This document shows positions 1 to 64,000 of a stretch of 64,000 bases of DNA, piece after piece. Position numbers and translations under genes: made by a program. Source of the DNA: Bdellovibrionales bacterium CG10_big_fil_rev_8_21_14_0_10_45_34. Its GTDB lineage: Bacteria; Bdellovibrionota; Bdellovibrionia; Bdellovibrionales; 1-14-0-10-45-34. Where the stretch lies: NCBI GenBank assembly GCA_002778785.1, contig PEZS01000016.1, positions 53,092 to 117,091 on the forward strand. The letters run 5' to 3'. The notes under the pieces were generated by a model, which saw only the letters and a program-made list of their open reading frames with translations, was not told the DNA's origin and ran no database searches. Numbering within the stretch: position 1 is the first letter of the stretch; each line of letters opens with the position of its first letter.

Positions 1-1394
1 AGCCGCTTAGAGATTTGTTTGGCGCCATATTTTTTATTTCAATTGGCCTTCTCATCGCGCCGGAAACTTTGATTGCAAATCCGCAATGGGTTATTGCATT
101 AACTTTGACAACTCTGGCTTGTAAGTTTCTGTTTGCTTCTTCTATGGCAACAATCACCGGCGGAACGTTGAGCGACTCTGCAAAAATAGGTTTTTCTTTA
201 AGTCAGATTGGGGAGTTTTCATTTATTATTGCAGGCCTAGGCTTGCATTTAGGAGCTATCGATAAAACGATGGCTTCTATCATCGTCATGGTTTCATTTA
301 TATCTTCATTGATCGCGCCCAATCTTTTGAAGCACTCAGACTCTGTACTGAAATGGGCCTCTTCAGGGCTTCCGAACTCTTGGCTTGTTGCAGTAGATAA
401 CTACCGCTTTGATTTGCTTCGCTTTTCGCTGGCGGCAGAGCTCAAACGAGTAGCCATAAAGTTCTTGCCCCGATGGATACTGAATGCCTCTGTCGTTATT
501 GCCATTTTCTGGTTCTTCAAAAACCTCGATAACTGGGCTCCAAGCTGGCAGCATTTGTCGATACTCAAAAATAAAGGCGCACTCGTAGTAGGCGCCGCGA
601 TTGTTTCTTTGCCGTTTTTGTGGGCTATGATGTTTTACCGTAGAAAAGACAAGACTCTACCAACAAACACACGCCTATTCTCTTTCGACCTTGTTAGGTT
701 GGTTTATCGACTCATAACTCTTATTTTTCTCCTCGTTGTAAGTTACTATTTTTTCGAAGCAGAAGAACTCACGATCGTTACACTTGTGCTTGTTGGCTCG
801 AGCCTCTTTTTGTTGTATTCACCTTTAGAATCAGCGTACCACAGGGTCGAGGGAATGTGGTTCGCCTCGCGCTCCCAAAACCTCGCCTTCAATCAAATAC
901 GTCCTTGGAAAGCTGAAATCGAAGACATAAAGGTCGAAGCGAACTCCAACATTTCTGGTAAAACACTTTTAGAGTTAAGCTTGAGGAGCCACTTAGGCAT
1001 CACGCTTTTGAGAATTCAAAGAGGGCATATTGAAATCCTCTCACCGTCGAGCAATGAAAGGATATTTCCTTTCGACATTCTCTCTGTGCTTGGCTCAAAT
1101 GACCAGATTGAGAAATTCCGCGAAATGTGCTTAACATCAGAAAGACTCCGAGATTTGCCAGTTCCTGAGCCACTGCAGCTCACGCGATTTATCGTTGGCG
1201 AAGAGTCGCCGCTAGGTAACAAGCTGCTCAAAGAGCTGGTTATTTTTAAAGATTTGAATTTGCTCGTTGTCGGGATCGAAAGAAAAGACAGAAGAATTTT
1301 GAATCCCATTGCTGACACCCAAGTCTTAGTTGGTGATGGGCTGTGGCTTGCCGGTAAGTTCGAGAACCTCAAAAAACTCGAAGGCGAGCGCTAA
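1..1394 (+). CDS. CPA2/Kef-type cation:proton antiporter with C-terminal RCK_C (TrkA-C) domains, 5' end outside the window
   Basis: The reading frame is open to the left edge (frame 3: P-L-R-D then LFGAIFFISIGLLI), so the gene starts upstream; the TTG at 15 is not the true start. The PLRDLFGAIFFISIG stretch and SLSQIGEFSFIIAGLG are the conserved helices of the CPA2 monovalent cation:proton antiporter family, inner-membrane proteins that exchange Na+ or K+ for H+. Further hydrophobic segments follow at about residues 150-165, 190-210 and 230-275. The C-terminal 150 residues hold two RCK_C/TrkA-C-like units (about 305-375 and 390-459), the cytosolic regulatory ligand-binding module of Kef-like systems. 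I see no NAD-binding RCK_N domain between membrane part and RCK_C. A short GCTCGC/GCGAGC hairpin at 1412-1427 follows the stop without a T-run. Confidence 0.85.
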   Translation, partial: PLRDLFGAIFFISIGLLIAPETLIANPQWVIALTLTTLACKFLFASSMATITGGTLSDSAKIGFSLSQIGEFSFIIAGLGLHLGAIDKTMASIIVMVSFISSLIAPNLLKHSDSVLKWASSGLPNSWLVAVDNYRFDLLRFSLAAELKRVAIKFLPRWILNASVVIAIFWFFKNLDNWAPSWQHLSILKNKGALVVGAAIVSLPFLWAMMFYRRKDKTLPTNTRLFSFDLVRLVYRLITLIFLLVVSYYFFEAEELTIVTLVLVGSSLFLLYSPLESAYHRVEGMWFASRSQNLAFNQIRPWKAEIEDIKVEANSNISGKTLLELSLRSHLGITLLRIQRGHIEILSPSSNERIFPFDILSVLGSNDQIEKFREMCLTSERLRDLPVPEPLQLTRFIVGEESPLGNKLLKELVIFKDLNLLVVGIERKDRRILNPIADTQVLVGDGLWLAGKFENLKKLEGER

Positions 1395-1509
1395 CAGCGT
1401 TTGGCAGCGGCGCTCGCATTAGCGAGCACCGCACCAATCCGAACTCGCATATGAAGGAAGGCTTATTTTTCTAAGGCATTGTTTAGCGAAATGCTGCAAG
1501 CAAATACTA

Positions 1510-2259
1510 TTATTGGCGGGAGCGGGTCATTTCGTCGAACAAGTCTACTCCGGTAAGTTTTTTGATTCCGCCGAAGAGCTTCCACAGAGCGAACATCAAA
1601 ACCGCGGTCGACGGCAGGGCGATTACCGGAAAGCTCAGCGCCGTCATCTTCGCAACCTCGGTGTTGAACTGTTCAGTTCCTGCCGGGCTTTTCACGATGG
1701 CGAAGGCTAAAGCAAAATTGAGAACTGTTGAGACACCAAAGCTAATAACAATCCAAATTAAGGAGCCCTTAACCATTTGCTGATAGTGAAGTTTTTTTTC
1801 TGCCGAATCGAGGAGCTCTTCAATTCGCGCAACCGGTATGATCTGCGGGTTCAAGAACATTGTTCTGAGAATAAAATCTTGAGCCTTTTTAGAAAAAAGC
1901 AAAGTGAGGCCGATCACAGCAGGCACAAGAGCTTCTTTCGAGGCGTACCAAAGGCCATCAAGCTCTAGCAATGCAAGTCCTCCGGTCAAAAGCACACTTA
2001 TAAGACCAAGAATCGAAATAAAGTTCCAAGTTTTCTTTTTAACGAGTTCATAAAGTCCAAAAGTAAGGGGGAACGCAATAGCCAAAAGTAATCCGTTAAT
2101 CGGGCCAAGCTTGTCTTCGGAGCTAAATTTAGAAAGTACTATCACCGGGATTACGATATTAAAAAAGAGATTCGTCCACGGGCTTTCTCTTTTGATCTTT
2201 GAGGACGACGGACTCCCTGCCGTCTTCTCAGTTGGTTCGATGTTGGAAGTTTGATCCAT
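1510..2259 (-). CDS. VC0807-like integral membrane protein
   Basis: 249 residues: a polar Ser/Lys-rich N-terminus (1-27), then about six hydrophobic segments, including one near residue 30-45, LLLAIAFPLTFGLYEL, FISILGLISVLLTGGLALL, the stretch before LLFSKKAQDFI, and two helices after residue 165. The order (two helices, YELVKKK loop, GGLALL helix, then a basic SKKAQDFI segment) resembles the VC0807 family of uncharacterised inner-membrane proteins. No catalytic motif is visible and I assign no function. It is convergent with the antiporter and divergent from the HEXXH protein at 2418. Confidence 0.6.
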   Translation of the reverse strand: MDQTSNIEPTEKTAGSPSSSKIKRESPWTNLFFNIVIPVIVLSKFSSEDKLGPINGLLLAIAFPLTFGLYELVKKKTWNFISILGLISVLLTGGLALLELDGLWYASKEALVPAVIGLTLLFSKKAQDFILRTMFLNPQIIPVARIEELLDSAEKKLHYQQMVKGSLIWIVISFGVSTVLNFALAFAIVKSPAGTEQFNTEVAKMTALSFPVIALPSTAVLMFALWKLFGGIKKLTGVDLFDEMTRSRQ

Positions 2260-2417
2260 AGTCGTGAGAATCGCTAAGTAGCCCTACGAAGGCAATCAGT
2301 TTTTACTTGGCCTTAGTCTAGTTCCGCTTTGAAACCCCCTATCTAAGTCTAGAGCGCAATCAATAGTTAATGACGACAGTTCGCCGTCGTCAAAAACTTG
2401 TCAAATGAGGGGGAACC

Positions 2418-3290
2418 ATGAATAAAAATCTAATCAAATCTTGTCTTTTAGTGATGGGGGCGTCGCTAATAGTTGGGGCCAGTGAACATCAGCATCAACT
2501 TTGCAATGGCATCGTCGAGGAGAACAACGAGTGGATCGGTATACATGCCAAAGACCAATCCGGAATCACAGAAGAGCAGTTCAATCAGGCGATTGATGAG
2601 GCCGAAAAAATATACGCTTCGATTATCACTGAGAAGGGTGGAAATCTTAAGGTTAACCGCCTTTGGGAAAACGGGACCGTAAACGCCTCGGCTCAGCGCC
2701 AAGGTAAAAATTGGGTAGTTAACATGTACGGCGGTTTAGCTCGTCATGAAACCATTACGTTGGACGGATTTAGACTTGTTATCTGTCACGAAATCGGACA
2801 CCACATTGGTGGAACTCCTCAAAAGAAAAGCTTCTTCAGCATATGGGCCTCAAACGAAGGCCAGGCAGATTACTTCTCTACCTTAAAGTGTCTCAGAAGA
2901 ATGTTTGACGGCGCTGACAATGCATCAGTATTGGCCTCTATGGAAGTTGATCCCACAGTCCAACAACAATGCACAGCCAGACACAACGGAAAATCGAGCC
3001 AAGAGATCTGCATGAGAGGTGCAATGGCAGGAATGTCTGTCTCAAATCTTTTTCAGGCACTTAGAAACGAAGAGAGAAAGCCAGCCTTTGCTGAGCCCGA
3101 CACGGCAGTGGTAGATGCGACAAACGATAACCACCCAGCAACTCAATGCCGACTTGACACTTATTTCGGCGGCGCTACGTGCGATGCTAGCGTTAATGAC
3201 GACGTCTCTAATACAGATGTTCAGGCGGGAACTTGCGAGAGAGCCAACTACGATTTGGGTGCACGTCCACGCTGCTGGTTTAAATTCTAG
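2418..3290 (+). CDS. Exported HEXXH metallopeptidase-like protein
   Basis: 290 residues with an N-terminal signal peptide (about 1-21, LLVMGASLIVGA core). A zinc-binding motif HEIGH (H124, E125, H128) is followed 19 residues later by NEGQADYF, whose E147 could be the third ligand, the gluzincin arrangement. At least nine cysteines follow the signal peptide, fitting a disulfide-bonded periplasmic or secreted protein. The ATG has a good ribosome site (GAGGGGGAACC). I do not recognise a named peptidase family, so activity is inferred from the motif only. An intrinsic terminator at 3386-3420 follows. Confidence 0.7.
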   Translation: MNKNLIKSCLLVMGASLIVGASEHQHQLCNGIVEENNEWIGIHAKDQSGITEEQFNQAIDEAEKIYASIITEKGGNLKVNRLWENGTVNASAQRQGKNWVVNMYGGLARHETITLDGFRLVICHEIGHHIGGTPQKKSFFSIWASNEGQADYFSTLKCLRRMFDGADNASVLASMEVDPTVQQQCTARHNGKSSQEICMRGAMAGMSVSNLFQALRNEERKPAFAEPDTAVVDATNDNHPATQCRLDTYFGGATCDASVNDDVSNTDVQAGTCERANYDLGARPRCWFKF

Positions 3291-3385
3291 GTAGCTTAGT
3301 TTTTTTGTAGGTGCCTATTTCTTTTCAGGAAACTAGGTACTCACTCCCTTTTTAGGGAACTACACTTGAACCTGTTGATACGAGG

Positions 3386-3420
3386 AAAGTCCGGTGAGAA
3401 ATCATCGGACTTTTTGTTTT
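3386..3420 (+). terminator. Intrinsic terminator after the HEXXH protein
   Basis: AAAGTCCG (3386-3393) pairs with CGGACTTT (3406-3413) across a 12-base loop and runs into TTTTTGTTTT. It lies about 95 bases downstream of the stop at 3290 on the same strand. Confidence 0.8.
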
Positions 3421-3492
3421 GGAGTCATCTCGGTTTTTTTCATTGAGTTCCCATACCAAAAAGACACTCATAAAATGGTTGTAGAAAGCTGT

Positions 3493-5724
3493 TCAACTCG
3501 CTTCAGCGGCAAGACACTTGGCCGTTTTAGGAAGAGTGATGAGCGAGGGAACACAGCTGGGCCCCGGACAATGAAATCTTAAGTGGGTATGGTTAGAGTG
3601 ACCTTTGTAGGCTCCCGTAACTTTTCGTAAGAACTCATTAGCCCGACCGCCGGGCCGCAATTCTTCAGGCGGGCGAGTTTTCTTTGCATACTCACAGAGA
3701 TACTGAATCTCTCTTTGGTCTTTTAGCACAGCCATAAGCTGATTACCTGAAACGGCAGAAAGGCTTTCAAAAAAGTGATACATTGCTGCAACGTCGTAAT
3801 CTAAACTGAAACCGCTCGAATTTATATAAGACGACTTGGTAGAGCCACCTCGAAAGCGATATCCACTTAAGTACTGCTCTTTAAACGTGGGCAAATAGAT
3901 GTCAATATCAAGCCCATTTTGGTGGCTCTTTACTTCATCAGAAATCTCCCCACCTGCTCGTCGCGATAAATTGCCTATCATGGCCCTTGGCAGTTTGGGA
4001 ATGATGCCTAAGCGCACCTTATTTTTTAAATCGACACAAGTTCTCTTAAGGATCTCTATAGTCGACTCAGCTCCGAATACTTTGACTCCCTTTCGGGCGT
4101 CGCCAGTTGACACATAATTGGTTTCTCTCGATACAAAGCAATCCGCCTCTGGTGGCAATACTGAGGCGTTTTGCAATTGACCATTGTGATGGTAGCGTAT
4201 GGCTTGAACCAAACCCGAAACATTCCTGAAGATATCGGCAATTGTGCTGGGCTTAACCGAGGCCGCTCTTTGCTTTTGGGTTTGGGCTTGCGTTGGGGTT
4301 TGCTTCTGGGTTTGGGTTTGGGTTTGCGTTGGGGTTTGCTTCTGGGTTTGGGTTTGTTCGGCGTTTGAACTTTGCTGGCCACCGGACACAGTCTGCAACC
4401 TCTCTGGCTTTGCTGTCTTTTCCACTTTGGGTTTGCTAGCCTCGGCCTCTTGATATGCTTGAGTTTGTCCTTCTTGAGTTTGTCCTTCTTGAGTTTGTCC
4501 AGGATTGACTACCTGTTTAGTGTGTTCAACTGACTGCTTCTCTTCGTCAGGGACGGGCAGAACAATCGGACCAAGCATTGTGGACTTCACCTCTTCGATA
4601 TGGTGATCCGTTCCATGATCGTCAGCTTCATCAACGCTATCAACTTCATCATCCTTATCTCCATCATCTGAATTATTTTGATCACTTGACGGAGTTTCCG
4701 TAGCAACCCAGCCAACATGAGTGGCTGACTTTCCGTCAACTCTGTCAGTTTTGGCTCCCGCTTGGTCATTTACTCCGGCGTCATTAGTTAATCCGGCTTC
4801 TTTGGTTACTCCGCTTGAAGAATGTTTGGCTGACTTTCCATCAACAATTGTTGATTTGGTGGCAGTTAGATCGACAGCCGATGAATCGTTAGCGACTTTT
4901 CCAGGAGAACTCATGGGCGGTTTGCCATCGACGACGACTGCTTTTGTTGATGTCAAATTGTAACGTATGCGCCTTTTGAAGGCTTGCCGTAGGGCTGTTT
5001 GGTCTTGGGTAGCAAAACCCCTTCCTGGCTCGCAGGTCGTCGAACTCTCCTGATCTTGAACTTTGCAAAAATAAAAATCAATACTGGTTGGATTACAGTT
5101 CCCCGGTTCTGGACAAAACACGATGGCTCGTAGTTTCATGGAATCAGAAATAGCCGATGCATCTTTCTGTAAGCCAGATATAGCGCGAAGGTCGAATTCC
5201 GTTAGGTGAGCACCCCACATTGGCTGCCCGTCGATACTATCTTCAGGAACAAAGCTCTGTAGTTCACCAGTAGTTTCAAAACGAAGCTCCGACCGAGCGA
5301 CGCCTTCCGTCTCTTCTTTGTATAAGCCCGATAAGTGAACCGTACTACTTGGAATATCATATTTTACCCGCACGTCCTGGAACTCAAACTCTTGAGAAAG
5401 AATCACCAGTTCATCTGCGGTTTCTTCTGATTTAGAATTGTCTTTCTTTGAAGTCATTGGCATACCCAAATCTTGCGCTGTAATTTCAAGCTTGCTCCCA
5501 CCAAAATCAAGTTCGCGGAGCACCTTTTGGGGGATCACCGTCTGAGAAAGCCGAACCTCTTTGTTCTGCGTAAACGACTCTCCTTCAACGTGTCGCTTTG
5601 TTGTTTGAGTTTGTTGGCAGGCTATTAAAAGCATGAGTAGCGACAGAGTCAAAGCACCTGGCACCTGACGGTGAAGGCGTATTTTTGAATGAGAGGAGCT
5701 ATAAGAAGTTTTGCCCATTAACAC
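3493..5724 (-). CDS. Lipoprotein with C-terminal MepA-like (peptidase M74) murein endopeptidase domain
   Basis: 743 residues. A basic N-terminus, hydrophobic core and lipobox LIAC (about residues 32-35) mark a lipoprotein. Residues about 60-250 form a unique region. A long low-complexity linker follows, with loosely repeated VDGK segments (about 260-340), an acidic Asp/Glu stretch, TQEGQ repeats and TQ/KQ/PTQ repeats (about 395-490). The C-terminal part (about 500-743) has SHQNGLDIDIYLP and GHSNHTHLRFHCP, matching the His/Asp zinc motifs of penicillin-insensitive murein endopeptidase MepA (family M74), which cuts D-alanyl-mesoDAP cross-links. The usual MepA is about 270 residues, so this is a linker-extended, membrane-anchored form. 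Cell-wall remodelling, self or prey, is inferred. Confidence 0.8.
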   Translation of the reverse strand: MLMGKTSYSSSHSKIRLHRQVPGALTLSLLMLLIACQQTQTTKRHVEGESFTQNKEVRLSQTVIPQKVLRELDFGGSKLEITAQDLGMPMTSKKDNSKSEETADELVILSQEFEFQDVRVKYDIPSSTVHLSGLYKEETEGVARSELRFETTGELQSFVPEDSIDGQPMWGAHLTEFDLRAISGLQKDASAISDSMKLRAIVFCPEPGNCNPTSIDFYFCKVQDQESSTTCEPGRGFATQDQTALRQAFKRRIRYNLTSTKAVVVDGKPPMSSPGKVANDSSAVDLTATKSTIVDGKSAKHSSSGVTKEAGLTNDAGVNDQAGAKTDRVDGKSATHVGWVATETPSSDQNNSDDGDKDDEVDSVDEADDHGTDHHIEEVKSTMLGPIVLPVPDEEKQSVEHTKQVVNPGQTQEGQTQEGQTQAYQEAEASKPKVEKTAKPERLQTVSGGQQSSNAEQTQTQKQTPTQTQTQTQKQTPTQAQTQKQRAASVKPSTIADIFRNVSGLVQAIRYHHNGQLQNASVLPPEADCFVSRETNYVSTGDARKGVKVFGAESTIEILKRTCVDLKNKVRLGIIPKLPRAMIGNLSRRAGGEISDEVKSHQNGLDIDIYLPTFKEQYLSGYRFRGGSTKSSYINSSGFSLDYDVAAMYHFFESLSAVSGNQLMAVLKDQREIQYLCEYAKKTRPPEELRPGGRANEFLRKVTGAYKGHSNHTHLRFHCPGPSCVPSLITLPKTAKCLAAEAS
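4255..4500 (-). repeat. Tandem codon repeats encoding the TQ/KQ-rich linker
   Basis: On the + strand the run is made of GGGTTT, GGGGTTTGCTTCT and TTGAGTTTGTCCTTC-type units: a TQ/TQK/PTQ array at about 4270-4365 and three near-perfect TTGAGTTTGTCC copies at 4461-4500. It lies wholly inside the endopeptidase lipoprotein gene and stays in frame, so copy-number change in multiples of three would alter only linker length. Confidence 0.75.
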
Positions 5725-5831
5725 CTTGAGTAGGCAAGACGCCTGCCAAAGCCGAATCTATAGGGCATAATTTTCTCGCTGAAATATCGGGCTAACGGCT
5801 TTCTGCGCGCTGCCGCAGCTACAAACCAAAC

Positions 5832-5855
5832 AAAAAGCGTGACTGCCTAGTCACG
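5832..5855 (-). terminator. Intrinsic terminator of the lexA-imuAB block
   Basis: On the minus strand CGTGACT, loop AGGC, AGTCACG, then CTTTTTG. It lies about 90 bases beyond the imuB stop at 5943 and before the divergent side of the endopeptidase gene, closing the lexA-imuA-imuB transcript. Confidence 0.8.
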
Positions 5856-5942
5856 GAGATTTCTCTGCCTCTTCGCTAACAATTTTTGTTCAACAATTGT
5901 CTACTCTTTCTACAGAATAACGCCTCTTTCTGTTCCCGAGCT

Positions 5943-7433
5943 TCAATCTGCGAAACCATGAAGATAAAACTGAGCTTTGGATGTGCGGAAAATCCAAAGT
6001 CGAGCGCCCGAGCGGGCTTGAACCCAATAATAGTCCCTGCGGACTTCGTCCGACCACCAATTAGCTAAAATGCGCTCTGGCCCCCAGAAACTTTCTACTT
6101 CAAACTTTCGGCGGCTTGTGTCTTCGCAAAAGAAAACTCCCTGATGAAACCTTAACAAGACGGGCTTTGCCAAAAGCACTGTAGGTCTTTCACTCCAGTT
6201 TCCACCAGCCAAAGAGTCGTCCCTCAAATCGCGTGATTCTGACAGCTTAGAGACTGTCTCCATCTTTAAAACATCTAAGCTTGGACGCCAAGAGTCTTCG
6301 GGTAAAATTCCTTGATGAAACTTCCAACCGTAGACACTTTGCTTACCCTCACTTTGAACAAGTCGTGTTAAAAATTTTATTCGATCTTCTTTAACTCTTT
6401 CTGCTGCATTAAAAAAATGCGTCTGACTAAAGTAACTGACGGCAGACTTCAGCACTTTCACTGTCATATCTGTTACTGGCGATGAAAGGGATTCTATTTC
6501 TAGATCTTTCCTCAGACGGTCTTTAAAAAGCGTCAGAAAAAACTGAGGATCCTTTTGTGGTGACGGTAGGTCAAATTTCCACTCACGGTTTGACTCTGCT
6601 GTTGTCGAATAACTTTCTAGCCCTACAGAAAATTCCAGTTGCAAGATCGCAAGACCTCTCGCCTCAAGACGCAAACAAAGTCTTTTGAGTAACGACTGTA
6701 ACGGAAACAAAATCCAATCTAACCCATGATCCGAAAAAGAAAGATCTAAGTGATGAAAACTCACTCGCTCTTCAAATGTTTCCGGCAAACGAAACAGGGG
6801 CCACGGCTTCTGATATCCACTCTTAAGAACATCCAGCCATTCAAGAGCTTCTTTACCTAGTAGAGCCAGCCCTCTCATCTTTGCGAAATCCAGAAAATCC
6901 GAAAAATTGTACACCCCCATATCGCGAAGGAGCTTTAGCCTTCTTAGGTCTTCTGAGCGAAGCTTGTTTGTCTGCCCAAATAGATTTCCAGCCGCCGGCA
7001 AAGTCTCTATGGAGATTTCAGATAATGGCGTATTGTGATCGCTATTAGTAACACATCTCAGGTAAGCCCAAAAAGCATCTTTACCAAAGCCCACTTGTAG
7101 ACGACACCCAAACGCATCCAAAACTTTATCGAAAAACAATTGCAGTTCGTTTTGCTTTAAAATGGGCCATGACTTGGCCATATGAATCCAAATGCAATGG
7201 CTACGACTCAGGAGCTCTGTGTCGTTCTCATCGCCGATTTCTTTTTGTTGAAATAGAGCTACTTCGGGCGAGAGCTGCACAAATGTTTCCGCCAGATTTT
7301 CGCGCCAGCTTTTATCAAAAACACTTTCTGGCTCAGACTTGTAATGCTCTTTATGAAAAAGAAGACAAAGAACGCTCCTCTGCTCCACAGGAACTGTCAA
7401 AAGTCGATCTATATTAAACTTTGGAGTTTTCAC
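5943..7433 (-). CDS. imuB: ImuB-like, catalytically degenerate Y-family polymerase subunit
   Basis: 496 residues from a GTG at 7433. The last 55 residues carry the ImuB signature: GPERI, WW, a R-R-D-Y-Y strand, G-A-R-L-W-I-F-R and a final LHG. ImuB bridges ImuA, DnaE2 and the beta clamp in SOS mutasomes and lacks polymerase activity. Here the N-terminus is shorter than usual: the first palm strands with the family's usual start are missing, and the alignable part begins near residue 45 (LAETFVQLSP). No Y-family Asp/Glu catalytic motif is visible. It follows imuA after 62 bases. DnaE2 is not in the window. Confidence 0.82.
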   Translation of the reverse strand: MKTPKFNIDRLLTVPVEQRSVLCLLFHKEHYKSEPESVFDKSWRENLAETFVQLSPEVALFQQKEIGDENDTELLSRSHCIWIHMAKSWPILKQNELQLFFDKVLDAFGCRLQVGFGKDAFWAYLRCVTNSDHNTPLSEISIETLPAAGNLFGQTNKLRSEDLRRLKLLRDMGVYNFSDFLDFAKMRGLALLGKEALEWLDVLKSGYQKPWPLFRLPETFEERVSFHHLDLSFSDHGLDWILFPLQSLLKRLCLRLEARGLAILQLEFSVGLESYSTTAESNREWKFDLPSPQKDPQFFLTLFKDRLRKDLEIESLSSPVTDMTVKVLKSAVSYFSQTHFFNAAERVKEDRIKFLTRLVQSEGKQSVYGWKFHQGILPEDSWRPSLDVLKMETVSKLSESRDLRDDSLAGGNWSERPTVLLAKPVLLRFHQGVFFCEDTSRRKFEVESFWGPERILANWWSDEVRRDYYWVQARSGARLWIFRTSKAQFYLHGFAD

Positions 7434-7495
7434 TGCGAGCCAACCCTACAAGGACAATTTTCAAATTTTGGAATTCTTTCCAAAGGGAAATCTTT

Positions 7496-8005
7496 TTAAG
7501 TCGTGATCTTTTCAAATAGCCAGTGGTCATGGACCCGATCTGATTCAATTAGCAAGCAACACAAACGCCGGTGCTTCTCAGACTTAGCATGAATCTTTCT
7601 TAAAACCTTTAATGAGTATCCGTTCTGCATGAGCTTTCCAAAATCCAAAATCAATACATCAAAAAGCTCGCTCTCAATCACTTCAAAAAAAGTGGAAAAC
7701 AGAGTTTCTTCCGAAGGGTTAATAAAAAGAGCTCTCTCCTGCGAAAGACCATTTTGATAAAAACCAATCGGGTACCAACTCTGCTCCTTTTGAAACCACA
7801 CAGAAGAAAGCTGCGGATAGGCCACTAAGAAGTTTAAAATTTTTTGGGTTCTACCAGTGCCTAATTCGCCAAATAAACCCCAAATCCCCCACTGGGGAAT
7901 CCCCTTGTCATCTCCCTCGACAGTCCAAGTTTTTCGCTCTGGACGAATTGTCTTTTGCAGTTCTTCTTTTAAAATTAATAAATTTTCTGAAAGCATAAAA
8001 TTCAA
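7496..8005 (-). CDS. imuA: ImuA-like RecA-related mutasome protein
   Basis: 169 residues, directly between lexA and imuB. The core has IWGLFGELGTGRTQKILNF in place of a RecA Walker A loop (G-E-L-G-T-G-R-T, no Lys before Thr), a Walker-B-like FDVLILDFGKL, and a C-terminal CCLLIESDR strand. This is the degenerate RecA fold of ImuA/SulA-like proteins, shorter than typical ImuA (about 220-260). Its role with ImuB in damage-induced translesion synthesis is inferred from order and fold. The start has AGGG upstream; a second ATG lies three codons in. Confidence 0.72.
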   Translation of the reverse strand: MNFMLSENLLILKEELQKTIRPERKTWTVEGDDKGIPQWGIWGLFGELGTGRTQKILNFLVAYPQLSSVWFQKEQSWYPIGFYQNGLSQERALFINPSEETLFSTFFEVIESELFDVLILDFGKLMQNGYSLKVLRKIHAKSEKHRRLCCLLIESDRVHDHWLFEKITT

Positions 8006-8032
8006 CCCTGCAGCGCCACTTCAATTTAATGT

Positions 8033-8076
8033 GCTAACTAACAAGCAAACGAACGAACAATCTAGCTAGCTAGCTA
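8033..8076. repeat. Degenerate tetranucleotide array (11 NCNA units) upstream of imuA
   Basis: Read from 8033 the + strand parses into eleven four-base units without a slip: GCTA, ACTA, ACAA, GCAA, ACGA, ACGA, ACAA, TCTA, GCTA, GCTA, GCTA. It begins 28 bases upstream of the imuA ATG (8005) in the lexA-imuA gap. Confidence 0.85.
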
Positions 8077-8090
8077 ACTCACGAAAACTG

Positions 8091-8105
8091 GTTCTCAAAG
8101 TGAAC
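8091..8105. promoter_or_regulatory. Candidate operator, GTTC-N7-GAAC, upstream of imuA
   Basis: GTTCTCAAAGTGAAC is an imperfect palindrome (arms GTTC/GAAC with an inner C-G match) between the lexA stop and imuA. GAAC/GTTC half-sites are used by several LexA groups, but no second copy lies before lexA, so the assignment is tentative. Confidence 0.25.
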
Positions 8106-8129
8106 TCCAAAGTCCAGCCGGAGTCAGTG

Positions 8130-8822
8130 CTATGAGTAGGAACGTATCAAGCCAACAAGAACGCCCTGTATTTGGAGGCCCAAAGCTTCTTGCCCTTGAA
8201 GCCAAATAGACTTGTAATCTGCATTTGCAGGTCGCAATTCTAATTTTCCATTCTTTTTATAAAATCGCTTGATAGTGGCAGCATTTTCTAACAAAGCGAC
8301 TACAGTTTGCCCACTCTCCGCCATTTTTGTCTCTTCTAAAACAACAACATCTCCGTTAAAAATGCCATCTTCTTTCATCGAATCACCTTGAACTTTCAAG
8401 GCATAAAGGTGACGCCCTCCTCGAGACCAATTTGAAGGTACACTCACCGACTCACCAACTTCGACTGCTTCTATTGGACGGCCCGCCGCAACTCGACCAA
8501 GAAGGGGAATCTCTAAAGTCTCGCTTGAACGACGATCTGGCACAGAAGAAGCTGCCGAAGAAAAAACTTTTGGGCGAGTCTTGCCAATGCTTTTTTGCGG
8601 GGCCTTGATCTCTAAGGCCCTCTTCGCATTCCAATTTCTTTTTAAAACTCCTTCTCTTTCGAGCCGGACCAAGTAATTCTGCACAGTTCCTAAAGAGCGA
8701 AACTCAAAATGATTCGCAATTTCCCTTTGAGAAGGAGTGTATCCCTGCTTTTGTTGAAAGCTTTCGATGAACGAGAGAACTTCCAGCTGTTTAGGAGTTA
8801 AATGGGGTGATTTTTTCGCCAT
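8130..8822 (-). CDS. lexA: LexA SOS repressor
   Basis: 230 residues. A winged helix-turn-helix fills residues 5-75 (LTPKQLEVLSFIESF, GYTPSQREIA, VQNYLVRLEREG). After a basic linker comes the S24 autoprotease domain: cleavage site at A113-G114 in GRVAAGRP, catalytic Ser148 in GDSM and Lys185 in AATIKR. RecA-stimulated self-cleavage derepresses SOS genes. It is followed by imuA and imuB and preceded 40 bases upstream by cinA on the same strand, so read-through from pyk-cinA is possible. It is slightly longer than E. coli LexA (202) because of the linker. Confidence 0.95.
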   Translation of the reverse strand: MAKKSPHLTPKQLEVLSFIESFQQKQGYTPSQREIANHFEFRSLGTVQNYLVRLEREGVLKRNWNAKRALEIKAPQKSIGKTRPKVFSSAASSVPDRRSSETLEIPLLGRVAAGRPIEAVEVGESVSVPSNWSRGGRHLYALKVQGDSMKEDGIFNGDVVVLEETKMAESGQTVVALLENAATIKRFYKKNGKLELRPANADYKSIWLQGQEALGLQIQGVLVGLIRSYS

Positions 8823-8840
8823 AAATCTTGTAAAAGATTA

Positions 8841-8857
8841 GCGTATATTTTGCGTAT
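8841..8857. promoter_or_regulatory. Candidate LexA operator, direct repeat GCGTAT-N5-GCGTAT
   Basis: Two GCGTAT hexamers at 8841-8846 and 8852-8857 are 11 bases apart, on one DNA face, 19-35 bases upstream of the lexA ATG. Autoregulation by LexA is general, but this sequence is not one of the operator consensus forms I know. Confidence 0.35.
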
Positions 8858-8862
8858 GTCAA

Positions 8863-9633
8863 TCACTTAGAAAGAAAAGACTTGTTGATCTCGTCAATGA
8901 TTGGCTCAAGCAAGGCTCGGTTAGTGCGCGGCACCCAAAGCTTGAGCTCTACCCCGCCATCATAAAGCCGATAGCCCACTCGAACCTCAGCCCCTAAAGT
9001 GATCCTCTCCACCCTCTCAGCAATCTCAGACTCGCCCAATCCTTGAATTTTCCAGGTTAAAAGCTCCACGGAGTTTTCAGGAATTCGCTTGAGTAGCTCC
9101 GGCACGACAAGCGGATCCCAAATGCTCTTTAGCTCAGCAGTAGGCCCGGGCATTGCCCAAACTCTGATAATGCGGCCCTTGGCAACCTGCTTTTCAACCA
9201 CAAAACCATGAGCTGTACCGACTTGATTTGGCAAAATGCGGCACCCCACCGGAAAGTGAGCCTGCTTTTTATGAATAGGTTTTCGCTCCCGGCCTCTTGC
9301 TGAAAGGCGTTTTGCGATAAACTCCCAAACCTCCGGCGAAAACTCCAGTTCTAAACCGCACCACTTAGAAATTGCCTCACGTGTAAGATCGTCTGTCGTC
9401 GGACCAAGCCCTCCGGTCACAAAAATATCGTCAGCCCACTGGCTTACGAACTCTAGAACCGTCATAACCTTCTCTAAATCATCCTCTACAGCTATATGAA
9501 GAGGCACCTCAAAACCGATTTCATCAATAGCTTCCGACAAGAATTTTGCGTGCTTGTTTTCAATTTGCCCGGTAGTGACTTCTGTACCTACAGCAACAAT
9601 GCTGGCGATGTCTTTTCGAAAAAGCGAAGTCAA
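8863..9633 (-). CDS. CinA-like molybdopterin-binding (MoCF) domain protein
   Basis: 256 residues spanning only the N-terminal MoaB/Mog-like domain of CinA: VAVGTEVTTGQI at the N-terminus and the phosphate loop FVTGGLGPTTDDLTREA near residue 92, then a beta-rich domain ending near 250. The C-terminal PncC amidohydrolase domain of full-length CinA (about 400 residues) is absent. The domain is linked to nucleotide pyrophosphatase activity in CinA. The ATG overlaps the pyk stop by 4 bases, so translation is probably coupled to pyk, and lexA follows after 40 bases. Confidence 0.85.
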   Translation of the reverse strand: MTSLFRKDIASIVAVGTEVTTGQIENKHAKFLSEAIDEIGFEVPLHIAVEDDLEKVMTVLEFVSQWADDIFVTGGLGPTTDDLTREAISKWCGLELEFSPEVWEFIAKRLSARGRERKPIHKKQAHFPVGCRILPNQVGTAHGFVVEKQVAKGRIIRVWAMPGPTAELKSIWDPLVVPELLKRIPENSVELLTWKIQGLGESEIAERVERITLGAEVRVGYRLYDGGVELKLWVPRTNRALLEPIIDEINKSFLSK

Positions 9634-11141
9634 CTGGATACACCCTCGGCGTCTGTATCAACTGCTAAGCGGCGAAACCGAACCGGCAATTCTGAATTAG
9701 AAAGTTCCGCTAAGCGCAGTTTTCTCACCGTGTAAACTCTCAACGAGTTCGTTGTTCCTTGCTCAAGTATGGGAAGTCCCATTGTTAGGATCACTCTGTC
9801 GCCCGGTTTTACCAGTCGAAACTGAAGCAGCATACCTTCGATCCTTTCCATGGCTTCATCCGAAGAATTATAGGGATCAATTTGAAGTGTTTGAATTCCC
9901 CACACAAGCTCTAAGCGATTCAAAGTCGGGAGCAAATGGGTGACTGCCAAAATCTGACACTTTGGTCTAAAAGAAGAGATCAACCGGGCTGTTTTTCCGG
10001 TTGTAGTTAAGCAAACAATTGCAGAAGCGTTAAGCTTAAGAGCGGATAAACAGCTTCCCGCTGCAATCGCTTCAGCTATACTAAAAAACTCGTGCTCATA
10101 ATTGACTCGGTAATAATATTTACCAGTCCTTTCGACCTCACCAATAATCTCGCCCATAGTTTCGACACATTTAATCGGATACTTACCGCTTGCAGACTCA
10201 GCAGATAGCATAAGGGCGTCTGAGCCATCCAGAACGGCATTGGCGATGTCGGTAACTTCGGCTCGCGTAGGCCTAGGGTTGTTAACCATACTGTCTAGCA
10301 TTTGGGTTGCCGTAATTACAGGCTTACCAATCGTATTACTGAGTTCAATGATTTCCTTTTGATAACCAGGAAGCAAACTTTGCCCAACCTCTACCGCCAG
10401 ATCTCCTCGGGCTACCATAACCGCATCGCTCAGCTGAACGATATCATTTAAATTTTCAAGAGCCTCATACATTTCAATTTTCGCTACAATATTTGCAAAT
10501 CCGCCCGCTTCATCAATTAAGGTTCTCAGCTGCCGGATATCTTCGCCCTTTCGAACAAAACTCAATGCTATATAGTCCACTCCGTGCTTCAGACCAAAAT
10601 AGAGGTCTACGAGGTCCTTCTCGGTCAAACATTCCACTTTCAAGTTTGCGCCGGGAATGTTAATCCCTTTTCTGTCTTTAAGTTCCCCGCCGTAGACCAC
10701 ACGGCACTCAACATCACTCTGCTTTACCGACAAAACTTTGAGCTCAAGAAGCCCGTCGTCCAAAAGAATTTTTTGCCCCGGTCGACACGAGGCCGGAAGC
10801 TCCTCAAAATCCGTCGGAATTACATTGTTTTCGCCACTGACTTTTCGTGTCGTCAACACGACCGTTGAGCCGCTCTCTAACAACATCTTGCCGCCAACAA
10901 GCTTACCCACTCTTATCTTTGGCCCTTGTAAGTCCTGAAGGATGGCCACTGGCGTGGACAACTCTTGTGAGGCAGAGCGAATATACTTAATCGCCTGAAA
11001 ATGCTCCTCATGGCTTCCGTGGCTAAAGTTAAGTCTAAAGACATTTACTCCTGCCTCGATGAGCTTTTGAATCATCTCTTGAGAATTTGAAGCGGGACCT
11101 ACTGTAGCGACAATTTTAACTCTGCGATCTGCGATTTTCAT
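9630..11141 (-). CDS. pyk: Pyruvate kinase
   Basis: 503 residues, usual bacterial length plus a short tail. KIVATVGPAS at residue 8, FRLNFSHGSHEEH, the Mg/substrate loop IVAKIEMYEALEN with the catalytic Lys, MVARGDLAVEVG, and TATQMLDSM are standard motifs. It converts phosphoenolpyruvate and ADP to pyruvate and ATP in the cytoplasm. First gene of the pyk-cinA-lexA-imuA-imuB run on this strand. The C-terminal 25 residues are an extra polar tail. Confidence 0.96.
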   Translation of the reverse strand: MKIADRRVKIVATVGPASNSQEMIQKLIEAGVNVFRLNFSHGSHEEHFQAIKYIRSASQELSTPVAILQDLQGPKIRVGKLVGGKMLLESGSTVVLTTRKVSGENNVIPTDFEELPASCRPGQKILLDDGLLELKVLSVKQSDVECRVVYGGELKDRKGINIPGANLKVECLTEKDLVDLYFGLKHGVDYIALSFVRKGEDIRQLRTLIDEAGGFANIVAKIEMYEALENLNDIVQLSDAVMVARGDLAVEVGQSLLPGYQKEIIELSNTIGKPVITATQMLDSMVNNPRPTRAEVTDIANAVLDGSDALMLSAESASGKYPIKCVETMGEIIGEVERTGKYYYRVNYEHEFFSIAEAIAAGSCLSALKLNASAIVCLTTTGKTARLISSFRPKCQILAVTHLLPTLNRLELVWGIQTLQIDPYNSSDEAMERIEGMLLQFRLVKPGDRVILTMGLPILEQGTTNSLRVYTVRKLRLAELSNSELPVRFRRLAVDTDAEGVSS

Positions 11142-11172
11142 GTAAAGAAACTATCTCGTCGACCGTTGATGG

Positions 11173-12825
11173 TCAAACTCTAGACTTTAGGTTTTCTATT
11201 TGTTCTTGCTGGTAGCGAGCTTTCATCGTTTCGATGTCTTTTCTGTGGCGCTCTTCAATATTATCTAACTGCGACTGCTTTTGCTCCTCTGAGCTGCGCA
11301 GTTTCTGTTGAAAATCCTTCTCTCGGTTTTGAAGCCGCGTCTGTGAGATTTCTCGCTCTCGTTGCAATGCTTTATGGCTTTCTGCCTTGACTTCTGCTAG
11401 CTGCTTCTCAAGTCGGCCAGTAATCTTATTGATTTCGGCCGTGTGTTTAATTTCATTCTCGCGGATCTTCTTTTCTAGTCGAACAATCGCGTCGCGCTTC
11501 TCAACATCCATCTGATTGCGAAGATCTTGTAAAGAACTGATATGTTGATCCTTAAGTTGCTCTACAATTTGTTGATGAAACTCCGTCTGCTTTTGATTCT
11601 CCCCTTGGTAAGAGTCAACAATTTTATTGATACGGTTCGAAGCTTTGCCCTTCTCGTAGAGACTCTCGGTTTCTAATTCACCTATACGATTTCTGAGTCC
11701 GTCTACTTGCTCAGTTTTGATTCGATCAATCCGCTGAATATAGTAATCACGCTGAGACTTCACCTCTCCACGCAGATCTTTGTGTACTTTACTGAGATCC
11801 TCACTCACCTGCTTTTTTGATTCCTGCAAGGCTTGTGCTCGCTCGTTTTCCATTAGCTCAATACGATTTTGAGTGGCCTCCAAGACTCCTTTTTTCTCGC
11901 GACGAGCTTGATTGATAAGATTGGCTTGCCGAATATTGGCTTCGTTTTTCTCTCGCTGGATCTCTCTTTCCAGATAGTCAATTTGCCGGGACAGCCTACC
12001 GTCTTCCCCGGTCAAGGCATTTTGAGCTCGGTCGAATTCTTCCCGTTGTTCTTTGAGCGAAGCAACGTATTGCTTTCGTTGGTCTTGAAGATCAAGTTGT
12101 TGCCCCTCCCTAGTTCGGTCGAGCACTCCTATATTATTCTTTCGCTCCGTTAAAAGTTGTTGAGAGAAGTCTTTATCACGTTCTTGCGCATCTTGAATTC
12201 GGCCAACCTTAAGGTTTTTAATCTCGCGGTTTTTTACGCCTCGTGTTTCTGTAAGGTCGTTGCTCAATCTTTCGATTTCTTCGTCACGGCTAGACTCGGC
12301 AACTTTGATTTTCTTTCCTAGAGCTTCTCGTAAAACTTCCTCTCGTCTATCCAAAGCTTCTGCTTGAGCTGCCCTGCTTTTTTCGCCCAATTCAGAAATG
12401 GCTCCATCTTTTTCTAGCGCTTGTTGCCGATAGAGCTTCTCCATATTCTCTGACTTACGATAGAAATCTTTTCTCTGCCGCTCAATGATAGAGTCTTTGG
12501 TATCTCGTAGCGCCCCTACTTTATTTTCAAATTCTTCCGCGCGGCCTTTAAGACTCTCTCGATGCAATTGTCTCAGTTCATCAATTTGTTTTTGGTATTT
12601 TTGATCTCTTTCGGTGAGGGCTTCTCGCGCTCGATTCCGCTGCTCATCAAGCGTTTCACTTTGCATCTCTTGCAATTCTTGAAGCTGTTCGGCATGGGCT
12701 TTTTGGAGCCGCTTGATTTGGTTGGCTTGATTCTTGGCATCCTGCTTTTTCAATTCACTATACTCACTCTTGATGCGCGCAGTCTCTTCAGCCTGTCGAT
12801 TTCGTTCGACACCTGATACAGCCAT
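11173..12825 (-). CDS. Long coiled-coil protein, possible cytoskeletal or scaffold protein
   Basis: 550 residues, nearly all charged heptad sequence (Lys/Arg/Glu/Gln-rich, almost no Pro, Gly or Cys) from residue 10 to the end. No signal peptide, membrane helix or globular domain is visible. The ATG at 12825 is preferred over the upstream TTG at 12867 because AAGGGGG lies at the right distance before it. Such proteins can form intermediate-filament-like scaffolds; a coiled-coil-rich filament protein (Ccrp) is known in Bdellovibrio, but I cannot tell whether this is its orthologue. Confidence 0.75.
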   Translation of the reverse strand: MAVSGVERNRQAEETARIKSEYSELKKQDAKNQANQIKRLQKAHAEQLQELQEMQSETLDEQRNRAREALTERDQKYQKQIDELRQLHRESLKGRAEEFENKVGALRDTKDSIIERQRKDFYRKSENMEKLYRQQALEKDGAISELGEKSRAAQAEALDRREEVLREALGKKIKVAESSRDEEIERLSNDLTETRGVKNREIKNLKVGRIQDAQERDKDFSQQLLTERKNNIGVLDRTREGQQLDLQDQRKQYVASLKEQREEFDRAQNALTGEDGRLSRQIDYLEREIQREKNEANIRQANLINQARREKKGVLEATQNRIELMENERAQALQESKKQVSEDLSKVHKDLRGEVKSQRDYYIQRIDRIKTEQVDGLRNRIGELETESLYEKGKASNRINKIVDSYQGENQKQTEFHQQIVEQLKDQHISSLQDLRNQMDVEKRDAIVRLEKKIRENEIKHTAEINKITGRLEKQLAEVKAESHKALQREREISQTRLQNREKDFQQKLRSSEEQKQSQLDNIEERHRKDIETMKARYQQEQIENLKSRV

Positions 12826-13001
12826 CCTTGGCCCCCTTTTCTTAAATTGTATCAACTCTCCAAGCAAGATCCTAATTGGTAAGCAAAGCTCGACTTCAAG
12901 CCCTCCTTAAGTCTTATAAAAAACCGGTAAAATTTTCCTCTAAGAATTGTTTAGAGGAATGCTAGATCTGACAGACGTATAGTTGTTTGGGCCTAAGTGT
13001 C

Positions 13002-13814
13002 TTAGCGGGGGGGCACTTCGAAAGTTCTCTCCCAATAAAGTTTCTTGAGTTGGGACCTCTCTCGTTCTTCTTCAAGTGCCTGATGCCGTCGGCGAATCCT
13101 CGCCGCCTCCGCTTCTTCCACTAAACGAGAAGCGACAGTTCGATTTATCTCCGCCGATTCTTCAACAACAGACTCCCACGTCGGAACCAGCTCAGCTAGC
13201 TCCTTTTGAATTTTGCTTTCATCTTGGTAACGAAGCGATGCAAACTGTCTAGAGGCATCCTTTATGTCGAAGGATTGCGGAACAGAAACAAGAGCTTTTC
13301 CTTCTTTTCCTACAGGATAAACTGTCAGATGAAACCCTTGCTTTAGCTGGATCGGCGAGGCCCCCAGGGGCTTCACCACAACGTCTGAGCGAAATGCGTA
13401 GACAACAGTCTCCTTGCTATCCATGCGAGCCGCATACCAAAGACCGCTCGAACTTTCTATTTCTGCATAGGGGACACCCACGGTAAAGATCGTCTTGTTG
13501 TCGATCAAAATTTGACCTGCTACGAGATCAATTCGCTGCATGTTGAGTCTTATAATTTTCGTTTTTTTGCCAAAACTAATTTGAGCGTCATCAAAGTTTA
13601 ATTTCGATCCCAGATCATCCAACGTGGCTAAACCGCAAACATCGAGCTTCTCAAGGCATCCTTCTGGCTCAGATATCGGCTCTTCCATAAGTTTCACAGC
13701 GTCTTGGCTCTCTTCGCTAGATGCCGGCACGATACTAATATCGAGGGCTGTTCCAATCAAAAGCCCAATTATCACCATCAGAACCTTCGATGGCCTGTAG
13801 CGTATGGGGCTCAT
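13002..13814 (-). CDS. Membrane-anchored or exported protein with FecR-like region, unknown function
   Basis: 270 residues. One N-terminal hydrophobic helix (11-25) is followed by an acidic spacer, then a beta-rich segment (about 70-180: IIRLNMQRIDLVAGQILI, VGVPYAEIESSSGLWYAARM) that loosely resembles FecR-type periplasmic domains. The last 70 residues are a Glu/Arg-rich helix. It overlaps the upstream TPR gene by 4 bases, so the two probably act together in the envelope. Confidence 0.5.
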   Translation of the reverse strand: MSPIRYRPSKVLMVIIGLLIGTALDISIVPASSEESQDAVKLMEEPISEPEGCLEKLDVCGLATLDDLGSKLNFDDAQISFGKKTKIIRLNMQRIDLVAGQILIDNKTIFTVGVPYAEIESSSGLWYAARMDSKETVVYAFRSDVVVKPLGASPIQLKQGFHLTVYPVGKEGKALVSVPQSFDIKDASRQFASLRYQDESKIQKELAELVPTWESVVEESAEINRTVASRLVEEAEAARIRRRHQALEEERERSQLKKLYWERTFEVPPR

Positions 13815-14482
13815 GGGTGGAGTCCTCGAAGGAACTCTCGCGCCTGCTGCCTAAGGGTGCCCTGATTAAAGCTGGCTTCTACAGTTTGAAAAACCTGTTC
13901 GGCATCGTCGAACTTTTCTAGCTCAATAAAGATTTGCCCAACTCGCAGCATGGCATAGCCGGTCATCTCACTGTCTGGAAAGAGTTGAACTAACTCTTGA
14001 GCCACCTGGATGGCGTCAAAATAGTCTCTTAGTTTGTAGTTGGTTTCTACGAGTAAGAATTTAGCCTCTGGAATTAACTCTGAAAGGGGAAACTCTCGGC
14101 AAAATTGGACTAAAAAGTATTTAGCCGACTCCCATTTTTGATTTTGATAATCTCGCTTTGCTTTAGAAATGAGAGATTCACCGCTAACTAGCTTTAAGCT
14201 GCTGTCGATTTCTTTCGTCACAACGCTGGCAACTCTTCTTTCAACGTAGTCTTTTGACTTAAGTTTGTTAGACATCAAAGTCGCCACGTATTGTTGAAAC
14301 CGCTCCTGCTCGTACTGCGCCATGCTTGCGCGCAAACGCTGCCTCTCGATTTCCATGCGCTGAGACTGCACCTCTTCCTTCAGGTCTTCGGTATTCTCAA
14401 AATGGTGACTCAGGCCCAAATAGCCCCACAGCCAAAAGGCAAAAAGCATGAGCATAAAATAGGAGAACAAACCACGAGTCAT
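13811..14482 (-). CDS. Membrane-anchored coiled-coil/TPR protein (YbgF/CpoB-like architecture)
   Basis: 223 residues: a membrane helix (about 6-24), a coiled coil (30-75), then three tetratricopeptide-like helix pairs from about residue 105 (AKRDYQNQKWESAKYFL, LLVETNYKLRDYFDAIQVAQEL, AMLRVGQIFIELEKFDDAEQVF). This is the architecture of the periplasmic Tol-Pal accessory CpoB/YbgF, but no tol genes are nearby. Translation is coupled to the next gene by a 4-base overlap. Confidence 0.65.
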   Translation of the reverse strand: MTRGLFSYFMLMLFAFWLWGYLGLSHHFENTEDLKEEVQSQRMEIERQRLRASMAQYEQERFQQYVATLMSNKLKSKDYVERRVASVVTKEIDSSLKLVSGESLISKAKRDYQNQKWESAKYFLVQFCREFPLSELIPEAKFLLVETNYKLRDYFDAIQVAQELVQLFPDSEMTGYAMLRVGQIFIELEKFDDAEQVFQTVEASFNQGTLRQQAREFLRGLHP

Positions 14483-14576
14483 CTAATGGCTTATCGGATG
14501 TTTGAGCGCCTTGATAAGTTGATTACCCCGAGACAGTAGCCAATTGGCCCACGACCCGCAGAAAGTTCAGTCTAGA

Positions 14577-16280
14577 TTACATGTGATCGGGTCTTGGTAC
14601 TCCAAGAACTCGTAGCCCTTGGTCGAGAACCCGTTCAGCACAGTGAACAAGCACCACGCGAGACTTCGTTTGCTCAAGATCATCAGTAAGTATTTTGCAG
14701 TTGTGATAGAACTGATTCAATTTTCTACAAACTTCCAATAGGTATTGAGCCACGAGGTTAGGCTTAAACTGTCTATAGGCTGCAGAAAATACATCCGGCA
14801 AATAAAGAAGCTCTCTAAGCAGGGCATACTCTGAAGCGTGAGAAAGTTCAGTAGGAGCGCTCTCTGGCAAGGCCTGAGCAAACTTCCTCATAACACTTTT
14901 GCAGCGTACGAGCGAGTATTGCACGTAGGGCCCAGAGTCTCCCTCAAAATCCAAAGCCCTCTGCCAATCAAAGTCGACGTTCTTCACTCGATCATTCATC
15001 AAATCATTAAATACTATGGCGCCCACTCCCACCTGGGTTGCAACTGCCTCTTTATTTTCAAGATCTGGATTCTTCTGCTGAATGACCGAACGAACTTCTG
15101 CGATCGCTTTGTCAAAAACATCCCGCATAAAAATCACATTGCCTTTTCGAGTCGACATCTTGCCGATGTCTTTAAACCTATAAAGGCCAAAAGCCACATG
15201 ATGGAGATTCTCTGCCCAATCATATCCCATTTTCTTTAACACGCCAAAAACTTGCTGAAAGTGAAGACTCTGCTCCATGCCAACGACATACACCATGATG
15301 TCCCCGCGCATAACTTCTTTGCGGTAGATCGCACTCGCCAAGTCGCGAGTAGCATAAAGTGACGATCCATCTGATTTGATAACGATACATGGAGGATTCA
15401 AGTCGTCCAAAAAAACAACTTGGGCTCCTTCACTTTCTTCGAGAACACCTTTATTTTTTAACCTCTCTACTGTCTCTGAAAGCTTGTCGTTGTAGAAGGC
15501 CTCGCCTTGTACGACATCAAACCTGACTCCAAGCAAGTCATAGAGCCCTTGGTACTCCTTTAACGAAATATCCAGGAATAACCTCCAAATACCGCGCACA
15601 TGACTATCTCCCGACTCTAATCGCCGAAAATACTCTGATCCAAACTCTCCTAGCTGAGGATTTACTTCTTCTTCTGCGTGAAACCTAACATACATTTTGA
15701 ATAGGGCATCAAACGGAGCTTCTTCAAAGTTATACTCTGATTTCCAGTTGTCATACGCCCAAGCAAGTTTTCCAAACTGAATACCCCAGTCACCTAAATG
15801 ATTGATTCCCACTACATCAAATCCCTGAGTTTCTGAAACATTGCGTATTGCTTGGCCAATGACAGTCGCACGCAAATGTCCGATGCTCATTGGTTTAGCG
15901 ACGTTAGGAGAGGAATACTCTACAAGAAGCTTTTTGCCCTTACCAATGTCAGAGTAACCCAGCCTTTCCTTTTCTTCCCTTACGCTTTTAAAAATTTGTT
16001 CGATGACATAGGCGGGTTCAAAAAGAAAATTAATAAATCCAGAAACAGGAGTGATGTTTTGAACCCCAAAAGGCATGTTTTCGCTCAGTTTGCTAGCCCA
16101 TTCAGCAGCTAGTACCGTCGGTGACTTTGCAAGGGGTTTCGCAAACCGAAAGATGGGAAGCGCCAGTTCGCCATGCTCTAAACTTTTCGGACGCTCTAGC
16201 AAGTCAAGCACTAACTCATGCGATAAATTCAATTTTTGAGAGACCTCTTGCGCAAGCTTATTTCGCATCTTAACTATCAT
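14577..16280 (-). CDS. argS: Arginyl-tRNA synthetase
   Basis: 567 residues from the ATG at 16280; the TTG at 16292 lies too close to the upstream AAAGG. An N-terminal Add-1 tRNA-binding domain is followed by YSSPNVAKPMSIGHLRAT (class I HIGH), the catalytic core, KMSTRKGN (KMSK) and an alpha-helical DALR anticodon-binding domain ending at the C-terminus. It charges tRNA-Arg. Monocistronic in appearance; the TPR gene follows 94 bases later. Confidence 0.96.
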   Translation of the reverse strand: MIVKMRNKLAQEVSQKLNLSHELVLDLLERPKSLEHGELALPIFRFAKPLAKSPTVLAAEWASKLSENMPFGVQNITPVSGFINFLFEPAYVIEQIFKSVREEKERLGYSDIGKGKKLLVEYSSPNVAKPMSIGHLRATVIGQAIRNVSETQGFDVVGINHLGDWGIQFGKLAWAYDNWKSEYNFEEAPFDALFKMYVRFHAEEEVNPQLGEFGSEYFRRLESGDSHVRGIWRLFLDISLKEYQGLYDLLGVRFDVVQGEAFYNDKLSETVERLKNKGVLEESEGAQVVFLDDLNPPCIVIKSDGSSLYATRDLASAIYRKEVMRGDIMVYVVGMEQSLHFQQVFGVLKKMGYDWAENLHHVAFGLYRFKDIGKMSTRKGNVIFMRDVFDKAIAEVRSVIQQKNPDLENKEAVATQVGVGAIVFNDLMNDRVKNVDFDWQRALDFEGDSGPYVQYSLVRCKSVMRKFAQALPESAPTELSHASEYALLRELLYLPDVFSAAYRQFKPNLVAQYLLEVCRKLNQFYHNCKILTDDLEQTKSRVVLVHCAERVLDQGLRVLGVPRPDHM

Positions 16281-16488
16281 GGCAAGCCGCAACCTTTCTT
16301 TGAATCTATCTTAAGACCTCGTGATCGCTAGTGAGTTCGTCTCTCACTCCCGCAAAGTATCTTTTTAAAAGCTCTAATACTTACTTTGAGACAGACAAGG
16401 TTAACACAACCTATTGACCGTGAAAAGCTCCTCTATTACTGTGCGTTCTTTCGATCCGACTCTTAACCATAACAGAACAGGGGTGTAT

Positions 16489-16761
16489 GTGAATAAGTTC
16501 GAACTAGTTGAAAAGGTTGCTACTGAAACCAACGAAACCAAGACGGCAGTAGAAGACATTTTGGATGCAGCTATTCGCACCATTCAATCGGCGATTGCCG
16601 AAGGTCTTGATGTCAAAATCGTTGGATTTGGAACCTTTACAACTATAGAACGAAAAGCCCGAAAGGGCAGAAATCCCCAGACGGGAGCGCCAGTGAATAT
16701 CCCTGCTGCACGAGTTCCTAAATTTCGCCCAGGTAAAGAGTTCCGCGAACTCTTCAAGTGA
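16489..16761 (+). CDS. HU/IHF-family DNA-bending protein
   Basis: 90 residues from the GTG at 16489, which has GGGG seven bases upstream. An earlier in-frame start at 16414 would add 25 unrelated residues. VNKFELVEKVATET, VKIVGFGTF, RKARKGRNPQTG (the DNA-binding beta arm with its Pro) and PKFRPGKEFRELF are typical. Non-sequence-specific DNA bending and nucleoid packing is the family role; HU and IHF subunits cannot be separated by eye here. Confidence 0.93.
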   Translation: MNKFELVEKVATETNETKTAVEDILDAAIRTIQSAIAEGLDVKIVGFGTFTTIERKARKGRNPQTGAPVNIPAARVPKFRPGKEFRELFK

Positions 16762-16844
16762 AGTCTCTTCAGGAAGGTTTTATTATCTTTGAGATCGAAG
16801 CCTTTGCCGCCCCTTGTGGCTGGGCTGAAGCGCACTTTTTAAAT

Positions 16845-17258
16845 TTATAGTCCTAGAAGGACCAAAATTCGCTTCAATTTGGACCAAAAGGAACTTTGCC
16901 ATCCGGTCGAAACTAAGAGACTATCACCGCGATAAATACTTCTTGAAGCTGGGTACTTCGTTAAACTCAGTGGCAACGGAAGTCTGCACGCTGATTGAGG
17001 AGCGCAGGACTGACTGCTTACTCTTTGTTCAGCTTTCCTAAAGTTGACTTGATCGAAATCGAAATCTTCAGCGGAGCTCGCCCTATTTTCTAGAATTTCG
17101 GCATTAAACGACGAGGCGATTTCTAGTCCCAGCTGAGAATTTTTTTTGGCTTGAGCCGAATGCTTGCGTTCATACCCCAGAACGGACTCTTCACCGAAAT
17201 CATCAAAAGAGCTGCGGGATGATTGAGAACTAGTATTTTGGGTATCCAGGTCTGTCAC
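16845..17258 (-). CDS. Small hypothetical protein coupled to the ChaN-domain gene
   Basis: 137 residues, Ser/Gln-rich, with an acidic middle (ASSAEDFDFDQVNF) and a C-terminus ending in basic and hydrophobic residues (LKRILVLLGL). No recognised domain. The GTG start overlaps the stop of the upstream gene (GTGA), with AAGGGAAG before it, which supports real, coupled translation. Confidence 0.5.
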   Translation of the reverse strand: MTDLDTQNTSSQSSRSSFDDFGEESVLGYERKHSAQAKKNSQLGLEIASSFNAEILENRASSAEDFDFDQVNFRKAEQRVSSQSCAPQSACRLPLPLSLTKYPASRSIYRGDSLLVSTGWQSSFWSKLKRILVLLGL

Positions 17259-18823
17259 TCTTCCCTTACCTCTTTCAACAACTCAAAGTAAACTGACTTA
17301 AACCGAACATCAAAAATATCTTGACCCATATAGTTGTGAATTTCTGATATTGTCAGCTTGCCCAGCCGAAAGGCTAGATAGATTTTCTCTCCAAAAATAG
17401 AACCCAATATGCGAGAAGCCTCGAGAAAGCTACTTTTCGCTTTAGCGGTTAGTCGTGGTGCCTTTTTAATAGCGCCTCTCAAATACAGCACTTCATATAC
17501 TGCTTGGGTGAGTACAATCTGTATCGAGTCCTTACCAGAGTCTATGAGGGCAGGGGCCTCTTGCCGGAGCCGTTGTAGTTCGCTGGGCTGCCTTGCTGGA
17601 TTAACGAGTTTGCTCGTAAAAAAGCCCCAAGCCTCGATCCATATTGCTCCGATCATTTCTTTTGGAAAGTCCCAAGGCTGGCGGTCGCGGTCAGAAATTT
17701 TTATCTGTAGATATTGTCCTGCCATTTGAGCTGCGTGGTTGATTGTGGGTCTGCCTAAGAATACCGTCTTAGAAATAGGTAGAACGAATCCCCGAGATTC
17801 CTCAACAAGTGTCATAGCTCCCCTCACTTGTCTCTTGGGTAATTCAGTAGCTATTGCTTCCCATAGCTCATTCCGATCAGCGGATCGCAGATGAAAATCT
17901 TCTGTTCGAAGGTCTAAACTCAGCTGCTCCTTCACCAACTTTAACACATGCAAAAAAGAGTCCGAAATGTCAGATGCGTCACTTTCGTCAAAGGGCAAAC
18001 CTTCATCAGCGCCTTTTTCTAAATGCAAAAGAAAGCTTTGCCACCGAATCCAAGGAGGCGTCGCCATTATACATGAACGATCCTTAGAAAGACGAACAAC
18101 AGGCAGATTCATTTCAATACCTTGCCGCACGAGCTGAAAATATATCTTTTCTGAGTCTTGAAAGACGACGTGCATTCTGTCTTTTGGCCTAAGAGCCTTC
18201 AGTCTCAAAGGAAGGTGACTTTTCGCCAAATGAAGCTCTCCATAAAGCACAAAAATCAATGCTGTTGGGTCGATCTCCCGCAGTCTGGCAATCTGCTCAG
18301 CCGCAAATTCGTCCCTAGCGGCAAGACTGGAGTCTGATCGCCTCTGCGAGAATCTATTAATACCAGTTATCGAAATATGATTTGCCTTAGCAAATTCAAA
18401 AAGACTCCGGTATTGATGCCAGTCGAATCCCCATCTTTTTTTCCAGCTTATCCTCTCGAGAAAAACTTTCTCAGAGGCATCTCCGGCGAGGTAGTCGTTC
18501 AAAGCCTCTTGATTTCTAGCTTCAACGCATTCAAATGCTAGGTGAATTTTTCTTTTTTTAGCTAGCGCTTCTATTAGTCTCAGGTTCGTTTTCTGTGAAT
18601 GGTAAAACGCATGGAAATCGGCTCCCATGACTACATCGGCTACAGAGCAAACATCGAAAAGTTCACTTCGTTCAATGACACTGAACTTACCATCGAACTC
18701 TTTTTTGTAAGCCAGCGAATAGGCAGCAACTTCGGTGGCGTCCGGGCCCAATTGAAGCTTGACGAGTCGTTTTACTTCTCGAAGCAATTTTCTTTGATGA
18801 CCGACCCAGCGACTATGTGACAC
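17255..18823 (-). CDS. ChaN-like domain protein with C-terminal extension
   Basis: 522 residues from a GTG. Residues about 60-250 match the ChaN/DUF399 fold: VVMGADFHAFYHSQK corresponds to the family GE-x-H strand, HLAFECVEARNQ to the second strand, and FVLYGELHLAKSHLP to the third. ChaN in Campylobacter is a heme-binding lipoprotein, but this protein has no signal peptide or lipobox, so it is probably cytoplasmic. The remaining 270 residues are helical and unrecognised. Coupled to a small hypothetical gene downstream. Confidence 0.65.
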   Translation of the reverse strand: MSHSRWVGHQRKLLREVKRLVKLQLGPDATEVAAYSLAYKKEFDGKFSVIERSELFDVCSVADVVMGADFHAFYHSQKTNLRLIEALAKKRKIHLAFECVEARNQEALNDYLAGDASEKVFLERISWKKRWGFDWHQYRSLFEFAKANHISITGINRFSQRRSDSSLAARDEFAAEQIARLREIDPTALIFVLYGELHLAKSHLPLRLKALRPKDRMHVVFQDSEKIYFQLVRQGIEMNLPVVRLSKDRSCIMATPPWIRWQSFLLHLEKGADEGLPFDESDASDISDSFLHVLKLVKEQLSLDLRTEDFHLRSADRNELWEAIATELPKRQVRGAMTLVEESRGFVLPISKTVFLGRPTINHAAQMAGQYLQIKISDRDRQPWDFPKEMIGAIWIEAWGFFTSKLVNPARQPSELQRLRQEAPALIDSGKDSIQIVLTQAVYEVLYLRGAIKKAPRLTAKAKSSFLEASRILGSIFGEKIYLAFRLGKLTISEIHNYMGQDIFDVRFKSVYFELLKEVREE

Positions 18824-18903
18824 TCGTATGCAAACCTTTTAAGCTAATGATTGTTTGACTTGGAGCGAAACTCAATTCAATTTTAATCGAAGGCTGGTGC
18901 CCC

Positions 18904-20091
18904 ATGGTTTGGAACAAAAAAATCACATTCGCTTACGGTGCTTTGCTGGGCGGCTTGCTCACGCAAACCTACCTAACATATCATTTCTTCGCGATCCGCT
19001 TTGGTCGTTTGGCAGAAAAGTCAGTTTGTAATATTAACGCCACGTTCAACTGCGACGCTGTGGCAGCTAGCGAGTACTCCGAGCTCTTCGGCGCTCCCAT
19101 CAGTTTATGGTCGGTCTGGATACATGTTGCCCTTCTCGTCCTAATGATGGCTGCCCAGTTTGATGAAAATGAGGTAACGGCCAGGCGCAAAGCTAGGCTT
19201 TCTGTTTACGGCGCGGGTTTCATCGCAATATTGTCGGTCATTATGGGCTCCATTTCTTTTTTTAAGCTGGGCGCCTTGTGTATTTTTTGTTTAATGGCCT
19301 ATGGATTTTCTTTCTTACTTTTTGGGTTCGTTTTTGCAGCCATAGATTTCAAGAGAACAGGCTCTGAAATCCTAACAGACCTTAAAAGCCTCCTTTTATT
19401 TCGAAAAAGTGCGGCCGGACTAGAAGCGTCTTTGCTCGTCGCTATACCCATCGTCACTTTCATCACAGCAGACATGGTTCAAAAGAGTGTCGCAAAAGGT
19501 TTGCCAGTAATCACAAGCCAGTCATTGCAGGAGTGGAGATCCAATGAAGAGATGCAGTTTTCTCAACGTGGACTAGTCAAAGGCGACACCAAAGATCCAA
19601 AAATGACAATTGTGGAGTTCGCTGACTTTCAATGTATTCATTGCAAAATGGCTGGGCCTACACTCGATGCCTTTGTCAACAGTCGACCCCATGTCCTTTT
19701 GATCTTTAAAGGCTTCCCGCTTGATCCTCAGTGCAATCCGAATATGGAAGGTGGCCAAAGTGGTGGAACTAGCAGATCATGCACTCTAGCCAGAATGGTT
19801 TGGTGTGCTGATAAACAGGGTCGAGGCTGGCAAGCGCACGATTGGGTTTTTGACAACTTTGGTGCGCCAGAGTCGAGCGATGCAGTCATAATGGCAAAAG
19901 AACTAGCTCTCAACGAAAAGCAACTCCTCGAGTGTTTACAATCAGATGATAGCCTTGAGGGCATTATTGAAATTGCTCGCGAAGGTAAGATGGTTCGAGG
20001 CACACCGACGATTCTTGTAAATGGAAAAGTTTTACCCTCAGGGCAGTCTATGACTACGCTGAATGCTCTCTATAAAGAAATCGTGAAGTAG
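18904..20091 (+). CDS. VKOR-thioredoxin fusion (disulfide-forming enzyme)
   Basis: 395 residues. The N-terminal half is a four- or five-helix VKOR domain with loop cysteines in CNINATFNCD and the quinone-side pair in LGALCIFCLM. The C-terminal half (about 215-395) is a DsbA-like thioredoxin domain with FADFQCIHCKMAGP and the cis-Pro loop GTPTILVNG. Family role: quinone-coupled reoxidation of a periplasmic thiol oxidase that puts disulfides into exported proteins, here in one chain. Likely clients nearby are the Cys-rich secreted proteins and LptD (inference). Confidence 0.9.
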   Translation: MVWNKKITFAYGALLGGLLTQTYLTYHFFAIRFGRLAEKSVCNINATFNCDAVAASEYSELFGAPISLWSVWIHVALLVLMMAAQFDENEVTARRKARLSVYGAGFIAILSVIMGSISFFKLGALCIFCLMAYGFSFLLFGFVFAAIDFKRTGSEILTDLKSLLLFRKSAAGLEASLLVAIPIVTFITADMVQKSVAKGLPVITSQSLQEWRSNEEMQFSQRGLVKGDTKDPKMTIVEFADFQCIHCKMAGPTLDAFVNSRPHVLLIFKGFPLDPQCNPNMEGGQSGGTSRSCTLARMVWCADKQGRGWQAHDWVFDNFGAPESSDAVIMAKELALNEKQLLECLQSDDSLEGIIEIAREGKMVRGTPTILVNGKVLPSGQSMTTLNALYKEIVK

Positions 20092-20096
20092 ATTAT

Positions 20097-20696
20097 TTAG
20101 ATATCAAGAACGTTAAGTAGAAAACTGGCGCCTTTTTGAATGGTCACTTTCACAAAACCAGACACTTGTGAAAGTGCTTCGTGTGACGCCAAGACAGCAA
20201 AAGCTACAAAAACACATATGACAAATGTCCTTAGAACCCACGCCGAGGCTCTTAGATCGCGAACCTTAAGATCATTCTCGACCTGCTCTATCCTACCAAG
20301 ATAAGACTTAAGTGATTCAAAGAGCCCCAATAGCTTTTCTTGAATCCGCTGCTTTTGAGCTAGCGGCAATGACGGCTTCTCTTTGCTACGTCCAAGCTGC
20401 TCGATCTGACTAATAATAAACTCGGATTGCTCGTACATTTGAGTTGTCCGAGCTATATATCCGGGGACACTTATCTTGTAACTTCGGTAAACCTTCAGTT
20501 CTCGGCGCGCTACATCGTATTTTGAATTAGCAACAAAGGAGAGAATGGAGTTCTTTAAAGAATCCACACGGCCCGTAATTCGCGAAGTTAAATCTAGCTC
20601 TTCGGTATTATCAGACTCGGAAGACGAATCTAGCGAAGAACTAGCCTCCAGATCGCCACTGAGCTCGTCTTCGATCAATTTTAGTGCATTGCTCAT
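20097..20696 (-). CDS. Hypothetical protein with a C-terminal membrane helix
   Basis: 199 residues: acidic Ser-rich N-terminus (10-35), helical middle with a predicted coiled segment (45-145), and one hydrophobic helix (about 155-175, TFVICVFVAFAVLASH) near the C-terminus, as in tail-anchored or single-pass proteins. No family recognised. Convergent with the VKOR fusion, five bases apart, and divergent from rsmI. Confidence 0.5.
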   Translation of the reverse strand: MSNALKLIEDELSGDLEASSSLDSSSESDNTEELDLTSRITGRVDSLKNSILSFVANSKYDVARRELKVYRSYKISVPGYIARTTQMYEQSEFIISQIEQLGRSKEKPSLPLAQKQRIQEKLLGLFESLKSYLGRIEQVENDLKVRDLRASAWVLRTFVICVFVAFAVLASHEALSQVSGFVKVTIQKGASFLLNVLDI

Positions 20697-20789
20697 ACTT
20701 TATCTCTCGACTTTCGTATCGGCTTTTCATTGCTGTGAATTGAGTGATTTGGTTACACAGAGTTAAATGAATAGGAGGAACAACTTGTA

Positions 20790-21668
20790 ATGTCATCTAA
20801 ACTAGACCTAGGCCGTGCTCAAGGGCTGCAAATCGTCGCGACTCCCATCGGAAATTTCGGTGATATCTCTTTACGAGCCGTTGAAGCCCTCAAAACGGCC
20901 GACGTCATTTACTGTGAAGACACACGCGTTAGCTTAAGGTTGCTAACTCATTTTGGGATTACTGATAAAAAGTTGAAATCAGCCAATGAACACACCGAGG
21001 GCGGACTCGTCCAAGATGTATTAAACCATTTAAAAAACAACGCGACAGTTGTGCTCATTTCTGACGCTGGAACGCCCAATATAAATGACCCGGGCTATCA
21101 TTTAGTGAAAGCATGCTTAACGAATAATATTAACGTCACTCCCATACCGGGGCCGTCTTCCCTCACCGCCGCATTGTCGGCATCACCTATTGGCGGCGGG
21201 CACTTTGTATACCTGGGCTATCTGCCGCGTAAGCAAGGCGAACTCTCGGCTCTCTTACGATCACTGCCTGAAGCTCTCGAAAAAGCGGTGTTCCTGGAAT
21301 CGCCCAAAAGACTTCTTTCTAGTTTAAAACTTATTAAGGAAGTTTTTGGGAATAAGTCGGAAGTGTGCCTCTATCACGAGCTCACGAAAATCCATGAAAG
21401 CATTCACTTCGGCAAGATCGATGCGATTTTAGATGAGTTTAACAACAAGGAGATTCTCGGAGAATGGATAGGCATCCTGTCGCTCAGAGGGCGTAGCCAA
21501 ACTTCACTAAACATCGATTCCGCCTGGCAAGGAGCACTGCAAAATGCAATAGATCTAAAGATCGCACCGTCCAACATTGTGGAGATTTTTAAACCTCTGT
21601 GGCCAAGATCAAAAAAAGAGCTCTATAATCTAATTCTCGAAAAGAAGGAAGTTTCGATTGAAAAGTAA
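20790..21668 (+). CDS. rsmI: 16S rRNA (cytidine1402-2'-O)-methyltransferase
   Basis: 292 residues. LQIVATPIGNFGDISLRAVEAL, DVIYCEDTRVSLRLL, LISDAGTPNINDPGY and PGPSSLTAALSASPI are the tetrapyrrole-methylase-fold motifs of RsmI, which uses SAM to 2'-O-methylate C1402 at the ribosomal P site. AGGAGG lies before the ATG. The 3' end overlaps the cyclase gene by 11 bases. Confidence 0.95.
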   Translation: MSSKLDLGRAQGLQIVATPIGNFGDISLRAVEALKTADVIYCEDTRVSLRLLTHFGITDKKLKSANEHTEGGLVQDVLNHLKNNATVVLISDAGTPNINDPGYHLVKACLTNNINVTPIPGPSSLTAALSASPIGGGHFVYLGYLPRKQGELSALLRSLPEALEKAVFLESPKRLLSSLKLIKEVFGNKSEVCLYHELTKIHESIHFGKIDAILDEFNNKEILGEWIGILSLRGRSQTSLNIDSAWQGALQNAIDLKIAPSNIVEIFKPLWPRSKKELYNLILEKKEVSIEK

Positions 21669-24339
21669 GTTACTCACTGTTTTTAAATTTGTTTTTAGTT
21701 TCTCCGCAGTTCGGCTTGGTCTCATTATTACAGGCTTTCTCTTTTATTTCTCCACCGTTTTCTATCGTCCGGAGGGATTACGATCTGAAGGAGAAGGCAC
21801 TGCAATTGATATACTTCATCTTATTCATCAGAAATCTGTAGATATCCGGATGGTTCATCGAGGCTACGTTGCCCCCGACGACCGGATAGTGCTTCTCACA
21901 GTTGATGAAAATTCTCTGCAGTGGTTAGGGCGGTGGCCTTGGTCGCGAGACATAATGGCGAACGTCGTTGAGAAGGTCATGGAGTTTAATATCAAAGCCA
22001 TTGGTTTTGATATTGTTTTTCCAGAATCAGAAAAGACTGATCTCTACCAATCGCTTGAGAAAATAAAGAGTTTACCTGGTATATCGCCGCAAGTAGAAAA
22101 CACGATCTTAAGTGAGCTTAAGCGCGCGGATAAAGATCGTATACTAGGCGAGACTATTGCAAAACATTCCGAAAGGATAGTAACCGGCGGGTACTTCGAT
22201 ACTGACGTGCATGTTTACTATCCGTACCAAAGCGTTTGCTTTGACTATCTCAGAAAGCAATCTCACGAATACAAGTTCCTCGAGGGTGACCAAGCTCTTT
22301 CTCTCGTACTAGATTCCTTGGCAAACGAGCCTCCGGAGTTCGTCCACCAATTCTTAAGTTATCAGTTTAAGAGAATCGACTTTAAAATCAGACGCGACCT
22401 TAAGGGGCTTCCTGACAATGTGCTTTCGGATCGAGTATTCGATGCCCAACAACTCTACTGCACGCAGTTTTTAGCCGGAACAGATGACACTCTCGATGAA
22501 TTCAAAAACATTTGGCCGAATGTTCAAAAGGCTTATCCTGACTTTTCTGAAACTCCGTTTGAAGACTTCGTTTCAAGCTTCCAAACCCTTTTTGATATTC
22601 CTAATCAAACGCTAGCGGCTGAGAGATGGTGGCTCAATGTTCCGGACATTTCTGAGGGTGCAGCCTATTTCGCCTCGTTTAACGCCTACCCCGACAAAGA
22701 CGGTGTGGTGCGAAGAGCTTATCTGGTAACTCGGTATTCAGATCAATTCATTCCCAGTTTGGCTCTGAAACTACACATGCTCACACAAGAAAAAGGTCTT
22801 CTTGTAAATATTGACCAGGATCCTATAAGGGGCAGAGGAAAGTCGATCAAAGGTTTAGATCTTACAAACTCTGAGACAGGAGAGGTTGAATTATCTCTGC
22901 CCGCTGACCGAAGCGGGCGAGTGCTTATCAACTACCATGGCCCGAAGTACACGTATCCGCATTTGTCAGCGGGAGAGCTCTTTTCGCGCGACGGAAAGGC
23001 CAAAGTTGCTCAGTGGGATGGCCATGAAACTAGAGAGACAAAGATCGATCTAAAAGAATATTTGCAAGATAAAATTCTCTTGTTCGGTGCCACTGCAGTA
23101 GGAATCTTTGATTTAAGGGTTACTCCCTTCTCGGAAGACTTTCCGGGGCTAGAAACGCATGCCAATGCCCTTGATAATATATTGAACAGTGACTTCTTAG
23201 TGCATCACTCGCTGGAACCGCTTTACATGCCATTTACATTGTTGGCGCTCGGTGTTTTTCTTTCGCTAGCACTCGCTCGGTTGGGAGCCATTTGGGGTTT
23301 TTTTACCGCCATATTTACAGCTCTCGTGATCTACCTGGTCGATAGATTTTACTTTTTTGCAAGCGGCTACATTATAGCGGTGGCACTACCTTTGTTGCTC
23401 ACCCTGATTATGTATATGGCAATGACGGCCTACAAATATCTCACTGAAGAAAGAAAGAAAAAGGAACTTAAAGGAACCTTTGCAAAGTATGTTTCGCCGG
23501 CCATTGTTGATGAGATATTAAAATCGCCTGAGAACCTACAGCTCGGCGGACGGAAAATATTTATGTCGGTGCTTTTTTCAGACGTAAGAGGTTTCACAAC
23601 TATCTCTGAGAAGCTCGACCCCCAGCAACTCACTCACATACTTAATACCTACCTAACTCCAATGACTCGCTTGGTTTTCAAGAACAAAGGAACGCTAGAC
23701 AAGTACATGGGTGACGCCATTATGGCTTTCTTTGGTGCCCCGATTACCTACGACAACCATGCTGAGATGGCTTGCCGGTGTGCGCTAGATATGATGTCTG
23801 AACTCAAAAAAATTCAAACCGATTTTGAAACGAAGGGTCTACCGCTGATAGATATTGGTATTGGCATAAATAGCGGAGAGATGAATGCCGGCAATATGGG
23901 ATCAGACATTGTTCGCTCCTATACCGTCATGGGAGACTCCGTAAATTTGGGCTCGCGCCTTGAGGGCATCAACAAGCAATATGGCACGCACATCATTATT
24001 AGCGAATTCACTCTTAAGGAGATTGGTGACAAGTTTGTTACTCGCGAAATCGACTCGGTGAGAGTTAAAGGAAAGCTCCTCCCAGTGAGAATTCACGAAT
24101 TAATGAACACCAAAGAAGCTGCCACCGATGATCAGAGAAAACTCTCTGAAAATTTTGATGCAGCTTTACAGCTTTATTACAAAGCAGAGTTTGATGCGGC
24201 CATGAGCGCCTTTACAAAGTGCCTCGATATTAATCCAGATGATGACAGCTCTAAGCTCTATATAAACCGGTGTAGCGAATTTTTAGAAGTTCCCCCTCCC
24301 AAAGACTGGGATGGAGTGTTCGAAATGAAGTCAAAGTAA
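21658..24339 (+). CDS. CHASE2-domain transmembrane adenylate cyclase (class III)
   Basis: 893 residues from a TTG with AAGGAAG six bases upstream, inside the rsmI 3' end. Layout: membrane helix (7-30), extracytoplasmic CHASE2 sensor (about 45-500), three membrane helices (about 520-590), class III cyclase (about 630-800), short TPR-like tail. Metal ligands D642 (FSDVRGF) and D686 (KYMGDA), purine-binding K682 and D760, and transition-state N763 and R767 are all present, so it should make cAMP. The CHASE2 domain suggests an envelope signal. A cAMP phosphodiesterase-like gene follows, 59 bases after the stop. Confidence 0.93.
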   Translation: MKSKLLTVFKFVFSFSAVRLGLIITGFLFYFSTVFYRPEGLRSEGEGTAIDILHLIHQKSVDIRMVHRGYVAPDDRIVLLTVDENSLQWLGRWPWSRDIMANVVEKVMEFNIKAIGFDIVFPESEKTDLYQSLEKIKSLPGISPQVENTILSELKRADKDRILGETIAKHSERIVTGGYFDTDVHVYYPYQSVCFDYLRKQSHEYKFLEGDQALSLVLDSLANEPPEFVHQFLSYQFKRIDFKIRRDLKGLPDNVLSDRVFDAQQLYCTQFLAGTDDTLDEFKNIWPNVQKAYPDFSETPFEDFVSSFQTLFDIPNQTLAAERWWLNVPDISEGAAYFASFNAYPDKDGVVRRAYLVTRYSDQFIPSLALKLHMLTQEKGLLVNIDQDPIRGRGKSIKGLDLTNSETGEVELSLPADRSGRVLINYHGPKYTYPHLSAGELFSRDGKAKVAQWDGHETRETKIDLKEYLQDKILLFGATAVGIFDLRVTPFSEDFPGLETHANALDNILNSDFLVHHSLEPLYMPFTLLALGVFLSLALARLGAIWGFFTAIFTALVIYLVDRFYFFASGYIIAVALPLLLTLIMYMAMTAYKYLTEERKKKELKGTFAKYVSPAIVDEILKSPENLQLGGRKIFMSVLFSDVRGFTTISEKLDPQQLTHILNTYLTPMTRLVFKNKGTLDKYMGDAIMAFFGAPITYDNHAEMACRCALDMMSELKKIQTDFETKGLPLIDIGIGINSGEMNAGNMGSDIVRSYTVMGDSVNLGSRLEGINKQYGTHIIISEFTLKEIGDKFVTREIDSVRVKGKLLPVRIHELMNTKEAATDDQRKLSENFDAALQLYYKAEFDAAMSAFTKCLDINPDDDSSKLYINRCSEFLEVPPPKDWDGVFEMKSK

Positions 24340-24398
24340 GTAATATTTTTAGCTCAGTGGCCCAAACGGCCGATTCCATCTGAAGGAGCTACGTTAAA

Positions 24399-25169
24399 AT
24401 GAGAGTTAAAGTTATTGGCTCGCATGGTGGAACAGCACCGGGCTATCGAACTTCTTGTTACCTGGTCAATAATCGATTCTACATCGATGCGGGATCTGTT
24501 GCCTCGGCGCTCAGTCCAAAACAACAAATGGCCGTAACAGACATTCTGATCACTCATCCGCACATAGACCATATCAAGGATCTTTGCTTTCTCATTGAGA
24601 ACTCATTTCATCCCGATCGCCAAGAGCTTCGTATCCACTCGACGGCTGAGATAATCAATGATATCCACACGCACCTTTTTAACAACGTGCTATGGCCCGA
24701 TTTCACCAAAATACCCATTGATTCCAAGTCCGGTAGATTTCTCATGAAATTTTGTCCTATTGAAGGCTCAGTGAGTATTGATGGAGTAAAGATCGAGCCT
24801 ATTAAGGTCAATCATCCAGGAAACGCCGTCGGGTACCTTTTAGATGCTGGTAACGAGCAGATAGTATTTTCGGGCGATACGGGCCCAACGGAAAAGTTAT
24901 GGCAAAAAGCCAGCGATTGCGCCAACCTTCGCGCAATCTTCACAGAGATTAGCTTTCCAAGCAATATGGAAGCCCTGGCCAAGGCAGCCGGGCACTTTAC
25001 CACTCGGCAACTTCTCGATGAGCTCGCTAAGGTCAGGCAAAAAGACATCCCTGTATACATTGCTCACTTCAAACCTCAGTTCCTAGAAGAGCTGATGAAT
25101 GAATTCCACCGCATGGCACCAGAGAGAGTGATTCTCATGCACCAAGAAGACGAGTATATCTTTGAATAA
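24399..25169 (+). CDS. Class II cAMP phosphodiesterase-like metallo-beta-lactamase fold hydrolase
   Basis: 256 residues. The metal motif THPHIDH gives H53, H55, D57 and H58; further ligands are in VNHPGNA, FSGDTG and AHFKP. The N-terminal VKVIGSHGG and the TCYLV-like strand are typical of class II (PDE1-type) cyclic-nucleotide phosphodiesterases. It probably hydrolyses the cAMP made by the adjacent cyclase; substrate is inferred from family and context. No signal peptide, so cytoplasmic. lptD starts 11 bases after its stop. Confidence 0.85.
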   Translation: MRVKVIGSHGGTAPGYRTSCYLVNNRFYIDAGSVASALSPKQQMAVTDILITHPHIDHIKDLCFLIENSFHPDRQELRIHSTAEIINDIHTHLFNNVLWPDFTKIPIDSKSGRFLMKFCPIEGSVSIDGVKIEPIKVNHPGNAVGYLLDAGNEQIVFSGDTGPTEKLWQKASDCANLRAIFTEISFPSNMEALAKAAGHFTTRQLLDELAKVRQKDIPVYIAHFKPQFLEELMNEFHRMAPERVILMHQEDEYIFE

Positions 25170-25180
25170 GATATACTTTA

Positions 25181-27595
25181 ATGCAGCGTGTACTCAGAAC
25201 CCTCTTTTTGATTTGGGGATTACTCCTCATATCTGTCAACTCACTTGCTCTGAAAGTTGAAAATTCAGAGGGTGATCCTGTATTGCTTGATGCCGATCAA
25301 GCCAACATAGAATATGACGACGACGGCAATCAGGTCATACTGCTGAGAGGTAACGTACAGGTCATTCATCAACAGCAACACATGACGGCGTCTGAAGCGA
25401 CGATCCATACCAAGACTCGAATGATCGACGCTGTGGGTAATGTGATGCTTGTCACCCCTAAAGCCACTTTATCTGCCAAAAGAGTTTTGCTCAGCTACGA
25501 AACCAACACAGGAGAGGCCTACGACGGATTTATTCAGTCTGGGCAAGTTACCTTTGCAGGAACTCTCATACGAAAGACTGGCGACAACACTTACGAAGCC
25601 GAAGACAGCGATTACACCTCTTGCACAACCTGCCCTCCCGGTTGGAGTTTTACTGGCACTTCCATGAATGCCGAACTAGAGGGGTATGCGCACATTCGAA
25701 ACCCCATTATGTGGGCAGGTAAAGTGCCTATTTTTTGGCTTCCCTACATTATTCTTCCAATGAATAGCAACCGTAGAACCGGGCTACTCTTTCCGGTACC
25801 TGAATTCACAGGAGCAAGCGGTTTCGCGATTTCTGAAAGTCTATTTATTGTGCTCGGGCGCAGTCACGATGCGACAGTGTCGGTGAAGCACTATTTCGGA
25901 GGCGCAACCGGAATAGGGACGGGTCGGCGTGGGACGAAGTTTTTAGGGCAATATCGCTATGCTCTTGCACCCCGCTCAAGGGGACAAATAGACACAGCCT
26001 ACCTAGACGATCGCATTCTACTCAAAGACAGAAAAACCAAACGATGGTTCACAAGGTACGACCACAGTTACGTATTTCCGGATGGCACCGAAAATCGAGC
26101 CAGCCTTAATCTCGTCAGCGACGTACAGTATCCCAGAGATTTCGTTGCAGAAATTGAAACGCTTGGGGGGCAGGTCTTAGGCAATCCCGCTTTAGAAAAT
26201 CGATTTTCCGTATTTAAAAATACAGAGTCCTCACATTATTCCGTAGATGCGGCACACCACTATAATTTGCTCACGACAGGACCGTTCTCTGACAATCGCG
26301 ATGCTGTTCACAGAATGCCAGAATTTAGATACAACCTTGCGCCTCAAAGATCTGCTTCAGGGTTTTTGACCCAATTCGACATTCTTTACAACAATTTCTC
26401 AAGAGATAGTTCCAGCTACGATGACAGAAGTTACACCGATGCCACTGCCGGCAATAGCTGCGCAGCCTTGGGCGGAGTACCAGTGCCTGATGGCCAAGTC
26501 TGCGTAGATCAGTTCGGTAATCCACTTCGTGACGGTCGCTTCGATCCAACCCGCGACCTCATTCGCACGGGTCAAAGAATAATTATATCACCGAGCGTGT
26601 CTTACCCGGTTAAAGTGGGGCAAATTGAAGTTCTCCCCTCGGTTTCTTACACAGAATCACAGTACAGATTAGGAACAGGGGAAGGCCCTCGCGAAGGATT
26701 CCAAGAAAGCACCGAGCGGCGCTACTTTAGAACGCAAATGTCCGCAAGAACCAGAGCTAGCCGGTTCTTTGGTTTAGAGAACGCAGATGCTGATGCCGAT
26801 AAATACCGTCACGAAATTCAACCTGAGGTGCGCTACACCACAATACCTTGGAGCTCACGAGCCGACCATCCTTTCTTTGGTGATCGCGATGTGGAGCCCT
26901 CCTTTAGGGCGGATAGTCCTCTAACGTCACGCGATGTCATCCAGTTTGATTACAACGACCGACTTATAGACAAGAACCTCGTTACATTTTCTTTTACAAA
27001 TCGACTGGTGCGAAAACGCCAATACGGTGACGGCAATAGGTACAAACAGATCGCTTTAGTGAGACTTGCGCAGTCCTATGACATTAACGAAGCTGGAAGA
27101 TCCACTTACAACTCTGAAGATGAAAGACAGCCTTGGACGGATCTCTCTGCTCTTGTAGATCTCAGATTTGACAATCTCGAACTCAACTCGATTATGAGAT
27201 ACTATCCGTATCAACGAACGACTTCAAATTCTTCGCGAGCAAGGATTATGAACGCAAATGGCGACTTCTTTCAGACAAGTTACACTCATGCGTTCTCGAT
27301 TGCTCGTTTGCCGAAAACCCAAGTCGTATCTCGTAGTGAAGATTTGAATTTTGACGTGTTTAAACGCTTTAAATATTTTGGAATGGGATTCGGGAATCAG
27401 TATTCTTTGAGTCAAGCAAGGAGCTTGGCCTATACGGCCCGTCTTGAACTCACACCGCCCGGTAACTGCTGGGGATTTGATTTTCAGTACACTAAGCCGA
27501 TCAATGCGGAATTCTCATTTGTTTTCAACTTCTACTTTATGTTCGATGGTAAAACCCGCACTGGCGTCGGCAATAGCGGTATACCGCAAAGCTAG
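25181..27595 (+). CDS. lptD: LPS-assembly outer-membrane protein LptD
   Basis: 804 residues. Signal peptide (1-24), an N-terminal OstA/LptA-like jellyroll (about 30-150: DADQANIEYDDDGNQVILLRGNVQV, ASEATIHTKTRMIDAVGNV), then a beta-barrel of about 600 residues containing the family strand VPIFWLPYIILPM and RRTGLLFP. It inserts LPS into the outer leaflet with LptE, so this cell has an LPS outer membrane. Cysteines sit at the plug (SCTTC) and near the C-terminus (GNCW), as in disulfide-dependent LptD. Confidence 0.93.
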   Translation: MQRVLRTLFLIWGLLLISVNSLALKVENSEGDPVLLDADQANIEYDDDGNQVILLRGNVQVIHQQQHMTASEATIHTKTRMIDAVGNVMLVTPKATLSAKRVLLSYETNTGEAYDGFIQSGQVTFAGTLIRKTGDNTYEAEDSDYTSCTTCPPGWSFTGTSMNAELEGYAHIRNPIMWAGKVPIFWLPYIILPMNSNRRTGLLFPVPEFTGASGFAISESLFIVLGRSHDATVSVKHYFGGATGIGTGRRGTKFLGQYRYALAPRSRGQIDTAYLDDRILLKDRKTKRWFTRYDHSYVFPDGTENRASLNLVSDVQYPRDFVAEIETLGGQVLGNPALENRFSVFKNTESSHYSVDAAHHYNLLTTGPFSDNRDAVHRMPEFRYNLAPQRSASGFLTQFDILYNNFSRDSSSYDDRSYTDATAGNSCAALGGVPVPDGQVCVDQFGNPLRDGRFDPTRDLIRTGQRIIISPSVSYPVKVGQIEVLPSVSYTESQYRLGTGEGPREGFQESTERRYFRTQMSARTRASRFFGLENADADADKYRHEIQPEVRYTTIPWSSRADHPFFGDRDVEPSFRADSPLTSRDVIQFDYNDRLIDKNLVTFSFTNRLVRKRQYGDGNRYKQIALVRLAQSYDINEAGRSTYNSEDERQPWTDLSALVDLRFDNLELNSIMRYYPYQRTTSNSSRARIMNANGDFFQTSYTHAFSIARLPKTQVVSRSEDLNFDVFKRFKYFGMGFGNQYSLSQARSLAYTARLELTPPGNCWGFDFQYTKPINAEFSFVFNFYFMFDGKTRTGVGNSGIPQS

Positions 27596-27623
27596 GGCAC
27601 CTAAAACACCGTAAGTAATCTAA

Positions 27624-28175
27624 CTAAAAAGTAGTGAATGAAACGAGCAAACTGCCGCCGTCAATATTTCCTTTAGACTCTAGGGGCATTGCTGTCACAA
27701 ACCAGCGGTTAACGCGCGCATGCTCGCGAGAACTCCCGAAGGCTTCTCTGGTGGTTTCGAAAGAGTGTTCAGCAAGGTGTTTTTGACTCTCAAATCCACT
27801 TAGGCCTCTTGGGCTTTGGCGCATCGCTTGCCCTTTTGGGCTGAGGCGAATCGCTTGCACTGGCTCTTCATCAGAAACAAAGTAGGCGACGTAAACGCCT
27901 AAAAGAATTCCTGCATAAAGGCCGAGCGAAGCTCCCCGAGCAATGTTCTGAAGGTTCTCTCCGGGTTGATCCACCATTACCAATGAGGCGGCCCCCAATA
28001 CTGTCCCTATGGCAATGCCATACATGGAACTTGTCAGGACAATCTTCATCTCCCCTTCAGCTTGACCATTGGTTGGGGAGAAGGTCATCGCCGCGGCGAC
28101 TGCCAAAATACAAAAAAAAGAAATCTTCGTTCGATAAAGAAAAGACTTTAAGATTTTCGATTTAAAATAGTTCAT
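27624..28175 (-). CDS. Exported or membrane protein of unknown function
   Basis: 183 residues: signal-like helix (about 18-33, ending in GQAEG), two glycine-rich hydrophobic segments (about 47-65, SMYGIAIGTVLGAASLVMV; 85-103), then a polar tail with a SPKGQ/SPRGL pair and a beta-like end (WFVTAMPLES...LLVSFTTF). The paired Gly-rich helices recall small glycine-zipper membrane proteins, but I cannot name a family. Convergent with lptD. Confidence 0.5.
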   Translation of the reverse strand: MNYFKSKILKSFLYRTKISFFCILAVAAAMTFSPTNGQAEGEMKIVLTSSMYGIAIGTVLGAASLVMVDQPGENLQNIARGASLGLYAGILLGVYVAYFVSDEEPVQAIRLSPKGQAMRQSPRGLSGFESQKHLAEHSFETTREAFGSSREHARVNRWFVTAMPLESKGNIDGGSLLVSFTTF

Positions 28176-28263
28176 GATCGTATCATGTCATCTCAAGAGC
28201 CATAATGTCAGTGCGTTCATGATCAATTAGAAGCTATGCGTAATAGACAGATAAATCCTGCGG

Positions 28264-28626
28264 CTACAAAAAATCTGACAGATCTAAAAATTGGATCCCG
28301 CCTTGCCTGACCATAGCCACAAAGAATGCGACCTCGCCCTCAAATCGTGACTGCCAATCTCTCCATTGCCTTGCTTGACTCAGTATTTGATTTTGGGTGA
28401 GCCTGAAGCCATCGAACGACTCATGAGTGCTGCTCTTTACTTCGACCGCGATGTAGAACCTTCTATCTTTTGAACGAAACAAAAGGTCTACTTCAGCAAA
28501 TCTGCCTTTTAGCCTATGACGAACAAGCACCAATCCCACTTTTTTTAAAGCTTGGGCAACTAGTGCCTCACAGAATAGCCCCCTCTGATGGGCACTGCTG
28601 AGTAGACGAATTTTCTCCGCCGACAA
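28264..28626 (-). CDS. YraN/UPF0102 family endonuclease-like protein
   Basis: 120 residues from a TTG at 28626 overlapping rnhB by 59 bases. The reading frame is open up to an ATG at 28860, but that would overlap rnhB by 293 bases and add residues unrelated to the family, whose members are about 115-120 long. G-x-x-E-A-L-V-A near the start, FAEVDLLFRSKDRRFYIAVEVKSS (the PD-(D/E)xK-like E-x-D...E-V-K core) and a late R-x-x-Q region identify it. The partner rnhB is a frequent neighbour of yraN. Confidence 0.82.
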   Translation of the reverse strand: MSAEKIRLLSSAHQRGLFCEALVAQALKKVGLVLVRHRLKGRFAEVDLLFRSKDRRFYIAVEVKSSTHESFDGFRLTQNQILSQARQWRDWQSRFEGEVAFFVAMVRQGGIQFLDLSDFL

Positions 28627-29245
28627 ACTCTCGGACCCCCGAAAAACTGACTCGATGAATCGGGCATGGTCCGAATTGGGATATAAGATCCTTGTGTTCG
28701 GCAGTTGAATAACCTTTGTGTTTTTCGAATCGATACTGGGGATATTGGATACCAAGAGCGTACATTGCTCTGTCCCTTTCGACCTTCGCGACGATTGAGG
28801 CTGCTGCAATTGGTTTTGCTCTTTGATCGCCTTTAACGAGGGGAATTTGATAAAACTCATTGGTCAACCCTGCCACTTTTAAATGACCATCAACCAAGAG
28901 CGTGCCGTTTTTGACACCAAGCTGAGTGAGCGCTCTCTTCATTGCAAGAAAACTGGCTTGCAAGATGTTGATTTCATCAATCTCTGAGCTCTCAGCAAAT
29001 CCGACGCCAACTAGAAACGTTGACTTAATGTATTCATAAACTTCCTCTCGGCGAGTCCCGGATAAAGTCTTTGAATCTCGAATCCATGGTTCAAATACAG
29101 GATCGATTTCTTTATCAATAATCACAGCGCCAGCGTAAACACGCCCTGCAAGACAGCCACGACCCGCCTCATCTACGCCGATAACTGGTTTTTTCACGAG
29201 TGACTTCCAATCGAATTCTTCATAGACGCGAGATGTCCGTGTCAA
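28568..29245 (-). CDS. rnhB: Ribonuclease HII
   Basis: 225 residues. GVDEAGRGCLAG carries the first two acidic residues (D25, E26); LLVDGH the third; AAASIVAKVERD the fourth; the C-terminal HRVSF is also standard. It removes RNA, including single ribonucleotides, from DNA-RNA hybrids. The last 12 residues (GGENSSTQQCPS...) are an extension created by overlap with yraN. Confidence 0.95.
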   Translation of the reverse strand: MTRTSRVYEEFDWKSLVKKPVIGVDEAGRGCLAGRVYAGAVIIDKEIDPVFEPWIRDSKTLSGTRREEVYEYIKSTFLVGVGFAESSEIDEINILQASFLAMKRALTQLGVKNGTLLVDGHLKVAGLTNEFYQIPLVKGDQRAKPIAAASIVAKVERDRAMYALGIQYPQYRFEKHKGYSTAEHKDLISQFGPCPIHRVSFSGVREFVGGENSSTQQCPSEGAIL

Positions 29246-29467
29246 AGCTGCCCCCTCTTAGTCGAAACGTTTAACCTCTAGGAGAGTCATCGTATCGTCC
29301 ACCAAAAATGTACTGCATCACCGTCAACAATGAGATGACCCTTTACTGAGTTCACGAAACAATTTAGTTTCTACGAATCAACTTGAGAAGTCGGATGTTG
29401 CATCTTTTGATTTAGAATCGCGAAACGATACAACAGTTCGATATCCGTTAAAGAAGTCGGGTGCTAC

Positions 29468-31636
29468 ATGTCTTTTAAACCTTTTGTCGCTGCCAAAGCT
29501 GCTGTTGCAGAACTAACGCCAGTCTCTTTGATCTCGGGTGTTCTACTCGGAATCTTGTTTGGCGCAAGCTCTCTCTATCTTGCTCTCAAGGTGGGAATGA
29601 CGGTCAGCGCATCGATTCCGATCGCAGTCTTGTCGGTGACATTGTTTCGCGCCTTTTCGAAAGCCTTCGGAGTCCGCCGGGCGACAATTTTAGAAAACAA
29701 TATGGTGCAGACAACCGGTTCGGCAGGCGAGTCCATAGCCTTTGGCGTGGCCGTAACGATGCCGGCTCTATTACTGATGGGCTATGAAATGGAACTTTCA
29801 AGAACCATGGTAATAGCTGTTTTGGGCGGCTTTTTGGGCGTGCTGATGATGATCCCACTCAGAAGGGCTTTGATCGTAAAGGAACACGGCCAACTTAGCT
29901 ACCCCGAAGGCACGGCCTGCGCAGAAGTTCTCATAGTCGGTGAACAAGGGGGAACCTCCGCAATAACTGTTTTTACAGGTTTTTTTGTTGGGCTCTTCTA
30001 CAAGTTTTTGAACGTCGGCACCCATCTATGGAAAGACATTTCCGAGAAGAGTATATCTTGGTATCGGGGCGCCACCCTTGAGGCAGAAGTATCTCCAGAA
30101 CTTCTAGGTGTGGGATATATCATCGGGCCAAAAATTGCGAGTATCATGGTGGGAGGCGGTGTTCTCTCGAGTTTAGTTTTGATTCCTATGATTTATCTTT
30201 TTGGCGACGGTCTTGTGAATCCGTTGTTTCCAGCAACCAAGTTGATTTCAGAGATGTCGACACATGAAGTTTGGAGAAACTACGTTCTTTATATTGGTGC
30301 AGGGGCCGTTGCCACCGGCGGGATCATAAGTCTTTTTCAAAGTCTTCCAACAATTGTAAGAGGTGCGGTTGGTGGATTGAGCGCTATGCGGGGATCCACC
30401 AAGGTGCAAAACCCCGAAGAGATGCCACGAACAGACAAAGACCTGCCAATGAGTGTTGTCGTTGTCGGATCACTGGTCTTGGTTTTGGTACTCATGATGT
30501 GGCCGGGCCTTAACCTCAATCCCATTGCCGCAATTCTTATAGTTCTATTTGGATTTCTTTTTGTGACTGTGAGTGCTCGTCTAACCGGGCAAATTGGGTC
30601 ATCTTCAAATCCTATTTCGGGTATGACTGTGGCCACTCTGCTTTTGACCTGTCTAATCTTTGTACTTCTAGGTTGGGTCGGAGAAGATTATCGCGTTGCC
30701 GCTTTAAGTATTGCTGCCATCGTGTGCGTAGCCGCAAGCGTCGGGGGCACAACTTCACAGGATTTGAAAACAGGTTACCTTGTTGGCGCCTCGCCTTGGA
30801 AGCAACAGATTGGCTTGATCATCGGCACGCTAACGTCTGCTTTGGTAATAGGCCTTACGCTGAATGTTTTAAATTCTGCGTCGACAATCTACTCCCAAAA
30901 AAATCTTCCCGAGACAGTTGTTGATGTATCAACTTTGGCCCAAAAGGAATCTCCTCGCGAGTCTCAAGCGGACGCTGTCTCAGATAATAATTCTTACTTC
31001 GTACTAAGGGTTGGTAAACCAGCGACTGAGGGACCACTTGCTGGTATACCTGCCGGCAAATACTTGGTCGATGACACGGGCAAGATTCGTTATCTTGTCG
31101 ATCCGGGTATAAACGGAGTTCTTCGGCAAAGAGACGATGGCACACCCGTGGCAAAATACGATGCGCCAAAGGCAAGTCTCATGGCTCTGATTATAGATGG
31201 TATCCTTACTCAAAAACTTCCGTGGGGACTCGTGCTTCTCGGTGCTTTTATTTCTGTTGTGTTGGAACTCTGCGGGATTTCTGCTTTGCCTTTCGCCGTG
31301 GGAGTGTATCTTCCTCTCTCTGCGAGCGCTCCTATCTTCGTGGGCGGTCTCGTTAGGTGGCTTGTCGAAAGAGTTCGTAAACCTCTGTCGCAGTCTGAAG
31401 GAGAAACCAGTTCAGGAGTGCTTTTGTCGTCGGGATTGATTGCTGGTGGAGCCATCGCGGGGATTGCACTTGCCATTTTAGCTCTCCAAGGTGGCTTCAG
31501 CGAAACGATTCATCTTGGTTCGATTTTACCCGGATTGTCTCAGAGTGACGGTTTTGCTCTCACAGCATTTCTTGGCTTAGCTACCTTTGTGTTCTTCGTA
31601 GGCACCGGAAAGTTATTAGGAACTAAAGCGAGGTAG
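29468..31636 (+). CDS. OPT family oligopeptide transporter
   Basis: 722 residues, about 14-16 membrane helices. LISGVLLGILFGASSLYLALKVGMTVSASIPIA, NNMVQTTGSAGES, SYPEGTACAEVL and the late PFAVGVYLPLSASAPIFVGG are OPT superfamily motifs. OPT proteins import peptides or metal-chelate conjugates with protons; peptide uptake would suit a proteolytic lifestyle but substrate cannot be read here. An insertion of polar sequence (about 490-565) lies between helices. Downstream, a 22-base stretch is imperfectly duplicated (31652-31695). Confidence 0.9.
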   Translation: MSFKPFVAAKAAVAELTPVSLISGVLLGILFGASSLYLALKVGMTVSASIPIAVLSVTLFRAFSKAFGVRRATILENNMVQTTGSAGESIAFGVAVTMPALLLMGYEMELSRTMVIAVLGGFLGVLMMIPLRRALIVKEHGQLSYPEGTACAEVLIVGEQGGTSAITVFTGFFVGLFYKFLNVGTHLWKDISEKSISWYRGATLEAEVSPELLGVGYIIGPKIASIMVGGGVLSSLVLIPMIYLFGDGLVNPLFPATKLISEMSTHEVWRNYVLYIGAGAVATGGIISLFQSLPTIVRGAVGGLSAMRGSTKVQNPEEMPRTDKDLPMSVVVVGSLVLVLVLMMWPGLNLNPIAAILIVLFGFLFVTVSARLTGQIGSSSNPISGMTVATLLLTCLIFVLLGWVGEDYRVAALSIAAIVCVAASVGGTTSQDLKTGYLVGASPWKQQIGLIIGTLTSALVIGLTLNVLNSASTIYSQKNLPETVVDVSTLAQKESPRESQADAVSDNNSYFVLRVGKPATEGPLAGIPAGKYLVDDTGKIRYLVDPGINGVLRQRDDGTPVAKYDAPKASLMALIIDGILTQKLPWGLVLLGAFISVVLELCGISALPFAVGVYLPLSASAPIFVGGLVRWLVERVRKPLSQSEGETSSGVLLSSGLIAGGAIAGIALAILALQGGFSETIHLGSILPGLSQSDGFALTAFLGLATFVFFVGTGKLLGTKAR

Positions 31637-31798
31637 TTCTTTCGCGAACGAAATTAGATATCATTTCTTGCTTAAATTAGATTTCATCTTGCTTAAGCTG
31701 GTGCGGGATTAGTTAGCTGATCTATGCTTGCCAAAAGAATCTATTGAGTCGCCGATTGGTAAGTGCCAACGTACTCTTGAGAAATACACAGTGTTGAG

Positions 31799-32206
31799 TT
31801 AGTTAGCAGACTCTTTCTTTTCGAAAGCTTCTTTTGAAGAAGCGGCTTCGTTAGAGCTAACAAGCTCTCCAGAAATACGCGCTTTTTTACCTTCAAGATT
31901 TCTAATGTAATAGAGTTTTGCACGGCGAACTTGCCCACGAGCAATTAACTGAATGTTATCGATGGCAGGGCTTGAAAATGGAAATGTTCTTTCAACTCCG
32001 ACGCCGCTAGAAATTTTTCTAACAGTGAAGGCGCGAGTTATTCCTGACCCTTGAACCTTGATCACTAAGCCTTTGTACTTTTGGATTCTTTCTTTTTCGC
32101 CCTCTTTTACGCGAACTGAAACCTCAACCGTGTCACCTGGAGTGAGAGCGATTTTGTGGATCTTGGGCGTGCGGCCTACGGTAATTCGGCGGATGAGATC
32201 TTGCAT
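31799..32206 (-). CDS. rplS: 50S ribosomal protein L19
   Basis: 135 residues. [49 protein letters not shown] and [18 protein letters not shown] are standard L19. It lies at the 30S-50S interface. Directly after trmD (57-base gap), the normal order. The extra Glu/Ser tail after residue 113 is lineage-specific. Confidence 0.97.
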
Positions 32207-32263
32207 AAGAGGCTCCTAAAACTTTTACGAAGAGAAAGGGATACCCCATTCTCGCAGTAAAGG

Positions 32264-33193
32264 TCAAACTTTTCCCTGCCAACCCATCGACTTTTTTACG
32301 TTTTCTGGCAGCTCCCTCGCCCAGACGAGCGCTTCTTCGATTTCCTCCGTTAACGCTTTAGATGTACGGACTGGCCTACGAAAAGCCATTGGTGAGAGCG
32401 GCGTGCCATCATCCGTGCTGCTCTCTACTCGTGCCGCGCCCTCCATACCGCTCTCTAGGGTCGGTTGGCCGCCACGAGATGGGCCTTTACCCATCAACAA
32501 GTCCCTTCGAAAAAGCCACGTTTCAACTAGACTTGCGCGTCTTCGAAACTTCGCAATTTCGCCGTGATGCCCCCCAGTCAGAACCGAGGGCACCTCAAGA
32601 TCGCGCCAAACCTCTGGCCGCGTAAACGTGGGTCCTTCAAGTAAACCGCCCACCCCTTCAGAAAAACTGTCTTGAGCTGCCGACTCGCCGTGGCCTAAAA
32701 ACCCTGGCACAAAACGACTCACAGCTTCAATAAACACCAGCGCTGCCGTTTCACCCCCGTTCAGAACGTAGTCGCCAACTGAGATTTCTCTCGCTCCTGC
32801 GGCCACAATAAGTCGTTTGTCAAAGCCCGCGTAACGTCCGCAGAGAAGTCCTACAGCAGGATGGGTAGGCTTCGAAGCATTCGCCAGCAGACTTTGTGCA
32901 AAAGTGTGAGCCATTTTTGCCGTCAGTCGCTCACCTTGAGGAGAAAAGCAGATAAGTTCGTCAACAGGATTTTGCTCTATGGCGCTTGCCCATGGCTCCG
33001 CCATGAAGCACATGCCATCGCCACCCCCGAAAGGTCGGTCATCAACAGTTTTGTGTTTGCTCTGAGAATAGTCGCGAGGATTCACTAAGTGAAATTTCAG
33101 CAATCCTTTTTCGACGGCTTTTGATGTTAGCCCAGCGCTCAAAGGAGATTGAAAAAATTCCGGGAAAATAGAATAGATGTTAAACTGAATCAC
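32264..33193 (-). CDS. trmD: tRNA (guanine37-N1)-methyltransferase
   Basis: 309 residues. YSIFPEFFQSPLSAGL, the trefoil-knot SAM site LLCGRYAGFDKR and ISVGDYVLNGGETAAL, and VPSVLTGGHHGEI are TrmD motifs. It methylates G37 to prevent frameshifting. The family is about 240-250 residues; here a 50-residue Ser/Gly/Pro-rich insert (about 235-285) interrupts the C-terminal domain. Normally follows rimM directly; here 4.7 kb intervene. Confidence 0.95.
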   Translation of the reverse strand: MIQFNIYSIFPEFFQSPLSAGLTSKAVEKGLLKFHLVNPRDYSQSKHKTVDDRPFGGGDGMCFMAEPWASAIEQNPVDELICFSPQGERLTAKMAHTFAQSLLANASKPTHPAVGLLCGRYAGFDKRLIVAAGAREISVGDYVLNGGETAALVFIEAVSRFVPGFLGHGESAAQDSFSEGVGGLLEGPTFTRPEVWRDLEVPSVLTGGHHGEIAKFRRRASLVETWLFRRDLLMGKGPSRGGQPTLESGMEGAARVESSTDDGTPLSPMAFRRPVRTSKALTEEIEEALVWARELPENVKKSMGWQGKV

Positions 33194-33410
33194 TCTCTGA
33201 AGTATCTAAATGTTTAACCACTCTAAAGCAAACGAGTTCTCCGCTTTATGTAAAGCTTATTTTGTTGGGCACCCGCGCTTTTGCTCGCTATCCTACAACT
33301 TCGATCACCGGCAAAAACGCCTTTAAGAGTAGTTGCAGAACTATGTGTCACGGAAACTGGTACACAAGAAACCATGCTATAAAACAATCCAATAGACAGC
33401 CAAGGGGACA

Positions 33411-33436
33411 AGCGGCGAAAGCTTAGGTTCGCCGCT
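33411..33436. terminator. Hairpin downstream of the trypsin gene
   Basis: AGCGGCGAA (33411-33419) pairs perfectly with TTCGCCGCT (33428-33436), eight-base loop. It lies just past the protease stop and before trmD's promoter side. There is no T-run on either strand, so it may be a weak terminator or a processing hairpin. Confidence 0.45.
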
Positions 33437-33450
33437 GAGGTAAAATCTGC

Positions 33451-34254
33451 TTAGTTCAGTTGCTGCGAACTTGTAACAGTAGCAATCCACTCGGAGACCG
33501 CGTTCACCTTAGAGTAGACGCCGTATTTGTCTGCACGTGCGCAACCGGCACCCCAACTCACAACACCTACGAGAATTGGTGCTCCATCGCCTCCTTTGAC
33601 CATAAGTGGGCCGCCGGAATCTCCCTGGCAAGAATCCTTTCCGCCTTCTTTGTAGCCGGCGCAAATCATTCTATCAGAAACACCACCGTTGTAAGAAGTC
33701 GGAAGATTACAATCGGCTTGTGATACGAGCGGAACATCTACTTTTTGTAGCGTATTTGATAAACTTCCCCACTCACGAGTGTAACCCCATCCTGCAACGG
33801 TAGATAAAATTTCAGAACTAGCATCGGTGTGAGAAGGAATGTTGATCTCTGTAGAGTTCAAACCGATACCGGCGAAAGTGGTTGGCTGAGCAAGATAAAG
33901 AAGTGCAAAATCAAAGTCTTTCGAACCGTAGTTTGGATGAAGAAATGACTTTTCAATTTGAAGTCTTTCTTCCCCTTCGCTTTCATCGAGGTTATGTAAT
34001 CCGGCAACCACTTCGATGACCCTTCCCGCCCGAATACAATGTGCTGCCGTTAATACCCATCGCTGCGCAATAATAGAACCGGCACAAAAATGTTTTTGAT
34101 TAGTTTGCAAAGAGACGAGCGATGGAAACTCCCCTTTGTTCGCATCAACTCCCCCGACTATTTTTGTTTTCTCTGCGAGCGGCTTCGCACTCACTTGCAA
34201 ACACTGCACGCTAGTAAAAACTAAAGCGCAGCAAAAAGTAATCTTACCCCACAT
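33451..34254 (-). CDS. Secreted trypsin-like serine protease (family S1)
   Basis: 267 residues. Signal peptide (1-23), short propeptide ending K31-IVGG (trypsin-type activation site), catalytic H72 (TAAHC), D115 (DFALL), S213 (GDSGGP), and D207 at the base of the S1 pocket, which predicts cleavage after Arg/Lys. Paired cysteines fit disulfides. Complete and apparently functional. Chymotrypsin-fold proteases are common in predatory bacteria. GGGGGGA precedes the ATG. It lies alone inside the rimM-trmD interruption, divergent from the TIGR02147 gene. Confidence 0.93.
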   Translation of the reverse strand: MWGKITFCCALVFTSVQCLQVSAKPLAEKTKIVGGVDANKGEFPSLVSLQTNQKHFCAGSIIAQRWVLTAAHCIRAGRVIEVVAGLHNLDESEGEERLQIEKSFLHPNYGSKDFDFALLYLAQPTTFAGIGLNSTEINIPSHTDASSEILSTVAGWGYTREWGSLSNTLQKVDVPLVSQADCNLPTSYNGGVSDRMICAGYKEGGKDSCQGDSGGPLMVKGGDGAPILVGVVSWGAGCARADKYGVYSKVNAVSEWIATVTSSQQLN

Positions 34255-34711
34255 AAGATTGATCCCCCCGTTTTTTGTGTAACTTCGTTGTTACAGTCTT
34301 CCAGTTTTCAAGGGAGGTTACTCTTTGCCTACCAACAACTTTTCTTTGATCGGGAATCTAGGCTAACCTCTTGGCTTTTAGCTTGTCGTTCATCGAGTCT
34401 TGCTAGACGAAATTACGGGTGATCACTCCAAGGCACGCGGGAGAGAAGTTTATAAAAAACCCTAGATGTAACTTGGGGGTAAAGTGCTGACGAGGCATTG
34501 CCGGAAGAAAAACTGCTCAGAATTCTCGCGATATCGGAGTGCGGTCAACTGTGTAACTACTTTGCAAGAGCGCCAAAAAAGAGCCTAGACGTGAACAGTG
34601 GTGTTCACAGGTTCGTAGGCTATCTAGTTGTAACAACAGCGGCTTTTGCCTTCGTCTGCCGTTCACAACCTGCCGATAAATTGGACCAAGGTTTGCAATT
34701 CTGTGAACAAC
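34255..34711. other. 457-base divergent intergenic region, protease / TIGR02147 gene
   Basis: It must hold promoters for both genes. Short ORFs across it have no ribosome site or recognisable product. I see no clear -35/-10 pair or long repeat. Confidence 0.5.
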
Positions 34712-35614
34712 ATGAAACAAGAAAGCAATTTAAAACCTCGTATTTATGATTTCACAGACTTCAGGGTGTATCTCAAAGCGATTTACGAACACAATAAGTC
34801 TGAACACAATTTTTCCTATGCAGCATTTGCGGAGCGTGCGGGGTTAAAGGCACGTAGCTTCCTGCGAACTGTCATAACGGGTAAGCGTAATTTAACCCCT
34901 GACGCAATTTCGAAGTTTATCGTAGGGCTTAGTCTTGAGTTCAATGAGGCAGAAGCCTTCAAGGCGCTTGTCCATTACAACCAAGCAAGTGATTTTAAAG
35001 CTCGGCAGCACTATTGGGAGACTTTTCTTAAACTTAGGCCAAACTCAGAAAGACGTCACAGAGTTAAAGATGAGTATTTGTATCTTGCACGCATGGCTTA
35101 CCCGATTCTCCTGATTCTCCTCAGACAACCCCATACGAACAAAGCAAAGAGTGCACTCGCCTCGATGACTGGATTAAAAATGTCAGAGGTCGAAGATGGC
35201 TTACAAACTCTTACAGAGCTGGGCGCGATATCGGTTTCTCATGATGGCCAAATCACCGTGAATTCAGATGGGTTTGTGACCACCAATGATACTCCAAGCA
35301 TCGCAAGGCAGACCTTTCACACAAATATGCTCGACAAAGCCAAAGAGTGTTTGAATCTTGATCCTTCTGAAAGAGAATTTCAGTCGATGATGATACCTCT
35401 TACTAAAGAAGAATTCCTTTACTTGAAGGAGCGCATTCGTGCTCTCGTCAGCGAAGTTGATGAAAAATTTGGCGGCAGACGACCAAAATCTGAACGAGCC
35501 TATGCTCTAAACATTAATTTAATACCAATTACACCTGAATTTATCCGCAGTGAGCAAAAGGCTGCGAGTCAGAAGCCGGGTGATGTTAGCAAAAACCCGG
35601 AGGTTTTACTATGA
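34712..35614 (+). CDS. TIGR02147 family protein (putative regulator)
   Basis: 300 residues from the ATG at 34712; a TTG at 34646 would add 22 residues without support. The N-terminus YDFTDFRVYLKAIYE, then FSYAAFAERAGLKARSFLRTVITGKRNLTP (helix-turn-helix-like) and the later WETFLKLR and LKERIRALVSEVDEK segments are typical of TIGR02147, a family largely confined to Bdellovibrionota and Fibrobacteres. Function is not established; a DNA-binding regulatory role is inferred. Its stop overlaps the start of the secreted-protein gene (ATGA), so the two form an operon. Confidence 0.85.
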   Translation: MKQESNLKPRIYDFTDFRVYLKAIYEHNKSEHNFSYAAFAERAGLKARSFLRTVITGKRNLTPDAISKFIVGLSLEFNEAEAFKALVHYNQASDFKARQHYWETFLKLRPNSERRHRVKDEYLYLARMAYPILLILLRQPHTNKAKSALASMTGLKMSEVEDGLQTLTELGAISVSHDGQITVNSDGFVTTNDTPSIARQTFHTNMLDKAKECLNLDPSEREFQSMMIPLTKEEFLYLKERIRALVSEVDEKFGGRRPKSERAYALNINLIPITPEFIRSEQKAASQKPGDVSKNPEVLL

Positions 35615-37686
35615 GAACGTTAATTGTCTTTTCATTGTTGTTACATGCATTGCCGCTTCAAGCAGCTCAAGAGAGATCCAGGTCAACTGGAGACGGTGTG
35701 GGCCACAGTCAAGGCGCAAGGAGCGCTTCACGCGCAGAAGGTGTCGGGAACATTGCCAGGGGCGAAGGCGTCGGTAACAAAGAAGGCGTCGGCAATATCG
35801 CCCGCGGTGAAGGCGTTAGGAATATATTTGGTGAAGGAGTAGGGAATATCGTGCGCGAACCTCTTTTCTTGGCCGAAAATAAAGAGCCCCTAAGCAACAA
35901 ACTTTATGTTTCATTTCCAGAGTCGTACACCTTTGCAATGCGAACCGAGAATCAAGCGACACTAACAAACAACAATTCATTGAAGTCTGATAAAAAGAAA
36001 TCAAAGTTGCATTTTCAAAGGCTTCAATCCGGCCCCTACGAAGGAATTACCAGCTTACTCGAACTGGAAGCCACGTTGAATCAGAAACAACAAAAATGGC
36101 GTCCAGTGCAGTTTCTAAAAGCCGCAGGATTCGTCCACTATTCAAAAAGATCAAAAGACCACTTCATTGCCGAGTATATGCTTTTGACCGATCAGAATAA
36201 CGTCATACGAGTTAACATAGACTCACAAAGTAGTTACAGCGGCGTCTCCTCTGTAGAGAATATCTTGAGAACCTTAACAGGTGATACTACGCCACCTTTA
36301 GTTAAACGGATGACTCTACACGGAAAATGGAACTACCGGGCAGGCGAAGAAGTAATACTAATATCGGAAATTATTGAGGACGAGTCAGGTCTCGCTAAGT
36401 TTAAGAATCTCGATGCCACATTTCTATCTGACGACAACACCAAATTCTTTAAATCGGAGGTTAAATTTCGCTCGCTAGCGGGCCCAATGGATATGAACCC
36501 AAAGGAGAAATATCTCTACGCTATAGAACTCAACATTCCTAAAAATGCAATGACCGGCAAATACTACTTAAATAGCATTTTTGTTAGCGACAACGACTTT
36601 AATCATCAAGTCATTAAACTTAAAGCAAACAAAGATGTTTATGCCTCAAGCCAGTTTCGTAAAGGTCGATATATCCCGCAACCGATAGGTAAAATTCGTA
36701 GAATTGAACTTAATGTAATGGGTGAATTTCAGTCGGATATGTACTCAGCTAAACTTCGAGGTATTTCCTTTAAGAATGATAGGGTTAAGCCGGGCAACAA
36801 AGTAGAAGCCGTTGTGGATTTGGCCCCCGCTCCAAACAAAAATCTGCCGTGGGACCAACAGACTCGACTTATTATTGGCGACATAAGACCCGTTAGCGAA
36901 TCGCGGGAATCTCGCACTGCGGTGATTAGTTATAGCGATGAAAACGCATCCACTTCCCTCGGTGACATTGTTCTTGACGGCGCTGTTGATTTAGCCGCAA
37001 AGCCTGGTCGGAGTTTATTGAGCGAAGTAGAGCTTTATAATAAGGATGGCAGCAAAGTAAAATACACCGCTGATTTAAAATCAAATAAATACGTGGAGCA
37101 CGTAGTACAAACTCTTGCCGGCTATGTTAAAGATCGTGATGGGATAACGACCACGACGGAGATTCCAGTCGCCCATTTAGAAATTGAACCCGATGTTCGG
37201 AATGACAAAGCCGGTCCTGTTATCTCGGCCATCAAGATTGTCGGCGCATTTCGTCTATCAAATTCGAGTTTGGAGTTTCTCGTTCACATAAGCGACAGCT
37301 CCAGCGGTGTTTCACCAAACGCCTCTGTTAGCGCGATGCTAAGGTCGGATCTTGTAAACGGAAACGTATCGGCGGCCCGAGTAAGTAACGAAATTATAAC
37401 TTATTCTAACGTAACAGCTAACTCGGCTGCTATGTCGACGAAGAAAATTCCGGCTGATCGAAATTGGTTTAAACTTCTACCCTCTTTAAACCCCATCGGA
37501 AGAAACTACCCTACGGGAGTTTTTTATACTCTCACAGAACTAGAGGTTAAAGATCGAGCCGGCAACGAAACCTACCTTATTGCAGACAAAACTGACGGTA
37601 CCTATCACGTTCAAGAAAAGCGAAGCTCTAAAGACTTAGGAAGCACAGGTATTCCGATAGTACGAGTGAAGCTTCAGCGCGATTAG
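35611..37686 (+). CDS. Large secreted protein with N-terminal GEGVGN repeats, unknown function
   Basis: 691 residues. Signal peptide (1-19, LIVFSLLLHALPLQAA), then five to six imperfect GEGVGNIxR units (about 30-85), then a long beta-rich region with segments resembling bacterial Ig-like or cadherin-like domains (DDTTPPLV-type start near 225; DKAGPVISAIKI near 535, each followed by DxSSG turns). No enzyme motif. GGAGG precedes the ATG, which overlaps the TIGR02147 stop. Surface or periplasmic structural/adhesive role is only a guess. Confidence 0.65.
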   Translation: MRTLIVFSLLLHALPLQAAQERSRSTGDGVGHSQGARSASRAEGVGNIARGEGVGNKEGVGNIARGEGVRNIFGEGVGNIVREPLFLAENKEPLSNKLYVSFPESYTFAMRTENQATLTNNNSLKSDKKKSKLHFQRLQSGPYEGITSLLELEATLNQKQQKWRPVQFLKAAGFVHYSKRSKDHFIAEYMLLTDQNNVIRVNIDSQSSYSGVSSVENILRTLTGDTTPPLVKRMTLHGKWNYRAGEEVILISEIIEDESGLAKFKNLDATFLSDDNTKFFKSEVKFRSLAGPMDMNPKEKYLYAIELNIPKNAMTGKYYLNSIFVSDNDFNHQVIKLKANKDVYASSQFRKGRYIPQPIGKIRRIELNVMGEFQSDMYSAKLRGISFKNDRVKPGNKVEAVVDLAPAPNKNLPWDQQTRLIIGDIRPVSESRESRTAVISYSDENASTSLGDIVLDGAVDLAAKPGRSLLSEVELYNKDGSKVKYTADLKSNKYVEHVVQTLAGYVKDRDGITTTTEIPVAHLEIEPDVRNDKAGPVISAIKIVGAFRLSNSSLEFLVHISDSSSGVSPNASVSAMLRSDLVNGNVSAARVSNEIITYSNVTANSAAMSTKKIPADRNWFKLLPSLNPIGRNYPTGVFYTLTELEVKDRAGNETYLIADKTDGTYHVQEKRSSKDLGSTGIPIVRVKLQRD
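35690..35860 (+). repeat. GAAGGCGT(C/T)GG-type repeats coding GEGVGN units
   Basis: The units GEGVGNIAR, GEGVGNK, EGVGNIAR, GEGVRNIFG and GEGVGNIVR follow each other. At DNA level the core GGCGAAGGCGT recurs with substitutions, mostly at third positions, which suggests an old, selected repeat rather than a fresh expansion. Confidence 0.75.
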
Positions 37687-37758
37687 CCAAAAGTATGTCT
37701 ATGAGTACGCTTTAAAAGGAATCTGCTACAAACCTTAGCCTAAAGTTTTCTTCCTTCA

Positions 37759-37786
37759 TTGGCGGCGATAAAGAAAACGCCGCCAA
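37759..37786. terminator. GC-rich hairpin between the secreted-protein gene and rimM
   Basis: TTGGCGGCG (37759-37767) and CGCCGCCAA (37778-37786) form a perfect 9-bp stem with a 10-base A-rich loop, between convergent stops at 37686 and 37905. No T-run follows on either side. Confidence 0.45.
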
Positions 37787-37904
37787 CCTTGGACTTCTCT
37801 TGAAATGTTTCATCGTCGGTACTGCGCTCCACAAGGTGGAAAATCGCCCGCATCGCCATCGAAAGTGAGTTGAAACCTTTATGGGAAGAGTGACCCTAAA
37901 ACCC

Positions 37905-38537
37905 TTAGCTCAAGCGGGATTTACCCGGAGCAAACAGCTCTGCGCTTAACAAGCCTTCCGGAAGATCAAAGTAAATCTTCTTTTGCTTCCAATCGATGTG
38001 CTTGATGAACTCCTCTATAAGAGGAATCTCATAGCGCAGGTCCGCCTCACGCGACTGTACAACTGCTAGATCTTGGACAGTATTAGACGAGAACGAAATT
38101 ATTTTTCCGATAAACTTCGATTCCTCCGAGCCTGATAGAGCGTACGCTTCAAAGCCCTCAAGTTCGCTCAAGTAGATATTCTCGCCGGGCATCGAAATTA
38201 AAAGGCCCTCCGGAATTGCCACAAGTGCCCCTCGAAGTTTTTCTGCTGGAGTTCTGTGATCAACGCCATCAACCTTTACGATGATGCCGATCTTATGAGA
38301 TTTGGCGCGAGTAACGTTATATTCTGTCTCTTGTTCAGTATCTTGAGAGGCGGAAGAGCTTGAGGCGCCATCATGGGTTTTTGTTATAATGACCAGCTTT
38401 TCTAATTCATCGACCCAATCTGCTTTTTGCGCAAAGAGCACAACGAAAAGCTCACCCTTGAGCCCGTGAGCATCACGTATTTTACCGACAACTCGATAAC
38501 CTTTGATTTGATTTGTCTGCTTCTGATTTTGATCCAA
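37905..38537 (-). CDS. rimM: Ribosome maturation factor RimM
   Basis: 210 residues. GYRVVGKIRDAHGLKGELFVVLF, the VDGVDHRTPAEKLRGALVAIP segment and a PRC-barrel with YLSELEGFEAY and EIPLIEEFIKHIDWKQKKIYFDLPEGLL identify it. It assists 30S head assembly and binds S19. A Ser/Gln/Glu-rich loop (about 55-75) makes it longer than the usual 170 residues. Confidence 0.93.
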   Translation of the reverse strand: MDQNQKQTNQIKGYRVVGKIRDAHGLKGELFVVLFAQKADWVDELEKLVIITKTHDGASSSSASQDTEQETEYNVTRAKSHKIGIIVKVDGVDHRTPAEKLRGALVAIPEGLLISMPGENIYLSELEGFEAYALSGSEESKFIGKIISFSSNTVQDLAVVQSREADLRYEIPLIEEFIKHIDWKQKKIYFDLPEGLLSAELFAPGKSRLS

Positions 38538-38681
38538 AATTGTTCCTTTTCCTTAACCACGCGGATACGATTCCAGCGAATATAGAACAAAATCGAGACG
38601 AATAACTCAAAAACGATGGGGATATAGAAAAAATTCCGTAAGGGGATCTAGGAATCAAATGACAGAAAAACTCTCTTACAA

Positions 38682-38704
38682 GGCGCGCCCAAGCGGGGGG
38701 CGCC
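38682..38704. other. Strong GC hairpin between khpA and rimM
   Basis: GGCGCGCCC and GGGGGGCGCC can pair across about four bases just after the khpA stop. No T-run follows on the coding strand, so it is more likely an RNA-stability or processing element in the rpsP operon than a full terminator. It sits in an unusually long 177-base khpA-rimM gap. Confidence 0.5.
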
Positions 38705-38714
38705 ACAGAAAAAA

Positions 38715-38960
38715 CTACTCGACGATTTCGAGGACACTTCTTTTTTGAAGTTTAGTGCTTGCAGCATTTAAGATTGTTCTCATTGAACGAGCTGTGCGGC
38801 CTTGCTTACCAATGACTTTTCCAAGATCTTCCTTGGCTACTTTGAGCTCTACCACTGTGGTTTGCTCACCGACGACTTCGTTCACTTCCACCTGCTCGGG
38901 CTGATCCACTAATGATTTTGCCATGAATTCAACGAGATCTCGTAAGCTACTGTGGTCCAT
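38715..38960 (-). CDS. khpA: KH-domain RNA-binding protein KhpA
   Basis: 81 residues, a single KH domain with the [15 protein letters not shown] GxxG loop. [19 protein letters not shown] is the family N-terminus. Located between rpsP and rimM, its usual place. It probably acts as a global RNA chaperone with KhpB. Confidence 0.92.
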
Positions 38961-39038
38961 TTTATCGCTCCTTTAATACAACTTCAGAGATGGACTCTCT
39001 AATTACTTTCTATTATGCCCAGCCAATTTGGCCGGTGG

Positions 39039-39293
39039 CTAGGCTTGCGTGGTCTGGCCAGCCTTTTTGACGAGGGAGCGAACAGTGTCGCTAGGTTGAG
39101 CCCCTTTAGATATCCAGTCGTTGACGCGATCAAGCTTCATAACTAGTTCTTTTTCTTGGCCTTTTGGGTTTGGAATAAACTGCCCAACAACCTCTAAATA
39201 ACGGCCATCACGCCATCGACGAGAATCTGCCACCGTAATACGGTACTTAGGTCTATGTGTTGAGCCCCAGCGAGAAAGACGAATCACTACCAT
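39039..39293 (-). CDS. rpsP: 30S ribosomal protein S16
   Basis: 84 residues. MVVIRLSRWGSTHRPKYRITVADSRRWRDGRYLEVVG is S16 with small changes (WGST for the more common G-K/R-K), and the C-terminus SKGAQPSDTVRSLVKKAG is standard. Part of ffh-rpsP-khpA-rimM. Confidence 0.97.
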   Translation of the reverse strand: MVVIRLSRWGSTHRPKYRITVADSRRWRDGRYLEVVGQFIPNPKGQEKELVMKLDRVNDWISKGAQPSDTVRSLVKKAGQTTQA

Positions 39294-39366
39294 GGAAATA
39301 AACTCCTGAAATGTTTTAGCCCGTTACAAGCCTCTCGGTTTACGATAAGTCACAAAATTCTGCAAG

Positions 39367-40785
39367 CTAAAAGGGAAATCCCCTGCCGCCGCCCCGCCTA
39401 CCGCCTCGTCCACCTATCATAGGCCCGCCGCCGCCGCCACCGCCGCCAAATGGGGGCATACCGCCACCGCCCATCATGCCCTTAAGGCCGCCCTTCATCA
39501 ATTGAGACATCATTTTTTGAGAGGCTTCAAACTGCTTGATGAATTTGTTGACCTCACTCACCTGCGTGCCGCTTCCTTTGGCTATTCGTAGCCGACGCGA
39601 ACCATTGAGAATTTTGTGATTTTGACGCTCTTTTAGGGTCATCGAGCTAATGATAGCCTCGATTCTTCGCATTTCAGCATCGGGTGGCCCCATCGATTGG
39701 GCCTGTTTCATGATTCCGCCCATGCCAGGAATCAGCTTCATTATGCCTTCAAGTCCGCCCATTTTCTTCATCGATTTCATTTGCTCTAAAAAGTCCTCAA
39801 CCGTGAACTCGTTTCGAGCCAATCGCTTTGCGCTTTCTTCGGCCTTTGTTTGATCGATGACATCTTGAGCCTTTTCAACAAGGGTAACTATGTCACCCAT
39901 ATCTAATATTCGAGAGGCCAATCGATCCGGGTGGAATACCTCAAAAGCATCTGACTTTTCACCAAGCCCAAGAAACTTGATAGGCACGCCAGTTGTTTGG
40001 CGGATACTGAGTGCCGCCCCGCCTCGCGCGTCGCCATCAATCTTAGTAAGAACCAAGCCCGTTAAGCCAACTGCTTGATCAAAACCTTGAGCGACATCTA
40101 CGGACTGCTGCCCGAGCATTGCGTCTGCCACAAGAAGGACTTCTTGTGTGCCTGTCAAAGTTTTTAGATCAGCAATTTCCTTCATAAGCGAAGCGTCGAT
40201 CTGCGATCTACCCGCAGTATCGAGAATCAAAACCTCCACCATCTCTTTTTGAGCCCAGCTCTTTGCCGCCTCGTAGATTTGATGCAATGTTTGCCCCATC
40301 TCTGTCGGAAACACTGGCAGGTCGAGATTTTTCCCCAACACTTTTAGTTGCTCAATCGCGGCGGGTCGATAAAGGTCCATCGGCACTAAACCTGGCTTCT
40401 TTTTGAGCTTTTTTCGTATCCACAAAGCCAGCTTTGCGGAGCTTGTTGTTTTACCGCTTCCTTGAAGCCCTACCATCATAATTGAAGGAGGGTTGCCTTT
40501 AATCTGAATTTCAACGTTTTCTGTGCCCAACACCTGCACAAGTTCATCATGCACAATCTTTACAAACTGCTCAGCAGGGCTGACGGACTTAAGAACTTCT
40601 TGGCCGAGGGCCTTTTGTTTTACGGCCTCAACGAAAGATTTTACGACTTTAAAGTGTACGTCTGCTTCTAGAAGAGCCATGCGAATGTCTTTTATGGCAT
40701 CTTCGATATTGGATTCGCTAATTTTTGTCTGTCCGCGAATTTTCTTAAAGCTAGAAAGAACTTTCTCTGAAAGTTGATCAAACAT
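39367..40785 (-). CDS. ffh: Signal recognition particle protein Ffh
   Basis: 472 residues. N domain, then G domain with GLQGSGKTT (G1), DTAGR (G3), TKIDGDARGG (G4) and GLGEKSDAFEVF, followed by the Met-rich M domain (QMKSMKKMGG, GGIMKQAQSM). It binds 4.5S RNA and targets inner-membrane proteins to FtsY. The C-terminus ends in a 40-residue Gly/Met/Arg tail (GGGG runs, RGGRRGGGRG), longer than in most bacteria. Confidence 0.97.
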   Translation of the reverse strand: MFDQLSEKVLSSFKKIRGQTKISESNIEDAIKDIRMALLEADVHFKVVKSFVEAVKQKALGQEVLKSVSPAEQFVKIVHDELVQVLGTENVEIQIKGNPPSIMMVGLQGSGKTTSSAKLALWIRKKLKKKPGLVPMDLYRPAAIEQLKVLGKNLDLPVFPTEMGQTLHQIYEAAKSWAQKEMVEVLILDTAGRSQIDASLMKEIADLKTLTGTQEVLLVADAMLGQQSVDVAQGFDQAVGLTGLVLTKIDGDARGGAALSIRQTTGVPIKFLGLGEKSDAFEVFHPDRLASRILDMGDIVTLVEKAQDVIDQTKAEESAKRLARNEFTVEDFLEQMKSMKKMGGLEGIMKLIPGMGGIMKQAQSMGPPDAEMRRIEAIISSMTLKERQNHKILNGSRRLRIAKGSGTQVSEVNKFIKQFEASQKMMSQLMKGGLKGMMGGGGMPPFGGGGGGGGPMIGGRGGRRGGGRGFPF

Positions 40786-40852
40786 TTTTGCTACCTCTTT
40801 ATCGACCTAAGCAGCGCGACTTTGCTACCACCACTTCGCTGCCACCACTTCC

Positions 40853-41683
40853 CTACCACCTTTGAAAAGACCCTCTGCGAACGCTATACATAGCGCAAAG
40901 TTGTAAGAGAATCAAAGAAAGCACTGATACGGCGAAGGCGGAACCTACGGGAATATCCGACACCCCCAAAAATCCGTAGCGCACTCCGTTGATAAAGTAG
41001 AGAAGCGGATTGATCTGCGAGACCTTCTGCCAAAAAGGATGAAGCGTCGAAATAGAAAAGAACACTCCCCCTAAGTACAGAAGCGGAAGCAAAATAAATG
41101 AACCAACAGCATTGAGGTGTTCAAACGTTTTAGAAATGAAACCTACAAAAATTCCCAGAGTACCAAAAGTCAACCCACCGATCACACAGAAGGCTAGAAG
41201 CATGAACGGATGCGACGGTATCAAAAATTTGCCATAGCTTACTAAATAAAATACTTCGCTCACGGTAATCGTGACAGTTGCCACCACCAGACCGCGCACA
41301 AGTGCACCCAGAGACATCGCCCAGACAATTTGTAGAGAGCTTAAAGGGACAATTTTTAGATCTTGTAGATCACCATGGAATTTCGAGCCTACTATGCTAC
41401 TCGATGAATTTTGAAAGGAGTTATTTAAAAGAGACATCATCATCAGCCCAGGAATCAAAAAGGCCAAGTAGGGGTAGCCGTGATAGTCTTGTATGCTTTT
41501 GCCAAGACTCACACCAAAAATAAGCAGGTAAAGGGCGGAGTTTACAAAAGGTGCCCCCACTGTTTGGTTAATGACCTTTAAGAATCGATGAACTTCTTTT
41601 CGAAAGAGCGTCCAAAACGGGAACACCGACTCGAACAAAAGCTTTTTATAACTTTGGACTTCACTGGTAGATGGATTATTCAT
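40853..41683 (-). CDS. ABC-2 type transporter permease
   Basis: 276 residues, six membrane helices. FPFWTLFRKEVHRFLKVINQTVGAPFVNSALYLLIFG and FIPGLMMMSLLNNSF are ABC-2 family motifs. It pairs with the ATPase directly upstream (one base between stop and ATG). Substrate cannot be read; the family exports drugs, polysaccharides or lipids. Confidence 0.9.
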   Translation of the reverse strand: MNNPSTSEVQSYKKLLFESVFPFWTLFRKEVHRFLKVINQTVGAPFVNSALYLLIFGVSLGKSIQDYHGYPYLAFLIPGLMMMSLLNNSFQNSSSSIVGSKFHGDLQDLKIVPLSSLQIVWAMSLGALVRGLVVATVTITVSEVFYLVSYGKFLIPSHPFMLLAFCVIGGLTFGTLGIFVGFISKTFEHLNAVGSFILLPLLYLGGVFFSISTLHPFWQKVSQINPLLYFINGVRYGFLGVSDIPVGSAFAVSVLSLILLQLCAMYSVRRGSFQRW

Positions 41684-41684
41684 A

Positions 41685-42605
41685 TTACTCTTTACCTGAT
41701 AACACGGCCAAGAATGCGTCCTCTAGCCGCCCTTCACGAATTTGAAGATCAAGCACATCCTCGATCGGAATCTTACATTGCTGCAAAAGCTCACCAACCG
41801 TCATGTTGTTGGGAATTGTAAAAATATATTTATTGTCAACAAACTCCACAAAATGGGGCCGCTCGCGTTTTTCTGGTGCCTTTCTCAAAGTCACCTCGAC
41901 TCGGCGTTGGGTTAACTTTTTTACCAGATCTTTGGTCGGACCAATCTCTTTGAGTTCGCCCTTATCAATGATGGCAACCCTTTTACAGAGGTTTTCAGCT
42001 TCTTCAAGATAGTGAGTCGTTAAAAGCACGCTCACGCCCTCAGTTTTGTTTATTTCTCGTACAAAATCCCAAAGTGTGTTTCGAAGTTCAATATCAACAC
42101 CAGCAGTTGGCTCATCAAGAAGTAGGAGCTTTGGCTCGTGCACAAGTGCCTTTGCTATGAGAAATCTTCTTTTCATGCCGCCAGAGAGTTGCAGAATTTT
42201 CTTCTTCTTATGCTCGATCAAGCCAAGTTTTTCTAGCAGATAATAGATTCTATTACGGTCTGGCTTAAGACCGTAATATCCCATGACGTAGCTAAGCACT
42301 TCTTCGACAGAAAAAAAACCGTGATTAACAAGCTCTTGTGGTACTAAACCAACAAGTTTTTTCTGCGCCTTAAGCTCTAGCGATACGTCACTTCCAAATA
42401 TTTTTGCTTTGCCTGAGGTTGGCCTCACTAAGTTAGAAAGCACTCCGATCAAAGTGGTTTTACCGGCCCCATTGGGGCCAAGTAGGCCAAAGATTTCTCC
42501 GGACTCCATTCTCAGCGAAACTTGCTTTAGCGCATGAAAATTATCGTAAACCTTAGAGAGCTGCTCCGTCTCTAGGGGGTAAGGCATATCCTGGTGATTT
42601 GTCAC
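41685..42605 (-). CDS. ABC transporter ATP-binding protein (ABC-2 exporter)
   Basis: 306 residues from the GTG at 42605, with AAGGG eight bases upstream, 10 bases after the TPM gene stop. The open frame back to 42704 overlaps the TPM gene and is rejected. Walker A GPNGAGKTT, Q-loop VPQE, signature LSGGMKRR, Walker B LLLLDEPTAGVD, and H-loop LLTTHYLEEAE are intact. It drives the permease that follows. Confidence 0.92.
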   Translation of the reverse strand: MTNHQDMPYPLETEQLSKVYDNFHALKQVSLRMESGEIFGLLGPNGAGKTTLIGVLSNLVRPTSGKAKIFGSDVSLELKAQKKLVGLVPQELVNHGFFSVEEVLSYVMGYYGLKPDRNRIYYLLEKLGLIEHKKKKILQLSGGMKRRFLIAKALVHEPKLLLLDEPTAGVDIELRNTLWDFVREINKTEGVSVLLTTHYLEEAENLCKRVAIIDKGELKEIGPTKDLVKKLTQRRVEVTLRKAPEKRERPHFVEFVDNKYIFTIPNNMTVGELLQQCKIPIEDVLDLQIREGRLEDAFLAVLSGKE

Positions 42606-42615
42606 AGTTATACCC

Positions 42616-43266
42616 TTACTCTTTGATGATGAGATCGTTCGGAAGTTCGTTACGATCGTGCGGAAATTTAGGAAACACTCGTGAAAGCACCTCACCCATT
42701 GCATTCAAAGTAGAAATAAGAGCATCAGAAAGAGACTCGGTTTTCAGTTTTTGCGACAGATGCGCAAGGATTTCATCCCAAACCTTATCGTCAATTCGCT
42801 CGACCAGCCCTCGATCAGCTTTTATCACTGCGCGTTTTTCAAGAAGTGACACAAACAACAATACACCTACTCTTGATTTAGTCGCTATAACTCCGTTTTC
42901 CACAAACTCCAAATCGGCCCTTTGCTCAACCTGGTGGACTCTGTCTTCTTTTGGCACCAACAACCGCTGCACAAACGCGAGAGACGAAATTACCCATCCC
43001 AAAACAAGCAGTACTGCCGCTTCGACGACAAAGTGCCATGAAGATCCCCACCAAATAGGAAGCCATTGCATTTTATCGACAAGTAAATAGATGACTGCCA
43101 ATATGAGGAGCACCATTGGGAAGACATGTCTAACCGTTGAAGATCTCCTTACAACAATCGCAATCACTTCGGCGCCGGTCACTCCCTCGAGTGCCGAAAC
43201 AGCAGTTTCGACTCGAGTTATGTCTTCTTCACTTATACTCTTTACGATCCAATGTGGAATTCTCAT
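42616..43266 (-). CDS. TPM-domain membrane protein
   Basis: 216 residues from the ATG at 43266, which overlaps the preceding stop by one base (TAATG). RIPHWIVKSISEEDITRVETAVSALEG starts the TPM fold; two membrane helices follow (about 50-64 and 77-100); then a second TPM-like stretch, GVLLFVSLLEKRAVIKADRGL. Third gene of the lemA-TPM-TPM set, as seen with LemA in many bacteria. Function unproven. Confidence 0.8.
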   Translation of the reverse strand: MRIPHWIVKSISEEDITRVETAVSALEGVTGAEVIAIVVRRSSTVRHVFPMVLLILAVIYLLVDKMQWLPIWWGSSWHFVVEAAVLLVLGWVISSLAFVQRLLVPKEDRVHQVEQRADLEFVENGVIATKSRVGVLLFVSLLEKRAVIKADRGLVERIDDKVWDEILAHLSQKLKTESLSDALISTLNAMGEVLSRVFPKFPHDRNELPNDLIIKE

Positions 43267-44159
43267 TACCAACCCCCCGAGGCGCCGCCACCTGAGAATC
43301 CGCCGCCACCTCCGCCCCCGAAGCCACCACCTCCGCCCCCGAAGCCACCACCTCCGCCGCCGAAGCCACCAAGCCCTGTTCCTCGATGCCAGTTCCCACC
43401 AGATCGATAGACCCCCCGCCCTCCACCACCACGCCTGCCGAGAAAAGTTCCCAATAGCGAAAGGAGAGGAAACAGCACAAACAGAGTTAACAAAATCAAA
43501 GCCTCGATCCACTTTGAGCCACTTCGTGACTTTTTCGTGGGGGGAGCTTTTAGACTCGTATCAATTTTAGCTTGTTTGAGAATCGCCGCTACGCCGTATT
43601 GTATCCCCAAAGAAAACTTCCCTGCTGAAAACTGCGGCAAAACGTAATTGTCGATAATTCTTTTTGAAGCAAGGTCGGTGAGATCTCCTTCAAGGCCGCG
43701 ACCTACCTCGATCCGAACTTTTCGATCATTCGGAGCTATCAAAAAAAGAATACCGTTGTCTTTACCTTTACTCCCTAGCTTCCACTCGTCCACAACCGCA
43801 ATCGAGTACTGCTCGATGGTTTGACCGCGAAGATTCTCTGCTACAAAAACTGCTATCTGCGGTCCTCCGTTTTCGTATATTCGGTTGAGCTCTGAATTAA
43901 GGCTCATTTCCAACTGTGAGTCGACTATTCCGGCTTCATCAATAACAGGAGAGCGAAACTTGGGTACGTCAACTTTAGCCGCTTGGCCAAATGCAGAGAC
44001 TGCCATGACAACGCCGATAATCATACTCGCTCGCAAGCACTGCTTCACGCCAGTCTCAACAAAGGCACTCTTTGCACTGTAACCTGGAGAGTTCGCAACC
44101 AAGCACTGCTTCGCGTTTGACTGACTATTTGCCTTTTTTGCACATTTATCAAAAATCAA
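43266..44159 (-). CDS. YgcG-like TPM-domain protein with glycine-rich tail
   Basis: 297 residues if read from the ATG overlapping lemA by 4 bases. A second ATG at 44024 begins right at the signal helix (MIIGVVMAVSAFGQA), so the first 45 residues are doubtful. The TPM domain (about 65-215: FRSPVIDEAGIVD, IAVFVAENLRGQTIEQYSIAVVDEWKLG, GILFLIAPNDRKVRIEVGRGLEGDLTD) faces the periplasm, then a membrane helix (about 230-250) and a Gly-rich tail. Confidence 0.82.
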   Translation of the reverse strand: MIFDKCAKKANSQSNAKQCLVANSPGYSAKSAFVETGVKQCLRASMIIGVVMAVSAFGQAAKVDVPKFRSPVIDEAGIVDSQLEMSLNSELNRIYENGGPQIAVFVAENLRGQTIEQYSIAVVDEWKLGSKGKDNGILFLIAPNDRKVRIEVGRGLEGDLTDLASKRIIDNYVLPQFSAGKFSLGIQYGVAAILKQAKIDTSLKAPPTKKSRSGSKWIEALILLTLFVLFPLLSLLGTFLGRRGGGGRGVYRSGGNWHRGTGLGGFGGGGGGFGGGGGGFGGGGGGGFSGGGASGGW

Positions 44160-44755
44160 AACTTAACCTCGGGCGGCTTGCTTTCGAGTTCGGTGGCATT
44201 TTCGACCGTCCATTGAGGCATCTTTTCATGGTGATAGATAAGCGAGTTTGTCCAGCTGGTAGGAGGCACAGTTACCAAGTTGTTAAATTGTTTTATTGAT
44301 TCGATGTAACGATTTCTTGCCACTGTGATGCGGTTCTCCGTGCCTTCAAGCTGAGCCTGCAGATCACGAAAATTCTGATTGGCCTTTAAATCTGGATATC
44401 TCTCAACGACAACCATCAAGCGCCCGAGTGCCTGCGATAGCGACCCTTGAGCTTGCTGGTATTTTTGAAGTTGGTCTGGGCTCACATTGCTTGCGTCGAT
44501 GTTCATTTGAGTGGCTTTGGCCCTTGCCTCAACGACGCCTTCAAGAGTTTCTTTTTCATGCTTGGCATAACCCTTTACGACTTCTACAAGCGAGGGGATA
44601 AGATCCGCACGCCGCTTATATTGATTGGTCGTCTCTGCTAAGGCGCCTTCAACTTCGTTTTTGGCCTGAGGGATCGACTGAATTCCGCAGCCAGTGAGGC
44701 CCCAGCAAAGGACGGCCGCAAGAATCGTCAGTGAGAATTGATTTAGTTTTTTCAT
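44156..44755 (-). CDS. lemA: LemA family lipoprotein-like protein
   Basis: 199 residues: signal with LTGCG lipobox at about residue 23, then the LemA helical bundle (NEVEGALAETTNQYKRRADLIPSLVEVVKGYAKHEKETLEGVVEARAKAT, and RLMVVVERYPDLKANQNFRDLQAQLEGTENRI). Role unknown, often upstream of TPM proteins. The stop overlaps the next gene by 4 bases. Confidence 0.9.
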   Translation of the reverse strand: MKKLNQFSLTILAAVLCWGLTGCGIQSIPQAKNEVEGALAETTNQYKRRADLIPSLVEVVKGYAKHEKETLEGVVEARAKATQMNIDASNVSPDQLQKYQQAQGSLSQALGRLMVVVERYPDLKANQNFRDLQAQLEGTENRITVARNRYIESIKQFNNLVTVPPTSWTNSLIYHHEKMPQWTVENATELESKPPEVKF

Positions 44756-44951
44756 GAGATTTTTTCACTCCTTTTTGAGTCGACAACAACTGTGTTCCTA
44801 CTGATTTTTATCACACAGAGATTACCTCATCTTTAGCTGATGCTTTCAATTTGAATGTGACACCGGAAAGGTCAACCCGTCTCAAACGGATTCCGCTCTT
44901 GACGCCCCTACCCACAGTCGGTAAAAACTTGGCTCCAAAGGAGAGCGGGCT

Positions 44952-45944
44952 ATGTCTGACAAGCGCAATTTTTCGTACGTCGTTTCCAGTTTTTACGTTT
45001 TCTATCCGTTAAAAAAAGAAACACTCGAAACATTTCGTGATAAGATCGAATCAAAAGGTCGCTCGCTTGGATTAGTAGGACTTTATTTGCTCGGCCACGA
45101 AGGGGCAAACGCCACGTACTCAGGCCTGCTGTCGGACGTTCTGACCTTTGAATCTTATCTAGCTGATGCGCTAAAAGCGCATGCTGATTCTGAAGAAGAG
45201 TTAAAGTTGGAGTTTAAGAAAAGTCCTTCCCATTTTCAGCCCTTTAAGGAGTTTCGAGTCAAGGTGCGCGAAGAAATAGTCACTCTTGGCAGAGAAGATT
45301 TGGTGCCAAAAGATCGAAAGAGGCATCTCTCTGTAGATGAGTTTCATGAAATGCTTCAGAGAGATGACGTCGTGATTCTCGATACAAGAAATGATTACGA
45401 GTACGAGATTGGTCACTTTAAAGGTGCTATCGACCCTAAAATTAAAGAGTTTCGAGACTTCCCAGAATATTTGAAGGCCTCGGGTCTTCCAAAGGCTGCA
45501 CCAACGTTGATTTATTGTACCGGGGGCATCCGCTGCGAAAAGGCGATTTTGGCGATGGAAGAGCAAGGATTCGACAACGTTTACCAGCTTGAGGGCGGAA
45601 TACTCAAATATCTTGAGAAATATCCGCAAGGTCGCTGGGAAGGTGAATGTTTTGTGTTTGATCACCGTTTGGCTGTTGATGCCGAACTCAAACCTACCAC
45701 TAAATTTAAATTTTGCCCTCATTGCGGCCAACCAGCTACACAGCCGATAACTTGCAAACGCTGTGACGCTGGCGCGGTAGTTTGTACGAAGTGCTTAGAA
45801 GCCTCCACGCACAAAGAAACATGTTCGCGCAATTGTGCTTATCATTTTCAGCGTCGGCCCGACAAAAAGGGGGCTCCTCAGGAGAAGTCATTTCTTGCAC
45901 AGAAACTTACAGAGGCCAGCGGCGAAGCTCACCATTCTGGTTGA
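44952..45944 (+). CDS. trhO: tRNA uridine-34 hydroxylase TrhO (rhodanese-like)
   Basis: 330 residues. An N-terminal acylphosphatase-like domain (about 10-110), a rhodanese domain (about 130-230) with the active Cys in YCTGGIRCEKA, and a C-terminal Cys cluster (FCPHCGQPA, CKRCDAGAVVCTKC) that may bind zinc. TrhO makes 5-hydroxyuridine at tRNA position 34 with O2. GGAGA precedes the ATG. Confidence 0.93.
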   Translation: MSDKRNFSYVVSSFYVFYPLKKETLETFRDKIESKGRSLGLVGLYLLGHEGANATYSGLLSDVLTFESYLADALKAHADSEEELKLEFKKSPSHFQPFKEFRVKVREEIVTLGREDLVPKDRKRHLSVDEFHEMLQRDDVVILDTRNDYEYEIGHFKGAIDPKIKEFRDFPEYLKASGLPKAAPTLIYCTGGIRCEKAILAMEEQGFDNVYQLEGGILKYLEKYPQGRWEGECFVFDHRLAVDAELKPTTKFKFCPHCGQPATQPITCKRCDAGAVVCTKCLEASTHKETCSRNCAYHFQRRPDKKGAPQEKSFLAQKLTEASGEAHHSG

Positions 45945-46035
45945 GTGTGGGAATGTTTGCTATAGTTGCAACTGGCGATGCTTGCCAAAAGATCTCATAA
46001 CGAGTGGCGAAGATTGATTTGATTTGCTTAATCAC

Positions 46036-46064
46036 TTGACGATTCCGTTTGCGCCCACTACCCT
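46036..46064 (+). promoter_or_regulatory. Sigma-70-type promoter of the initiator tRNA
   Basis: TTGACG (46036-46041), 17-base spacer, TACCCT (46059-46064), with the tRNA 26 bases downstream. Confidence 0.6.
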
Positions 46065-46089
46065 GCCCACTCACTAGAACTAATCTTGA

Positions 46090-46166
<77 letters not shown>

Positions 46167-46200
46167 TTTTTGGTTCTACGCCTACCTAGAAAATTAGATT

Positions 46201-46426
46201 TTAAGCTGATGTTTTTTTTAGGCGCTGAAAGCCCTCAACAATAAACATTCGCATAAGGATTTGATACGGAATGCCGCGGGACTGGGCCTCTTTTTTTAAC
46301 TCCAAAACAAACCGTGGATCTAAAGCGACAGAGGTCGGAACCTTTTTAGGTTCGCCCACTTCGGCTCGTACTTTTTTAAGTCCTTTTTTGACAGCTTTCC
46401 AAGCAACATCAAATAGCCTTTTTCAT
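46201..46426 (-). pseudogene. CopG/ribbon-helix-helix antitoxin-like gene, frameshifted by one A after the ATG
   Basis: From the stop at 46203-46201 the frame reads back as KVPTSVALDPRFVLELKK, EAQSRGIPYQILMRMF, IVEGFQRLKK: a CopG-type antitoxin. The good ATG (46426-46424) is followed by five A's (46423-46419) and runs to a stop after five codons. Removing one A gives MKRLFDVAWKAVKKGLKKVR continuing into the domain, a full 74-residue protein. A GTG further in could still give a 52-residue form. It sits 15 bases after the XRE gene. Sequencing error or phase switching are alternatives. Confidence 0.75.
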
Positions 46427-46441
46427 TTTTGACGAATTTGC

Positions 46442-46672
46442 TCAATTTATCCTTTCAGTTCGACGAGCGATCTTGAACTCCACCTTGGGGTTGATCTTCT
46501 CATTGTAAGCGATCAATTTGTCAGTTGAGACTTTGTCGATCCGGTGATTGACGATTTCGCTCACCCTTGATTGGTCGATTCCCAAAAGCTTCGCAAATTC
46601 AATTTGCGACAGATCTCTGTCGGTCAAGTATTTCACAAGGTTTTGACATCGATCACTCCGAATACACTTCAC
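46442..46672 (-). CDS. Small XRE-family helix-turn-helix protein
   Basis: 76 residues; helix-turn-helix at about 20-55 ([34 protein letters not shown]), close to HTH_37-type antitoxin/regulator proteins. The ATG overlaps the J-domain gene stop by 4 bases. No adjacent RelE/HigB-like toxin is seen, so whether it is an antitoxin or a local regulator is open. Confidence 0.7.
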
Positions 46673-48384
46673 TTTAGAAGGCCTTCACATGTGACCGTTC
46701 TTTCGGTTTGATAAACTTGGGAATGCTTTTCGATTTTGTTTAAATGTTCAATATTTTCGCCGTAATACTCTGTTTGACCCAGTTCTTTTAGTTTTTCGAC
46801 AGAGTTTTTAAGAATATCCATAACCTCTTTAGTGACGACTACTCCTGCCAAACTTTTCAAAATCAAAGCGATCTTTTTTTCGTAAAAGTTTAAAACTGCA
46901 CCTTCAGCTTCGTCGGGAATAAATGTTTCTTTGTAAATGTAATCCTTTAGTTTTTGGATGGCGAGTTCCATCTCAGGATCTCTCCCCAGCAACGCCGTTA
47001 TAGTTGCGAACGAATACGTGCTATGAGGTTGGCTCAAAATATATCTAAAAACCTGATCGTTGTGAGGATCAAACCGTAAGATCTGGGTCGCAATAGTAAT
47101 CTTGTGAGGCCAGCCTTCAGGTAGGCGATCAAAGTTCAATTTTAAATACTTCATCCCAATTTCTGAATCTGGGTACTTCGCAACGAGGCCCAAAACAATA
47201 ATTTCTTCTCCTAAACCTGTGTTGCCATCAAGAAGAATGGCTTCCATGATCGCTCGCTGTTCAGCTCCAGCTTTGCTTTTGTTTAAAAAATGGGCCCACA
47301 GCTCCTTTTTTGCATCTGGCGCACTTATCGTTTTCGCAACATTTAATAACTCAGATTTATATCGCTTAAGAACTTCCTCAGGCCCGTAGATGATAATTCG
47401 AGCTAAAGCAAACAATCCCGCGTCTGAGATATTTTTTTGCCTAAAACCCTTCAAAATCTTCGACATAGCCCATTCAAATGAGGGTGGATTGTGGAGTGCG
47501 AATTTAAAACCGGTGATAGCATCTTTGGCTAACCCTGTGTGGTCTGAGTCAGGCATCTTAGCTATGACGTCCATATATTCAGCTGCAATTTGTTCCCGGT
47601 TGGGCTTTTCCAAACAGACCAAGATTTCGAAGGCTCTAGAAGGAGAAGCCATTTCTGACCAATCCGAGACGGCTACAGCAGCCAAATAGTTATCTGCTTT
47701 TAAATCATTGGGAGAAACTAGAGTATTCGAGGAAGCTCCTCTTTTGGTTTCAATAGCTTTAAGCTGGGCAATCATACTATCAAAAAAATCTGAGCGTGCC
47801 GCTGCGACTTCTTTGGGCGGTAAAGGAGGGGAGTACAACATGGCCTGATACGCCTCCAATTTATTGAGACTGATTTGCTCCCTGATTTGGTCAAATTGTC
47901 CTGAGTTACCAAAATCAAAGTCCTTGTCGAAAAGCTGATTGAACTCCCGTCTTAGAAATTCATTGTAATCATTCGCGGTTTCTAGATCGGTAAAAAGAAA
48001 GATAAAATCTTTTGAGAGGGCCAGCGCCCCGCGCGAAGGGCCCCTATCGTATGCACGTCTCTTTTGGGAATCTCCTAAGACATCATAGGCTTCTTGGATT
48101 TTTCTGAACTGCTCCGCTGTGACCTCATTCGGGTTCAAATCAGGATGATATTTTCTCGCTAACTTTCGGTAGTTATGACGAATTTCTTCTAGGGAGGATT
48201 TCTTCGACACTCCTAAAACAGAATAGTAGTCCCCTTCTTCTGCTCGACAGTCCAAAGAGGTACTGATCTGTATTATTATACAAAACAGAACAGTGAGTAA
48301 GGTAGGCGACAAAATTTGCTTAACGGGTGGCAAGAGTTTAGACTTTGTCGTGGCGTAAAGCCGATAGTTTCGATTTCTTGCCAT
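46669..48384 (-). CDS. J-domain (DnaJ-like) protein with an N-terminal signal or anchor
   Basis: 571 residues. Basic start, hydrophobic core at about 26-45 ([17 protein letters not shown]) and a possible cleavage after CRA, then a complete J domain (about 53-112: [27 protein letters not shown] with [19 protein letters not shown]). The remaining 450 residues are helical, HEAT/TPR-like, unrecognised. A J domain behind a signal peptide would face the periplasm, away from DnaK; if uncleaved, an anchor with J domain on the periplasmic side is still expected. It ends VTCEGLLK, similar to the end of the HNH protein. Confidence 0.75.
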
Positions 48385-48990
48385 TTAAATTACTTTTTAG
48401 CATGAAGTATACCTTTGGCGAAGGGGGCCTATGCCCAAAAGTAATTTTTATACTTCATTAGCCGCTTATTAATAACCAACCAAACATCCCTATCGCGAAT
48501 CGGTGCAACATGTACGAACCGTGGAGAGCTCATCTTAGCTGAAGCTACTTACACAGCTTCACAGCTTAAAGATTAAGGCTCTTGCGGAATATGTTGCCGA
48601 GGCTCCTCAGGGCAAAACTCAGGTGCATGATGAGTGAACCCGTAGGCAAATGCAAAGCACTCGGACTTTGAGTGGCGACTGAGTCTAAGGACTTTACGCT
48701 GATTTTAATTTTCGACATCAGGAAAAAAACACTGAAACAATCCGTGACGCCAAGCCTTCGCGCTTGACGAGTGTTTTTCACTTTTTTCTCGAAGCAGACT
48801 CGCACTTAAGGTTGCTTGTTTACTTTTCATTTAACAGCACAGAGGGTCTCTCTCGCTGCTCTTTTGAGTACATTCGTCAAGCTCGTGGCAAACTTTTTTG
48901 CTGCCGTTGCTGGGCTCCTATAGAGCGAAAAATTAGTGTTTCAAAAACAGGTGTAGAATGCTTCAAACTTTGAAACGCGAAGGAGACGCG
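48385..48990. other. 606-base region between J-domain gene and HNH gene
   Basis: Bases 48388-48458 hold two inverted pairs in crossing order: AATTACTTTT (48388) / AAAAGTAATT (48437) and ATGAAGTATA (48402) / TATACTTCAT (48449), upstream of the J-domain ATG. The rest holds no supported gene; the 79-codon minus ORF at 48566-48805 lacks a ribosome site and domain. Confidence 0.55.
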
Positions 48991-50217
48991 ATGGAAACCA
49001 TAAACAAAAATGACGGCTTTATAAAACCAGACAATGTCTTTTTAAGAAAGCTTCACACTAACGCCGTCGAAAAAACCGCAAAGTATTTAACTGCCGAAGC
49101 AGAGCTTATTGAGGCTTTAGATATTGTAGAAAAATATAGGGCCTTTCTTCGCCTTGGCTACGGAAGCCTTTGGACTTATTGCACAGAGGCTTTGAAACTC
49201 TCTGATTCGGTAGCGGCAAGCTTTATTGGCGTTATGAGAAAATCTAGAGAAGTACCTGAATTAAAAGAAGCCATTCGAGCTGGTGACTTCTCGGTAACAA
49301 AGGCCAGAAAAATCGTCAGTATCATCACACCAGAGAACAAACAAACCTGGATTGAGGTGTGTAAAACCCTTCCCTGTAAAAAACTCGAAAAAGAAGTCGT
49401 GCTGGTTAACCCAAAAGAAGCTGTTCATGAAGGAGCGAGGCCGGTGCAAGAAAATCGCATCAAGCTTACGATTGGTGTCAGCGAAGAGCTGTATGAGAAG
49501 TTTCAAAGAGCCCAAGGCATTTTGTGTCAAAGAACTCAAAAGCCACTTAACTATGAAGCGACACTTGAGCAAATCGTGGATTTTTTTGTCGAAAAAGCAG
49601 ACCCTGTAAGAAAAGCCCAAAGGGCCACGGAAAAACGGGTCGCGGCAAAAGCCAAAAGGAAAAGCTGCGACCGCAGCCTATCGAGACCTTCAGAAAAGGC
49701 AGTGGCTGAAAAAGTAGAAGCAGAAGAGTTTCAGGAGACAGGAGAATCCTCGAACCTTACGGAAAAGCTTGCAAGTCAATTATTCTTAAGAACAGTAAAT
49801 CTGCAGCTTCCATTTGGAGCCCCAAAGCGGGAGTATGAAAATAAAGAGGACGGGCTTAATAACGCAAACGAAAGTACGGCAAACCAATTGTTCACAAGAA
49901 CAGTAAACCTAAGGCTAACAAGAAGAACCCTCAACCGCGAGCAGCGAAGTCATCGCAAAAATCTTCCGGCTGAAGTTCGCCACACAGTAATTCTACGCGA
50001 TGGCAATCGCTGCACCCATACAAACAAACGAGGATTTCGCTGCTTCGAGCAGAAGTGGTTAGATTTTCACCACGTAGTTCCAGTTTCGATGGGAGGTGGA
50101 GATGATCCAGAAAATGTCATTATTCTTTGCAAATCCCATCATTTACAGCATCACAAGGGAGTGGGGCATTTCTTCTTGAACAAAAGGAAACTCACCTGTG
50201 AAGGGTTGATGGTGTGA
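48991..50217 (+). CDS. HNH endonuclease
   Basis: 408 residues from the ATG at 48991, preceded by AAGGAGA; the ATG at 48958 is unsupported. The N-terminal helical part (about 20-190: YRAFLRLGYGSLWTYC, ARKIVSIITPENKQTW) is typical of Bdellovibrio-type HNH proteins. A Lys/Glu-rich linker carries two copies of a QLFxRTVNLxL unit (about 263 and 299). The C-terminal HNH has DGNRCTH, FHHVVPVSMGGGDDPENVIILC and HHLQHH. Probably a double-strand endonuclease; whether selfish, phage-derived or house-keeping is unclear. It ends NKRKLTCEGLMV. Confidence 0.82.
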   Translation: METINKNDGFIKPDNVFLRKLHTNAVEKTAKYLTAEAELIEALDIVEKYRAFLRLGYGSLWTYCTEALKLSDSVAASFIGVMRKSREVPELKEAIRAGDFSVTKARKIVSIITPENKQTWIEVCKTLPCKKLEKEVVLVNPKEAVHEGARPVQENRIKLTIGVSEELYEKFQRAQGILCQRTQKPLNYEATLEQIVDFFVEKADPVRKAQRATEKRVAAKAKRKSCDRSLSRPSEKAVAEKVEAEEFQETGESSNLTEKLASQLFLRTVNLQLPFGAPKREYENKEDGLNNANESTANQLFTRTVNLRLTRRTLNREQRSHRKNLPAEVRHTVILRDGNRCTHTNKRGFRCFEQKWLDFHHVVPVSMGGGDDPENVIILCKSHHLQHHKGVGHFFLNKRKLTCEGLMV

Positions 50218-50223
50218 AACCGG

Positions 50224-50541
50224 TTATGAAGCGTGAGGCCGCTCTTCAACTGTGAGCCTGAGACCCAAGGCATTCAAAAGTTTGACGATGGTTTCGAAAC
50301 GCGGCTTAGCCTCTTTGGTATCAGAGAGAATTTTATAGAGGCTTTTCTGGCTCAGATCGGCGGCCTCGGCGAACTGCTCGAAACCACGGGCTTCGGCAAT
50401 ATCTCGAAGCGCCATAAGAATAGCCTCGGGCATATCCGAATTTTCTTCGAGTGAAGCCTTCAGGTATTCCACCTGAAAATCAGTATCTTTCTTAAGTCTA
50501 TCGATCAAACCCTTGCGGTAATCACTGCTTCTTTTTGCCAT
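50224..50541 (-). CDS. HigA-like antitoxin (XRE)
   Basis: 105 residues from ATG 50541 (TAGGAGA upstream); a longer frame is rejected. YRKGLIDRLKKDTDFQVEYLKASLEEN is the usual N-terminus; the HTH lies at about 53-90 (MALRDIAEARGFEQFAEAADLSQKSLYKIL). It should neutralise the toxin encoded upstream, overlapping it by 20 bases, and repress the operon. Confidence 0.85.
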   Translation of the reverse strand: MAKRSSDYRKGLIDRLKKDTDFQVEYLKASLEENSDMPEAILMALRDIAEARGFEQFAEAADLSQKSLYKILSDTKEAKPRFETIVKLLNALGLRLTVEERPHAS

Positions 50542-50890
50542 GATCTCGTCTCCTATAGTCTTGCAGGTAAGCCTTCGCCTCGCGAATATCCTTATCCTGC
50601 GATCCTTTGTCGCCTCCACAGAGAAGCAAGATTATCTTGTCTCCCTCCCGAGCGAAGTACACGCGATAGCCCTTTCCAAAAGCCAGCCGTAATTCACTTA
50701 CTCCTGAACCAACAGACTTCACATCACCAAGATTGCCCAACGCGACCCGATTGAGGCGTGCCACAATTCGGGCGAGGGTCGCCTTATCATTAAAGCCGTC
50801 CAACCATTCATCGAATGGCCGTTTGCCGTCGGATGTCTCATAGGTGCGAAGCTCTTTCGGTAATGTGGCCACAGTTGATATAGTATCCAT
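50522..50890 (-). CDS. HigB-like RelE/ParE-fold toxin (addiction module killer)
   Basis: 122 residues from ATG 50890; an upstream in-frame ATG at 50914 is also possible. The signature FDEWLDGFNDKATLARIVARLNRVALGNLGD, GVSELRLAFGKGYRVYF and ILLLCGGDKGSQDKDI identifies the HI1419/HigB-like RelE superfamily, ribosome-dependent mRNA interferases. Toxin-first order with antitoxin behind, as in higBA. Confidence 0.88.
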   Translation of the reverse strand: MDTISTVATLPKELRTYETSDGKRPFDEWLDGFNDKATLARIVARLNRVALGNLGDVKSVGSGVSELRLAFGKGYRVYFAREGDKIILLLCGGDKGSQDKDIREAKAYLQDYRRRDHGKKKQ

Positions 50891-50902
50891 TTGGATACTA
50901 TA
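50879..50902. promoter_or_regulatory. Perfect palindrome over the toxin start, likely HigA operator
   Basis: TATAGTATCC (50879-50888), loop ATTT, GGATACTATA (50893-50902): 10-bp arms without a mismatch, covering the toxin ATG at 50890-50888. Antitoxins of this type bind such palindromes for autoregulation. Confidence 0.7.
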
Positions 50903-50982
50903 AGTCAAGCGCATTCGCTACGACCATTACGAGCCGCGCCTAAGAATCCCCAAATGCTTAGAAAATTCACAGAGTTAGACAA

Positions 50983-51107
50983 TGCGCGAGCAAGTTAGTA
51001 GTTCAATTGTTCGCAAGAACAGTAAAGCTGCTATATTGATCCTGATATGCTCATTGAAATTGAAGCTGACGCTATTCTTCTTGAACAAAAGGAAACTCAC
51101 TTGTGAA
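50983..51107 (+). pseudogene. Relic of a second HNH gene (linker unit joined to C-terminal tail)
   Basis: Bases 51004-51026 match 49885-49907 of the HNH gene with one change and read QLFARTVKL. Bases 51075-51107 match 50170-50202 with one change (FLNKRKLTCE tail). What lay between (about 270 bases in the intact gene) is gone, leaving about 50 bases. No open HNH domain remains. Confidence 0.75.
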
Positions 51108-51420
51108 ACTTTACCATCATTACAAAAACAAACCTTATACTTACGTTGGGTTGGCAAGGCATAGTGAAACGCTTGAGGAAATGGTCATCTACGAAACTCG
51201 TTACGACAATGACCGAGGACGCGTTTGGGTTCGACCGAAACAAATGTTTTTTGAATCTCTCCAGGTTGGCGGCCAGCTTGTGCCTCGCTTCAAAGAAATT
51301 CCGCTGAAGATAAATTCCATAATCGATGTAACTGAATCAGACATCAATATTATCGCGCCTCTCATGGCAGAATCTTTTGGTGAGTGGAATCGCATCCGAC
51401 CTCATGGCAGCTCAGCATGA
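51103..51420 (+). CDS. DUF1653-domain protein, 3' part broken
   Basis: 105 residues from a GTG whose ribosome site (GGAAA) lies in the HNH relic. YHHYKNKPYTYVGLARHSETLEEMVIY and WVRPKQMFFESLQVGGQLVPRFKEI are the DUF1653 domain, normally a short stand-alone or N-terminal module. After VTESDINIIAPLMAESFGE the sequence loses sense. In the next frame a GNAT tail continues, so the gene was probably a DUF1653-GNAT fusion cut by deletion. Confidence 0.72.
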   Translation: MKLYHHYKNKPYTYVGLARHSETLEEMVIYETRYDNDRGRVWVRPKQMFFESLQVGGQLVPRFKEIPLKINSIIDVTESDINIIAPLMAESFGEWNRIRPHGSSA

Positions 51421-51619
51421 ATGGTGTCAGAATCAAGGATACTTAACAGTAAGTACAAAAACGCAAAATCGCTTTAAGGCAATGTTGATTCTAAACATCA
51501 AACACGGTTTCGAAATCGTCGCAACAGACCCAACCGATAAAGATGGAATGAAAATTCTTATGGAAAAGAAAATGAAGGCGCACCCAGCATCTCTTCAAGC
51601 GCGAGTTGCTGAGTTGTAA
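51377..51619 (+). pseudogene. GNAT acetyltransferase C-terminal fragment
   Basis: Reads GIASDLMAAQHEWCQNQGY, then TVSTKTQNRF, then LNIKHGFEIV: the end of the acetyl-CoA-binding helix and the last strands of a GNAT fold. The N-terminal half of the fold is missing. A TTG is the only start. It overlaps the DUF1653 gene in another frame. Ten-base direct repeats CTCATGGCAG at 51361 and 51401 flank the joint. Confidence 0.68.
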
Positions 51620-52084
51620 GGTGGCTTCCACCATTGACGACAAGTACACTGTCGTACTTATTCAGCGCCTCAGCGATGACCTGAACATGATACTCGTCAC
51701 GCACCCTTCCTACGACGGAGGAAATCCGCTGGGTCAGGTACTCCCCAACTGAATTTCATTGCGTCTTATTGTCTTGTCGATCAAGCGAAAGGTCGGACTT
51801 TTAATTGAACTGTCGTGTTGCGCGGCCACGTAAAAAAGAGTTTTACTACCTCGTTGAAATCGAGCCAGGTACGGATACATAGCCGGCTCGTACTTTGCTA
51901 GATCATTTGACCAAGGGCGAACTTTCTCGACGTTTACTATAAACGGCCCTTCCTTCGACTTTGAAACAGCAACGCCCTTTTCATCTGGAGCTGTGACAAC
52001 AGAAGTCCGGGGCGAACCATCCTTGGTGGCATGGGTGCAACTCACAAGTAGTAATAAAAATATCATCTGTGTAGAAATTTTCAT
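51558..52084 (-). pseudogene. GumN/TraB-like lipoprotein gene with internal deletion
   Basis: The 5' part (52084-51734) codes a lipobox (LLLLVSC), then LARFQRGSKTLFYVAAQHDSS. It stops at 51734. The minus strand then resumes in another frame at about 51735-51558: VRDEYHVQVIAEALNKYDSV, VVNGGSHLTTQQLALEEM. These are the start and end of a TraB/GumN-like domain that normally has about 120 or more residues between them. Loss of the middle plus frameshift is the simplest reading. Confidence 0.7.
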
Positions 52085-52314
52085 TTTTCAAAATCTTTAC
52101 CCTCGCCAAACTCGCTGCAGCACGGGACCTTGCGTCGGTAATGGCACTAAGCGCTAGTGATGCTGCAAGAGAGCCGCAGGCTTTTGATAGAATAATTTTT
52201 CGCGAGACTAGTCAGCGCACCTTCAGTGTGCGCCTTTGTAATCTAGCAACATCGCAACCGCAAAAGGTAGTAGGCACTTGAAGTCTTCCGGGGTCACCGC
52301 TGGCGCTCGTGAAC

Positions 52315-53562
52315 TCAAGTTGAAATGCCGCGCACGATGGGAAGGTCTTCAGTTATCATGACTTCAAACACTTTGCCTCGGCGGGTTCTTCTGATCTGAA
52401 AGTTTTTACCGGCAAGTTTTATTGATTCCCCAGAACTTGGCACTCGGCCCATTTTACTGATCAGCCATGATGAAACCAATTTCTTTTCGTCGTCCATTGT
52501 CGTTCCAAGCTTATCATTAAGCTCCTTCACGCTTAACCCGCCACCTACCATCCAGACATTTGCAGATACCTGCTGATACATTCGTGGCAGTTTATCAAAT
52601 TCGTCCTGCAGATCACCAAGCATCTCTTCGATGACATCCTCTACCGTTATCATTCCCAGTGTTTTGTTCTTATCTTTAACAATTGCCATGTGAATGTGTT
52701 CGTTCACGAAAAGCCGCAGTAAATCTCTTGCAGACATGTTCGGAGGTATAAACTGAACCGGCCTGATTGGCTGGATCCTGGCGCTCGGGCCAACGGATTC
52801 CTGGTTAAAAATCATTTCTTTGAAATTCAAATATCCAACAATGTCATCCTTGCTTTCGTTAGCAAAAACAGGAAATCGAGTATGAGGATCAACCTGCGCC
52901 TTGGCCAAGGCTTCTTGGATCGTAAACTCCGCTCTAAAAAAAATTACCTGCTCAACTGGAATCATGAGCTGGTCGGCCCTTAAAGAACTCAGCTTTGGTA
53001 CATTATGGATGATCTTCTCTTCATCGGTGCTAATCACATTAGAAAGGCGGGCAAAGCTTGCCATCGAATTCAGTTCAGCAATTGTGGCGACTTGATTTGA
53101 TGGTTTCTCGCCACGTGAAAACGGTCGGTTCAAAAAGTGAAGCAATTTAAGAATTGGCTCAAGAACTTTTACCAAAACATTGATGGGAGTACCGATCGCA
53201 AGAGCGATTTTGAAGTTGTGACGGACGCCCAAAGTTTTTGGTGCAATCTCAGTGTACTGAAGCATTAAGAACGTTAGGATAAGCGAAAAGGCTAATATCC
53301 ATTCGTCACCATATATCTCATCAAACTGGGCGCCAGCGACTGCGGCGCCTATAGTATGCGCGGTTGTATTCAATAGAAGAATCACGGATATGGGTCGATC
53401 TATATTTCGCTTAAACCTTTGCCATATGTCGGCTTGCATACGATTGACATCTGCCATCTTAGCGATCTGCGCCGGAGTTAGGCTCAGTAGCGTCGCCTCG
53501 GCGAGAGAACAAAAGAATGAAATGACGAGCGCAATGCTTACACTCAATATGAATAGTGTCAC
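52315..53562 (-). CDS. CNNM/CorC-HlyC family membrane protein
   Basis: 415 residues: DUF21 membrane domain (about 1-180), two CBS domains (about 195-315: DQLMIPVEQVIFFRAEFTIQEAL, AIVKDKNKTLGMITVEDVIEEMLGD) and the C-terminal CorC_HlyC fold (about 330-405). Members act in Mg2+/Co2+ efflux or homeostasis; the hemolysin name is historical. Confidence 0.92.
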   Translation of the reverse strand: MTLFILSVSIALVISFFCSLAEATLLSLTPAQIAKMADVNRMQADIWQRFKRNIDRPISVILLLNTTAHTIGAAVAGAQFDEIYGDEWILAFSLILTFLMLQYTEIAPKTLGVRHNFKIALAIGTPINVLVKVLEPILKLLHFLNRPFSRGEKPSNQVATIAELNSMASFARLSNVISTDEEKIIHNVPKLSSLRADQLMIPVEQVIFFRAEFTIQEALAKAQVDPHTRFPVFANESKDDIVGYLNFKEMIFNQESVGPSARIQPIRPVQFIPPNMSARDLLRLFVNEHIHMAIVKDKNKTLGMITVEDVIEEMLGDLQDEFDKLPRMYQQVSANVWMVGGGLSVKELNDKLGTTMDDEKKLVSSWLISKMGRVPSSGESIKLAGKNFQIRRTRRGKVFEVMITEDLPIVRGIST

Positions 53563-53606
53563 AGATGTTTCTCCGGTTTAAATGTACACGAAATTTTTAA
53601 TAGGCA

Positions 53607-55652
53607 CTATCCACGTGGCGGAAATAGGAATGACCCGGGGTGTTGTTTAACACGAGCGACCACTGCCTTTAGAATTTCGAGTTTTCTACCCTCACGCATT
53701 TGGCGGGATTTTAATGCCACCCAAAAAGCGAGAGAAAAACTAACCGCTACATTCATAAAACCCATGATCCCAAGTCCACCGAAGCTTAGCCAAAAGTCGC
53801 TGTTAGATAGTGCGGCCCAACCATAGTGCATTCCTCCTAGTGCGAGGTTACCTGCCGAAAGCGTAACGTGCCGAACGTCAAGAAACAGACCAAGAAAAGC
53901 CGTGATGAACGGAATCATTCCTAGAAAAAACGCCAATGAAATGTTCGAGGTCAATCCCGCAATATTCTTTTCAAAAAAAAGGGCCAGACTTTCAGAATTG
54001 CTTTTTCCGATAACGTAATTCAAACGACGATTAAACAAAATGGTTTCTTTCATTCGATTGAGATGAAACCAGTTGTCTACGTAACCCGCTAGAATGCTTG
54101 AAAGCCAAAGCAAGACACCGGTAAACGCCGCAAACACCGGAGCAAAACTAAAAGGATGACTCGAGTTCATCAGTTTTTCGGCAAGCGCTTCCGATTGAAT
54201 CAGATGCAAATCGAACAGCATATAAAACACAAGATCCATAGCGACAATACAGGGTATCACTACGCCGACGTTGCCGATAATCCCTATAATTTGAGATCGT
54301 ATAAGTTTAACAATCTCATCGGTAACCAAGTCTATAGGCTCTCCTTTGTTCACCAAACTCAATTTTGCCGCCAGAGCAGGGCCTGTCATTGCCGGCTGCT
54401 TTGTGGCCAAAGTGAAGCCCTGAAGCTGAATCCCCACGAAAACAAACGAGTAGTTGATCGAGTAAACAAAACCTTGAATGAAATCTGGGAGTTTTAATGT
54501 TCCGAGGAGTACTTTAAATACCACCGCCAACGACATATAGGCCCCGCCGCCACCTGCATTCTTGAACATATGCAGGAACTCTAGTCGGGTTTTGGCGATA
54601 TAGTGCTCGCCAGTATCCGCATTACGCTCGATGATCTTCTGAGATATTAGCCTTGTGTTCTGTTCGATTAAAGAGCGAATTCCATGCTTATCTTGATTCT
54701 CTTCGATTAGCTGCGAAATAAAACGAATTAAAATCTTCGCATCTGGTGCTTCCTTCGCCAAAAGATCAACTAAATCATTGATGCGCTTGAGCTTGGATCG
54801 CCCGATTTCTAGAAGGTACACCACCTTCAGACTGACGCCGTGTTCGTCGAGATAGTTATAAACTTGATTGAAAACTTCAAAACAGCGCCCCACTGTGTTT
54901 TGAAATTCTTTACTCTGAAGTTCAAAAGCAATTCGGTCGCCACTTCTAATGGAGGATAGCAAGAGCCCCACCTCCCAAGTAAGCTCAAGAAATGGCGATT
55001 CGTTCAGCCGCACCTGAGCACGTCTTCGAATTTGATAGGTCAAACCCACGGAATGCACCTGAGATACCAGAATAAGTAGCGCATCCTCGATATCATGGAC
55101 CACGGGAGCAAAACTTTTTTCAGGAGGCTTCTCATAAATGACCAAGTCAATAAGCTTTTCCATCATCTCTTCCGGCATTTCAGAAAACCACACCAAATCG
55201 TCCCTGTCAGGGAATAGAGCTGAGAATAACTGAATGCCTCCTTCAGTAAGTGGACGTGCCGGCATGATCTTTACGGCTAATCGATGAAAGAATTCAGACC
55301 AGAATCCCTGCTCCTCAGGAAGTCCGGTCGACGCGAAAAGTTCAACATCTCGAGTATCGATCAAGATTGACCTGAGAGTTTCTGCCACCCGAACCTTCCA
55401 CTCGGGATTGCGATCTAGCAGTGCTACTAGAAACCGCAACCGCACTATTGGAAGTTTGACGTTTTCGACTTCTTCATAATCAATTAAGTAACTTTTGTAG
55501 CGAACCCATTGCATGAGGTCGACAAGCCAAGAAAGTCTATCAAATAAGGGCGCACCGGGATCAGTAGCATCTAGAATTGAGTCAAGATCATAGGAATAGT
55601 TCTTCGACGAGCGAAACCGTAAGTAAAGAGATCTCAATTGACGTATGATCAC
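53607..55652 (-). CDS. Gcr-like multi-pass membrane protein (annotated as 'site-specific recombinase')
   Basis: 681 residues. A 370-residue cytoplasmic helical half, then about six hydrophobic helices from residue 370 (AYMSLAVVFKVLLG, VYSINYSFVFVGIQLQGFTLATKQPAMTGPALAAKL, GNVGVVIPCIVAMDLVFY...). The TKQPAMTGPALAAKL region is typical of the Gcr family (COG4389). No recombinase catalytic residues are evident, so the family name is probably misleading. Confidence 0.82.
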   Translation of the reverse strand: MIIRQLRSLYLRFRSSKNYSYDLDSILDATDPGAPLFDRLSWLVDLMQWVRYKSYLIDYEEVENVKLPIVRLRFLVALLDRNPEWKVRVAETLRSILIDTRDVELFASTGLPEEQGFWSEFFHRLAVKIMPARPLTEGGIQLFSALFPDRDDLVWFSEMPEEMMEKLIDLVIYEKPPEKSFAPVVHDIEDALLILVSQVHSVGLTYQIRRRAQVRLNESPFLELTWEVGLLLSSIRSGDRIAFELQSKEFQNTVGRCFEVFNQVYNYLDEHGVSLKVVYLLEIGRSKLKRINDLVDLLAKEAPDAKILIRFISQLIEENQDKHGIRSLIEQNTRLISQKIIERNADTGEHYIAKTRLEFLHMFKNAGGGGAYMSLAVVFKVLLGTLKLPDFIQGFVYSINYSFVFVGIQLQGFTLATKQPAMTGPALAAKLSLVNKGEPIDLVTDEIVKLIRSQIIGIIGNVGVVIPCIVAMDLVFYMLFDLHLIQSEALAEKLMNSSHPFSFAPVFAAFTGVLLWLSSILAGYVDNWFHLNRMKETILFNRRLNYVIGKSNSESLALFFEKNIAGLTSNISLAFFLGMIPFITAFLGLFLDVRHVTLSAGNLALGGMHYGWAALSNSDFWLSFGGLGIMGFMNVAVSFSLAFWVALKSRQMREGRKLEILKAVVARVKQHPGSFLFPPRG

Positions 55653-55702
55653 TTAAACACCTGCAAATCTTGCATCCCATTACCACTTTATTACAACCTT
55701 AC

Positions 55703-55722
55703 GCTTGGTCATTAGACCAAGC
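55703..55722. promoter_or_regulatory. Hairpin/palindrome at the truncated methyltransferase
   Basis: GCTTGGTC (55703-55710), ATTA, GACCAAGC (55715-55722): a perfect palindrome upstream of the Gcr gene start and at the break of the TylF relic. Operator or deletion end. Confidence 0.4.
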
Positions 55723-56028
55723 AAGCAAACCTTGTTCACCTTTTATTGTAAAGGACGCTTTCCTGAAACTGCCACGGCTGTTCCGTCTGACGAAACTTTT
55801 GCTTTTGTTCATTTAGATTGCGATTTAGAGCTGCCTATAGCGGCGGGTCTAGAGTTTTTTTACCCAAGACTTGCACCCGGCGGGATGATGGTCATTCACG
55901 ATTACGAAAGCGGTGGTCATTGGCCGGGAGTACGAAAGGCTGTAAATGAGTTTCTGAAAGATAAACCCGAATCAATAATAATTGTTCCGGACAAGTCAGG
56001 CACAGGCGTCTTTCGCAAAATTCTTTAG
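55705..56028 (+). pseudogene. TylF/MycF-type O-methyltransferase, N-terminally truncated
   Basis: 107 codons, no ATG. From about 55747: KGRFPETA, FAFVHLDCDLELP, AAGLEFFYPRLAPGGMMVIH, DY, then a normal C-terminus. This is the last third of a class I SAM O-methyltransferase (about 240-260 residues). The SAM-binding half is absent upstream, where the Gcr gene starts on the other strand. Confidence 0.78.
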
Positions 56029-56137
56029 TTGTATCTCTCGCTTTCCTTTGATGACTTCAAGTCGTGGGCTACAGTTCTGATTTGAGATTCGACAAACGAG
56101 CGCGCATCAATTTAATCAGGCCATTCTCACAATTCAC

Positions 56138-56157
56138 TAAAAGAGCCGCATCGGCTC
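56138..56157 (-). terminator. Intrinsic terminator behind the phosphatase relic
   Basis: On the minus strand GAGCCG, ATG, CGGCTC, TTTTAG, eight bases after the relic's stop at 56165. It supports the view that a real gene once ended here. Confidence 0.75.
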
Positions 56158-56164
56158 GGCACTT

Positions 56165-56370
56165 CTAAATGAGCCCGTTTTCTTCAGCAAATGCTTTAAG
56201 AAGTTTCTGAATTTCATCTCTTGCTACGCGGAAGGCTTGCGCCTTCTCGGCCTCTATGGCGGACGCGAACCTCTAAGTTCTGTCCAAACAACGTTTTTGC
56301 CAAGCCTTCGGCGAGCTGACTCCGCGCGGAGTTGGCAACACAGAGAAACAAGATTTGAATGGGTATGATT
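56165..56370 (-). pseudogene. Low-molecular-weight phosphatase/ArsC-type gene remnant
   Basis: Frame one (56369 to about 56270) reads [20 protein letters not shown] then [12 protein letters not shown]: the LMW phosphatase/arsenate-reductase P-loop (C-x5-R) and first helix. After a shift the minus strand reads [15 protein letters not shown] and stops at 56165, the usual C-terminal helix. About 60-80 central residues are missing. No start codon with a ribosome site is seen. Confidence 0.72.
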
Positions 56371-56495
56371 ATGTTCCTCCAGCGCCGGGGTGGCTACAAT
56401 ATGCATGTATCGCAACTTGTAGGTCAGCACTTGTAAAAGTTCATTGGTTTTGTAGGCTCCGTTGACCACTTGTAGGAGTTCACTATTAAAGAGTA

Positions 56496-57530
56496 ATGAA
56501 CTCAGCCAATGATCGATCCAATCCCTCACAACAAGCACTACAAACTGCATTGACGATTGTTGGAGTTGTTGGCGCATGCTTCTTATTTTATCTTGCCCGC
56601 TACGTGATCATAGTGAGTCTCATAGGCGTGGGTTTGGGAGTTCTGGTTTCTCCGCTGCTCACCAAAATGCGTGAGAGATTTCGTATACCCAGGGCGCTTT
56701 CAGCTCTTCTTTTTTTGGTGGTTGTTGTTGTATCAGGTACGCTGGTTTTCTTTGCCGTTGGCTATCTGGTGGCGGATCAACTGGAAATGCTTACAAGTAA
56801 GGCCCCTGAAATAATAAAAAATTTAGAAGCAAAGTGGCAGGCTCTTTACGAAAAGTATCCGCTGCTAAAAGAGTATTTGCAGGACTTTGATATTGCAGGA
56901 ACTTTGAAAACCGGGGGGCAGCGGCTACTCAAAGGGGTTACCTCCGGATTTGCCCTTATAAGTGGTTTGGCATTTGCGGTTGTGATCGCGCTCTACACCT
57001 CGGTAGGAGCTAAGGAATACATTAGCTCCCTTATTAAGGCCTTTCCCGCCTCTAAAAGAACTGAAGCCCAGCGAATCTTGATTTGCACAGCTGAAACACT
57101 CAGAAAGTGGTTTCGCGCTCAGATGATCGACATGGTTATAATAGGTTCCCTTACACTTTTAGGTTTGTGGGCTGTTGGCGCCAATTACTGGGCTGTTTTC
57201 GGCTTACTCACTGCAATATTTGGTTTGATTCCCTACTTCGGGATGCTGATCGTCGTTACCTTAGCCTCTTTGGTCACTTTGGCATCCGACCCCGCCACGG
57301 TCCCGTGGGTGATAGGAGTTTTTCTAGTAACTCAACAAATAGAAGGTAATTTGATTTTACCGCTAGTAATGAAAGAACACTTAGAGCTTCCTGAAGTGCC
57401 TCTGCTTATTTTTATGCTTCTTATGGGTACGTGGTTTGGTCTATTGGGCGTATTCTTATCTACACCAGTATTTGCTGTTCTAAGTATGCTCTATCGCCAG
57501 CTCTATCAGCCAATAATGGCGAAGCGCTAA
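56496..57530 (+). CDS. AI-2E family transporter (PerM/YdiK-like)
   Basis: 344 residues, seven to eight membrane helices in the family layout: two at the N-terminus with VGLGVLVSPLLTKM, one after, a soluble stretch (about 95-150), then four including LIPYFGMLIVVTLASLVTL and TQQIEGNLILPLVMKEHLELP. Members export AI-2 or act in Na+/H+ exchange; substrate unknown. Confidence 0.88.
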   Translation: MNSANDRSNPSQQALQTALTIVGVVGACFLFYLARYVIIVSLIGVGLGVLVSPLLTKMRERFRIPRALSALLFLVVVVVSGTLVFFAVGYLVADQLEMLTSKAPEIIKNLEAKWQALYEKYPLLKEYLQDFDIAGTLKTGGQRLLKGVTSGFALISGLAFAVVIALYTSVGAKEYISSLIKAFPASKRTEAQRILICTAETLRKWFRAQMIDMVIIGSLTLLGLWAVGANYWAVFGLLTAIFGLIPYFGMLIVVTLASLVTLASDPATVPWVIGVFLVTQQIEGNLILPLVMKEHLELPEVPLLIFMLLMGTWFGLLGVFLSTPVFAVLSMLYRQLYQPIMAKR

Positions 57531-57654
57531 GACTGCTAGTTGAAATCACTAAGTAAGATTGCTAGCTGAATTGAGGTCTATAAGATTACTAGTTGAAGTA
57601 AAACTGCTAGCTGAATTGAGGTAAGAATGCTAGTTGAACTGAGGTCTAAGAGCT
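57530..57654. repeat. Imperfect tandem repeats of about 20-30 bases between two convergent genes
   Basis: Five copies of a unit AAGANTGCTAGYTGAANTGA with optional GGTCTA at the end, starting near 57531, 57554, 57581, 57602 and 57627. The last one codes the C-terminal residues (RPQFN) of IF-1. Confidence 0.8.
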
Positions 57655-57869
57655 TTAAAACGGTGTAGGATTAACCCGTGAGTAGCATCGTAGGGGGAGA
57701 TGCCCACAGAAACGCTATCTCCCACTACCACTTTAATATTAAACTTTTTCATTTTTCCGCAGAGGCGGGCATTCACCAGGGCTCCGTTATCGAGAGATAC
57801 CTTGTAAACACCACCTCCAGTAAGATCAGAAACTCGCCCATTTAAGGTTACGAGGTCGTCTTTCGACAT
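57630..57869 (-). CDS. infA: Translation initiation factor IF-1
   Basis: 79 residues, one S1/OB fold: NGRVSDLTGGGVYKVSLDNGALVNARLCGKMKKFNIKVVVGDSVSVGISPYD followed by GLILHRFKALR. It binds the 30S A site at initiation. Divergent from canonical infA (L-T-G-G-G region, K-M-K-K-F for R-K-N). Two bases after the RRM gene stop. A second infA copy elsewhere in the genome is possible. Confidence 0.9.
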   Translation of the reverse strand: MSKDDLVTLNGRVSDLTGGGVYKVSLDNGALVNARLCGKMKKFNIKVVVGDSVSVGISPYDATHGLILHRFKALRPQFN

Positions 57870-57871
57870 TA

Positions 57872-58186
57872 TTAATAGCGTCTGCTTTTGAAGCCGCCGC
57901 CTCCGCCGCCACCACGGCTACCGCCGCCTTCGCGAGGAGCCATTGGTCTTGCTTCAGAAACACTGAGAGTACGACCATCTTGCTCTTTACCATTCAAACC
58001 ATCGATTGCGGCCCTGGCTTCTCCGTCGCTGCTCATTTCAACGAATGCGAAACCTTTGCTGCGACCGCTGTCTCTATCAACTACGATTTTGGCAGATTCA
58101 ACTGATCCAAAACCAGAAAATAAGTCGACGAGTGTGTCTTCGCTAACATGGTAAGAGAGATTGCCTACGTATAGTTTTTTGCCCAT
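57872..58186 (-). CDS. RRM-type RNA-binding protein with Gly-rich tail
   Basis: 104 residues: one RRM (residues 4-78) with RNP2 LYVGNL and RNP1 KGFAFVEM, then a short Arg/Gly tail (GGGSRGGGGGGGF). Such small RRM proteins often respond to cold. It is in an operon with infA. Confidence 0.93.
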   Translation of the reverse strand: MGKKLYVGNLSYHVSEDTLVDLFSGFGSVESAKIVVDRDSGRSKGFAFVEMSSDGEARAAIDGLNGKEQDGRTLSVSEARPMAPREGGGSRGGGGGGGFKSRRY

Positions 58187-58552
58187 TTAATCCTCCTAAG
58201 GACTTGGGTGTCGCTGAAGAAGAATGAGCAGAAACGCTATTTTCCCAACTGACTAAATTGAGGTTCCATTGTACACGCTTGAATGATAAAAGCACCAAAT
58301 ATTTTCAGATCCCCCGCATCGAAACACAACTTAAGCTCGGGACTCTGCGATATAGTCCCCCCCCCATAGGTCCTTACGCCGGTAAGGGATCTAAGTCGCA
58401 AGTGGTATTATGGTTGGGGCGACTTTTGAAGTATCGAGCTTGCCCCGCGATCACCCCTAGGCCCAATTTGCCATACAAATGAGGCCGTGGTTTTTCCTGG
58501 TTCACTTGAGTGTTAATTTTAAAAAGGCGGCTGGCGCGGGTCGGAGGACCAC
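58187..58552. other. 366-base region, promoter side of the RRM-infA operon
   Basis: No supported gene. It contains a run of C's (58349-58357). The + ORF at 58258-58482 lacks a start signal and domain. Confidence 0.5.
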
Positions 58553-59059
58553 TTATTTTACGGGTTTGTTTTCAAACTCGCTGGCGAGTTCTCGGATCAT
58601 TTTTCTTTCCTCTTCGGTGAGATTATTCGCAAAATCTTCGGCATTAATTTTTGAGGGGTCGACCTGTTGCGCCAGTGCGGAGGAATCGCCACTATTCTGC
58701 TTGGTCATTCTTTCGAAAACTTTTGCACTGATTTCGTAGAGGCGCTGAACCTTTTCAGGGTCATTTTGCATAAGCTCCTGAACTTTGGTATCTGCGCCTT
58801 TTGCCCGAGAGTTCTCATTGACTGCTTTTGTTCTCAGGCCGGGATCTTGGAGCAACTTGAGGGTCTGCTGCATGGCCCAGTTATCCTGCTCTGACAAATC
58901 ACTAGAAGAAGCAGCAGATCTCACTGTAAGACATCCTAGTACGAGTGGAACTAGTACTAGTGGACGCAAGATTTTGATTTTTCCGAACAAGCCGCATTTG
59001 CGTGCGCTGTTCAGCGCAGTAGCTCTCATCACCCCTTTTTCGAATTTTAAACACCCCAT
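58553..59059 (-). CDS. Exported hypothetical protein
   Basis: 168 residues with a long n-region and a hydrophobic core at about 31-50 (ILRPLVLVPLVLGCLTV), probably a signal peptide. The mature part is helical, acidic and polar (KLLQDPGLRTKAVNENSRAKG, LTEEERKMIRELASEFENK). AGGGGA precedes the ATG. No family recognised. Confidence 0.55.
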   Translation of the reverse strand: MGCLKFEKGVMRATALNSARKCGLFGKIKILRPLVLVPLVLGCLTVRSAASSSDLSEQDNWAMQQTLKLLQDPGLRTKAVNENSRAKGADTKVQELMQNDPEKVQRLYEISAKVFERMTKQNSGDSSALAQQVDPSKINAEDFANNLTEEERKMIRELASEFENKPVK

Positions 59060-59222
59060 ACCGTCCCCTTGATTGTCTCTGAGCCTTTATTTTTTCCTTG
59101 AGCCGGCCCTTTCCTCGCTTGGTCTCTCAGCCTCTATTTTGTTCAGCATCTATCTTCCGTCGAGCACAACTTTCATCAATAGCCTTATCGGCTCGACCTA
59201 CTGAAGCCTTAAAAAAAGGACT

Positions 59223-59366
59223 GTGTGGGATCACACTTAAAAGACCTCCGGCCATCAAGGATATTGTGGGGTCACAACTAAGAGAACACCGGGGCCATCA
59301 AATAAAAGATCTCCGGCCATCAAGGATAGTGTGGGATCACACCTCAAAGAACACCGGCCATCAAAG
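59223..59366. repeat. Palindromic intergenic repeat array
   Basis: Three TGTG-N4-CACA hairpins (GTGTGGGATCACAC at 59223 and 59329; TTGTGGGGTCACAA at 59264) alternate with four CCGGCCATCAA-type boxes (59248, 59288 as CCGGGGCCATCAA, 59313, 59353). Unit about 40 bases, one short unit in the middle. Not CRISPR: the 'spacers' are repeated too. Confidence 0.8.
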
Positions 59367-59379
59367 AAGAAAAAGTGAG

Positions 59380-59715
59380 CTAGGAAATTAAGGGGATGAT
59401 TACGAATAGAAATAGCGGGGTAAGGCTCCATAGCTGCCCTAGGAACTGCCACTGATATCCGCGTGGGCGCACGCCCCTATGATGAGGATGAGTGGTCTTT
59501 AGCCCTCGGGCAACTTCCCATCCATTTATATAGGAGTGAACAAACGAGTTAGTGCTGCATTCACAAAGAAAGCCGTCACTACAATTTGGGCAACAAAAAT
59601 GATCGCCGTGCTTAGTTACCAATCCATCGCCACCTGAGTACGTCCAATACTTAGAAGACAAGCCGCAACCCAGGCAAGTTTTTTCACAGAAATGCACACC
59701 ATTAGATTTAGTCAT
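59380..59715 (-). CDS. Cys-rich (zinc-ribbon-like) small membrane protein
   Basis: 111 residues: two Cys clusters (HFCEKTCLGCG and HFCCPNCSDGFLCEC, residues 8-55) fit a zinc-binding module; a basic/aromatic linker; one C-terminal membrane helix (about 93-110, LWSLTPLFLFVIIPLIS). GGAGGTG before the ATG supports translation. Family unknown. Confidence 0.6.
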   Translation of the reverse strand: MTKSNGVHFCEKTCLGCGLSSKYWTYSGGDGLVTKHGDHFCCPNCSDGFLCECSTNSFVHSYINGWEVARGLKTTHPHHRGVRPRGYQWQFLGQLWSLTPLFLFVIIPLIS

Positions 59716-60170
59716 CTTACACCTCCAAACAGACTGTCTAGACTGCAGACGCCATGCCAGTCCCGGATTGGCTCCACTTGGCCACAGAGGTACAATCGCA
59801 AGACTGAGGGGCCAATACTACCCACACTTGTGCCAAGTTGACTCTTTGACTACCTAATCAACGCTTTACTCAACGAAAAGGAGGCACATAATTTGATGTG
59901 AAACATTTGTTCAACTTGAGAGGTGTCCAGTGAGAATTCGTAGATTAGCCCCGCTACAACGGCACAATGCAGGCGATAACACTCTTATATCGCGAAAGAA
60001 AATAATGTTTAATTCTGCCACAGGTATAGGTGACACAGGACAATCACCCCTACCGGGAGAGGTTTTAGGTGACTCATTGGGGTTAGACAGCCTACCAGCT
60101 CATTCGGCGAAAAGTTCCTACACATTGTTTGTGTTGGGACGGATGTAGTTTAAAAGACGGTGAAAATGTA
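59716..60170. other. 455-base region with at most a weak ORF
   Basis: AAGGAGG at about 59879 is followed by a GTG-started 11-codon ORF (59898-59933) whose TGA overlaps the GTG of a 72-codon + ORF (59930-60148). The arrangement looks like a leader-coupled ORF, but the product has no recognisable feature, so I do not call it a gene. Confidence 0.35.
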
Positions 60171-61361
60171 TTAGCACTCTGCTTTTAGCAAGTGAATTGT
60201 AAAAGTAGTGCCTTGGCCCTTCTTGCTTTCAACTTGAATTTTGCCGTTCCACGATTCAATGAATCTTTTGGCGATCGATAGACCGAGGCCCGTACCGCAC
60301 TTATCTCTCCTAGTCGTGAAAAATGGATCGAATATCTTGTGTAATAAATAACTGTCGATTCCTGGACCGTTGTCTTGAATGGAAATGACAATAAAATCTT
60401 GAGGTGATTCTTTTGACATTCCACTGCTTCGATTCGCTGGGAATGCTATTGGGAACGAATTAGTTGAAAGATTTGCGCCACTGCCATTTTGAATTCGTAT
60501 CGTTATCAAAGATTCTGGGGGGGGATTTTGGTCTGATGGCGTCGCTGCCTCTTTCCCAGCGATAATATCTTTGCCAACAATATTCTCGACCATTTCAGAT
60601 AGGTTCATATCATCAAAAGCCTGGATGGAATTGATGATAGTATTAGTCAGTACCTGGCCTAAGGCGTCTTTTTCGGCGATGACCCTTGCCGAGCTTTCGC
60701 AGCTTACCTCAATTGCAATTCCCTTAGCTTTTGCCTCAAGCTCTACGAGATCCCGGACATTCTTTATCACTTCATCTAAACAAACCGGCTGCGTCTCGCC
60801 TTTCACAGCAATGTGCGAAAACTGGAGAAAAGAATTAATAAGCTTCGTGATCCGATCTATCTGTCGAACAATGATTTCAAGGTCACCCCGAATTCCACCT
60901 ATGTCCTCGCGTTCAATAGCGAGTGTCGCTCGCCCACGGATGATCATCATTGGCGTACCAATCTCGTGAGCTAAGTGAGACGAGAGCATACCCATTGATG
61001 CCAAATGCTCCTTCAGCAGAATCTCACCTTCTAATGCTTTGATTTGAGTGATGTCTTTCAAGTAGACGATTTCATCGAGATGATCTAACACTTTCACTGG
61101 GACAGAACGAATTTCCACTAAAGTTTCACCTGCTGCAGTCAACACCTTGCCTACTCTTACGCGTTGTTCAGAGCTGTTCACCAAAAGAGTCTCTTCTGAT
61201 ACACTTGACTCAAAGAGGCCCATGAAATCAGTTCCAATAATGTTGGACCTTACTTGAGAAAACAAAGAAACAGCACCTCGGTTTGCCTCAACTATTTTAC
61301 CGTTCTTAACAGCCAAAATCGCTTCTGAACTGCCTTGAGCAATTGGATGACTAAGTAACAT
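60171..61361 (-). CDS. PAS-domain sensor histidine kinase (NtrB-like)
   Basis: 396 residues, no membrane helix, so cytosolic. PAS-like domain (about 5-115), H-box SHLAHEIGTPMM with the phospho-His near 132, N-box NTIINSIQ, G1 DNGPGID, F-box FDPFFTTR and G2 GTGLGLS. A 70-residue polar insert between N- and G1 boxes (about 235-310) is unusual. It follows the response-regulator gene by 11 bases; the two form a pair. Confidence 0.92.
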   Translation of the reverse strand: MLLSHPIAQGSSEAILAVKNGKIVEANRGAVSLFSQVRSNIIGTDFMGLFESSVSEETLLVNSSEQRVRVGKVLTAAGETLVEIRSVPVKVLDHLDEIVYLKDITQIKALEGEILLKEHLASMGMLSSHLAHEIGTPMMIIRGRATLAIEREDIGGIRGDLEIIVRQIDRITKLINSFLQFSHIAVKGETQPVCLDEVIKNVRDLVELEAKAKGIAIEVSCESSARVIAEKDALGQVLTNTIINSIQAFDDMNLSEMVENIVGKDIIAGKEAATPSDQNPPPESLITIRIQNGSGANLSTNSFPIAFPANRSSGMSKESPQDFIVISIQDNGPGIDSYLLHKIFDPFFTTRRDKCGTGLGLSIAKRFIESWNGKIQVESKKGQGTTFTIHLLKAEC

Positions 61362-61372
61362 GAATCTCTCTT

Positions 61373-62767
61373 TCAGTGAATTGAATCGTCCGTATCTTCG
61401 AGCGGCTCAGGATCATTATCTCCGATAAGTCCGAAAGTCTTCTCTTTTCGATACAAAGTTCTGCGGCTTATTCCGAGTATTTTTGCGGCGTCGTCCTTCT
61501 TATTGTCAACTTCACCAAGGACCTTTCTAATATATCTTTCTTCTAGCTTCTCGAGAGTAGGCATATCATCCGCCATTTTCTCGACCGCAGATGCGACTGT
61601 TTCAAAGCACGTACCACCTTCGATTGCGGCGACTTCGATAACATCTCCACTGGTCAACACCATGGCCCGTTCAATGACATTTTCGAGCTCTCGAACATTG
61701 CCCGGCCAACTATGTTTCAGTAACAAATCAAGTGCAGCTGGAGCAATTCCCGAAACGTAGCGTTCAGACTGCAGGTTGAATTTTCGAATAAAGCCGTCGA
61801 CCAAGTCGGGTATGTCTTCTTTTCTTTCTCTCAATGAAGGGACCGTGACCGGTATGACGTTTAATCGATAAAAGAGATCCTCGCGAAAATAACCTTCTTT
61901 GACCATTGCCCTTAGGTTTCTATGAGTAGCTGCAACAATTCTGACATTTACATCTCGTAACTGACTGTCACCTACAGAACGAATTTTCTTATCTTGAAGC
62001 ACTCGAAGTAGCTTAGCTTGAAGTGGCAGGCTCAAATCGCCTATCTCATCTAAGAACATTGTTCCACCATTAGCCTCATCGAAAAGACCTTTTTTATCTA
62101 CATAGGCCCCGGTAAATGACCCTTTTATATGTCCGAACAGTTCACTCTCCATAAGATTTTCAGGAATTGCTGTACAGTTTACCGGAACAAACTTCTTAAA
62201 TCTCCGCGGTCCCATATCATGTATTGCACGCGCAACAAGCTCTTTTCCAGAGCCACTCTCACCTGAAATTAACACGTTGGCTGAAGCTGGCGCGATCATT
62301 TCGAGTAAAGCTTGCAGCTTTCTCATGTTCTCACTGAGACCCAAAACGCTCTTAAATTCTTCGGTCGATGCTCTAGTGTATGTGCCGTCTCCGAACACTC
62401 TTGCTTCTCGCAAGGCTCGCCGAGCAACAGAAACCATCTCGTCATTACTAAATGGCTTTTGAATATAATGAAAAGCGCCGGCCTTTACGGCAGTCACGGC
62501 GGTCTCTACACTTCCAAAAGCGGTCATCATAATGGGTATGACACTGGGAAAGTCAGATCTTACTTTTTTAATGAACATGAGACCATCTACGCCCTTCATG
62601 TTTTGATCAGTAATCAAGACTTGAGGGGGTTCGTTTTTGAATTTCGATAAAGCATCCAAAGCAGACGAATACTGAGTTACTTCGTAACCTTCGTCGGTGA
62701 GAACCTCTTTCACTAATTTGCCCATTTCAACGTCGTCGTCGACTACTGCTATATTCGCTCTTATCAT
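61373..62767 (-). CDS. NtrC-family sigma-54-dependent response regulator
   Basis: 464 residues from ATG 62767. Receiver domain with acidic D10-D12 and phospho-acceptor D54; AAA+ domain with GESGSGKE (Walker A), GSFTGA (the sigma-54 contact loop, Ser for the usual Ala) and GGTMFLDEIGDL (Walker B); C-terminal Fis-type HTH (KKDDAAKILGISRRTLYRKEK). It should activate sigma-54 promoters when phosphorylated by the kinase behind it. Targets are not evident here. Confidence 0.94.
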   Translation of the reverse strand: MIRANIAVVDDDVEMGKLVKEVLTDEGYEVTQYSSALDALSKFKNEPPQVLITDQNMKGVDGLMFIKKVRSDFPSVIPIMMTAFGSVETAVTAVKAGAFHYIQKPFSNDEMVSVARRALREARVFGDGTYTRASTEEFKSVLGLSENMRKLQALLEMIAPASANVLISGESGSGKELVARAIHDMGPRRFKKFVPVNCTAIPENLMESELFGHIKGSFTGAYVDKKGLFDEANGGTMFLDEIGDLSLPLQAKLLRVLQDKKIRSVGDSQLRDVNVRIVAATHRNLRAMVKEGYFREDLFYRLNVIPVTVPSLRERKEDIPDLVDGFIRKFNLQSERYVSGIAPAALDLLLKHSWPGNVRELENVIERAMVLTSGDVIEVAAIEGGTCFETVASAVEKMADDMPTLEKLEERYIRKVLGEVDNKKDDAAKILGISRRTLYRKEKTFGLIGDNDPEPLEDTDDSIH

Positions 62768-63380
62768 AGGAGTTTCCAAATTTTCACCAAGCTTCGTTTG
62801 AGTATCATTCGTTCCTTATTCACAAATACGGACTGCCTTCGATGCGTCAATTACATACGATGAAACTAAGTGGTTTCATATCTAAAGTTGCGAAAACCAA
62901 AAGCTGGCGGTACCAGAAGACAAACCTACAATTGGGTGTATATATTGAAAAGAATGAACCTGATCTTCTATCAATCCCAACGAAAAAAGTTGATACCGAT
63001 GACGTACAAGACTCTGACAAATCAAGAGTTGCTCATTGTAGCTTACAATCTCTAAAAAAGTCCATTCAAACAGAACATATTGGAATATTTTAAAACCAGA
63101 GGTCCAAAATCGGCACTTTGAGAAACCCTGCCAAGTAACTCTAATACGAAAATACTTCGTGATTATTAAGGACTTGCACAAAAAGGAGAGAGTTATCTTA
63201 AAGACAGAGCACAGAGACTGACTTCGTTAATGGTAGGTGCTGGGTAATTATTGTAACAAATCACATTTTTGGAAACTTCGAAAAAGTGACTGATAATTTG
63301 TCACTTTTCTGAAGTTTTGGATCCCTCAAACTGAAGTGAGATTTGCGATAAAGGTGTCTCGATGGCACCCCAAAAGATAA
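62768..63380. other. Intergenic region upstream of the response regulator with nested inverted repeats
   Basis: Short + ORFs (62842-63093) lack a ribosome site and domain. Bases 63261-63308 hold three mutually complementary segments: TCACATTTTT, AAAAAGTGAC, GTCACTTTT; the last two (63282-63290 and 63300-63308) are a perfect 9-bp pair followed by TCTG on the + strand. Confidence 0.5.
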
Positions 63381-63416
63381 TAGAAAATTAGAGCCATAAT
63401 TCGCTCTAGCTCTAAT
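63381..63416 (-). terminator. Intrinsic terminator of the small exported protein gene
   Basis: On the minus strand ATTAGAGC (63416-63409), 14-base loop, GCTCTAAT (63394-63387), then TTTC. About ten bases after the stop at 63426. Confidence 0.7.
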
Positions 63417-63425
63417 AGATCAGAT

Positions 63426-63761
63426 CTATTTTTTCGTAGGTAGAAATTTATCCTGCGAAGTACTTGCTCCTGTACCCGACACAACAACTTCAACGCGTCC
63501 CAAGTAGGTGTTAACAACAAGGCAGAAACGACCTTTGTCAGTAACGAAAGTGGCGTACTCCCCTTGATTGCGGCCCTTGTCTACTGTCACATTCAGCTTC
63601 TCATTACCTGTGAACTCGCCCTTTAGGTACCCGCAAACTTCCGCAGCGCCGTCCCTAATTGAGTCCGTATTGAGTCTTTGCCACGCGGTAACGACGACCT
63701 CGGTCGCCGCCAAAGCTTGAGACGAAATAAAAAAAACAGATAGAATTGAAAGCGTTTTCAT
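63426..63761 (-). CDS. Small exported protein of unknown function
   Basis: 111 residues from ATG 63761 (AAGGGGGAGCT upstream); the longer frame to 63842 is rejected. Signal peptide 1-19 (LSILSVFFISSQALAA). The mature part is a beta-rich 90-residue domain with two cysteines (EVCGYL, RFCLVV) that could bridge. No family recognised. Confidence 0.7.
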   Translation of the reverse strand: MKTLSILSVFFISSQALAATEVVVTAWQRLNTDSIRDGAAEVCGYLKGEFTGNEKLNVTVDKGRNQGEYATFVTDKGRFCLVVNTYLGRVEVVVSGTGASTSQDKFLPTKK

Positions 63762-63889
63762 AGCTCCCCCTTTTTTTGTAGAATGTATCACCGCTAGAAT
63801 ATCAAGAATACGCCCAAAGTCTTGAATGCTCGGAAGCTGCACTTAAGTCTAGCGCATAGAAGTACTTAATCGATCATATTTGGCTACAT

Positions 63890-64000
63890 ATGAGTAGGGC
63901 GTGTCCTCATTTGGGCGAGCGTCGCGAGAAAGCCAATTTAATGCGAGATCAAGGCGCGAGGAGAAGCCATAGCGCCTCTATGGCGCCGACGAGCAACGCT
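63890..64000. mobile_element. Possible edge of a repeated or mobile element
   Basis: From about 63896 the base use changes to GC-rich, purine-patterned sequence beginning GGGCGTGTCCTCATTTGGGC. GCCATAG (63966) and CTATGGC (63978) form a perfect 7-bp hairpin. The opening resembles a type of terminal sequence I associate with IS5-like elements, but no transposase lies in the window. Confidence 0.25.

Follow-up and report, generated by a model that had tools for sequence, protein, structure and literature searches.

A TIGR02147 regulator coupled to a tagged exported protein: a putative autoregulated two-gene module in Bdellovibrionota and other phyla

The regulator gene and its coupled partner

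Why should the gene of a predicted DNA-binding protein overlap that of an exported protein with a repetitive N-terminus, and is this arrangement peculiar to the one locus? The question is raised by two neighbouring genes on the forward strand of the window, the whole stretch of 64,000 nucleotides of DNA that was analysed. The first gene (34712-35614) runs from an ATG at 34712 to a TGA at 35612-35614 and encodes a protein of 300 amino acids that is a clear member of the TIGR02147/DUF4423 (PF14394) family. The NCBIfam profile TIGR02147 (Fsuc_second) matches it over positions 3-270 of 272 with 137.1 bits (cut-off 50), and PF14394 over positions 12-164 of 165 with 88.2 bits (gathering score 30). 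Structure prediction for both products had been proposed in a first-pass annotation of this DNA and for the regulator gave a good AlphaFold2 model (pLDDT 88.6, pTM 0.80), in which an XRE-type helix-turn-helix (HTH) domain (residues ~14-109) is followed by a winged helix (~112-190) and by C-terminal helices at residues 196-213, 232-253 and 275-286. On comparison with the PDB, residues 14-93 of the model resemble DdrO (6jq1, Z 7.4) and residues 114-190 resemble SrnR (7p6f, Z 9.0), with the HigA antitoxin also among the fold matches. These matches are of middling strength and concern common DNA-binding folds only; a whole-chain match was not found in the PDB, from which nothing firm follows on the novelty of the fold, and sequence searches of the PDB returned nothing useful. 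The model supports a regulator predicted to combine an XRE-type HTH with an ArsR/MarR-type winged helix, a statement on fold only from which DNA binding is inferred.

The second gene (35611-37686, forward strand) encodes 691 amino acids, which the reading frame, Pfam and two distant homologues resolve into a signal peptide, a tag repeat and a mature part without a confident domain. Its ATG is located at 35611 and the overlap with the regulator stop codon is therefore an ATGA (35611-35614), which by its sequence points to translational coupling; a strong Shine-Dalgarno sequence, GGAGG (35599-35603, forward strand), lies 7 nt 5' of the ATG. The first-pass annotation had thus rightly recognised, and correctly placed, an ATGA overlap and a strong GGAGG joining the two genes. 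The N-terminus of the partner is signal-peptide-like (MRTLIVFSLLLHALPLQAAQ), a home-made hydropathy test assigning about residues 1-19 (35611-35667, forward strand; MRTLIVFSLLLHALPLQAA) to the signal peptide, and it has no lipobox. The earlier description of a 691-residue exported protein with N-terminal repeats holds. Its Ig-like segments stand on weaker ground, as Pfam offers only matches below the gathering score (DUF7743, E=0.0038; DUF7035, E=0.049), and the structure prediction proposed for this protein came to nothing, since the single-sequence fold was unusable (pLDDT 32.6) and was discarded. No homologue of the partner was detected among 39 relatives. When its mature part was searched without the repeat, only two relatives were found in 368 genomes (L255 and L256; E 5e-9 and 1e-7, 21 and 25% identity), and both are encoded directly 3' of a TIGR02147 gene of their own.

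As to the genomic surroundings, the usual rpsP-rimM-trmD-rplS order is split in the window (31799-40785). Between rimM (37905-38537, reverse strand) and trmD (32264-33193, reverse strand) lie the forward-strand regulator-partner pair and a gene for a trypsin-like secreted protease (33451-34254, reverse strand), and the base composition of this insert is much like that of its surroundings.

Exported neighbours of TIGR02147 genes and their shared tag

The first-pass annotation had suggested that the pair could be a regulator with its dedicated surface protein, an idea that was to fall if TIGR02147 genes, in a survey of gene neighbourhoods, did not tend to lie in front of secreted beta-rich proteins. 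In the window's own genome, 10 of 14 TIGR02147 genes, the one in the window included, are followed on the same strand by a gene with a signal peptide, nine of them overlapping it or separated from it by at most 30 nt. The exceptions are one regulator with its partner upstream (L019), two divergent from theirs (L025 and L026) and one with only a convergent one (L018). The family was found in all 39 same-order genomes searched. Among 74 loci surveyed, 48 have a same-strand downstream neighbour within 30 nt, and this neighbour carries a signal peptide in 46 cases as compared to 42 of the 124 close pairs in 464 kb that served as background (p about 8e-15). Signal peptides were called by the same simple hydropathy rule of our own making in both groups; since many survey loci are related, the p-values overstate independence. 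In an independent set of named genomes the neighbour had a signal peptide in 25 of 27 cases, and the commonest junction across the family is a 4-nt overlap (23 of 55 same-strand pairs). The survey that could have refuted the idea thus favoured it, and the pairing with a dedicated exported protein is supported, the surface location being inferred. Two parts of the earlier proposal need to be amended: the tendency is a strong one for secreted proteins and not for beta-rich ones alone, and the family is not narrowly lineage-restricted, as its members come from Bdellovibrionota, Myxococcota, Fibrobacterota and one Desulfobacteraceae MAG. Partners range from 114 to 694 amino acids in length. Those of the lipoprotein group contain, according to Pfam, beta-propeller, LamG with DUF2341, META, Ig-like or DUF4382 domains; in 20 other partners scanned, Pfam recognised no domain.

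Some arrangements met in the survey deserve mention in their own right. With 45 TIGR02147 matches, one same-order genome of 2.9 Mb has about twice as many as the genome that ranks second. In the window's own genome, locus L020 (C6:236000-255000) comprises three regulator-partner units in about 12 kb, two of them separated by the gene of a secreted trypsin-like protein, and the two divergent regulators L025 and L026 form a deep side branch and face similar secreted proteins, which have GGGGK-x-ICRD behind the signal peptide in common.

But what do partners with unrelated mature parts have in common? Right behind the signal peptide or lipobox, on lipoproteins and Sec-secreted proteins alike, they carry a short tag that reads GT(D/E)(T/V)GNP, or GNGGD and close forms, and that is present in 31 of 46 partners versus 7 of 120 background proteins with signal peptides. 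The pattern behind this count was tuned on the same data, and searches starting from the tag were therefore made, which were confined to Bdellovibrionota. In 368 genomes of this phylum GT[DE]xGNP has 19 matches, 11 of which immediately follow a lipobox or signal peptide; 10 of these 11, and none of the other matches, are located directly 3' of a TIGR02147 frame. For L253, a tagged lipoprotein, no regulator gene lies within 1.5 kb. GNGGD was searched in 7 and then in 140 genomes, the loci examined giving the count: all 10 proteins in which GNGGD immediately follows the signal peptide are encoded no more than 1.5 kb from a TIGR02147 gene of the same orientation. Eight of them are encoded directly 3' of the regulator gene, one (L265) about 700 nt farther downstream and one (L267) directly 5' of it. 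Where GNGGD occurs elsewhere in a protein, a TIGR02147 neighbour was seen only once, for a signal-peptide protein with the motif at residue 205 (L228). Together, 20 of the 21 tagged exported proteins found in this way in Bdellovibrionota have an adjoining TIGR02147 gene. The tag codons vary freely at synonymous sites and selection thus acts on the protein.

That the tag might act at the level of DNA or RNA was also considered, and was rejected in view of the synonymous variation.

The repeat of the window partner (residues 27-79; 35689-35847, forward strand) is, as judged from the repeat count, the comparison of codons and the single-copy homologues, a multiplied form of the tag that partners have in common. 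It comprises five counted copies of [GAE](E/D)GV(G/R)(N/H); on shuffling, even 2 copies were reached in only 2 of 100,000 trials. Its codons vary at synonymous sites, indicating a repeat at the protein level, and Tandem Repeats Finder reported no tandem repeat at the DNA level. The two homologues of the mature domain carry a single copy each after the signal peptide, GGVGVGNGS (L255) and GGVSVGNGA (L256). The GEGVGN repeats of the first-pass annotation are thus real; they are, however, not peculiar to this protein, being an expansion of the tag that the partners share. Partners of the two closest regulators (L142, 52%, and L066, 42% identity) show no detectable similarity to the window partner, their genes again overlapping the regulator gene and their products bearing the short motifs RVNNGDPG and ENTGNG, respectively. 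Taken together with the homologues of the mature domain, this leads us to conclude that regulators and mature domains enter new combinations, the tag being kept.

The type of tag and the class of partner follow the regulator clade. When 140 regulators were placed in a tree, partners with GNGGD were found mainly in one clade and those with GTxxGNP mainly in another, which includes the window, and the partner labels require 38 changes as compared to 82.8 when shuffled, none of 200 shuffles being as low. Many deep branches of this tree are weak and several long branches unsure; as to the searches, an alignment of 26 regulators (A1) proved too diverse as a query and a second one (A2) was used instead. 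A third clade of long regulators, mostly from Bdellovibrio (47 of the 140 rows), has almost no coupled downstream partner, its members mostly following the gene of a secreted protein that bears no clear tag.

Most of the long regulators without a downstream partner (L156-L217) lie about 60-240 nt 3' of a gene for a secreted, often Pro/Gly-rich protein. One sequence of the Bdellovibrio clade (L174, CALQIT020000056.1) is titled Streptomyces griseus and probably stems from a mislabelled or contaminated MAG.

Repeats and a predicted promoter upstream of the regulator

The region preceding the regulator gene contains a candidate operator, the perfect inverted repeat GTGAACA-GTGG-TGTTCAC (34591-34608). 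This is the sole perfect copy in the genome, and GTGAACA-N4-TGTTCAC is found elsewhere in it only with two mismatches, in fewer copies than a reversed control pattern gives. A third half-site, GTTCACA (34661-34667), has a counterpart at nearly the same position (-54) in the closest relative L142, and a fourth, TGTGAACA (34702-34709), lies just 5' of the regulator ATG, the variant TGAGAACA being found at -12 in L142; the layout of four half-sites at nearly equal distances is thus common to both. The half-site of the window also occurs 74 nt 5' of the regulator at L256, in the form GTTCACA-AC-TGTGAAC. Across the family, inverted repeats with arms of at least 7 bp within 160 nt upstream precede 57 of the 140 regulators versus 15.8 expected from base-shuffled sequence, most of the surveyed regulators having no simple perfect repeat. 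Another palindrome, GTATTC-N4/5-GAATAC, lies upstream of 12 of the 140 regulators, from Bdellovibrionota, the window's own genome included, and Myxococcota, and is absent from 464 kb of background.

In the window, a sigma-54-like -24/-12 promoter, TGGACCAAGGTTTGCA (34682-34697, forward strand), scores 13.1 of 16.1, its activity being predicted only. At the same place L142 has TGGCACAAGCGTTGCT with a score of 15.4, so that both meet the test applied (GG at -24 and GC at -12, consensus TGGCAC-N5-TTGCA), and RpoN is encoded in the window's genome. Transcription is predicted to start at about 34708, and the regulator message would therefore be nearly leaderless.

As a feature of the family the sigma-54 promoter was rejected, there being no enrichment outside the window and L142.

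The proposed module and its relation to known systems

What, then, accounts for these findings? Computation established that the genes are paired and coupled and that the partners carry a tag which, in Bdellovibrionota, is linked almost exclusively to the regulator; it also yielded the match with regulator clades, the operator-like repeats and the predicted fold. The best explanation, which we regard as probable in the absence of any data on binding, expression or localisation, is a two-gene module of an autoregulated regulator and its dedicated exported partner. The window pair would be one unit of a large family of such self-contained modules. Its TIGR02147 protein would act as a cytoplasmic one-component transcription regulator with two domains of DNA-binding type. 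By binding to inverted repeats at its own promoter, which differ between paralogues, it would set the expression of itself and of the partner; DNA binding and autoregulation by this protein are inferred. The second gene, coupled through the ATGA and the strong ribosome site, would provide the dedicated exported protein, Sec-secreted or a lipoprotein, the mature domain of which appears to be interchangeable and is probably that of a binding or surface protein. Coupled partners typically start with the short tag, be it of the GT(D/E)(T/V)GNP or the GNGGD type or, as in the window, a repeated GEGVGN. Being near-exclusive to regulator neighbours, the tag is suggested to serve the module. The regulator may recognise the unexported precursor via the tag, in which case expression would answer to the export of its own product. 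That the tag is a ligand of the regulator is an inference of weaker standing, which we offer only tentatively. The fuller version, in which the module senses its own export as a self-contained export-monitoring switch, present in at least three phyla with many paralogues that have different operators and accept almost any surface domain, is more speculative still.

The main rival, which is not excluded and retains a real if minor chance of being correct, is that the tag, passed on as part of the cassette, serves the envelope as a signal for sorting, anchoring or processing. According to this explanation the regulator controls expression only, and mature domains have been swapped within one inherited cassette. 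It draws support from the position of the tag at the mature start, which is also the site of the Bacteroidetes lipoprotein export signal (PMC5080379), and from the presence of the tag on lipoproteins and Sec-secreted proteins alike. Yet a sorting signal would be expected on many exported proteins that have no regulator, whereas all but one of the 21 found by their tag have one, and it would not lead one to expect that tag type tracks the regulator clade. Alternatively, TIGR02147 proteins might be ordinary local autorepressors of unrelated envelope proteins and the tag merely structural, for instance a flexible linker. Stretches rich in Gly, Asn and Asp are indeed common as linkers and the operator-like repeats suit simple autorepression, but we consider this unlikely, as a linker is not expected to be common to unrelated mature domains, to be near-exclusive to TIGR02147 neighbours and to switch type with the clade.

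Peptide signalling of the RRNPP kind offers another precedent for a cytoplasmic HTH regulator whose gene adjoins that of an exported product; its receptors (PlcR, PrgX, ComR) contain a TPR array and go with a small pro-peptide. The tag region would accordingly be cut off outside the cell, re-imported and sensed by the regulator. The TIGR02147 pair is alike in joining an HTH protein to an exported product whose mature N-terminus contains a short conserved segment, present in the window in several tandem copies. TPR receptor and pro-peptide are not seen here, however: Pfam detects no TPR family in the regulator at E<=1, the model has a winged helix and only three longer C-terminal helices in its place, the partners are full proteins of 114-694 amino acids, and neither a protease nor an importer was seen to accompany the pairs. 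We therefore think this explanation improbable. Least credible, and barely worth entertaining, is a toxin-antitoxin or immunity pair of a toxic exported protein and an HTH antitoxin, for although small overlapping operons with an XRE-type first gene and the HigA fold match recall such systems, the partners are exported, often large and of many unrelated domain types, Pfam finds no toxin family in the window partner or the other partners scanned, and similar XRE-DUF397 pairs, when tested, did not act as toxin-antitoxin systems (PMC10364602).

The autoregulated module with its exported partner, which we prefer over these explanations, has consequences beyond this locus. Through its tag, a large number of exported proteins without a known function in predatory and polymer-degrading bacteria become accessible to study, and its operators open the TIGR02147 regulators to direct tests. 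Should the tag be a ligand of the regulator, it would represent a new way of tying the expression of surface proteins to export; should it serve in sorting instead, these phyla would seem to have a sorting route that is so far unknown.

In the papers searched, TIGR02147 or DUF4423 is named as a paralogue family only, without a function, partner, tag or operator, and searches on the family and on the tags returned only a table entry for Bd3700, most subscription papers being missed. Pairing and tag suggest an undescribed kind of self-regulating surface-protein unit, no description of which was met in these papers. Its parts nevertheless have relatives. The two N-terminal domain folds of the regulator are like those of DdrO/HigA-type XRE repressors and of ArsR/MarR-type winged helices (Z 7-9), a likeness at the level of domains only, the combination of both with the C-terminal helices being unmatched as a whole. 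The nearest known N-terminal tag is the surface-targeting export signal of Bacteroidetes lipoproteins, K-(D/E)2 or Q-A-(D/E)2, likewise a short motif near the mature N-terminus (PMC5080379). Neither GT(D/E)(T/V)GNP nor GNGGD meets this criterion, the tag of TIGR02147 partners thus differing in sequence, and the abstract of that paper mentions no paired regulator. As an arrangement, the module comes closest to the XRE-DUF397 pairs of Streptomyces (WhiJ/BldB-type), of which there are many paralogous pairs per genome and in which the regulator WhiJ9 binds to repeats adjoining the gene that encodes it (PMC10364602, PMC10294661). In both, an XRE-type regulator is followed by a dedicated partner gene. 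The TIGR02147 regulator differs from that of XRE-DUF397 in its added winged helix and belongs to another family, and no match to DUF397 was obtained with Pfam in the window partner or in 30 other partners. The partner in XRE-DUF397 pairs is a small protein of one family, whereas that of TIGR02147 regulators is exported, may be of any fold and is marked by a shared N-terminal tag.
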